Of a stretch of DNA of 37,190 nucleotides, positions 1 to 37,190 are shown piece by piece. The notes below the pieces were generated by a model. That model did not search any database. It was not told where the DNA came from and was given only the letters and a program-made list of their open reading frames with translations. A program made the position numbers and the translations under genes. Every line of letters begins with the position of its first letter. Position 1 is the stretch's first letter. Location of the stretch: assembly GCA_003141435.1 (NCBI GenBank), contig PLLW01000077.1, positions 13,810-50,999 of the forward strand, read 5' to 3'. The DNA is from Ignavibacteriales bacterium. Lineage in GTDB: Bacteria > Bacteroidota > Ignavibacteria > Ignavibacteriales > Ignavibacteriaceae.

Positions 1-491
1 CTTTTAAGGAGTTTAATCAATTCAGGTTTTCTGCCTTCGATCCAATAATTCATAGTATCACAAACAACAAACTGAGGATTAATCATTTGGTCGAGTACTT
101 TCATCTGCAAGACCGGATCTATATTGCCAAGGCAGACAAACTGAGCTTTCCTAAATTTCTCAGGTATGACGGGATCGAATTTTTCAAATACATTTAACTC
201 TGTGAGCAATGTATCGCGCACATTGAGGTCGTAGTGATATTTGCCAGACCAACGGAATGTTTTGCCGGGGACTATCTGTAAACCTTCCAGATCAATTTCA
301 TGCTTTGCAAGAAGATTGATATATTTTTTAGGGAAATCCTCACCAACAGTACCGACAAGATAAACCGGACCGCCGAAATAGCTGGAAGCTAAGGAAATGA
401 ATGTAGCAGATCCCCCTAAAGCATCTTCAACTTTATCAAAAGGTGTGGCTACTGAGTCAAGTGCCACAGAGCCAACTACTAATAAGCCCAA
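1..491 (-). CDS. PfkB-family carbohydrate/nucleoside kinase, N-terminal part (runs off left edge)
   Basis: The 163 visible codons begin with a ribokinase-fold strand (LLVVGSVALDSV), followed by a glycine pair in DALGGSATFISLASSYFGG. Both are typical of the PfkB/ribokinase family, which phosphorylates sugars or nucleosides with ATP in the cytoplasm. The catalytic GAGD-type motif lies near the C-terminus of these proteins and is outside the window, so the substrate cannot be named. The start is a TTG at 491-489, preceded by AAGGAG at good spacing; no ATG fits. The stretch before the next gene holds a palindromic repeat element. The family call is firm and the substrate is unknown. Confidence 0.8.
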   Translation of the reverse strand, partial: MGLLVVGSVALDSVATPFDKVEDALGGSATFISLASSYFGGPVYLVGTVGEDFPKKYINLLAKHEIDLEGLQIVPGKTFRWSGKYHYDLNVRDTLLTELNVFEKFDPVIPEKFRKAQFVCLGNIDPVLQMKVLDQMINPQFVVCDTMNYWIEGRKPELIKLLK

Positions 492-548
492 GGTAAGCTC
501 CTTATTTTTATAATTAATAAAATCAATTATAAAAATATACAATTTATT

Positions 549-711
549 GTACTTTTCTTTAAAGAAAAGTACCAAAAGAACTTTGGCTTAAAATATTTTA
601 CTAAAAATTCAGCTCCATTCAATTGCTCGGAAAAAACTCGCGATGCTCAAACAATTTTCCTCGCTGCCATTTCATTACGCTGAATTTTTTTAACGTAAAA
701 TATTTAAGGCC
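549..711. repeat. Palindromic repeat-like element between the PfkB kinase and Nudix genes
   Basis: Positions 549-572 are a perfect 24-bp palindrome (half-site GTACTTTTCTTT). Next to it, 585-613 and 679-711 form a long imperfect inverted repeat: left arm GGCTTAAAATATTTTAC..TTCAGC, right arm its reverse complement with a few inserted bases. They enclose about 65 bp, in which GGAAAA and TTTTCC could pair further. From memory, closely similar elements recur between genes in Bacteroidota-like genomes, but I could not search for that. No second full copy is visible in this window. It could act as a terminator for the Nudix gene or be a non-autonomous repeat. Confidence 0.6.
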
Positions 712-733
712 GTTAAATACGAAACAAATAAGA

Positions 734-1195
734 TCAATAAAGTTTTATTTCTGTGAATTGAAGGAAGAACATTTGATTTGTGAAGTATTCTTTTATTATA
801 TCGACAGATCGTCTTTGACCTTCCCATGCGAGAAATATTTTTGCTTCTTCAGAATTTACCCATTTGAATTCCGAATGCTCATCGGATATAAGGACATTAT
901 AATCATTAACCTGTGCTGCAAATACCGGAATAATAGAAATAGAGTCGTCATCGGGAGAATAAAAAGAGTTTATATTAGGGACAACCCATAAGCGGGAGGG
1001 TTTTAGTCCTGTTTCTTCTTGTAATTCCCTTAAAGCTGTTTGGAAGGCGGTCTCTCCTTTTTCAACATGTCCCGATATCATCTGCCACAGACCGGGATAG
1101 ATCTTGTGGGCAGATCTTTTCAGAAGAAGAAATTGCAGTTCATTATTATCAATCCTGAACAGATGCACTTCCACCAAATCAGATATAATTTTCAT
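734..1195 (-). CDS. Nudix hydrolase (NTP pyrophosphohydrolase-like)
   Basis: This 153-residue protein carries a complete Nudix box, G42-x5-E48-x7-R56-E57-L-x-E60-E61-x-G63-L. The box binds divalent metal and hydrolyses a nucleoside diphosphate linked to another group. Overall length and the N-terminal VEVHLFRIDNNELQFLLLKR resemble the dATP/dihydroneopterin-triphosphate pyrophosphatase (NudB-like) branch, but the substrate cannot be set from sequence. The start ATG follows AAAGGA. The gene lies 10 bp downstream of the stop-to-start junction with the giant exported protein and may share its transcript. It is an ordinary full-length Nudix domain with no extra domain. Confidence 0.88.
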   Translation of the reverse strand: MKIISDLVEVHLFRIDNNELQFLLLKRSAHKIYPGLWQMISGHVEKGETAFQTALRELQEETGLKPSRLWVVPNINSFYSPDDDSISIIPVFAAQVNDYNVLISDEHSEFKWVNSEEAKIFLAWEGQRRSVDIIKEYFTNQMFFLQFTEIKLY

Positions 1196-1205
1196 ATTTT
1201 ATCCT

Positions 1206-4200
1206 TTAGAAATATGCTCTAACTTCAGCTTTTGCAGTATGGATTGCCCTGCTCACGCCCTGAAGTCTGCCGTCATAACTTACCGTGGACTGCAGATTTG
1301 ACGAAAGCCGGTAATCAAAGTTCAATCTCCAGAAGTAATTCTTCCCTATTTGATTTGCACCTAACAATTCAAAAGGGACAACAGTTGTATTATCAATATT
1401 TCCAAGTAATTCATCGCGTTCGAGTTCAATTCTGATTCTACCGTTCCCGGCGATGGATAAATTAAAGCGTAGGACCTGCGAGTTCAAATTAATAACAGTT
1501 GGTTTTACAGGATATGTATCGGTACTTGTTCCTGCTTTTATTTTAAAACCCACTTCAATATTCCTTTCGGGGCGATAGGAGAAATCGGAAGTAATACTAT
1601 TATTAGTAATTGCCCTAACGGTATTTGATAAAGGCGGTGCATTATTAAAATCGTTAATAGTGGACACATCAGTCTGGTTCGATATTTCCTGTACCATTTT
1701 AAAATTTATTCTTAAGCTCCTTTCCCGATAATAGGCTTGTTCTATGCCTCCGCTGAATTGGTCGAGGCTTTTCCTCTGCATGAATCTTAGCCTAAAGTTA
1801 AGGTCCTGTTCTTTTTCAAAAAGAAAGACATCCTGCTGGATCATATTAGAACCCCTAATAGTTTTATCAGGGTTCTGGAAATCAGAAAAATGAAGCAAGT
1901 AGATTTTTTTATAATCCTCCTCCTGGCTATTCTCTTCAACTCTCCAATCAGTTTCAGTGGAAAATATTCTAGCAAATTTTTCTATAAAGTTTCTGCCATC
2001 GAACATATCATAAAAATTTATTTTCCATTTGGAGCTGGTTTTAAGGTCAATAATAGGATAAAGCTTGTCAGTCGGGACAGTAATGAGGATATAATTGCCA
2101 TCATAAACTGTTGGTTCGAATTCATTTTCATCTGCAATACCGTTATTATTAAGGTCGCCAAGGTACTTATAATTTCCCTGTCCCTGTGGAACCTGAACAA
2201 ATATCTTCTGAAGTTTGGCTGTTCTTTGAGTGGAAACCTCATAATAATAATCCCCGGTAATAGGTTTCCAGAAATTAAATCTTGACTGGGATTTAATAAG
2301 GATTGTTTCACTATTTAAAAGACCTGTTTGTTTAAACGGATCGGTATATTTTTTATCATTTAGGGTTAGGTTGAAACTTGACTGAAATTCTTTAATACCA
2401 TTATAATTCAGGTCATAATTCTGAGACATAGAATTAGCCTGGTCAAGCATGATACCATTAAGAGGTGCAAAATCATTTCTAAACATGTATTTAGCAGAAA
2501 AATTAAAGCCTTTAAAATCTATCAACTTAAGGAAGGGATCAAATTCGTAATACTTAAGGCTAGTTGAATATAATGAATCATTAGCAGTATATTCATCTTT
2601 ACGGTTCTCAGCGAGAAAATCAATTCCCGGTTTCAGTTTACCGAGAAGAAAAGAGGCCGAACCGGTTTGTCTGAGCCAATAAGATTTCAAGGATGAATCC
2701 ACAGATGAGACATAATCCAGATTATAACTTACATTATAATTTTTATCAGCGAGAGTAAAAGAATTATTAAACCTATCTGAAGTCAATGATCCTTTTTGGA
2801 GATAACCATAAGTAGAATTTATGCTTAATTGGTTTATCGGGATTAGATTAAGTCCTATTTCCCTAAGTTCCTCATTTTCATTGGCAGAGGTTTGGGATAT
2901 ATTATAATTCCTGTTAAATTCAACTTCATCTACCCTATCAGCCGAAGAAAACTTATCCTGAATAAAGCGATCTTTATAAGAAAGTCCAATCTTGCCCAGA
3001 CTGATATTTCCTATTTCAATTTTCCTGGGATCGAGTTTAAAGAATATATTTCTTGCATAACCATAATCTTTATCTTTATCCAAAGTGGAAAAAGTATTCT
3101 GATCCCATAAACTTCCTGCATATTCAAGACTGAGGGAAACGCCGTCCCACGGATTAAGGTTAAGGACAACATTTCCGACCTGTTTTAATTCCGGCATAGG
3201 AAGGAAAATTACCGGCGCATAGTCCCCCTGATTTTTTCCGACAAAGCTATAATTTCCCAAACTTTGTTTAATATAGTCCGCCTGTCCTTCACCAATATAA
3301 CTAAAAGAAACATCATACAAAGCCGTAGGATCACCAGGTCTATAAACATAGAATGTATCGGGGACAGAATTTATAATAGTATCAACCTGAGCGTAAATTC
3401 CCCTGATGACTCCAAGTGAATCGGGAAGAGCCAATGAAACACCGGACTTACTTGCTTTATTCCTATCATTACCGGCTGCAGCTAATATTTTTTTATCATC
3501 GTCAGAGAGAGTAACATCTATAGGGGAATTCTGGTCATCCCCTTCCCTAGTATATTGTACTGTAAGGGAAACTTTATTGTTAAGGAAGGTAGTATTGACA
3601 CCTGCTCCGAAAAAATTTCTTGCAAACTGTCTATCGGTATATTCAAAATCAACAGTTATTCTGCTGGCAACAGTAATCAGGCGTTTAGTAGTAAAAGTAA
3701 TCTGACCAATTGAATAATCAATAGAATAGTCATTATTCTCTCCTCTTTTCATTTCGATTCCATCGAGGTAGACTTTCTCAGTTCCAGCGATAATAATAAT
3801 ATTAGGTTCATTATTGCGTCCTGATAATCCATAGGGTCCCTGGACCCCATCCTGACCATTGAATAGGTTAGTATTATATTTTCCTGTCGAACTGGCAACT
3901 GAGAAATAGGCATTAGAGCCACCGTAATTGAACTCGCCTTCAAGTCCCTGAAGTTTTCTATTGATTAACCCGAATTCCCCAAATTTTTTCTGAAGCTCGA
4001 AATCACCGAAAGTGCCAGTAGCATTGGGATGCTTCACCTGAATGAATACTTTGTCAAGTTCATCCAGACGTTCGGTATTTCCTTCAGGCTGAATTGGAGT
4101 ATTTTCGTCGGTAAGGGCAGCGACTATTTCAATTTCATCGGAAAGTTTTCCGGAAAGCTGGAGGCGCAACCCACTGTTCAGAGTAAAATCCTGAGTAGTT

Positions 4201-4667
4201 CCAACAGTAAAACCCCTTACAAGGGTACCGCTCTTCTGCATACCGGCACCAAAAATTGATTCAGCAGAAAACCCACCGGATTCATTTTTTGCGACTCTAA
4301 TTGTATCTTTGAACTTTTCGTCATATTTGACCTCGATACTTCTTTTTTTATATTCTTTTTTCAAGGAAAGATCCATTGACTGATAAGTTATACACAGAGT
4401 ATCAAAAATAGAATACGGAAGTGAGTCTGCGAGTAAAAAAGCCCCTTTTCCATAAGTAATCTTATAATCCCTTTTTTTTAATATCTTTCCCCGAAGTGTA
4501 ATTGTCTCTGAACCAGGTAAAATGGTAACCCGATTTATCGAATAAACATTATCAAAATTAATAGGGATAGTATCAGTAACAACTTTGTAATAATATTTTA
4601 CCTGGGCATGTGAATTATGCACAAGTAAAACAAGAAGAGTAATTAAAAGAAAATATCTGAATTTCAA
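1206..4667 (-). CDS. Giant exported protein of unknown function, probably outer-membrane or surface beta-barrel
   Basis: I do not recognise a named family. The 1153-residue product starts with a clear signal peptide (residues 1-21, cleavage after HA before Q22). The rest is rich in alternating aromatic, polar and Asn/Ser residues, as in large outer-membrane barrels. Residues about 130-350 contain GTLVRGFTVGTTQDFTLNSG, IEIVAALTDENTPIQPEGNT and KVYLDGIEMKRGENNDYSID, a conserved-looking pre-barrel region. The protein ends in an aromatic residue (AYF), as barrel proteins often do. A TAA stop lies immediately upstream in frame, so the TTG at 4667 is the forced start; there is no clear ribosome site. 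Role could be secretion, adhesion or uptake; this is inference. Confidence 0.72.
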   Translation of the reverse strand: MKFRYFLLITLLVLLVHNSHAQVKYYYKVVTDTIPINFDNVYSINRVTILPGSETITLRGKILKKRDYKITYGKGAFLLADSLPYSIFDTLCITYQSMDLSLKKEYKKRSIEVKYDEKFKDTIRVAKNESGGFSAESIFGAGMQKSGTLVRGFTVGTTQDFTLNSGLRLQLSGKLSDEIEIVAALTDENTPIQPEGNTERLDELDKVFIQVKHPNATGTFGDFELQKKFGEFGLINRKLQGLEGEFNYGGSNAYFSVASSTGKYNTNLFNGQDGVQGPYGLSGRNNEPNIIIIAGTEKVYLDGIEMKRGENNDYSIDYSIGQITFTTKRLITVASRITVDFEYTDRQFARNFFGAGVNTTFLNNKVSLTVQYTREGDDQNSPIDVTLSDDDKKILAAAGNDRNKASKSGVSLALPDSLGVIRGIYAQVDTIINSVPDTFYVYRPGDPTALYDVSFSYIGEGQADYIKQSLGNYSFVGKNQGDYAPVIFLPMPELKQVGNVVLNLNPWDGVSLSLEYAGSLWDQNTFSTLDKDKDYGYARNIFFKLDPRKIEIGNISLGKIGLSYKDRFIQDKFSSADRVDEVEFNRNYNISQTSANENEELREIGLNLIPINQLSINSTYGYLQKGSLTSDRFNNSFTLADKNYNVSYNLDYVSSVDSSLKSYWLRQTGSASFLLGKLKPGIDFLAENRKDEYTANDSLYSTSLKYYEFDPFLKLIDFKGFNFSAKYMFRNDFAPLNGIMLDQANSMSQNYDLNYNGIKEFQSSFNLTLNDKKYTDPFKQTGLLNSETILIKSQSRFNFWKPITGDYYYEVSTQRTAKLQKIFVQVPQGQGNYKYLGDLNNNGIADENEFEPTVYDGNYILITVPTDKLYPIIDLKTSSKWKINFYDMFDGRNFIEKFARIFSTETDWRVEENSQEEDYKKIYLLHFSDFQNPDKTIRGSNMIQQDVFLFEKEQDLNFRLRFMQRKSLDQFSGGIEQAYYRERSLRINFKMVQEISNQTDVSTINDFNNAPPLSNTVRAITNNSITSDFSYRPERNIEVGFKIKAGTSTDTYPVKPTVINLNSQVLRFNLSIAGNGRIRIELERDELLGNIDNTTVVPFELLGANQIGKNYFWRLNFDYRLSSNLQSTVSYDGRLQGVSRAIHTAKAEVRAYF

Positions 4668-4843
4668 TTAAAGAAGATTGTTTTAATAATAAATTTAAAT
4701 TTACATACTCCTTTTATCAAGTCTATAACCTTTTTTCCCCCCTTATGGAATTTTCTTATTTTTCTTCCTAAACAGGAATGATAAAAAAGTGATTTCCTTA
4801 ACGTAATTTATTCGACAGTATTCAAACTAGGAAAGATAGATAA

Positions 4844-5611
4844 TCAAAGAGGGAAACCGACGTTTAACTGAATGACAGCATTAAAGCCACCTTTGTCAAT
4901 AAAATTTTTCATTTCAGTACTTGAAGATTCATTAACTGCAAGATAGGTACCGTTATCCTGTTTAACCATATCAATTTTTAGATAGGTATATCCGGCAAAC
5001 CCCTCGAGGCTAACATAATGACCTATAATTGCAAGAATAAACCCAGTTCCAACAGTGTAACCAAGCACCTGTTTATCTGTTTTATAAGTATTTATATCGG
5101 TCTGTCCATTGGGATAATTAGTTGTATTTGTAAACTGGGCAGAATTAAAAAGAAGCGAGGCATCGATTACCTTCCAGCTTAATGAATGAGTGAGTGATGT
5201 TCCCAGATCTAAACCAATTCCCCAACTTCTGAGGTTAAAGTCGAAGTTTGTATTACTGTAGGTGCCATAAGGAGAAACTACAGAAGCATCATTTTCTTCA
5301 CCGAGGCTCTGGTAGAATCCTTTTGCAGTTAAAATAAAACCTTTAAGATCAGCGCGGAAGAAATTGATACCCACTCTATACCCCGAACTTTTCCCGAAGT
5401 TCTGCATAGCTCCCTTTATAGAATCTTTTCTTATAAGGTTAAAAGTTTGTATATAGGTATTCAAGCCTGTAGGTTTGTAAATCTGGTAACTATATCCAGC
5501 ATATCCGCCTACAAGCCCCAGACATCCGAAGCCAAAGCTTTGTGCTTTAAGATTAACACTATAAAAAATTACAATAACTGAAAGATATGTATATACCGAA
5601 CTTTTAAACAT
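4844..5611 (-). CDS. Exported outer-membrane beta-barrel protein, unknown function
   Basis: The 255-residue product has a signal peptide ending around A23 (NLKAQ) and then alternating hydrophobic/polar strands with many aromatic and glycine residues (FGFGCLGLVGGYAGYSYQIY, SWGIGLDLGTSLTHSLSW, YVSLEGFAGYTYLKIDM). It ends in VGFPL. This pattern fits an 8-10 strand outer-membrane barrel. The ATG follows GGAG at a 4-base gap. It is transcribed in the same direction as the giant exported protein, with a 176-bp AT-rich gap between them that shows no hairpin I can support. No specific ligand or partner can be inferred. Confidence 0.7.
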   Translation of the reverse strand: MFKSSVYTYLSVIVIFYSVNLKAQSFGFGCLGLVGGYAGYSYQIYKPTGLNTYIQTFNLIRKDSIKGAMQNFGKSSGYRVGINFFRADLKGFILTAKGFYQSLGEENDASVVSPYGTYSNTNFDFNLRSWGIGLDLGTSLTHSLSWKVIDASLLFNSAQFTNTTNYPNGQTDINTYKTDKQVLGYTVGTGFILAIIGHYVSLEGFAGYTYLKIDMVKQDNGTYLAVNESSSTEMKNFIDKGGFNAVIQLNVGFPL

Positions 5612-5723
5612 ACAACTCCATTACCTGATAACTATAACTTAAGAAATTAAAGGCTAAAAAGGAATTGCCAAATTAAACCGGTTCTATGCGGGGACCAAAC
5701 AATACCCAGTAAGTAAAAATTAT

Positions 5724-7079
5724 TTAGCCAATTTTCTGCTTATGTATTGAGCCCAATTCAAGACCTATACCAGCCTGCGATTTTCTTAATAGAAAAGCGA
5801 ATATCAGACCGAAAAATCCGAGAGAAGAGAAGATCCACATACCCAGATTATATCCGCCGGGATTAGAGGCGCTTGCCTTGCCGATATCATTTGCAAATCC
5901 TATCAATAAATTAAAGCCAAACAGACCTATATTCTGAATCATAGTCATCAAACCATAGGCAGTACCAAGTTTCGCATTGTCAACAATTAAAGAGACCGAG
6001 GGCCACATTACAGCGGGAACCAGTGAAAAAGCAATCCCCATCATACTCATAGGTAAAAGAAGATATTTAGGAATTGCAGCATGTATATCAAAAAAGTTAA
6101 TATTTATATTTAGAAAATCGCCGGATCCTAAAATATCCGGGCGTCCGAACTTATAAGCCATCATTAAATAAACAGGGATAATAAGGAGAGAACCGAACAT
6201 CATAAGAAGGGATCTTTTACCTATTTTATCAGAAAGCAATCCAAACAAAGGAGTAAATACCATAGCTGCAAGAGTGAGCATACTCGACAGGTTACCGCCG
6301 ACCTCTCTTGAAGTTCCATGCGCTTCCTGAAAGAACTTAATTGCAAATGTCTGAAAAGGGAACATTGCTGAATAGAAAACGACGCATAGGGCAGTAATAT
6401 ACCAGAATGGTTTTCCAAACTTTAATACTTCCCTAAGAATAACCTTATCCTGCGCCCCCTCTTTTGGAAGAGAGTATAATTTTGATGCATAGGCATCCAT
6501 GAAATAGTATATAATAATACAGACAATGGCAAATCCACCTGCATAGACAGTAATCAACAAAGGAGACTGCCAATATGCGTACAATGATTTTCCCCAAGTG
6601 GGAGAATTCAGAGCCATAAAGGAACCTAATCTTGCAACACTTAAATTAAGACCAAATGCAAAAGAAAGTTCTTTACCTTTGAACCACCTAGCAATGATAG
6701 TTGTGATAGCGACAATCATGGATTCAGCGCCAAGACCGAAAATCAATCTTCCAGAAGCCATAAGCCAAAGGGTGCTATTAAAAGCAGTTACAACTGCCCC
6801 AAGGAATATGAGTAATGTAAAAATAAAAACTGATTTTCTTGTCCCTATTTTATCAATAATCAATCCACCAACCAGCACCATAATAATATTTGGGAAACTG
6901 TAAATAGCATTCAGGAGACCGATTTCCGAATCAGAAAACTTAAGCTGTTTAGTTAAAAGATCAGCAAGAGGACTAATACTATCATAAATGTAGTAATTGC
7001 CAAACATGGCAAGGCTGATGAGGATTAAGACTAACCACCTATATATTGCAGAAGGTTGTTTTACAAGGGCAGTATCCAT
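5724..7079 (-). CDS. MFS transporter resembling MFSD1-type dipeptide carriers
   Basis: Twelve hydrophobic segments and the MFS loop motif after TM2 (GGLIIDKIGTRKS), repeated after TM8 (GLLSDKIGKRS), identify the major facilitator superfamily. The stretches YSFPNIIMVLVGGLIID, GRLIFGLGAESMIVA, WFKGKELSFAFGLNLSVARLGS and LGTAYGLMTMIQNIGL closely resemble eukaryotic MFSD1, a dipeptide uniporter. The gene lies directly downstream of a PepD-type dipeptidase, which supports dipeptide transport; that is inference. The frame stays open upstream to a TTG at 7115, but that codon sits inside a perfect hairpin. I therefore prefer the ATG at 7079. A general sugar or organic-anion carrier is the alternative. 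Confidence 0.8.
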   Translation of the reverse strand: MDTALVKQPSAIYRWLVLILISLAMFGNYYIYDSISPLADLLTKQLKFSDSEIGLLNAIYSFPNIIMVLVGGLIIDKIGTRKSVFIFTLLIFLGAVVTAFNSTLWLMASGRLIFGLGAESMIVAITTIIARWFKGKELSFAFGLNLSVARLGSFMALNSPTWGKSLYAYWQSPLLITVYAGGFAIVCIIIYYFMDAYASKLYSLPKEGAQDKVILREVLKFGKPFWYITALCVVFYSAMFPFQTFAIKFFQEAHGTSREVGGNLSSMLTLAAMVFTPLFGLLSDKIGKRSLLMMFGSLLIIPVYLMMAYKFGRPDILGSGDFLNININFFDIHAAIPKYLLLPMSMMGIAFSLVPAVMWPSVSLIVDNAKLGTAYGLMTMIQNIGLFGFNLLIGFANDIGKASASNPGGYNLGMWIFSSLGFFGLIFAFLLRKSQAGIGLELGSIHKQKIG

Positions 7080-7110
7080 AGTTTTATTTTTATTTGATTT
7101 ATTATGACAA

Positions 7111-7144
7111 GTCAAAGCAGGAGTAAGCTCACTCCTGCTTTGAC
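7111..7144 (-). terminator. Perfect 14-bp hairpin between pepD and the MFS gene
   Basis: GTCAAAGCAGGAGT at 7111-7124 pairs exactly with 7131-7144 around a 6-base loop. It begins 12 bp after the dipeptidase stop. The U-run expected of an intrinsic terminator is weak in the minus direction; a T-rich run follows on the plus side. It may terminate or attenuate the pepD transcript before the transporter gene, or stabilise the 3' end. Confidence 0.6.
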
Positions 7145-7155
7145 TTTTTAATTAT

Positions 7156-8616
7156 TTATTTCTGGGGAACATTCTTCAGGATATTAGTTAATAAATCCCA
7201 GAATTTAGGAATGGAACTGATCTCCATCTTTTCATCAGGGGAATGGACACCAAACAAGGTAGGACCGAAAGATATCATATCCATATCAGGATATTTCTCA
7301 CTTATAATACCGCATTCCAGACCAGCGTGAATGGCTTTAATCTCCGGTTCCTTATTAAATAGCTGCGTATATGTATTCTTTGCTACACCAAGTATTTCAG
7401 AATTAACATTAGGTTTCCAGCCGGGATATCCATCAGTTACTTCTGATTTTGCACCTGCAAGGTTAAATACAGAATGAACCATATCAGCGACGTCCTCAAT
7501 TTCAGAAGCTACAGAACTTCTTTGGGAAGTTACTACGGTAATATATTTTTCATCCGTAGTAATAGTCGCCAAATTAGTAGAAGTTTCAGTTAATCCAGGA
7601 ATGTCATAAGACATTTTTATTACACCGTGGGGCACCCCATATAAGGCTAGGAGAAGATTTTTCTGAGTATCCTTATCGATCATATACTTGGGTAGTGCAT
7701 TTGCTGCCAGACTCCCAACAAGACCTGGTTCAGAAGTTGAATTTTCAGCTTTAACAATATCATTAAACTTCTTTACAAATTTCTTGAATTTATTATCATC
7801 TTCTTTAGGGACAAGGACGAGAGCAAGAGCTTCTCTAGGTATTGCATTATGTTTATTTCCACCTTCGATACGGGAGAGACGGATTTTATTTTCATTACTG
7901 TAATTGGTCAATAGTCTAGTCAGGATTTTAATAGCGTTTCCTCTACCCTGATGAATTTCCAGACCGGAATGTCCACCTAACAAACCACTAACCTTAACCT
8001 CAAAGGCACTATATTTTCCGGAAGCCTTATCAGCTTTATATTTGAATTTACTGACAGTAGTTTTTCCACCAGCACAGCCAATATAGATAGAGCCTTCTTC
8101 CTCTGAGTCAAGGTTAAGTAAAATATCAGCCTTAAGAGTATTTGATTTGAGACCTGCAGCGCCAGTAAGACCTGTTTCTTCATCTAAAGTAAAGAGGCAT
8201 TCAATAGGTCCATGCTGAAGATCTTTATCTTCGAGCACAGCCAAGGAAGCAGCAACACCGATACCATTATCAGCACCTAAAGTCGTACCTTTAGCCCTCA
8301 CCCATCCATTATCGATATATGGATAGATAGGTTCATTATCAAAATCATGAATGACATCACTATTCTTCTCGCAGACCATATCAAGGTGTCCCTGAAGAAC
8401 GACAGTTTTTCTATTTTCATATCCAGGCGAGGCAGGTTTCCTGATGATAACATTGCCGAATTTATCACGGAATGTTTCAAGATTATTTCTTTTCCCAACG
8501 GAAAAGACATATTCCGCTATTTTTTCTTCTTTTTTGGAAGGTCTTGGATGCTTACATATTTCCTCAAAATGTTCCCAAATAAGAGACGGTTTCAGATGTC
8601 CCAAAATTTTACCCAT
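7156..8616 (-). CDS. pepD: Cytosol non-specific dipeptidase (aminoacyl-histidine dipeptidase, M20C)
   Basis: The protein hydrolyses dipeptides in the cytoplasm using two metal ions. At 486 residues it matches the usual PepD length. Metal ligands are visible as H77-x-D79 (LQGHLDMVCEK), D116 (GTTLGADNGIG), the E146/E147 pair (LDEETGLTGA), D170 (LNLDSEEEG) and a late His in IHAGLECGI. The lid domain (LLGGHSGLEIHQGRGNAI) is present. I chose the ATG at 8616 because TAAAGGAG sits 6 bases ahead; a TTG two codons upstream would touch the ribosome site. Neighbouring MFSD1-like and OPT transporters make a coherent peptide-utilisation block. Confidence 0.95.
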   Translation of the reverse strand: MGKILGHLKPSLIWEHFEEICKHPRPSKKEEKIAEYVFSVGKRNNLETFRDKFGNVIIRKPASPGYENRKTVVLQGHLDMVCEKNSDVIHDFDNEPIYPYIDNGWVRAKGTTLGADNGIGVAASLAVLEDKDLQHGPIECLFTLDEETGLTGAAGLKSNTLKADILLNLDSEEEGSIYIGCAGGKTTVSKFKYKADKASGKYSAFEVKVSGLLGGHSGLEIHQGRGNAIKILTRLLTNYSNENKIRLSRIEGGNKHNAIPREALALVLVPKEDDNKFKKFVKKFNDIVKAENSTSEPGLVGSLAANALPKYMIDKDTQKNLLLALYGVPHGVIKMSYDIPGLTETSTNLATITTDEKYITVVTSQRSSVASEIEDVADMVHSVFNLAGAKSEVTDGYPGWKPNVNSEILGVAKNTYTQLFNKEPEIKAIHAGLECGIISEKYPDMDMISFGPTLFGVHSPDEKMEISSIPKFWDLLTNILKNVPQK

Positions 8617-8627
8617 AAACAACTCCT

Positions 8628-8993
8628 TTATTTATTAATTTCATTGAATGATACAAATTTATAATTATATAACTGTGTAAGAAATCTTGTCAGCCTTTCT
8701 TCCACAGGTTCTATTTTTTCACCGAACTTCAGCTTAAGATTAGTTGAAATATCCAAAACTTTATTCTTACCATTGATTTCAAGCCATACCTGTGATCCGA
8801 ATTCGTCAAACTTTGTTTTCACAAAGGGAGATTTGAGCATAGGAGAAAGGGTTTTAACAAGTATTTTATTAGTAAACCTTGGAATCAGAACAGACACTTT
8901 TCCATTTTCCTCTATAACATGATCAAACAAGTGATGAGGTGTTAATTCAAGATAGTTAATATCGGATAAATCTTTTTTTTTTCTATTGAACAA
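8628..8993 (-). CDS. Small PqqD-like (RRE-fold) protein
   Basis: The C-terminal two thirds (SPFVKTKFDEFGSQVWLEINGKNKVLDI..FGEKIEPVEERLTRFLTQLYNYKFV) match the PqqD pattern: a D-x-x-G-S-x-V-W turn, a hydrophobic strand, then paired helices. PqqD domains bind leader peptides in modified-peptide (RiPP) pathways, but no radical-SAM enzyme or precursor is visible here, so its partner is unknown. The TTG at 8993 follows CCGGAG by 5 bases; a GTG two codons earlier is too close to that site. It lies 11 bp upstream of pepD, in the same direction, between pepD and the OPT transporter. It is probably co-transcribed with them. Confidence 0.65.
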   Translation of the reverse strand: MFNRKKKDLSDINYLELTPHHLFDHVIEENGKVSVLIPRFTNKILVKTLSPMLKSPFVKTKFDEFGSQVWLEINGKNKVLDISTNLKLKFGEKIEPVEERLTRFLTQLYNYKFVSFNEINK

Positions 8994-9051
8994 TATCACT
9001 CCGGAATAAAAATAAAATGGCAGACATTAAGTCTACCATTTATTTATTTAA

Positions 9052-11097
9052 TTAAAATGCAGCCGAGGGAGGGGCTGGTTCATCCGGACTACCTGCATTC
9101 TTTAAGGGAACACGGACCAAGACAAATCCAATTACGATAAAGACTACTAAACTTACCAGGAATGAAGGCTCCACAAAAATTATCGGAGTCTTCAATTTCA
9201 TGATGACCAGGAAGGCAAACAGAAGCCCAATCAGGGCCTCTCCCGCAATTAAACCCGACGCAAGCAGAACACCATTGTTCTCGCTCCTGACTTTCTGGGC
9301 TTCATTGAAATTCTTTTTAGCTGCTCTTTTATCCAAGAGTCCCTTTATTAATCCGCCTATGAAAATTGCAAAAGATGTTTCAAGAGGCAGGTACATACCA
9401 ACGCAAACGAGCATCGGACTTTTTACCTTTAATAGAATCAAACCGATAGCCATAAGTATACCGACAATTATGAGAGGCCATGCCATATCTCCTCCAACAA
9501 TACCTTTTGCAAGTATTGCCATTAAACTTGCCTGAGGAGCAGGATAAGCTTTTCCTCCCAAGCCATTTTCACCAAGAATGAACTTTCCTCCAGTGGCTAT
9601 AATGTCCCCCTGATGTAAAATTAACAATGGGAAGAACATAACTGCAGCGGCAAGAACAATTCCGAACATATCTCCAACCTGCATCTTCCAGGGTGTACCA
9701 CCAAGAATATGTCCTACTTTAAGATCCTGGAGCATTTCACCGGCAACAGCCGCAGCAACACAGATAACAGCTGCAACTCCAAGGACAGCTGCAATTCCAG
9801 CAGCTCCTTTAACTCCCAGGGCAACCATTAAGATAGCAGCAATAATCAAAGTAGAAATAGTTAAACCACTAATGGGATTATTGCTTGAACCAATAAGACC
9901 AACCAGATAGCCTGAGACAGCCGCAAAAAAGAATCCTGCAATAACCATAACAATCGTAGCAACAAGAGCACCAATTACATCCTGAGCAAAGTAATTATAG
10001 ATAAAGAAAGTTGCTACAGAAGCGACCAGTATTCCAATAAAGACCCATTTAAAGTTCAAGTCCTTATCAGTTCTGATAACTGCAGCTGAATCTTCAGAAG
10101 CAGCTTTTTTTACATCGCCGATAGCTCTAGAAAGTCCTGCGCCAAGGCTTTTGCGCATCCTATACAAAGTAAAAGCGGCACTCATTAACATACCGCCGAT
10201 TGCAATAGGTCTTACAATAGTTCTCCATACCTGATAAGCTAAATCAATCCAAGTATTCTCTGTAATATTGGTAACTCCATTTTGTTGCAGAGAAGCGATC
10301 ATCTCAGGACCTAAAAAATATAAAAGCAACGGGACAAACAAACCCCAGGCTAATAACCCACCGGAAAAGTTCAAGGCAGAAAGGTTGGGACCGATAATAT
10401 AGCCAACTCCCATGTATGCGGGGCTAACTCCAGGAGTTGTTAATAGTGCTCCACCTCCAGCATTAACCGAAGAACCTCCGGCAAATGTAATTTTCTTTTG
10501 TGCGAATCCAATAAACTTTTCCCAGCTTGCAGCAAAGAACTGGATTTGTTTTAATATCTGGACCAAAGCACCTAAACCCATAGCCCAGAATAAAAATTTT
10601 GCTCCACTTTTCCCACTTCTACCAGCTTTATGAATTTCAGAGGCTGCTACTGATTCAGGGAAAGGCAATTCCTTATCTTCAACCATAACTCTGCGAAGAA
10701 TAGTAACAAACAAAATTCCGACAAAACCACCAACCAACATTATAGCTGTGGCTTCAAAATAGTGCTGTACTGTAAAGAAATCCTGCCAAACACCGGCAAT
10801 CAGAAACGCAGGGATAGTGAATATAGCACCAGCCGCAACTGCCTCTCCAATAGAACCAACTGTACGTGCAAAATTTTCTTCAAGTATAGAGCCTTTAAAT
10901 ATTCTCAGAATAGCCATACCAATTACCGCAGCCGGGTATGTTGCTGCTATTGTCATACCTGCTTTGAGGCCAAGATAGGCATTAGCTGCACCAAGAATTA
11001 CGCACATAACGAGACCAATTATTAGAGCCCGTATAGTGAATTCAGGCATATCAGAATTCGGAGAAACGAAAGGGACGAAGGGTTTTTGTTCTGCCAT
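9052..11097 (-). CDS. OPT-family oligopeptide transporter
   Basis: The 681-residue, very hydrophobic protein has about 14-16 membrane segments. It contains typical OPT stretches: FTIRALIIGLVMCVILGAAN near the start, an N-terminal YLGLKAGMTIAATYPAAVIG loop, GGFVGILFVTILRR, and a late MAIGLILLKVKSPMLVCVGMY. Prokaryotic OPT proteins import oligopeptides, or in some lineages metal chelates, driven by protons. The ATG at 11097 has AAGGAG 6 bases upstream, so the upstream TTG at 11112 is not used. The PqqD-like and dipeptidase genes follow downstream on the same strand, which favours peptide uptake. Confidence 0.9.
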   Translation of the reverse strand: MAEQKPFVPFVSPNSDMPEFTIRALIIGLVMCVILGAANAYLGLKAGMTIAATYPAAVIGMAILRIFKGSILEENFARTVGSIGEAVAAGAIFTIPAFLIAGVWQDFFTVQHYFEATAIMLVGGFVGILFVTILRRVMVEDKELPFPESVAASEIHKAGRSGKSGAKFLFWAMGLGALVQILKQIQFFAASWEKFIGFAQKKITFAGGSSVNAGGGALLTTPGVSPAYMGVGYIIGPNLSALNFSGGLLAWGLFVPLLLYFLGPEMIASLQQNGVTNITENTWIDLAYQVWRTIVRPIAIGGMLMSAAFTLYRMRKSLGAGLSRAIGDVKKAASEDSAAVIRTDKDLNFKWVFIGILVASVATFFIYNYFAQDVIGALVATIVMVIAGFFFAAVSGYLVGLIGSSNNPISGLTISTLIIAAILMVALGVKGAAGIAAVLGVAAVICVAAAVAGEMLQDLKVGHILGGTPWKMQVGDMFGIVLAAAVMFFPLLILHQGDIIATGGKFILGENGLGGKAYPAPQASLMAILAKGIVGGDMAWPLIIVGILMAIGLILLKVKSPMLVCVGMYLPLETSFAIFIGGLIKGLLDKRAAKKNFNEAQKVRSENNGVLLASGLIAGEALIGLLFAFLVIMKLKTPIIFVEPSFLVSLVVFIVIGFVLVRVPLKNAGSPDEPAPPSAAF

Positions 11098-11239
11098 AAA
11101 GATCTCCTTCAAGGTGAAATATTAAATAAGGAATACGAAACTACATTATTAAAATTATTGATCAAATATAAAAAGTATTTTTTGAATTGTTCAATATATT
11201 TTTTTGAAAATATGCTTTTTATAGGCATTTTAGGTTAAG

Positions 11240-12010
11240 ATGAAATTAAAAGAAAAACTCGAAATTCATTATAAGGCATTTGATAAATCCCAGATATCCC
11301 CTGACCCACTGGAGATATTGCATGTATTTGAATCTGATCTGAATAAAGAGGCTTTAGGATTGATTTCTTCCATTTTTGCTTATGGGAATATTAAACAGAT
11401 TATAAAAGGCCAGGAGAGGATACTAATTGCTACCGGTTATTATCCGCATAAATTTATTCTTAATCTAAGCCATAAAGATGAAAATAAATTGAGGTTAATA
11501 ACACACAGGTTTTATACAGGAGATGACACAGTGCAGCTTTTCAGAGCGCTAAGTCATATTTATAATGAGTATGGATCAATTAAAGAATATTTTCTCAGGT
11601 ATTATGATGCAAAAGAGAAGAACCTAAAAAATGCGATTGAAGGATTTTCACTCTCTTTAATTGAGTACTTTAGGCAAAAAAATGCATTAACACACGGAAC
11701 AAGATTCATGTTCCCTTTACCTTCGGCAGGAAGCGCATGTAAAAGAATGAACTTATTTCTCAGGTGGATGGTAAGGAAGGATGAACTCGATTTCGGTATA
11801 TGGAATGAGATCTCCCCTGCCAAACTGGTTATCCCGGTCGATACACATATAGCAAGAATCTGCAAGAAATTAAAATTAACACAGCTTAATAATGTAAGCT
11901 GGAAGATGGCAGAAGAAATAACTAATAACCTTAGGAAATTTGATCCTAATGACCCGGTGAAATACGATTTCGCAATTTGTCATATAGGAATGAGAAAGAT
12001 GAAGTTTTGA
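11240..12010 (+). CDS. TIGR02757/DUF2400 family protein
   Basis: The 256-residue protein shows the family hallmarks. There is an N-terminal DPLEILHVF...EALGLISSIFAYGNIKQI segment, then SAGSACKRMNLFLRWMVRKD followed by IPVDTHIARICKKLKL and a DPNDPVKYDFAICHIG tail. The family adopts a helix-hairpin-helix DNA-glycosylase-like fold, but its biochemical role is unknown to me. It is common in Bacteroidota. It is the only plus-strand gene in this part, divergent from the OPT transporter across a 142-bp AT-rich gap that must carry both promoters. Length is normal and no frameshift is seen. Confidence 0.85.
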   Translation: MKLKEKLEIHYKAFDKSQISPDPLEILHVFESDLNKEALGLISSIFAYGNIKQIIKGQERILIATGYYPHKFILNLSHKDENKLRLITHRFYTGDDTVQLFRALSHIYNEYGSIKEYFLRYYDAKEKNLKNAIEGFSLSLIEYFRQKNALTHGTRFMFPLPSAGSACKRMNLFLRWMVRKDELDFGIWNEISPAKLVIPVDTHIARICKKLKLTQLNNVSWKMAEEITNNLRKFDPNDPVKYDFAICHIGMRKMKF

Positions 12011-12024
12011 TTTCAAATAATTAT

Positions 12025-12060
12025 TAGACGTTCGGGGTTTAGGAAAACCCAGGAGGTCTA
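12025..12060. terminator. Two-step hairpin between convergent genes
   Basis: An outer TAGAC/GTCTA pair (12025-12029 with 12056-12060) encloses an inner GGGTTT/AAACCC stem (12035-12040 with 12045-12050) and a 4-base loop. It lies in the short gap between the stops of the convergent DUF2400 and FAD-protein genes. That is the expected place for a bidirectional terminator. There is no strong T-run, so the call is tentative. Confidence 0.4.
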
Positions 12061-12067
12061 TAGGATT

Positions 12068-13624
12068 CTATTTAGATATAAACTGAGCTACTGCATCGGC
12101 ACAATTTTCCCCATCAATTGCGGCGGATACAATTCCTCCGGCATATCCTGCTCCTTCCCCGGCAGGGAATAATCCTTCTACCGAAAGATTCATAAAAGAT
12201 TCTTTATTACGAAGAACCCTAACCGGAGAGCTTGTTCTACTTTCAACACCAATAATCTGAGCCTCTTCGCTATAATAATCTTTCATATACCCAGTGAAAA
12301 TACCAATACCTTTTTTTAAGCCATTCACGATAAATTCCGGCAAGGTTTCATGCAAAGGAGCTGAAGTTAAGCCAGGGATATACGAAGTTGGAGGTAAATC
12401 GACAGAGACCCGATCATTCATAAAATCAGTTAATCTTTGAGCAGGGGCTTTTTGTGTCCTATTTGCCAACTCAAATGCCATATGTTCCACTTCAATCTGT
12501 AGCTGCAGAGCAGAGAACGGATACATATTTTCATATTTTGCCCAATCTTTTTCATCTACGGAGACCACAAACCCTGCATTAGCAAAGGGGGAATCTCTTT
12601 GAGATAAAGACATTCCATTAACGACTATTTCGCCAGGAGCAGTTGCAGCAGGCACAATAATGCCTCCCGGACACATGCAAAAAGAATAAACACCTTTCCC
12701 ATCGACATTACATGCAAGATTATAACTTGCTGCCGGAAGATTTGGATTTTTGAATTCAGCATGATATTGAATTTTATTGATCAATTCCTGCGGATGTTCA
12801 ATTCTTACTCCCATAGCAAAGGATTTAGGTTCAAGCATGATATTATGTTTTTGATAAAGATAGAACATGTCCCTTGCTGAATGTCCAGTAGCGGCAATAA
12901 CTGCATCCGCAGTATATTCCTCCTTATCATTGATAATTACCCCTTCAATCTTTCCATTTTTAATTAAAAGATCAGTAACCTTAGAATTGAAATGAACCTC
13001 CCCCATGTTTTTCAAAACAGTTTCCCTGATATTCTGAATAATGCCGGGTAATTTATTGGAACCGACATGAGGATGAGAATCTACAAGAATATCGGGATCA
13101 GCGCCATGTTGAACCATAATATGCAGAATTTTTCTTGTGTCCCCTCTTTTAGTAGCTCTTGTATAAAGTTTTCCATCGCTATATGTACCTGCTCCACCTT
13201 CGCCGAAACAATAATTAGACTCCGGATTTACATTATCAAACTGCTGAATCTGGCGAAGATCCCTTCTCCTGGAACGAACATCTTTTCCTCGTTCGAATAC
13301 TATAGGCTTTATTCCAAGTTCAATGAGCCGTAAAGAAGCATACATACCAGAAGGACCGAAACCGACGATTATAACTTTTTTATTCCCCGATACAGGGAGA
13401 TATTTAATAACTCTTTCAGTTCCGGAAGGAGATTCGTTAATAAACACATTACAGGAAAGAATATATACAGGGAATTTCCCCCTAGCATCAATAGATCTTT
13501 TTTCTGGTACCACTGCAGTAATTTCAGAGATGTCTCTCCCCAGTTTCTTTGCGGCCGAACTATAAAGGAACTCTTTATCATTTATAGAAGTGGGGGGTAT
13601 TACTAAATCGGTTTTTGTTATCAT
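12068..13624 (-). CDS. FAD-dependent oxidoreductase, COG2509-like
   Basis: After an 80-residue N-terminal domain comes a dinucleotide-binding motif, G88-F-G90-P-S-G93. A family-specific block follows (NYCFGEGGAGTYSDGKLYTR), then AATGHSARDMFYLYQKHNIMLEPKSFAMGVRIEHPQ. A C-terminal GEGAGYAGGIVSAAIDG closes the FAD site. These match the uncharacterised FAD-dependent dehydrogenases of COG2509, 518 residues being normal. The electron acceptor and substrate are unknown. The ATG follows GAGGACGG. The SDR-like gene lies 43 bp upstream on the same strand. Confidence 0.87.
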   Translation of the reverse strand: MITKTDLVIPPTSINDKEFLYSSAAKKLGRDISEITAVVPEKRSIDARGKFPVYILSCNVFINESPSGTERVIKYLPVSGNKKVIIVGFGPSGMYASLRLIELGIKPIVFERGKDVRSRRRDLRQIQQFDNVNPESNYCFGEGGAGTYSDGKLYTRATKRGDTRKILHIMVQHGADPDILVDSHPHVGSNKLPGIIQNIRETVLKNMGEVHFNSKVTDLLIKNGKIEGVIINDKEEYTADAVIAATGHSARDMFYLYQKHNIMLEPKSFAMGVRIEHPQELINKIQYHAEFKNPNLPAASYNLACNVDGKGVYSFCMCPGGIIVPAATAPGEIVVNGMSLSQRDSPFANAGFVVSVDEKDWAKYENMYPFSALQLQIEVEHMAFELANRTQKAPAQRLTDFMNDRVSVDLPPTSYIPGLTSAPLHETLPEFIVNGLKKGIGIFTGYMKDYYSEEAQIIGVESRTSSPVRVLRNKESFMNLSVEGLFPAGEGAGYAGGIVSAAIDGENCADAVAQFISK

Positions 13625-13667
13625 ATTCCGTCCTCTATTTGGAGGAAAAATTAAGGAAATAAGTTAA

Positions 13668-14459
13668 TTAATATAAACCTTTTACAAGACCACCATCCAC
13701 ATGGATAGTATTGCCAGTCAGATAACCGGCTTGAACCGAAGCAAGATAAACAGCCAAGGAAGCAATTTCTTCAGGGCGGGCAAGACGGTTCATAGGAATT
13801 TCCCTGCTCATATCAGAAAGAATTTCTTCATGGGATCTTCCGGATGTTTTAGATCTAATAACCGCAAGTTCGTACAACCTATTAGTTAAAGTATAACCCG
13901 GAGCAATGTTGTTTACAGTAACAGAATACTTAGCAATTTCATTACTTAAAGTTTTGGCAAATCCAACTATACCGTTCCTTAATGAATTAGAAAGGATAAG
14001 GTTCTCGATAGGCTGTTTAACGCTAACCGAAGTAATATTTATTATCCTACCCCATTCCCTGCTCATCATACCCGGAACAACGAGATTGCAAAATCTTACG
14101 ACACTAAGGAGTACCTGTTCAAATGCATCCCGCCATTTTTCATCATCAATTTCGAGGAAAGATCCAGTAGGAGGTCCGCCACAGTTATTAACGAGAATAT
14201 CTATTCTGCCCAGATTATTATTCACTATATCAATTGTATTTTCAATATCCCGAGCTTTAGAAAGATCACACAAGCACCAAATCACTTCATTACCATATTT
14301 TTTCTTTATTTCGAGGGAAGTATTGATAAGATCTTCTTTTGTCCTGGAGCAGATAGCAACATTACAACCTTCGGCAGCAAACTGTTCAGCTATAGCTTTT
14401 CCTATACCTTTGCTTGAAGCAGTAACAAGAACATTTTTATTTTTAATACCAAAATTCAT
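13668..14459 (-). CDS. Atypical SDR-fold protein (beta-ketoacyl reductase-like) lacking catalytic Tyr/Lys
   Basis: The Rossmann fold of short-chain dehydrogenases is evident: VLVTASSKGIG (residues 10-20), D65-L-S, N91-N-C-G-G and the C-terminal LARPEEIASLAVYLAS..YLTGNTIHVDGG. However the glycine motif reads TASSKGIG instead of TGxxxGIG. Where YxxxK is expected after the active-site Ser (about S144), the sequence has S157-N-S-L-R161. A related BKR-like SDR subgroup is known to deviate at the same sites. Classical ketone reduction is therefore doubtful and the substrate is unknown. AGGAGG lies 5 bases before the ATG. Confidence 0.85.
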   Translation of the reverse strand: MNFGIKNKNVLVTASSKGIGKAIAEQFAAEGCNVAICSRTKEDLINTSLEIKKKYGNEVIWCLCDLSKARDIENTIDIVNNNLGRIDILVNNCGGPPTGSFLEIDDEKWRDAFEQVLLSVVRFCNLVVPGMMSREWGRIINITSVSVKQPIENLILSNSLRNGIVGFAKTLSNEIAKYSVTVNNIAPGYTLTNRLYELAVIRSKTSGRSHEEILSDMSREIPMNRLARPEEIASLAVYLASVQAGYLTGNTIHVDGGLVKGLY

Positions 14460-14532
14460 TTTTCCTCCTACCAGCGAATATTATTATTGAAGAAAGAACA
14501 ACTGAAATGATAGCTTAAAATAAACGAAAGAC

Positions 14533-15306
14533 TTATTTAGAAAGTCCACGCCTGCTTTTCCCTATAAAGTTAATAACTTCAGCAACTTCATTCTCTAACT
14601 TAAACTCATTTTTAATTTTATCAACTGCCTGAGAAACATTTAAACCTGAATTATATAACAGAGCATATATTGTTTTAAGTATAGAGATAGCTTCACTTGA
14701 AAACCCTCTTCTTCTTAACCCAATAACATTCAAGCCTTCATAATATAATGGATTACCTGAAAACAGAGTGTACGGCGGAACATCTTTGGTAACCATAGAA
14801 TGGGCACCTATCATACTATATTTTCCAACAGAGACAAACTGATGAACACCAACAAGCCCTCCGAGGATAACATAATCCTCCAGGTGGACATGGCCTCCTA
14901 AAGCCACAGAATTAGCAATAATGCAGCTGTTGCCGACCCTGCCATCATGCCCCAGATGAGAATACGCCATAAAAAGACAATTATTACCAATAACAGTTTT
15001 ATTAGTAGCATGAGTTCCCCTGCTTACAGATACACATTCTCTGAAAGTATTATCATTTCCAATAAAAACCTCAGAGAACCCCCCATCGAATTTAATATCC
15101 TGTGGGAGAGCACTAATAACGGCTCCGGGGTAGAATATATTATTTTCCCCGATCCTAGCACCGTTAAATACAGAGACACCATTATATAACTTACAACCTT
15201 TCATTATTTTAACATCATCATCAATAACACAGAAAGGACCTATTTCAACATCGATATCTATTTCGGATTTAGGACTAATAATTGAAGTGGGATGTATTTT
15301 AGTCAT
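14533..15306 (-). CDS. lpxA: UDP-N-acetylglucosamine acyltransferase
   Basis: LpxA transfers a hydroxyacyl chain from ACP to UDP-GlcNAc, the first step of lipid A synthesis in the cytoplasm. The 257 residues show the left-handed beta-helix hexapeptide repeats (IGPFCVIDDDV, IGENNIFYPGAVI, IGNDNTFRECVSV, VGNSCIIANSVALGGHV). The active-site region AYSHLGHDG has H117 and H120 equivalent to the two histidines of the E. coli enzyme. The C-terminal helical domain (GLNVIGLRRRGFSSEAI) is typical. The usual lpx neighbours (lpxD, lpxC, fabZ) are absent. It lies 15 bp downstream of ackA, so the two may be co-transcribed. Confidence 0.93.
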   Translation of the reverse strand: MTKIHPTSIISPKSEIDIDVEIGPFCVIDDDVKIMKGCKLYNGVSVFNGARIGENNIFYPGAVISALPQDIKFDGGFSEVFIGNDNTFRECVSVSRGTHATNKTVIGNNCLFMAYSHLGHDGRVGNSCIIANSVALGGHVHLEDYVILGGLVGVHQFVSVGKYSMIGAHSMVTKDVPPYTLFSGNPLYYEGLNVIGLRRRGFSSEAISILKTIYALLYNSGLNVSQAVDKIKNEFKLENEVAEVINFIGKSRRGLSK

Positions 15307-15321
15307 ACTTTATATTCTTAA

Positions 15322-16539
15322 TTATTTAACTGAATCTTTATTTACAAGCATCTCTTCAACAATTGTGTTTGTATCCAAAGCAATCAGAAGTTCCTCATTT
15401 GTAGGGATGCGCATGACAGTTACTTTAGAACCTTTAGGAGAAATAACGAATTCCTTTGTCCTATTCTTTTCAGGATCAATGCTGATGCCCATGAAATCCA
15501 TATCTTTACATACTTCTGCCCTAACATCCGGAGAATTTTCACCTATACCGCCGGTAAAAACGATTGCATCAGTTCCATTCATAGCAGCAGCATAAGCGCC
15601 AAGATATTTTTTAATTCTGTAACAGAATATATCAAAGGCATACTGTGATCTTTTATGTGCTTCTTTTACAGAAGCAATAATTTCGCGCATATCACTTGAT
15701 TCACCGCTAATACCTATGAGACCGCTATGTTTATTTAAGAGAGTTTGAGCTTCGCCGAGTGATAGTCCTTCTTTTCCCATTATATAAAGAATTACCGAAG
15801 GATCAATATCACCACTTCTTGTCCCCATAAGCAATCCCTCAAGTGGAGTAAAGCCCATTGTAGTATCGACCGACCTTCCATTATTCACAGCAGCCATACT
15901 GCAACCATTACCCAAATGCATAGTAATTATTTTTAATTCATCTTTCGGTTTTCCTAAAATCTCCGCTGCTTTATTAGTAACATAAAGATGAGATGTACCG
16001 TGGAACCCATACCTTCTGATTTTATATTTTTTATATAGTTCATAGGGGATGCCATAAAGAAAAGCCTTTGGAGGCATTTTAACATGAAAGGCAGTATCAA
16101 ATACAGCGCATTGCGGAGTACCCGGAAGAATTCTTTTACAAGCCTGGATACCTTTTATATTAGAAGGATTATGCAGAGGAGCGAGTTCAATATTATCCTG
16201 CAATACCTGCATGACCTCATCATTGATCAATGCTGAGGCAGAAAATGTTTCACCACCATGCACGACCCTATGTCCAACAGCTTCAATATCGCGCTTATCA
16301 TCGATTACGCCATGGTTCTTACTAAGCATTACACCAAGCACATATTCAATCGCAATTGTATGATCTAATATTTCACCAACAATTTTTATTTCATCACCAT
16401 CATACCTTGTATGGGAAAGGACTGCACCACTCATACCGATCCTCTCAACGACACCTTTTGCAAGAGCGGTTTGCGTATTAGTATCATAGAACTGGTATTT
16501 AATTGAAGAGCTACCGCAATTTAGAACTAACACTTTCAT
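15322..16539 (-). CDS. ackA: Acetate kinase
   Basis: The 405-residue protein interconverts acetyl phosphate plus ADP with acetate plus ATP. It starts MKVLVLNCGSSSIKYQFYDT and carries HRVVHGGE, the catalytic-region TAFHVKMPPKAFLYGIPYEL, RRYGFHGTSH, HLGNGCSMAAV, MGFTPLEGLLMGTRSGDIDP and FTGGIGENSPDVR, all AckA signatures. The ATG at 16539 has AAGGAGGGG upstream; ten more upstream codons open in frame lie in the ribosome site and are not used. The gene starts 1 bp after the stop of the 3-hydroxyacyl-CoA dehydrogenase, so both are surely one operon. No phosphotransacetylase is present. Confidence 0.94.
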   Translation of the reverse strand: MKVLVLNCGSSSIKYQFYDTNTQTALAKGVVERIGMSGAVLSHTRYDGDEIKIVGEILDHTIAIEYVLGVMLSKNHGVIDDKRDIEAVGHRVVHGGETFSASALINDEVMQVLQDNIELAPLHNPSNIKGIQACKRILPGTPQCAVFDTAFHVKMPPKAFLYGIPYELYKKYKIRRYGFHGTSHLYVTNKAAEILGKPKDELKIITMHLGNGCSMAAVNNGRSVDTTMGFTPLEGLLMGTRSGDIDPSVILYIMGKEGLSLGEAQTLLNKHSGLIGISGESSDMREIIASVKEAHKRSQYAFDIFCYRIKKYLGAYAAAMNGTDAIVFTGGIGENSPDVRAEVCKDMDFMGISIDPEKNRTKEFVISPKGSKVTVMRIPTNEELLIALDTNTIVEEMLVNKDSVK

Positions 16540-16540
16540 A

Positions 16541-17497
16541 TTATATCCCCTCCTTTTCAGTACCGGCAATTATATTACCGTGTTCATCATATTTATAAAA
16601 TCCCTCACCAGTTTTCTTACCAAGTTTTCTTTCCCGCACAAGTTTTCTAAGAATTGGGCAAGCTCTATATCGTGGTTCGCCCAAGGTTTTCCATAAAGTT
16701 TCCATCCAGGCAAGGACTTCATCAAGTCCCATCATATCAGCCATTTCGAGAGGACCATTCTGGAAATTATATCCAAGTTTCATAGCTGTATCGATATCTT
16801 TTGCAGTAGCAACTCCCTCCATAAGGATATACATAGCTTCGTTGAGAAGAGGAACGATAGCACGAGTAGTAACAAAGCCAGGATATTCATAGACCTCAAC
16901 TGCTGTTTTTCCTATCCTTGCAGCAAATGCCTTTACAATCTCAACCGTTTCATTGGAAGTGTAGAGGCATTTTACCAATTCTACCAAAGGGATTTTGGGA
17001 ACAGGATTCAGGAAATGCATTCCGATTATTTTATCACGCCTATTAGTAACCTCTGCTATTTTAGTGAGGCTAAGAGTAGAGGTATTGGACACAATGATAG
17101 TGTCCTTACCGGCAAGTTTATCAAGTTTTCTGAATATCTCTTTCTTTAATTCAAAATCTTCATCGACAGCCTCAATAATGATATCCCTGCCTTTAACTTT
17201 TTCAATGTCGAGTTCCCAAGTAATCCTTCCCAGAACAGATTTCTTTTCGCTCCGAGTCATTGCCCATCTATTAATTTCCCTGTCAATATTTTCCGACAGG
17301 TCAGCTTTAGCATGATCGAGATGTTCCTTGTTCTTTTCAATTACCATTACATCAATACCGGCAGAAGCGATGGTCTGCGCTATGCCCTGACCCATAACAC
17401 CGGCACCAATAATTGCAACACACGGGATATGTTCAGTTCCCGGCATTTTCTCCATTTTAGTTAACAGATCTTCCAGTTTTAGATTTTCATCCTGCAT
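16541..17497 (-). CDS. 3-hydroxyacyl-CoA dehydrogenase (3-hydroxybutyryl-CoA dehydrogenase type)
   Basis: The enzyme oxidises 3-hydroxyacyl-CoA with NAD(P), or the reverse. The dinucleotide motif is G31-A-G33-V-M-G36. The catalytic His and Glu are H161 (GMHFLNPVPKIPLVELV) and E173, with N219 in LLNEAMYILMEG. The C-terminal domain ends GLDEVLAWMETLW...KKTGEGFYKY. At 318 residues it is about 35 longer than typical clostridial Hbd because of an N-terminal extension of about 25 residues; M15 or M18 are other possible starts. Pairing with ackA suggests a role in butyryl-CoA/acetate-type acyl metabolism, but thiolase and crotonase genes are absent here. Confidence 0.88.
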   Translation of the reverse strand: MQDENLKLEDLLTKMEKMPGTEHIPCVAIIGAGVMGQGIAQTIASAGIDVMVIEKNKEHLDHAKADLSENIDREINRWAMTRSEKKSVLGRITWELDIEKVKGRDIIIEAVDEDFELKKEIFRKLDKLAGKDTIIVSNTSTLSLTKIAEVTNRRDKIIGMHFLNPVPKIPLVELVKCLYTSNETVEIVKAFAARIGKTAVEVYEYPGFVTTRAIVPLLNEAMYILMEGVATAKDIDTAMKLGYNFQNGPLEMADMMGLDEVLAWMETLWKTLGEPRYRACPILRKLVRERKLGKKTGEGFYKYDEHGNIIAGTEKEGI

Positions 17498-17571
17498 TAT
17501 GAACCTATAATTTTTTCAAATATTGTTTGTAGTTAGTTATTTATTTTAACAGAGCAAACTTTTATAGCCAA

Positions 17572-18393
17572 TCAAAAATCTTTCTTCCTGAATATTACAA
17601 TGCTAAAGGCCAACATTAAAATTAAGAAAACCAGCGAAGTAAAAACAGGCTGAAAGCTTTCAATTTCTTTTCCAGCTGTTATATTAATCAAAAGGCTTCC
17701 CATCAATTCGGAAGTTTTGGGGACAATATAATAGCACGTTTTAATAATATTTTTAAGCAATCCGCTTTCTATTGCATCGAGGAACTTTTCTTTGGCATTG
17801 AGAAGCAAGGGGCTGAGAATCAGGAATGTGAAATAAGCCATCATCATGCCTAATACAGAACCCTGGGTCATTATTCCGAATAAAACAATCATAGAATAAA
17901 GGACGGCAAAAGTAAAAGTTATTACCAGAGAAATACTGAGAAAGGCGGGATCCCAGTAACCGAACTTCACAGAAATAATAAGCCACACTCCGAAAACCAG
18001 AAAGAATACGTTTATAAAGACAACGAGGAGACCGCCGAGATATTTGCCCAGGATAAGTTCAATTCTTGAAACCGGTTTTGATAAAAGCAAATCTATATTC
18101 CCCTTTTCCAGCATAGTAGGGATAAAAGAGGAAGAGGAAAAGATAGCCAGAAGAAGTCCTAATACAGCCAAAGGGGAAACGATCATCATCTCGAAAGAAG
18201 AAATAATTTGCTTCATCGTTATTGTAAGTCCCATAGGATTTACAGCCATAGTAAGCTTATCGACATTAATCAGACTGAAGATGATCAACTGAATTATAAG
18301 AACGACTGCAGAGATGCCCATAAAAAAGACAAATACTTTTTTAGACATTGCTTCGCGCAAAGTAGAAACAGCCATAATCCATATGTTTCTCAT
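17572..18393 (-). CDS. ABC-2 type transporter permease
   Basis: The 273-residue protein has about six membrane segments. An ordered pattern typical of ABC-2/NosY-like permeases is visible: an N-terminal IWIMAVSTLREAMSKKVFVFFMGISAVVLII, a periplasmic-facing loop, then SSSFIPTMLEKGNIDLLLSKPVSRIELILGKYLGG, which is the coupling-helix region. Its start overlaps the upstream ATPase stop by 4 bp, so the two form one transporter. The exported substrate is not evident; such pairs often move multidrug, lipid or copper-related substrates. It ends with a basic tail (IVIFRKKDF). Confidence 0.85.
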   Translation of the reverse strand: MRNIWIMAVSTLREAMSKKVFVFFMGISAVVLIIQLIIFSLINVDKLTMAVNPMGLTITMKQIISSFEMMIVSPLAVLGLLLAIFSSSSFIPTMLEKGNIDLLLSKPVSRIELILGKYLGGLLVVFINVFFLVFGVWLIISVKFGYWDPAFLSISLVITFTFAVLYSMIVLFGIMTQGSVLGMMMAYFTFLILSPLLLNAKEKFLDAIESGLLKNIIKTCYYIVPKTSELMGSLLINITAGKEIESFQPVFTSLVFLILMLAFSIVIFRKKDF

Positions 18394-19331
18394 TTCTTTT
18401 CCTCCTTATCAGCTTCCTGAATTAAAGAAATGAACATCTCCTCGAGGGTGTTTTTCTGCGGGATAATTTCTTTTATTAAGATACTTCTGTTTCTGAGAGA
18501 ATCGATGACCCCATTTAATTCATTTATACTATTTACTTTTAAATTATAATAATCATCCTTGTCTTTTTTCAGACCGTTAATGCTGATAAGTACCTCATCA
18601 GTTAACATTCTGTCGAATGAAAGGCGGTACTCTTCTTTTTTTTCAGTTATTTCCCGGACAGTTCCTTCCTTTAGAAGTTTTCCTTTATTCAGAATTCCGA
18701 CATTATCAGTTATCAGCTCAACTTCAGAAAGAATATGGCTATTAAGGAAAATAGTTTTCTTTCTGTTTTTTAATTCTACAAGAACATCCCTTATTTCTTT
18801 TCTGCCAATCGGGTCAACGCCATCGGTAGGTTCATCGAGGAAAATGAGATCGGGATCATTGATTATAGCCTGCGCGAGACCGAGTCTCTGCATCATTCCC
18901 TTGGAATAAGTTTTAATTTTAGATTTCTTCCATTTTGAAAGGTTCATCAGCTCAAGAAGTTCATCAATCTTTTTATCAAGACTGCTGCCATCGAGACCGC
19001 TCAACTGTCCAAAAAATTTGAGGGTTTCGCCACCTGTGAGATAGGGGGGATATTTATGATTCTCGGGTAAATAGCCCACTTTTCTTTTGACCTTAATATT
19101 GGAAATATCCTCGTTAAGGATTTTAGCAGATCCAGAATCAGGGAAAGTAATACTAAGAAGAAGTTTAATGAGGGTGGTTTTTCCTGCACCGTTTGGACCT
19201 AAGAGTCCGAATATCGTTCCTGCGGGTACAGATAAAGAGAAATCAGTTAAAGCAAAAACCTTCTTTTTCCCAAATGAAGATGAGTAAACCTTATTAAGAC
19301 CAAGAACTTCAACGGCATTTGGAGAATCCAT
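18390..19331 (-). CDS. ABC transporter ATP-binding protein, partner of the ABC-2 permease
   Basis: Walker A is GPNGAGKTT (45-53). The signature is YSKGMMQRLGLAQA and Walker B LIFLDEPTDGVDP, with the downstream NSHILSEVELITD His switch. The C-terminal 85 residues are the helper domain common in NosF/CcmA-type subunits (313 residues total). It hydrolyses ATP in the cytoplasm to drive the permease encoded 4 bp further on. The ATG at 19331 is the first in frame after an AT-rich leader. Nothing in the sequence names the substrate. Confidence 0.92.
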   Translation of the reverse strand: MDSPNAVEVLGLNKVYSSSFGKKKVFALTDFSLSVPAGTIFGLLGPNGAGKTTLIKLLLSITFPDSGSAKILNEDISNIKVKRKVGYLPENHKYPPYLTGGETLKFFGQLSGLDGSSLDKKIDELLELMNLSKWKKSKIKTYSKGMMQRLGLAQAIINDPDLIFLDEPTDGVDPIGRKEIRDVLVELKNRKKTIFLNSHILSEVELITDNVGILNKGKLLKEGTVREITEKKEEYRLSFDRMLTDEVLISINGLKKDKDDYYNLKVNSINELNGVIDSLRNRSILIKEIIPQKNTLEEMFISLIQEADKEEKK

Positions 19332-19462
19332 GCGAACCTAAAAAATTTATATTAAGTAAATTTACCACTAATTCTCTTTTTATAAAAATAATGGGATAAT
19401 ACTTTTGCAATGTGGAAGTTGGAGCAGACAGGATTTTCTGCATTGTGGGGAATATGAAGGGA

Positions 19463-20053
19463 TTATCCTATGTTTTTCCTGGATTCAAGGGTAACCGCAA
19501 CCAATTTTCTATGATTTTCCGAATCATCGATAAGGATATTGAGGTGTTTTAACCTGGTTTCCTCTTTTTTTGCACTCATAACCCAAAAGCTTGCGATTTT
19601 TTGGTACGAGGGAGACTGAGATATGAAAAAGCTCCAAGCATTTTCATGCTCTTTGAATATTTTTATATATGATTGATCAAGTGTTTGGATTTTTCGTTCA
19701 TTAGAATATTGTTTTATTTTTTTCTTATCACGCTGGTTAAACACTTTTATACCGGAGGGATGCATAAGTCCCAGCTTTAACAATTCCCCGGCACGTTTAA
19801 TATTGGTGCTGCTCCAATTGTTATTAGATTTCCGGGGAGTGAACCGGTGAGTATAGCTAAGTTCGTCGACTTTCTTTTTAATACCATCTATCCAGCCGAA
19901 ACAAAGAGCCTGGTCGACAGCTTCCTGATAAGTAATACTTTTGATGTCAGAATCTTTTTTATAGAATCCAACCCAGAGTTCTGCTGCTACAGCGTGATTT
20001 TTTTCAAGCCATTTTCTGAATTCAGATGAGGATTTGAAATATTTAAGATTCAA
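19463..20053 (-). CDS. YdeI/OmpD-associated family protein
   Basis: The 196-residue protein has the family layout: ELWVGFYKKDS..SITYQEAVDQALCFGWIDGIKKKVDELSYTHRFTPRKSNNNWSSTNIKRAGELLKLGLMHPSG. A late AWSFFISQSPSYQKIASFWVMSAKKEETRLKHLNIL block follows. Proteins of this family are small and cytoplasmic; proposed roles include peptide or stress protection, and none is secure. The only start is TTG at 20053, because an in-frame TAA lies one codon further upstream and the next Met is far inside. It is a single gene in its own region. Short inverted bases nearby do not make a convincing terminator. Confidence 0.85.
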   Translation of the reverse strand: MNLKYFKSSSEFRKWLEKNHAVAAELWVGFYKKDSDIKSITYQEAVDQALCFGWIDGIKKKVDELSYTHRFTPRKSNNNWSSTNIKRAGELLKLGLMHPSGIKVFNQRDKKKIKQYSNERKIQTLDQSYIKIFKEHENAWSFFISQSPSYQKIASFWVMSAKKEETRLKHLNILIDDSENHRKLVAVTLESRKNIG

Positions 20054-20269
20054 TAGTTATATTCTTATAAAATATGCTTTTAAAATAAACAAAGGAATTG
20101 AATAAGTCTATCAACATCCATTGACTTCAAATCTGACATAGAGATAAACATAAAATTGAGATATAAAATGAGGATTAAATTACTTTGCCTTTAAGCATAT
20201 TAAATAATAGATTTATTGAGTTCGATGTTATTAATTTTAGTACAACTCTGAAAAATAAATGGAGACAAA

Positions 20270-20740
20270 ATGGACGAAAAAGAGTATAAGAAAGCTTGTG
20301 AGGAATTAAAGAAGTTACGCAAGCCTATCCGTAATGTAAATATTAAACACAGGGAAAGTTTAAGTAAACTGGAAAGAATTGCTGTTAAAGTTACAGAGGG
20401 AGTGGGGTCAATGGGGTTTTTCCTGATAATATTTGTATGGACTTTACTTTGGCTTGGCTGGAATACAATGGCACCGAAAGAATATGGCTTTGATCCATAT
20501 CCCGCTTTTGTATTATGGCTGTTTATTTCAAACATGATCCAGATATTTTTGATGCCTTTGATAATGATCGGACAGAATCTTCAGGGACGTCATGCCGAAG
20601 CAAGAGCGGAATCTGATTTTGAAGTGAATGTAAGGGCGGAAAAGGAGATTGAGGTTATATTAATGCATCTTGAACAGCAGAATGATCTAATCTTGAAAAT
20701 TCTTGACAAGATTGATAAGGATACGAATTCCCAAAATTGA
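20270..20740 (+). CDS. DUF1003 membrane protein
   Basis: The 156-residue protein has a charged N-terminal half, then two membrane segments (about 47-65 GSMGFFLIIFVWTLLWLGW and 77-100 YPAFVLWLFISNMIQIFLMPLI) separated by a short loop. A long coiled-coil-like tail follows (GRHAEARAESDFEVNVRAEKEIEVILMHLEQQN). This is the DUF1003 pattern, whose function is unknown. The ATG at 20270 follows GGAG. It is the first plus-strand gene of its stretch and sits alone. The downstream gap contains an 11-bp tandem repeat. Confidence 0.87.
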   Translation: MDEKEYKKACEELKKLRKPIRNVNIKHRESLSKLERIAVKVTEGVGSMGFFLIIFVWTLLWLGWNTMAPKEYGFDPYPAFVLWLFISNMIQIFLMPLIMIGQNLQGRHAEARAESDFEVNVRAEKEIEVILMHLEQQNDLILKILDKIDKDTNSQN

Positions 20741-20769
20741 GAAAATGCGTTTTATCACAGGATAGGGCA

Positions 20770-20802
20770 CTGAGTCGCTACTGAGCCGTATCTGAGTCGC
20801 TC
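20770..20802. repeat. Three tandem copies of an 11-bp unit downstream of the DUF1003 gene
   Basis: Units at 20770, 20781 and 20792 read CTGAGTCGCTA, CTGAGCCGTAT and CTGAGTCGCTC. They lie in the gap between the convergent DUF1003 and BMC-T genes and are not in an open frame I can support. The period is exactly 11 bp. Repeat slippage or a protein-binding array are possible. Confidence 0.55.
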
Positions 20803-20948
20803 ATCTCGGCTTCATCTCTCGTTCAGCTTACACATCCATTTTGGACAAAAACCGCATAATTTGCACAATAATGACTCATGAGAAGTGTATAATTATTCAA
20901 CACCTGAGTTTATTATTGTTCGCTGAGGTTAAAGAAAACTTCCGAGGT

Positions 20949-21503
20949 TTATATCATTTCCGAAAGGAGTTCCTGGCGGGGGTTGGCGATGATAACTTTA
21001 TTTACAAGGAGACCTTTATCGCTAACGACTTTTGCACCTGCTTCCACTGCGGCGGTAACAGCGGCGACTTCGCCTGTACATGTGAAGAATGCTTTTCCAC
21101 CGAGTGCCATAGCAAGGCGGACTTCAATGAGTTTTATATTAGCTGATTTGACAGCAGCATCAGCACCTTCGATAAGGGATGCAACGGAATAGGCTTCAAC
21201 TATTCCGAGGGACTCGAGCATATCGACATTAGTCTGTCCGGATATTGCGGGGAAAATTGATTTATGCACATTAGGAATTACAAAGAAATCGATTACGCCA
21301 AAACCAATTGTATCGACAGCAGCATTTATGGCTGAATTCACAGCGGCAACATCACCACCAATAAGGGTCATGTATTTACCGGAGCAGATTGTACGGGATA
21401 AAATCAGTTCCACATTTGATGTCTTAAGCATAATATCCGCAGCCTGCATACCAGATGCAATGCTTCCCATTTCAATTAGTCCGATTGAATTCATTTCCAT
21501 CAT
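20949..21503 (-). CDS. PduT-like bacterial microcompartment trimeric shell protein (tandem BMC domains)
   Basis: The 184-residue protein contains two fused BMC folds, about 5-90 and 95-180. The first opens IGLIEMGSIASGMQAADIMLK and the second LGIVEAYSVASLIEGADAAVKSANI, the classic BMC strand-helix pattern. C40 in SRTICSGKYMTLIGG corresponds to the PduT cysteine (C38) that binds a [4Fe-4S] cluster at the trimer pore. The first ATG at 21503 follows AGGAATTATA, but M2 or M4 would also fit. It starts 8 bp after the stop of a PduS-like gene, so the pair form an operon. The protein should sit in a shell and pass electrons across it. The main shell genes must be elsewhere. Confidence 0.85.
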   Translation of the reverse strand: MMEMNSIGLIEMGSIASGMQAADIMLKTSNVELILSRTICSGKYMTLIGGDVAAVNSAINAAVDTIGFGVIDFFVIPNVHKSIFPAISGQTNVDMLESLGIVEAYSVASLIEGADAAVKSANIKLIEVRLAMALGGKAFFTCTGEVAAVTAAVEAGAKVVSDKGLLVNKVIIANPRQELLSEMI

Positions 21504-21511
21504 TATAATTC

Positions 21512-22825
21512 CTATTTATTTATCCTTATATAATCTTCGGTAACCTGAGAAACTGTTCCTGAAATTGAGGCATGGATATGCGCGCCGAGTTTATTTTCAG
21601 GGACTAACGCTATTAAATCTCCCTCTTCCACTCTGTCACCAATTTTAACTTTGGGGAGTGTCCGTTCGCCGATATGCTGTTTCAGGAATATCTTAACGCT
21701 TGAGGGGACGGGAAGCTCTTTATTGTATGGAGTGTGAACGTCATAGTCCTGAACGTTTAATCTCTTGACCAGCATTTTGATAGGGACTCTTCTCCCCTCT
21801 TTGATGGGATGCACTTTGACAGGTTTGGACTGAATATATTTTATACCTTCGGTTCTCATTTCCTTTTTAGCTTTATCGCATGCTTCCTTGGGGTAGAGAT
21901 CTTCGGGACACGAATAGAGGGTACAGAGTCCGCATGCGCAGCATAGTTCAGCCATCTGGTTCCAAATTGCCGATCCTGTTTTAGAAAAGCCAAGCGACCT
22001 CATGACTTTGTGGGGCTGCACATCATAGCCGAGCAAATAGCGGGGGCAGAATTCAGTGCAGTAGCTGCATTGATCGCATGCAGATTTACCTATCCTGTAC
22101 CAATTCTGCGGGGGTTGGTTTTTTCTTTTAATAGAGTAATGATCTTTAGGCAGTAAAATCAATCCCGCGGTGGTTTTAGTGACTACTTCGTCCAGGTCGA
22201 ATGTTAGTCTTCCCATCATTAAGCCGCCGATGAAGATACCAAAATCTTTTATGGTGGCACCGCCAGCATGTTCGATGACTTCCCTAAAGGATGTACCTAT
22301 GTGGACGAAGAAAGAGGATGGTTTTTTAACTGCACCGGTTACTGTCAGGAATTTCTTTGTAACAGGGATGCCCTTTTCAGCATTAGCTATATTGAAGAAT
22401 GTCTCTACATTATTTACAACGCAGCCCACATCAAGAGGGATACCGGCGGGCGGGATGAGGCGTCCTGTAGCGGAGTAGACCAACTCATATTCATCGCCCG
22501 AAGGATAGAAATCACCAAGTTCCGTAATCTTAATTTTTTTATTTCCTATCTGAGCTTTAATTGCATCAATAGCGGCAGCATTCTTGGATTTGATTCCGAA
22601 GTAACCAAGTTTAGCATTAGTGGATTCGATCATTTTTTCCATTCCCCTGACAATAAGACCGGGGAAATTTACCATCAGCTCAAAATCTTTGTGGATAAGG
22701 GGCTCGCATTCAGCACCATTGGCAAGGACAAACTCAGGGCGTGAGCCAGCTTTTATATGAGAAGGGAAACCTGCTCCCCCGGCACCAACGACACCGGCAT
22801 CAAATATTTTATCTTTTATAGACAT
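21512..22825 (-). CDS. PduS-like electron-transfer flavoprotein (RnfC/SLBB, two Fe-S clusters)
   Basis: In Pdu microcompartments PduS passes electrons, probably to cobalamin, using FMN and two [4Fe-4S] clusters. Here the N-terminal flavin/NADH region has VVGAGGAGFPSHIK and ANGAECEPLI. A central SLBB strand region (TVTGAVKKPSSFFVHIGTSFREVI) follows. The cluster motifs are C250-x2-C253-x2-C256-x3-C260 and C295-x2-C298-x2-C301-x4-C306. The C-terminus (GDRVEEGDLIALVPENKLGAHIHASISGTVSQV) is a biotinyl-like barrel. The 437 residues match PduS length. Its gene lies 8 bp before a PduT-like shell gene. A generic RnfC-like protein is less likely given that partner. Confidence 0.87.
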   Translation of the reverse strand: MSIKDKIFDAGVVGAGGAGFPSHIKAGSRPEFVLANGAECEPLIHKDFELMVNFPGLIVRGMEKMIESTNAKLGYFGIKSKNAAAIDAIKAQIGNKKIKITELGDFYPSGDEYELVYSATGRLIPPAGIPLDVGCVVNNVETFFNIANAEKGIPVTKKFLTVTGAVKKPSSFFVHIGTSFREVIEHAGGATIKDFGIFIGGLMMGRLTFDLDEVVTKTTAGLILLPKDHYSIKRKNQPPQNWYRIGKSACDQCSYCTEFCPRYLLGYDVQPHKVMRSLGFSKTGSAIWNQMAELCCACGLCTLYSCPEDLYPKEACDKAKKEMRTEGIKYIQSKPVKVHPIKEGRRVPIKMLVKRLNVQDYDVHTPYNKELPVPSSVKIFLKQHIGERTLPKVKIGDRVEEGDLIALVPENKLGAHIHASISGTVSQVTEDYIRINK

Positions 22826-23011
22826 CCTGAAATCAAATAATTAGAGTACTAAGTTATAAAAAAATATCCCTCTGTGCGAATTAATAATAGTACCAAAAGA
22901 AGGCTAATGATACATATATTAATAGCCAGGATAAAATAATTTGTTTTTATTACAAGAAGGAATTTATTTTATTGTTCTGAAAAATACAATTAAGAATGTT
23001 AATTAGATATA

Positions 23012-25645
23012 ATGAATCCCGTAGAAGCACTGAAATATTATTTCCATTATGATACCTTCCGTCATGGGCAAGAGGAGATTATTGAGAATATAATAAGGGG
23101 CGAGAATGTTCTTGCTGTTCTGCCTACAGGGGCGGGGAAATCCATCTGCTACCAGATACCGGCTTTAATTTCTTCTAATTTCTCAATTGTAATAAGTCCT
23201 TTAATTGCATTGATGAAAGACCAGGTTGATTCGATGAATACAGATCAGCTAAATGCATCTTTTATAAACAGCACAATGGATTTTAGGGAAATTGAACAGG
23301 TGCTGCAGAATATTGCGTATGGCAGGATTAAAATTCTATATGTGGCTCCGGAACGACTGGAGAACATTGCATTTGCAGAGAGGATAAAGAAGCTGAATCC
23401 TGAATTCCTATTTGTCGATGAAGCCCACTGCATAAGCGAATGGGGACATAACTTCAGACCAAGCTATTCCAAGATAAAGGAGTTTATAAATTTTGTAGGG
23501 ATCACAAAGGTATCTGCATTCACGGCGACGGCGACACCTGAGGTTGTAAAAGACATTGTATTGCAGCTCGGTTTTACTGATCCCAGGATTTTTGTTAGAG
23601 GATTTGAAAGGGAGAATCTGTTCATCAATGCGATAGTTACGAAGAAGAAGAATGAGAAGTGCATAGAGTTGATTTCAAGGTATAAGACTCCGGCTATTAT
23701 TTATTGCGCCTCAAGAAAGAAAGCCGAGGAAGCTGCAGATTATATAAACTTTCACAAGATAAAATGCAGTTATTATCATGCAGGGCTGCAGTCTGAAATA
23801 AGGAAGAAGATACAGGAGGATTTCCTGAATGATGAGATTCAGGTAATCTGTGCTACTAATGCTTTCGGAATGGGGATAAACAAAAAGGATATACGGTTAA
23901 TTATCCATTATAATACGCCGGGTTCAATAGAGAACTATTACCAGGAAATCGGACGCGCGGGAAGGGACGGTAAGGACGCCTACGCTTTTATATTGCACGA
24001 TGATTCAGATATTAATATTCAGAATTATTTTCTTTCTGTTTCCCATCCCAATAAAGAACTTATACATAATGTTTATAATGCAATATGCGATCACAATAAA
24101 ATTGCGGTGGGGAGTTTTACCCCTAATGACCTACCAATAAATCATGATTATATAACTGCTTACGCAAAAATGCAGGTAACGAAGGGGCTGCTGCATTCTG
24201 CTCTAAGGCATCTTGAACAAGGGGGTTATCTTAAGTTTCTTTCTGAATTTGAGAAGAGAACAGCTATACAGTTTCTGCTGGAAAAGAACAGGCTTAAAGA
24301 TTTTATAAAGAATTCGACAAACGATAATCTTAAGAATATTCTTCTTTATGTGCTTAGAGATTTTGGGAGCGGGGCATATGAGAAGAAAACAAATATCTCC
24401 ATCCCCAAAGCAGCAGAGGATATTAAACTTACAGAGGAAGAGGTGATTGAAGCCCTGACTGTAGCTGATAATCTTGGGATAATAACTTTCTTCAATTCTT
24501 TAGCGAAGGATAACGTAAGGTTAATTTCCCTCAGGGTGAAATCGGAGCAGCTTAAGCTGGATTATAGAAAGATAAATGAGACTTATCTTCTGCTTCAGAA
24601 GAAGATAGACGATATGGTTGATTTTGTTTATACTGATGAATGCAGATTTAAGTTCATACTTGATTATTTTGGGGAAGACACTAAAGATTACAGTTGCGGT
24701 AAATGCGACAAATGTTTAAGTGAAGATGGAATATCAATTGGTTCTTCGGAATATATAAAGGAGATAATCCTACGCGGTTTGAATGAATTAGGCGATAGTA
24801 CGGAAACGAATCTTATAAAAGTGCTGAGGGGTTCGAATACAATAGGAATGATTAAGAAGATTCCTTTATACGGTACATTAGCAAATTATGAGAAAAAGGA
24901 TTTACAGGTAATCCTGAGGGAACTTATCAATTCAAATTTTATCAGTAAAGATCCAATATCAGGAAAGGAACTTCTTTTAACAAAGAAAGGGTTCAAGTTC
25001 CTTGAAGAGGCAGGGCTTTCGGATATTAATGATGTTGAGGAGCCAATCTCTTATGAAAATAATCTTGAGCTGTTCAATTTGTTAAGAGAAGCAAGAGGAA
25101 GGATATCCAAAAAGTTTTTACAGAGCGGTTATTTAATATGTCCGGATGAGATACTAAGGACAATTGCTTCAGAAAGACCAGAGACAAGAGAAGAGATATT
25201 AAGAATTAAAGGGTTTACACAACGGATGTTTAACAAAACAGGTAAGGATTTTCTTGAGATAATAAATATATACAGAAAGGAAAAAGTAGTTGTAGAGAAT
25301 GCACCTAAAAGAAATATTCCTCCCAGTATAAAAGAAACTTATAATTTATTAATAAAAGGTTATTCCCTTCCGGCGATCGCGTCATTAAGAAAGATGTCGG
25401 ATGCAGTAATTTCAATGCAGATAGAAACCATAGTTGAGTATGAGCCTTCAGTGGATATTACCAAACTATTTGAGGGAACATTGCTGGCGACAATAATGAA
25501 TGAAATCAAGAAGGGATATTCTGATATGAAAGATTTAAGAGAACGCCTCCCCAGGGAAGCAGGTTATCCATATATAAGGATAGCTTTGGCGAAATATAAA
25601 TTTACTTCCCCTTCTTACTCCTTAAGCCTTCAAGATGAGAAATAG
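23012..25645 (+). CDS. recQ: RecQ-type ATP-dependent DNA helicase with long C-terminal extension
   Basis: The helicase unwinds DNA 3' to 5' in recombination and replication repair. Motif I is PTGAGKS (38-44), and motif II DEAHCISEWGHNFRPSY (136-152). Motifs V/VI read ATNAFGMGINKKDIRLIIHYNTPGSIENYYQEIGRAGRDG. The zinc site appears as CRFKFILDYF...CGKCDKC near 550-575. An RQC region and an HRDC-like domain (LFNLLREARGRISKKF...RIKGFTQRM) follow, then an unusual helical domain (SIKETYNLLIKGYSLPAIASLRKMSD). At 877 residues it is longer than E. coli RecQ (about 610). Its 3' end overlaps the convergent lipoprotein gene by 44 bp. Confidence 0.92.
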   Translation: MNPVEALKYYFHYDTFRHGQEEIIENIIRGENVLAVLPTGAGKSICYQIPALISSNFSIVISPLIALMKDQVDSMNTDQLNASFINSTMDFREIEQVLQNIAYGRIKILYVAPERLENIAFAERIKKLNPEFLFVDEAHCISEWGHNFRPSYSKIKEFINFVGITKVSAFTATATPEVVKDIVLQLGFTDPRIFVRGFERENLFINAIVTKKKNEKCIELISRYKTPAIIYCASRKKAEEAADYINFHKIKCSYYHAGLQSEIRKKIQEDFLNDEIQVICATNAFGMGINKKDIRLIIHYNTPGSIENYYQEIGRAGRDGKDAYAFILHDDSDINIQNYFLSVSHPNKELIHNVYNAICDHNKIAVGSFTPNDLPINHDYITAYAKMQVTKGLLHSALRHLEQGGYLKFLSEFEKRTAIQFLLEKNRLKDFIKNSTNDNLKNILLYVLRDFGSGAYEKKTNISIPKAAEDIKLTEEEVIEALTVADNLGIITFFNSLAKDNVRLISLRVKSEQLKLDYRKINETYLLLQKKIDDMVDFVYTDECRFKFILDYFGEDTKDYSCGKCDKCLSEDGISIGSSEYIKEIILRGLNELGDSTETNLIKVLRGSNTIGMIKKIPLYGTLANYEKKDLQVILRELINSNFISKDPISGKELLLTKKGFKFLEEAGLSDINDVEEPISYENNLELFNLLREARGRISKKFLQSGYLICPDEILRTIASERPETREEILRIKGFTQRMFNKTGKDFLEIINIYRKEKVVVENAPKRNIPPSIKETYNLLIKGYSLPAIASLRKMSDAVISMQIETIVEYEPSVDITKLFEGTLLATIMNEIKKGYSDMKDLRERLPREAGYPYIRIALAKYKFTSPSYSLSLQDEK

Positions 25646-25904
25646 TCTTATTAAAAAAAGCTTCCCACTTACGCGGATCACTATTATAATAGTTTAAGGT
25701 CTCGGTATATTCCTTTTCTGATACGTTATATCTTTGGAATACTGAATTCTTTATCTGATCAAGAGTATTATTATTTTTAAGAGTATCCTGTGCAATTACA
25801 AGGTCGGAATAAATCAGAATAAATTTATCTTCATTTATCCTGCGGGAACAGCCAGTGAAAGAGAATAAAAGCAATAACAGTAATAATGTATATTTGAAGG
25901 GCAT
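25602..25904 (-). CDS. DUF4296 lipoprotein
   Basis: The 100-residue product has a hydrophobic leader (MPFKYTLLLLLLLFSF) ending in the lipobox FTGC with C19. The mature part resembles DUF4296: FILIYSDLVIAQDTLK, then KNSVFQRYNVSEKEYTETLNYYNSDPRKWEAFFNKTISHLEGL. Its function is unknown; the family is widespread in Bacteroidota. The ATG overlaps the rhomboid stop as TGATG, implying translational coupling; a GTG one codon upstream is possible. The 3' end lies inside recQ's last codons on the other strand. Confidence 0.84.
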   Translation of the reverse strand: MPFKYTLLLLLLLFSFTGCSRRINEDKFILIYSDLVIAQDTLKNNNTLDQIKNSVFQRYNVSEKEYTETLNYYNSDPRKWEAFFNKTISHLEGLRSKKGK

Positions 25905-26815
25905 CACTTCATCTTTTTACTTACTTCAAAGAGCACTCTCTTTTCCTGATCAGTTAAATTCTGGTAACCGGACTTGCTGATTTTATCGAGGATTTCATCG
26001 ATTTCTGCTTGTGAAATATCCCTCTGACCATTTTCATGCTCATAAAATTTTGCTTCCTCAATATCGGGTTTCTTTTTGAAGGGATTAGCCATCCTGCCGA
26101 ACGGATTTGCAGGAGGGTTTTGCTGAAAGCTATTTCTTCTAAACATACTCTTCAGTTCAATATTTGATTTGGAATCAAGAAGGATAAAAATAAAGCCGGC
26201 CAAAGCACCACCTAGATGAGCAAGGTGAGCAACATTTCCGCCTGAGTTAACCATAAAGAATTCAAGAATCACAAAAAACCCTATTAGATATTTAGCCTTT
26301 ACCGGAATAAAGAAATACAGGAAGATATATCTATTTGGGAAGAATAAGCCGAAAGCAACAAGTACACCAAAAATAGCTCCTGAAGCACCAAGTGTGAAGG
26401 CAGCCTCACCAAGTAGCGGTGAGAGGATAAGATGAAATAGTCCTGCAACTATTCCGCATAGCAAATAAAAATATAGGAATTTTCTTGAACCCCACAAATT
26501 TTCAATCTCCACACCGAACATCCATAATCCAAACATATTAAACAGAATATGGGAAAAATTAGCGTGCAAGAACTGATAAGTAATTAACTGCCAAACCTGA
26601 AAATTAAACGGCTGACCAGCCGGGTCTACACCGGCAAGCGGATTAAGGGCAAACCATCTGTATATAATATACCATCCGGGTACACCGTCAAATTTAAGTT
26701 GTTCTGTAAGGACTGTAAGAAAGAACACAACGACGTTAATAATAAGTAAATTCTTAATAACCGGGGGAAAGAAGCTGAATCCACCAAATCCACTCGGCTT
26801 GTAATAATTATCCAC
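25904..26815 (-). CDS. Rhomboid intramembrane serine protease
   Basis: The protein cleaves membrane proteins within the bilayer. The catalytic serine is S145 in LGASGAIFG, with H200 in AHLAHLGGALAGF. The oxyanion-stabilising H89/N93 are in HILFNMFGLWMFG. Six to seven membrane segments fit the bacterial rhomboid core. The C-terminal tail (about 250-303, SQAEIDEILDKISKSGYQNLTDQEKRVLFEVSKKM) is the small acidic helical domain often added in Bacteroidota rhomboids. The start is GTG at 26815, with AAAGGA ahead. It is translationally coupled to the DUF4296 lipoprotein downstream, a frequent pairing worth noting. Confidence 0.9.
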   Translation of the reverse strand: MDNYYKPSGFGGFSFFPPVIKNLLIINVVVFFLTVLTEQLKFDGVPGWYIIYRWFALNPLAGVDPAGQPFNFQVWQLITYQFLHANFSHILFNMFGLWMFGVEIENLWGSRKFLYFYLLCGIVAGLFHLILSPLLGEAAFTLGASGAIFGVLVAFGLFFPNRYIFLYFFIPVKAKYLIGFFVILEFFMVNSGGNVAHLAHLGGALAGFIFILLDSKSNIELKSMFRRNSFQQNPPANPFGRMANPFKKKPDIEEAKFYEHENGQRDISQAEIDEILDKISKSGYQNLTDQEKRVLFEVSKKMK

Positions 26816-26889
26816 AAACTTTTCCTTTTAAAATCTCATCATTTAATAATAATGCAAAGAAAATACAATAGCTGAGGTAAAGATCAAGA

Positions 26890-28089
26890 TTATTTTTTAT
26901 CAGTTAAAGCCGCAACGCCAGGAAGTATTTTCCCTTCAAGAAACTCGAGGGATGCACCGCCACCGGTTGAAACATGAGATACTTTATCTGCAAGTCCGGC
27001 TTTGGCGATAGCAGCGGCTGAATCACCACCACCTATAACAGTAATGGCGCCTTTTCCGGTTGCCTCTACAAGAGCCTGGGCAACTGCATAAGTTCCCTTA
27101 GCAAAGTTATCCATTTCGAAAACCCCCATAGGTCCATTCCAGACAATAGTTTTGGAGTTGAGGATTTCTTCTTTAAACAATTTAATTGATTCAGGACCTA
27201 TATCCAATCCCATTTTATCTGAAGGCATTTTATCAATACTTACCACTTCAGAAGGAGAATCATTATTAAACTCTTTTGCAACAACAACATCAACCGGGAA
27301 AATGAGTTTCATTTTAGATGTTTTAGCTTTTTCCAGTATCTGTTTTGCGACATCAATTTTTTCAGGTTCCAGAAGTGAAGTGCCTATTTCTTTTCCTTCT
27401 GCCTTATAAAAAGTATATGCCATTCCCCCGCCGATTATCATTGAATCTACTTTACTGAAGAGGTTCATAATAACGTCGATCTTGCCGGATATTTTAGCTC
27501 CGCCTAAAATAGCAAGGTAAGGGCGCTTAGGATTTTCGATAGCACCGCCCAGATAATCAAGTTCTTTCTGCATAAGGTATCCTGCTACAGCAACACTTAT
27601 AAATTTAGTTAACCCTTCAGTAGAAGCATGCGCACGGTGTGCACTTCCGAATGCATCGTTAACGTACACGTCACCGAGTTCAGCAAGTTGTTTAGCAAAT
27701 TCAGGGTCGTTCTTTTCTTCCTCTTCATGAAATCTTAAGTTTTCAAGGAGAATTACATCCCCGGGTTTCATAGCATTAACCAAGACTTTGACTTGATCAC
27801 CAATGCAATCCGGTGCAAGCTTAACCTCTTTTCCAAGAAGCTGACTTAGTCTTACTGCAACTGGTTTAAGACTGTATTTAGGATTTGGTTTCCCTTTTGG
27901 TCTTCCCAAATGACTCATCAAGATAGCCATGCCACCGTCAGAAATAATTTTCTTAATTGTAGGTAAAGAGGATGTTATTCTAATATCATCTGTTATGTTA
28001 AAATTATCATCGAGGGGAATATTAAAATCCACCCTAACGAGGACCTTTTTATTTTTAAGATCAATATCATTGATAGTCAGTTTATTCAT
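26890..28089 (-). CDS. pgk: Phosphoglycerate kinase
   Basis: The 399-residue enzyme converts 1,3-bisphosphoglycerate plus ADP to 3-phosphoglycerate plus ATP in glycolysis, and the reverse. Signatures include [79 protein letters not shown] and the C-terminal [35 protein letters not shown]. The start ATG follows GGGGTGA. The gap gene lies 96 bp upstream on the same strand, separated by a perfect 14-bp hairpin. The pair therefore belongs to central carbon metabolism, with readthrough possibly tuned by that hairpin. Confidence 0.96.
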
Positions 28090-28143
28090 GATTTTATCAC
28101 CCCGAAATAATTATTAATATTGTATCAGCCGGAAGCTGTTGAA

Positions 28144-28175
28144 CAGTTAATCCCCGCAAGAGCGGGGATTAACTG
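28144..28175 (-). terminator. Perfect hairpin between gap and pgk
   Basis: CAGTTAATCCCCGC at 28144-28157 pairs with 28162-28175 around a 4-base loop AAGA (plus-strand reading). It starts about 10 bp downstream of the gap stop codon. There is no strong U-run on the minus strand, so it could be a partial terminator, a processing site or an mRNA-stability hairpin that sets different levels of gap and pgk. Confidence 0.6.
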
Positions 28176-28185
28176 GCAAGCCAAT

Positions 28186-29806
<1,621 letters not shown>

Positions 29807-30991
29807 ATGGAAGCAAAAGACGCAGACCTTTCAAAACTTAAAATAGACAGATCAGAGAAATCGCGTAACCCTGATTCTAACAGAAACATGATAATAGGAA
29901 CAGTGACCGGACTAGTCGTTGTAGCTGTTATATTATTTTTTACATTTCGGTCTACTTTCACAACAGGGATAGAAGTAAAACTGACAACAGCCGTTACTCA
30001 ATCCCCTTCACAGACAAATGCTTCTCTTACAGCAAGCGGTTACATAGTAGCTCAAAGAAAAGCTGCGGTAGCTTCCAAAGGAACAGGACGCCTTATCTGG
30101 CTTGGTGTTGTAGAAGGCGATAAAGTAAAAAAAGGACAGATAATCGGCAGACTTGAAGATAATGATATACGCGCTCTGCTTGATCAGGCGAAAGCAAATC
30201 TTTTACTAACAAAAGCCGATCTTAAAGATGCAGAAAATAGTTATAACCGGGAAAAGGCATTACTGAAAACCGGCTCCGCAACTAAAATGGAGGTCGATGC
30301 CGCAGAAGCAAGATATCTGAGGGTGCTGGCATCTATGGATGTAGCCAAAGCAAATATCAGCTCGCAGGAAATAGCTGTTGAGAATATGCTTATCCGTGCC
30401 CCGTTTGACGGCACTGTGCTTACTAAGAATGCGGATATAGGAGAGATTGTCTCTCCTCTGGGCGCAAGCGTTACTTCAAGAGCGGCTATTGTTACTATGG
30501 CAGATATGAGTTCTCTTGAAGTTGAAGCAGACGTTTCGGAATCAAACATTGAAAAAATAAAAGTAAACCAGCAGAGCGATATAGTACTCGATGCATACCC
30601 GGATAAAAGTTATGAAGGATATGTGTCTAAAATCATTCCTACCGCCGACCGTTCTAAAGCAACCGTAATGGTAAAAGTTGGTTTCAAGCATTATGACGAA
30701 CGCGTGCTTCCCGAAATGAGCGCAAAAGTTCTATTTTTATCGGATAAACCGAAAGATGAAGTCAAAGATGAAAAGCCGGCATTGATCGTTCCTATGACCA
30801 GCGTCGCAAAGAGGGACGGGAGAGATGTTGTATATTTAGTAAAAGATGAAAAAGCAATTGAAGTACCGGTAACCATCGGAAGAAAATTCAATGCTTATCT
30901 GGAAATAACTTCCGGAATCTCTGATGGGGATAAGGTAATAGATAAAATTACAGATCAGATTAAAAACGGAATTAAAGTAAAAGTTCAATAA
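29807..30991 (+). CDS. HlyD/RND-type periplasmic adaptor (membrane fusion protein)
   Basis: The 394-residue adaptor has a charged cytoplasmic start, one membrane anchor (about 28-46, MIIGTVTGLVVVAVILFFTF), and a lipoyl half-motif (GYIVAQRKAAVASKGTGRLIWLGVVEGDKVKKGQIIGRLED). A coiled coil with alanine/leucine repeats (QAKANLLLTKADLKDAENSYNREKAL) follows. The second lipoyl half comes next (ENMLIRAPFDGTVLTKNADIGEIV), then beta-barrel and membrane-proximal domains. It should link an inner-membrane MacB-type pump to an outer-membrane exit. It leads an operon with an ATPase and two FtsX-like permeases. No TolC-like partner is in view. The Asn/Gln-poor Lys-rich makeup is normal here. Confidence 0.9.
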   Translation: MEAKDADLSKLKIDRSEKSRNPDSNRNMIIGTVTGLVVVAVILFFTFRSTFTTGIEVKLTTAVTQSPSQTNASLTASGYIVAQRKAAVASKGTGRLIWLGVVEGDKVKKGQIIGRLEDNDIRALLDQAKANLLLTKADLKDAENSYNREKALLKTGSATKMEVDAAEARYLRVLASMDVAKANISSQEIAVENMLIRAPFDGTVLTKNADIGEIVSPLGASVTSRAAIVTMADMSSLEVEADVSESNIEKIKVNQQSDIVLDAYPDKSYEGYVSKIIPTADRSKATVMVKVGFKHYDERVLPEMSAKVLFLSDKPKDEVKDEKPALIVPMTSVAKRDGRDVVYLVKDEKAIEVPVTIGRKFNAYLEITSGISDGDKVIDKITDQIKNGIKVKVQ

Positions 30992-31038
30992 GCTCTAATT
31001 GTCTGTAACAGTTAATAATTTTTATTTACGGAGTAATA

Positions 31039-31746
31039 ATGTCTGAAATCATCGATGTTCAGAATGTTTCAAAATCATATTGGCGCGACAGTCTTGAAAT
31101 ATCTGTCCTCCATAATATTTCACTCAAAGTAAATGAAGGAGAATTCCTTTGCCTTATGGGTCCATCGGGTTCAGGGAAAACAACACTCCTGAATTTGATA
31201 GCAGGGATTGACAGACCTACTAAAGGGAAATTAATTGTTGCAGGAACTGAGATTGCCTCTCTTGAAGAGTCGGCACTTGCTAAATGGAGATCAGCCAGCG
31301 TGGGGTTTGTGTTTCAATTCTATAACCTAATACCTGTCTTAACGGCATTTGAAAATGTAGAGTTACCCCTATTGCTTACTAAACTTTCCAAGGCTGAGAG
31401 AAGAAAGCATGTTGAAACAACATTGGAAATTGTAGGATTGGGAGACCGCATACATCATTACCCAAAACAGTTATCGGGTGGACAGGAACAGAGAGTCGCA
31501 ATAGCACGTGCTATTGTTACTGACCCGATACTTCTTGTTGCTGATGAACCCACCGGTGATCTTGACAGGACTTCCGCAGAAGAAATCCTGACTCTTATGG
31601 AACGACTAAACAAGGAATTCAAAAAAACAATTATGATGGTTACGCATGACCCCCATGCTGCGCAGCGCGCAAGGATAATCCGCCATCTTGATAAAGGAGA
31701 CCTTACGGAAGGAGTAGAGTATGAGAATATTAAAGCTAATCTATAA
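31039..31746 (+). CDS. MacB/LolD-like ABC transporter ATP-binding protein
   Basis: Walker A GPSGSGKTT lies at 41-49. The Q-loop is VFQFYNLIPVLTAFENVELPLLL, the signature LSGGQEQR (145-152), and Walker B ILLVADEPTGDLD (164 on). These define the LolD/MacB/FtsE branch, which powers efflux or lipoprotein extraction by mechanotransmission rather than through a channel. GGAG precedes the ATG. The C-terminus overlaps the first permease gene by 26 bp, indicating coupled translation. With the upstream adaptor it makes a MacAB-type pump; lipoprotein trafficking is less likely because an adaptor is present. Confidence 0.92.
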   Translation: MSEIIDVQNVSKSYWRDSLEISVLHNISLKVNEGEFLCLMGPSGSGKTTLLNLIAGIDRPTKGKLIVAGTEIASLEESALAKWRSASVGFVFQFYNLIPVLTAFENVELPLLLTKLSKAERRKHVETTLEIVGLGDRIHHYPKQLSGGQEQRVAIARAIVTDPILLVADEPTGDLDRTSAEEILTLMERLNKEFKKTIMMVTHDPHAAQRARIIRHLDKGDLTEGVEYENIKANL

Positions 31747-32878
31747 AAATACTTTAAGGCATAAACTCAGGTCTTCCTTAACAATTCTTGGAATTGCAAT
31801 TGCCGTAATTGCATTCGGTTTATTGCGGACAGTCGTTACAGCATGGTATGTGGGCGTGGAAGCTGCTGCTGCCGATAGAATGATTACACGGCACTCGGTT
31901 TCTTTTATTTTCCCGCTCCCCTACTCCTACAAACAGAAAATTGAAGGGATATCCGGAGTACAGGAAGTATCATTTGCTAATTGGTTCGGAGGCACTTACA
32001 AAGATAAGAACAATTTCTTTGCCAGGATGGCTGTAGGTGATAATATGCTTGATGTTTACCCTGAGTATGCTGTTCCGAAAGACCAGTTAGATGTTTATAA
32101 TAAAGAGCGTAATTCGTGTGTCGTGGGAAAAGACATAGCAGAGAAATATAATTTTAAATTGGGTGATATTATTACAATGGATGGGGATATTTATCCGGGT
32201 CAATGGGATTTTGTTGTAAGAGGGATATATCAACCCAAATATAAAACAACAGACGGAACCCAGATGTTCTTCCACTGGGAATACCTTAATGAAAGAATGA
32301 CAAAGGAAATGCCCGGAAGAGCTAATGATGTAGGATGGTATATTATAAAGATAAAGGACCAAACGCAATCGGCAACCATATCTGAAAAGGTGGATGCTTT
32401 ATTCAAGAACTCCCCCGCTGAAACAAAAACTGAAACTGAGCGTGCATTCAACCAGGGTTTCCTTGCATCAACCAGTGCGATCATTACGGCTATGAATGTG
32501 ATGTCGTTTATGATAATTGGAATAATCATGCTTGTCTTAGGAAATACCATGATAATGGCTTCAAGGGAAAGGACAAGGGAATATGCTGTTTTTAAGACGC
32601 TTGGATTTTCCGGGTTTCATATGATAGGTCTGATTCTGGGAGAATCAATGTTCATTGCATGTCTTGGAAGTTTTGTAGGACTGGCATTAGTATTTCCCAT
32701 TGTAGCATCGTTTGAGAAGTTCATACCCAAAACATTTTTCCCGGTGTTCTATATTGAACCTATAACCTTAATACTCGCGGTAAGCGCGGCATTGTTTATC
32801 GGTATAGCGGCATCAATTTTCCCGATACAGCGCGTGCTTAATACAAAGATAGTTGAGGGTTTCCGGTTCGTAGGATAA
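31721..32878 (+). CDS. FtsX-like ABC transporter permease (first of two)
   Basis: The 385-residue protein has the MacB-type plan. One N-terminal membrane helix (RSSLTILGIAIAVIAFGLLRTVV) is followed by a large periplasmic domain, about 50-240. Three C-terminal helices begin FLASTSAIITAMNVMSFMIIGIIMLVLGNTMIMASRERTREYAVFKTLGFSG. The REYAVFKTLG segment is the cytoplasmic coupling region of FtsX-like permeases. The start overlaps the ATPase gene by 26 bp. Unlike classical MacB, ATPase and permease are separate, and two different permeases suggest a heterodimer. Confidence 0.9.
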   Translation: MRILKLIYKNTLRHKLRSSLTILGIAIAVIAFGLLRTVVTAWYVGVEAAAADRMITRHSVSFIFPLPYSYKQKIEGISGVQEVSFANWFGGTYKDKNNFFARMAVGDNMLDVYPEYAVPKDQLDVYNKERNSCVVGKDIAEKYNFKLGDIITMDGDIYPGQWDFVVRGIYQPKYKTTDGTQMFFHWEYLNERMTKEMPGRANDVGWYIIKIKDQTQSATISEKVDALFKNSPAETKTETERAFNQGFLASTSAIITAMNVMSFMIIGIIMLVLGNTMIMASRERTREYAVFKTLGFSGFHMIGLILGESMFIACLGSFVGLALVFPIVASFEKFIPKTFFPVFYIEPITLILAVSAALFIGIAASIFPIQRVLNTKIVEGFRFVG

Positions 32879-32895
32879 TTTATAAGGATTTACAA

Positions 32896-34065
32896 ATGAA
32901 AATACCATTAAAATATACCTTCAGAAGTTTTAAGGCTAAGAAGCTTACGACAGTGATCACGATATCCGGCATATCGTTAGTAGTTTTTGTGTTTGCCGCA
33001 GTACTGATGATGGCACACGGAGTAGAAAAGACCTTGGTTGCAACGGGCTCACCGGATAACTTAAAAATCACAAGGAAAGCAGCTAACGGTGAAATATCCA
33101 GCATCATCGATCCTGAAACGCAGAATGTAATAAGGACACTCCCCGATATCGGTAAGAATCCGGACGGCACCCAGCTGATAACAAATGAACCTGTGGTGAT
33201 AATTAATATTTCCAAAGGTTCAGGCGAGTTGAGCAATGTAACAGTTAGAGGGATTGGTAAAGTTGGAATGCAAATACGTCCACAGGTAAAAATTGTTGAA
33301 GGAAGGATGTTTAATTTCGGATTAAGGGAACTGATTGCGGGAGAATCTCTCCACAAGCGATTTCCTGATGCGCAGGTCGGCAGCAAAGTTAAATTAGCAG
33401 GTGATTATTGGAGCGTAGTTGGGGTGTTTACTTCAAACGGCAGCGGATTTGATTCGGAGCTGTGGGGGGATGCTATTCAACTGTTAGGTGCATTTAACCG
33501 CGGAAGCACATGCTCTTCGATCACATTGAAACTGGCTGATATAAATAAATCTGATGATTTTAAGAAAGCATTTGATTCAGACAGAAGACTGCAGCAATTT
33601 GAGTATGATACAGAGACACAGTATTATGAAAAACAATCGGCATTCCTGGCTACATTCATAAGAATATTAGGAATATTTATAACCGTTATATTCAGTTTCG
33701 GTGCAACTATAGGAGCGATGATAACGATGTACTCGGCAGTTGCAAACAGAACAGTAGAGATTGGTACATTAAGATCATTAGGTTTCAGGAGAAGAAGCAT
33801 TTTGGGTTCATTCCTTATCGAATCACTGGCAATATCACTTATTGGAGGCGCTATAGGATTAGCACTTGCTTCATTCCTTCAGTTCTTCTCTATTTCTACA
33901 ATTAACTTTTCATCATTCTCTGAGCTTGCATTTTCGTTTGCTTTATCCCCTTCAATTATAATTAACTCTTTAATATTCGCGTTGATAATGGGTATTCTGG
34001 GAGGATTCCTACCCTCCGAGCGGGCTGCAAGAATGAATATAGTTACTGCCCTCCGCGCTGGTTAA
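32896..34065 (+). CDS. FtsX-like ABC transporter permease (second of two)
   Basis: This 389-residue paralogue has the same four-helix plan: KYTFRSFKAKKLTTVITISGISLVVFVFAAVLMM near the start, a periplasmic domain, then FIRILGIFITVIFSFGATIGAMITMYSAVANRTVEIGTLRSLGFRRRSILGSFLIESLAISL. EIGTLRSLGFRR is the coupling motif. The ATG follows AAGGATTT and lies 17 bp after the first permease. It most likely pairs with that permease to form the membrane unit of the pump. The C-terminal LPSERAARMNIVTALRAG is typical of the family. Confidence 0.9.
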   Translation: MKIPLKYTFRSFKAKKLTTVITISGISLVVFVFAAVLMMAHGVEKTLVATGSPDNLKITRKAANGEISSIIDPETQNVIRTLPDIGKNPDGTQLITNEPVVIINISKGSGELSNVTVRGIGKVGMQIRPQVKIVEGRMFNFGLRELIAGESLHKRFPDAQVGSKVKLAGDYWSVVGVFTSNGSGFDSELWGDAIQLLGAFNRGSTCSSITLKLADINKSDDFKKAFDSDRRLQQFEYDTETQYYEKQSAFLATFIRILGIFITVIFSFGATIGAMITMYSAVANRTVEIGTLRSLGFRRRSILGSFLIESLAISLIGGAIGLALASFLQFFSISTINFSSFSELAFSFALSPSIIINSLIFALIMGILGGFLPSERAARMNIVTALRAG

Positions 34066-34171
34066 AATATTTATTGAGGTAATTCTTAATATTATTGTTA
34101 ATTTTGTTTCAATACACTGTAACTTTTTCAAATTTTAACTATTTTAATCCTAACCATATAAGGGTCTGAAA

Positions 34172-35215
34172 ATGAAGAGTATATTTTTATACATAATTAC
34201 CTTATCTATCCTATTTGCAGGATGTTCAAAAAAGGAAGAGAAACCATTAACCAATAAGAATCAATTTGCGACAGATACCTCTGAAATAAAAACTGTCCCG
34301 GTTTCAAATCCCAATGAACCTTTTTCACTGAAGTATGTTTTTGAAAAGGGGAAGAAATATCAATATAGGATCAGTATAATCTCTTCAGATATCGAGACGA
34401 TGAAAACAGATTCTACAAGGAACCAAAATTTTAAACAGAACAGCGTTTATATTCTTGAATTATCTCCTTTAGAAACTGATCAAGAGGGAACAATTGAAAT
34501 AAGTACAGTAATAAGTTCAATTAAAATCGATGCATGGATGGATGGGAAAAAAATGACATATGAATCAGGAACAGTTAAGGATTCTGCAGACAAGATAAAA
34601 TATTCGCAATATGAAGCTCTTATAAAAAATCCATTCAGCATCAGAATTTCTAAGATAGGTGAGATACTTGAAATAATGCGTATTGATAAAATCGTCAATA
34701 AGTTTTTTGAGATAAATATTAAAGCCAAGGCAATGAATTCAGAGCAGAAAGATGTATTAAAAACAAATTTTACAAATGGAATACTCCGTCCTTTGTTCAT
34801 TCAGATATTCAGGCAGATACCTGATCATAGCATTGCAAAAGATTCTACATGGTCAATCACACAACAACCAACTGATGCTATGGTTTTCAAGCTGGAAACA
34901 CAGAACGTTTACAAAATTGCAAGTCTGGAAAAACTTGTGGATGATAAAATTGCAATTATTGATGGCAGCATAAAAACAGTTATAAGCGGTAATAATAAAG
35001 CAGTTAATCAAGGTGTTTCCTATGATTTTTCAAAACCAGTTATAACCGCATCAGGCAAAATTTATTTTGATATCACTAAAGGGGTAATAATAAAGTCTAA
35101 AGTAAATACCAAAACAAACATGCATTTTACAATGGAGGCTCCTTCACCTAAAGGGACACAGAGAGGTGAACGATGGGGAACAACAGAAAATATTTATATA
35201 GCAGAGTTGTTATAG
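34172..35215 (+). CDS. Lipoprotein of a DUF6263-like family
   Basis: The 347-residue product has a short leader (MKSIFLYIITLSILFAGC) with lipobox cysteine C18, followed by a polar linker KKEEKPLTNKN. The mature part shows LKYVFEKGKKYQYRISIISSDIETMK and a C-terminal YDFSKPVITASGKIYFDITKGVIIKSKVNTKTN. The YxF-K-G-x-x-Y and late beta-rich repeat resemble DUF6263 lipoproteins, but I am not certain of the family. Function is unknown. It is separated from the efflux operon by 106 bp, and probably has its own promoter. Confidence 0.7.
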   Translation: MKSIFLYIITLSILFAGCSKKEEKPLTNKNQFATDTSEIKTVPVSNPNEPFSLKYVFEKGKKYQYRISIISSDIETMKTDSTRNQNFKQNSVYILELSPLETDQEGTIEISTVISSIKIDAWMDGKKMTYESGTVKDSADKIKYSQYEALIKNPFSIRISKIGEILEIMRIDKIVNKFFEINIKAKAMNSEQKDVLKTNFTNGILRPLFIQIFRQIPDHSIAKDSTWSITQQPTDAMVFKLETQNVYKIASLEKLVDDKIAIIDGSIKTVISGNNKAVNQGVSYDFSKPVITASGKIYFDITKGVIIKSKVNTKTNMHFTMEAPSPKGTQRGERWGTTENIYIAELL

Positions 35216-35252
35216 ATTCAATTTTTTTAGACATTTTATCTGAGCCCACTTA

Positions 35253-35309
35253 AAGGAGATGATAGAACCTATTTAATTCAGTCTATCTGATTAAATTTAT
35301 CATCTCCTT
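35253..35309. terminator. Possible bidirectional hairpin between the lipoprotein gene and pdxJ
   Basis: AAGGAGATGATA at 35253-35264 is the exact reverse complement of 35298-35309, which lies within the last codons of pdxJ. The 33-base loop is long and there is no adjacent U-run. The 12-bp match may instead be chance similarity to ribosome-binding sequence. It is recorded because it lies between two convergent stops. Confidence 0.3.
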
Positions 35310-35993
35310 AATGGCTTCATTCAAGCCGACAAAAACAGCACGAGCAATAACAGCCTGCCCAATACTTACCTCATCAATATCCGTTAGTTCTTTGAATATT
35401 TTTATATTCTGGTAATTTAATCCGTGCCCGGCATTAACCCCTAAACCAAGTTTCTTTGCATGTTTTGCGGCAAGCCGTATTTTTTCGAGTTCATCAAACT
35501 GTTCTTCTTCAGAAATGGCATTAGCAAATACACCGGTATGAATTTCGATATAATCTGAGTTTATTTCGGCGGCTGCATCAATCTGATCGATATCGGGTTC
35601 GATAAATAAGGACACTTCAACATCTGCATTATGGAGATCCTTGATGGCACTCTTTAGTCTAATAATATTATCAATAACAGAGATACCTCCTTCAGTAGTA
35701 AGTTCCTGTCTTTTCTCAGGAACTATGGTAGCAAGTTCAGGAACAATATCGCAGGCGATCTTTATTATTTCATCAGTAGCCGCCATTTCAAGATCAAGTT
35801 TAGTAGTTAGGAGTTCCCTTAGGAGGCGAACATCTCTTTCATTTATGTGTCTGCGGTCTTCCCTAAGATGGACGACGATACCGTCGATTCCTGACTGTTC
35901 AGCTAACAAGGCAGCTGTAACCGGATCGGGCTGTGTCTCTGCACGCGCATTTCTTAAAACTGCAATATGGTCAATATTAAGAGAAAATCTCAT
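35283..35993 (-). CDS. pdxJ: Pyridoxine 5'-phosphate synthase
   Basis: PdxJ condenses 3-amino-2-oxopropyl phosphate (from PdxA) with 1-deoxyxylulose 5-phosphate to make pyridoxine 5'-phosphate. The 236 residues fit the family (E. coli about 243). Signatures are MRFSLNIDHIAVLRNARAETQPDPVTAA, GIVVHLREDRRHINERDV, TIVPEKRQELTTEGGISV, SLFIEPDIDQIDAAAEINSDYIEIHTG and LGVNAGHGLNYQNIK. A CPBP-type membrane protein gene lies 12 bp upstream on the same strand, so the two may be co-transcribed. Confidence 0.96.
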   Translation of the reverse strand: MRFSLNIDHIAVLRNARAETQPDPVTAALLAEQSGIDGIVVHLREDRRHINERDVRLLRELLTTKLDLEMAATDEIIKIACDIVPELATIVPEKRQELTTEGGISVIDNIIRLKSAIKDLHNADVEVSLFIEPDIDQIDAAAEINSDYIEIHTGVFANAISEEEQFDELEKIRLAAKHAKKLGLGVNAGHGLNYQNIKIFKELTDIDEVSIGQAVIARAVFVGLNEAIKEMINLIR

Positions 35994-36005
35994 TTGATTA
36001 TTCCT

Positions 36006-36782
36006 TTAAAAAATTATCTTAAATATCTTACTTAATGAATTCAATCCAGTTCCATACGCATCTGCACGAAAACGGAGAGTAGAAACCAAATCGATGCTAA
36101 ACATTACACCGGCATGAGTGATGATGCAATATAATACAGAACGGGTTTTTAATGCAAGTATGCCGAGTGCAAGTCCTGCGACAATAGCTCCAAATGTTTC
36201 TGCGGCAGGTTTTCCATTATGAAGTATGAGGAAAGGGATCATCTGGATGAGGACGGCATAATACCCGAATTTTTCTTCAAGCCCGAAGAGCATAAATCCC
36301 CGCCAAATGAATTCCCAGGCTATCATATACAACAGAATTCCTGACTCAAAAACCAGGAAAATGCTCCATGAATATTGCACATCATTAAGCTGAGGATAAG
36401 TATCAATAAAATCCCCGTTAGCCGAAGCGAACCATACAATTGGAACCATAACAACGAGGAAAATGAAGGAATATTTCAGACCGATTTTATAGTCCCCGAC
36501 CCTAAGACCATATCCGGTCAAACTCCCTTTCAGTAAAAGCTTAATTATGAGCAGAGGTAGAACAAATAATGTAAAAAAATCTCCGACGAACCAATAAATA
36601 TATTCATACAGGAATACATTTTTATCGAACTGAAGCTGTTCAAAATAGTTATACCTGAAAAACCTGCGGGAAGTAAGGTAATACGAGATAGTTTGAAGAA
36701 CAGCTACAGAAATGAAAACAATAATTACTTTCTTATCAAGCTGTTTAATTATTCTCCAAAGCTCTTTTAACTCGCCAGCCAA
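36006..36782 (-). CDS. CPBP-family intramembrane metalloprotease with variant motif
   Basis: The 258-residue protein has about seven membrane segments. Putative metal sites are E157 with R161 (AWEFIWRGFML), H188 (PFLILHNGKP) and H223 with D231 (ITHAGVMFSID). In most CPBP (Abi) proteases the first motif is EExxxR; here the first glutamate is W156, so activity is uncertain. The start is TTG at 36782, with AGGA 6 bases upstream. It is likely co-transcribed with pdxJ, 12 bp downstream. Substrates and role are unknown. Confidence 0.8.
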   Translation of the reverse strand: MAGELKELWRIIKQLDKKVIIVFISVAVLQTISYYLTSRRFFRYNYFEQLQFDKNVFLYEYIYWFVGDFFTLFVLPLLIIKLLLKGSLTGYGLRVGDYKIGLKYSFIFLVVMVPIVWFASANGDFIDTYPQLNDVQYSWSIFLVFESGILLYMIAWEFIWRGFMLFGLEEKFGYYAVLIQMIPFLILHNGKPAAETFGAIVAGLALGILALKTRSVLYCIITHAGVMFSIDLVSTLRFRADAYGTGLNSLSKIFKIIF

Positions 36783-37002
36783 TAAATTCCTATTTTGATT
36801 TGTTTAGTAAAACAAAAATATTATTCTATTTATTAAAATATCCACAATTTTGAGTAAATTCATAAAATATTAGATAGTCAATAGATAAAATATTTTTTGT
36901 TACGTTATTAAAAATAACATAAAAGTGTTATCGCTTAGCACAAACAGGTTGGATAGCTTAAAATATATTAAATAACATTAGATAATAAAAATAGGATCTG
37001 AA

Positions 37003-37190
37003 ATGAAACCAAATCTTTTGATATTATTCGCAATACTTTTTACATTTAATCTCTTTCCGCAGAATGACCTACAAACTACATTGCAAAAGCTTTCTAAGGA
37101 TGCTGCAGCAGCATATGTAGGTCCGACCGTATCTGCATTTGGTGCAGATTTGAATTCCGGATGGGTGCACCGTGTTCCAAAAGCAACTAT
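37003..37190 (+). CDS. Exported protein, N-terminal part (runs off right edge)
   Basis: Only 62 codons are visible. A signal peptide (MKPNLLILFAILFTFNLFPQ) is followed by NDLQTTLQKLSKDAAAAYVGPTVSAFGADLNSGWVH. The DAAAAYVGPTVSAFGADLNSGW segment resembles the start of DUF6588-type outer-membrane proteins, a tentative family call. The ATG follows AGGATCTGAA. The 220-bp gap before it is AT-rich and has a small inverted repeat GTTATT/AATAAC at 36904-36918, perhaps an operator, that I cannot support further. Function is unknown. Confidence 0.7.
   Translation, partial: MKPNLLILFAILFTFNLFPQNDLQTTLQKLSKDAAAAYVGPTVSAFGADLNSGWVHRVPKAT

What the first reader, a model, noticed from the sequence alone, without database searches (positions are those of the whole stretch)
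20949..22825. Orphan PduS/PduT-like operon: a satellite bacterial-microcompartment electron-transfer module
A flavin/Fe-S protein with C250-C260 and C295-C306 cluster motifs is encoded 8 bp before a tandem-BMC shell protein with the PduT-equivalent cysteine (C40). No other shell, vertex or signature-enzyme gene is in this 37-kb window. PduS and PduT usually sit inside complete BMC operons. The organism may use them with a BMC elsewhere, or they may form a standalone electron conduit.
Basis: partly seen in the sequence, partly recalled or inferred. Interest (0 to 1): 0.75.

Follow-up and report, generated by a model that had tools for sequence, protein, structure and literature searches.

The report
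Electron-export piece of a scattered organelle
Two neighbouring genes encode a redox enzyme and an iron-sulfur-type shell protein of a bacterial protein-shelled organelle whose remaining genes are scattered around the same genome; this fragmented organelle is already known from these bacteria, but its redox pair and its enzyme cargo are hardly described.

Summary
A PduS-like flavin/Fe-S protein (21512-22825, minus) lies 8 bp before a tandem-BMC shell protein (20949-21503, minus). All eight cluster cysteines (88/88 homologues) and the pore cysteine C40 (95/95) are invariant, and the shell model matches Fe-S PduT (3pac, TM 0.92).

It is neither orphan nor standalone. The genome also holds two BMC-H genes, three BMC-P genes and an acetylating aldehyde dehydrogenase with a C-terminal encapsulation-type helix, on four other contigs. 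In relatives assembled as one contig the set occupies five sites, 15 kb to over 2 Mb apart. This fits the FRAG (fragmented) microcompartment already reported in Ignavibacteriae. In 116 genomes of the order, 76 of 84 with this dehydrogenase have the PduS; another carries a EUT-type PduS/PduT pair as an isolated dyad. About seven lack the pair. The same isolated dyad occurs in Bryobacterales (Acidobacteriota).

Most likely function (inferred): PduS reoxidises lumen NADH made by the dehydrogenase and passes electrons through the PduT-like pore to the cytosol. No PduL was found. Substrate and signature enzyme remain unknown.

New member of a known kind: a remote electron module conserved across an order, useful but not startling.

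The parts
21512..22825 (-). pduS-like gene: FMN/NADH-binding (51K), SLBB, di-[4Fe-4S] and C-terminal RnfC_N domains, 437 aa
   Evidence: Pfam; relatives at 60-92% identity in 80 of 116 genomes of the order, nearly always one copy
20949..21503 (-). pduT-like gene: tandem-BMC (BMC-T, single-layer) shell protein, 184 aa
   Evidence: two PF00936 domains; AlphaFold model pLDDT 89.9 matches PduT 3pac at TM 0.92
21504..21511 (-). 8-bp spacer between the two genes (operon)
   Evidence: sequence; spacing short (about -28 to +60 bp) in nearly all of 91 homologous pairs
22769..22786 (-). GxGxxG (G14-G19), NADH/FMN-binding glycine motif of PduS
   Evidence: sequence; motif described for PduS in PMC2982820
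22046..22078 (-). first tetracysteine motif C250xxC253xxC256xxxC260
   Evidence: invariant 88/88
21908..21943 (-). second tetracysteine motif C295xxC298xxC301xxxxC306
   Evidence: invariant 88/88; x4 spacing as in PduS, x3 in RnfC
21384..21386 (-). codon of pore cysteine C40 of the BMC-T (motif C-S-G-K-Y)
   Evidence: invariant 95/95; aligns with PduT Cys38

Best explanation
The two genes are the electron-transfer module of a FRAG-type (fragmented) metabolosome of Ignavibacteriota. The PduS-like protein takes electrons from NADH inside the shell through FMN and two [4Fe-4S] clusters. It docks on the inner face of the PduT-like trimer, whose three C40 residues hold a [4Fe-4S] cluster in the pore, and electrons leave to a cytosolic acceptor. 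This would regenerate NAD+ for the encapsulated acetylating aldehyde dehydrogenase (aldehyde + CoA + NAD+ to acyl-CoA + NADH). The shell (2 BMC-H, 3 BMC-P) and the dehydrogenase are encoded at four other sites. SHOWN here: gene identity, cofactor-ligand conservation, PduT fold, the dispersed but complete shell set, a conserved amphipathic C-terminal tail on the dehydrogenase, and strong co-occurrence. INFERRED: physical assembly, Fe-S binding, direction of electron flow, substrate. Confidence: about 0.9 that it belongs to the scattered BMC, about 0.5 for NADH venting as the main role.
For: Own genome: two BMC-H genes on C81, two BMC-P genes on C118, one BMC-P on C46, AldDH on C113, PduST on C109. 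Relatives assembled as one contig show five separate sites: PduST, AldDH, BMC-P3, BMC-P pair and BMC-H pair are 109-2175 kb apart in G025 and 129-2260 kb in G027. In G031 all are 103 kb or more apart except AldDH and BMC-P3 at 15 kb. AldDH is TIGR02518-like (615.1 bits, cut-off 620.1) and carries an ~80-aa extension: a variable linker ending in a conserved (F/Y)GxGI(S/T)EEEIxKIIxEF-like helix in most of 16 full-length relatives, degenerate in L157. Of 84 genomes with this AldDH, 76 have the PduS; of 32 without, 4 do (Fisher p about 1e-15, not corrected for phylogeny). In G045 the dyad is replaced by a EUT-type PduS/PduT, again isolated, which suggests the function is wanted. Citrobacter PduS oxidises NADH and binds PduT (PMC2982820).
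Against: Six or seven genomes keep FRAG shell/AldDH genes but lack PduS/T (G006, G012, G096, G038, G043, G075, perhaps G115), so the module is not strictly required. No PduL-type phosphotransacylase was found in the own genome. Signature enzyme, AlcDH and Pta were not searched. Nothing shows co-expression or co-assembly of the scattered genes.
Confidence: 0.75

Rival explanations
1. PduS/PduT work inside the scattered BMC but in another redox job: reducing corrin for a B12-dependent signature enzyme (as in Pdu) or supplying electrons inward.
For: Citrobacter PduS is a cobalamin reductase (PMC2982820). The nearest pair found inside a full operon is in a Desulfuromusa ethanolamine (B12) locus with EutB, EutC and an EutT-PduL fusion (gene names by my reading of the ORFs).
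Against: PduS/PduT also occur in B12-independent GRM compartments (PMC6325248). No conserved enzyme gene accompanies the pair in the Ignavibacteriota loci compared, and the FRAG type has no known signature enzyme (PMC8217296). EutBC was not searched in the own genome.
Confidence: 0.15
2. A standalone conduit: the pair acts without any shell.
For: G086 (99% complete) has an intact pair (PduS 76%, BMC-T 90% identical) but no BMC-P, BMC-H or AldDH hit.
Against: One genome only. Its contig has the length (31,777) of a contig titled coverage 2.4, the bin is 4% contaminated, and mis-binning is possible. In 79 of 80 genomes with this PduS, BMC-P genes are present.
Confidence: 0.05
3. The BMC processes a sugar phosphate. 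The class II aldolase near the third BMC-P (C46) is the signature enzyme, and PduS/T disposes of its reductant.
For: It is the only PF00596 gene in the genome. It lies 4-5 kb from BMC-P3 in five of eight genomes. Class II aldolases are signature enzymes in PVM, GRM5 and ACI compartments (PMC8217296).
Against: It has no encapsulation-type extension (218 aa), was not seen at that place in G056, G061 and G017, and sits in a block of ddl, metF and other housekeeping genes.
Confidence: 0.15
4. A misassembly or decaying remnant.
For: The window comes from a draft genome of 123 contigs.
Against: The same isolated pair with invariant ligands occurs in about 80 named loci and in relatives assembled as one contig.
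Confidence: 0.02

Closest known systems
FRAG-type bacterial microcompartments (Sutter et al. 2021, PMC8217296)
   Same: Shell genes at several separate genomic places, three BMC-P paralogues, a remote AldDH, no obvious signature enzyme, reported in Ignavibacteriae.
   Different: The paper's main text does not contain the word PduS and does not describe an encapsulation tail on the FRAG AldDH; its supplement could not be read. Shell-tree clade not tested here.
PduS/PduT pair of Pdu, Eut2 and GRM compartments
   Same: Domain make-up, both tetracysteine motifs, pore cysteine, gene order and tight spacing.
   Different: Encoded alone, remote from every other BMC gene. Below the NCBIfam eut_PduT cut-off (111.2 vs 250.3 bits) and only 45% (PduS) identical to the EUT-type pair of the same order.
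Desulfuromusa ethanolamine (EUT) locus, L084/L095
   Same: PduS 56-57%, PduT 65-68%, a related AldDH (47-48%) and a BMC-H with the same kind of C-terminal motif.
   Different: One compact operon with EutB, EutC, EutL, EutQ and an EutT-PduL fusion.
RnfC of the Rnf complex
   Same: 51K, SLBB, Fer4 and RnfC_N domains; TIGR01945 241.4 bits (cut-off 245.95).
   Different: RnfC_N is at the C-terminus instead of the N-terminus; the second cluster motif is Cx4C instead of Cx3C; no rnf genes beside it.

Membership tests
FRAG-type BMC | shell genes split over several genomic locations | tested here: met
   shell genes on four contigs of the own genome (AldDH on a fifth); five sites on one contig in G025 and G027, four to five in G031
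FRAG-type BMC | three BMC-P paralogues (triplet) | tested here: met
   3 PF03319 genes in the own genome and in most of the order; membership of the grey/orange clades not tested
FRAG-type BMC | AldDH (PF00171) present, mostly remote | tested here: met
   C113, remote from the shell genes
FRAG-type BMC | no recognisable signature enzyme | tested here: inconclusive
   no aldehyde-generating enzyme near the sites except one class II aldolase near BMC-P3; EutBC and diol dehydratase not searched genome-wide
FRAG-type BMC | shell proteins fall in FRAG clades of the published trees | not tested
   reference sequences not available here
PduT | tandem BMC domain, single-layer trimer fold | tested here: met
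   (3pac TM 0.92); trimer itself not modelled
PduT | pore cysteine in C-(P/S/A)-G-(K/R/S)-(Y/F) | tested here: met
   C40-S-G-K-Y; C40 in 95/95
PduT | score above the NCBIfam eut_PduT equivalog cut-off | tested here: not met
   111.2 vs 250.3 bits; hence called PduT-like
PduT | binds [4Fe-4S] in the pore | not testable with these tools
   needs EPR or a structure
PduS | 51K + SLBB + Fer4_17 + RnfC_N domains | tested here: met
   domain list in PMC6325248
PduS | two tetracysteine motifs and GxGxxG | tested here: met
   88/88 for the eight cysteines; motif spacing as in PMC2982820; GxGxxG from the sequence
PduS | NADH-dependent, FMN-binding, interacts with PduT | not testable with these tools
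   biochemistry needed; both genes found in 91 of 97 loci examined, adjacent in 87
RnfC | N-terminal RnfC_N domain, Rnf operon context | tested here: not met
   RnfC_N C-terminal; no rnf genes adjacent

The most novel reading that the evidence does not exclude
The Ignavibacteriota FRAG compartment is a housekeeping organelle, embedded gene by gene in conserved housekeeping neighbourhoods, that regenerates NAD+ mainly by exporting electrons through PduS/PduT to the cytosol or respiratory chain rather than by an encapsulated alcohol dehydrogenase. The PduS/PduT pair is an exchangeable plug-in module shared with Acidobacteriota.
Probability: 0.25. Interest if true: 0.65.

Novelty: new member of a known kind. 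Interest (0 to 1): 0.4.

Why it matters
FRAG compartments were left without a function in the 2021 catalogue. This work assembles a parts list for the Ignavibacteriota version: two BMC-H (one with a conserved C-terminal motif), three BMC-P, a PduT-like pore protein with PduS, and a tagged EutE/AdhE-type acetylating dehydrogenase. It shows the redox pair is a regular, exchangeable component. That makes the role of PduS/PduT testable in a system with no known B12 or glycyl-radical enzyme, and it warns that locus-based BMC surveys can miss compartments whose genes are dispersed.

Tried and rejected
RnfC assignment: rejected on domain order and motif spacing. Standalone conduit based on G086: rejected as main reading because it rests on one probably low-coverage contig. 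Class II aldolase as signature enzyme: kept only as a rival. A conserved neighbour gene of the pair across families: none found beyond PduS/PduT themselves; the acetate-kinase-family gene about 4.4 kb from the BMC-T gene in the window is not part of a conserved neighbourhood. PduL search in the own genome: nothing. Rfam scan of the window: nothing. Promoter/terminator scan: no more hits than in shuffled sequence, and the sigma-70 consensus may not suit this phylum.

Full report
WHAT IS THERE. Pfam finds Complex1_51K, SLBB, Fer4_17 and a C-terminal RnfC_N in the first, and two BMC domains in the second. The cysteine spacing CxxCxxCxxxC / CxxCxxCxxxxC is that of Citrobacter PduS (PMC2982820). 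RnfC differs in domain order and in the second motif. In 88 aligned homologues all eight ligands are invariant; the shell protein's C40 is invariant in 95 of 95, whereas its only other cysteine varies freely. C40 aligns with the pore cysteine of PduT. An AlphaFold model (pLDDT 89.9) has as its best PDB match 3pac, PduT with its 4Fe-4S site, TM 0.92. The protein scores below NCBI's eut_PduT cut-off (111.2 vs 250.3), so 'PduT-like' is the safe name.

IS IT ORPHAN? No. The own genome (3.08 Mb, 123 contigs) encodes two BMC-H on C81, two BMC-P on C118, one BMC-P on C46 and a CoA-acylating aldehyde dehydrogenase on C113. The pair's contig has no further shell gene. Because different contigs do not prove distance, I mapped the set in relatives assembled as one contig. 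In G025 the sites lie at 1.41 (PduST), 2.08 (AldDH), 2.19 (BMC-P3), 2.70 (BMC-P pair) and 3.09 Mb (BMC-H pair). In G027 they are again at five places. In G031 AldDH and BMC-P3 are 15 kb apart and the rest at least 103 kb apart. Most sites keep the same housekeeping neighbours across families: rel/ruvX for BMC-H, deoB and a sigma factor for the BMC-P pair, dprA/rarA for BMC-P3. The PduST site has no common neighbours (gene names by my reading of the ORFs).

HOW GENERAL. Among 116 genomes of the order (at least 85% complete), 111 have BMC domains and 96 have BMC-P. By my count 84 have this AldDH, including one truncated hit, and 80 have this PduS. AldDH and PduS coincide in 76. The Fisher p of about 1e-15 ignores relatedness and is only indicative. 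Six or seven genomes have the FRAG set without PduS/T, two of them in the same genus (G012, G096), so the module can be lost. G045 has the FRAG set with a EUT-type pair, again isolated, between an amylase-like gene and the contig end: apparently a replacement of one PduST by another. G003 and G066 instead carry a compact locus with shell, AldDH, PduS and PduT within about 15 kb; in G003 it also holds EutA/B/C/L-like genes. Outside the phylum, Bryobacterales (Acidobacteriota) carry the same pair (PduT 65-68%), with no other BMC gene within the flanks held. Desulfuromusa carries it inside a EUT operon.

THE CARGO. The AldDH is closest to TIGR02518, acetylating acetaldehyde dehydrogenase (615 bits, cut-off 620), and to the AdhE aldehyde domain. 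Beyond the catalytic domain it carries a variable linker and a terminal (F/Y)GxGI(S/T)EEEIxKIIxEF-like helix. The motif is recognisable in nearly all of 16 relatives and degenerate in L157. Its hydrophobic moment is at or above the 94th percentile of windows in the same protein in 14 of 16, and lower in L173 and L157. This matches the published description of encapsulation peptides (PMC8217296). No PduL was found. One BMC-H has a conserved C-terminal motif also seen in Desulfuromusa EUT BMC-H.

MECHANISM. From established PduS/PduT biochemistry (NADH reduces PduS; PduS binds PduT; PduT cluster potential +99 mV; PMC2982820, PMC6325248) and the parts above, the most economical model is NAD+ regeneration for the encapsulated AldDH by electron export through the PduT-like pore. 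Assembly, direction and substrate are inferred. Alternatives are listed under rivals.

KNOWN OR NEW. The fragmented BMC is the FRAG type of Sutter et al. 2021, explicitly reported in Ignavibacteriae; Axen et al. 2014 had already noted seven BMC-P over five loci in Melioribacter (PMC4207490). A text search for PduT with Ignavibacter found only Axen 2014, and the 2021 main text does not contain 'PduS'. Supplements could not be read, so the pair may be listed there. Hence: new member of a known kind.

Noticed in passing
L008:12564-13340 (own contig C81): Second FRAG BMC-H (258 aa) has a long linker and a C-terminal motif LNVHxLRRLARxFxNFPIKGREIS+ANR+EL conserved in all nine FRAG genomes checked and, weaker, in Desulfuromusa EUT BMC-H; no Pfam match.
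   Followed up: partly
L016:5624-7210 (own contig C113): Acetylating aldehyde dehydrogenase with a conserved encapsulation-peptide-like C-terminal tail, the probable cargo of the FRAG compartment.
   Followed up: yes
L202:7884-9786 (genome G045): Isolated EUT-type PduS/PduT pair in a genome that has the FRAG shell and AldDH but not the usual FRAG pair: apparent replacement.
   Followed up: partly
L075-L094 (Bryobacterales and other Acidobacteriota among them): The same PduS/PduT pair, with no other BMC gene within the up to 10 kb flanks held, in a second phylum.
   Followed up: partly
L199:7098-8974 (genome G086): Intact pair in a genome with no detectable BMC-H, BMC-P or AldDH; the contig may be mis-binned.
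   Followed up: partly
L010:14626-15282 (own contig C46): The genome's only class II aldolase lies about 4.3 kb from the third BMC-P gene, conserved in five of eight genomes.
   Followed up: partly
window 15322-17497 (-): Acetate-kinase-family gene overlapping a 3-hydroxyacyl-CoA dehydrogenase gene, 3-4 kb downstream of the pair; not conserved beside the pair in relatives.
   Followed up: partly
L158:8448-9441 (genome G021): Two divergent BMC-domain ORFs, the second with the FRAG BMC-H2 tail, in a one-contig genome without BMC-P, PduS or this AldDH: a possible shell remnant or shell-less use of BMC domains.
   Followed up: no
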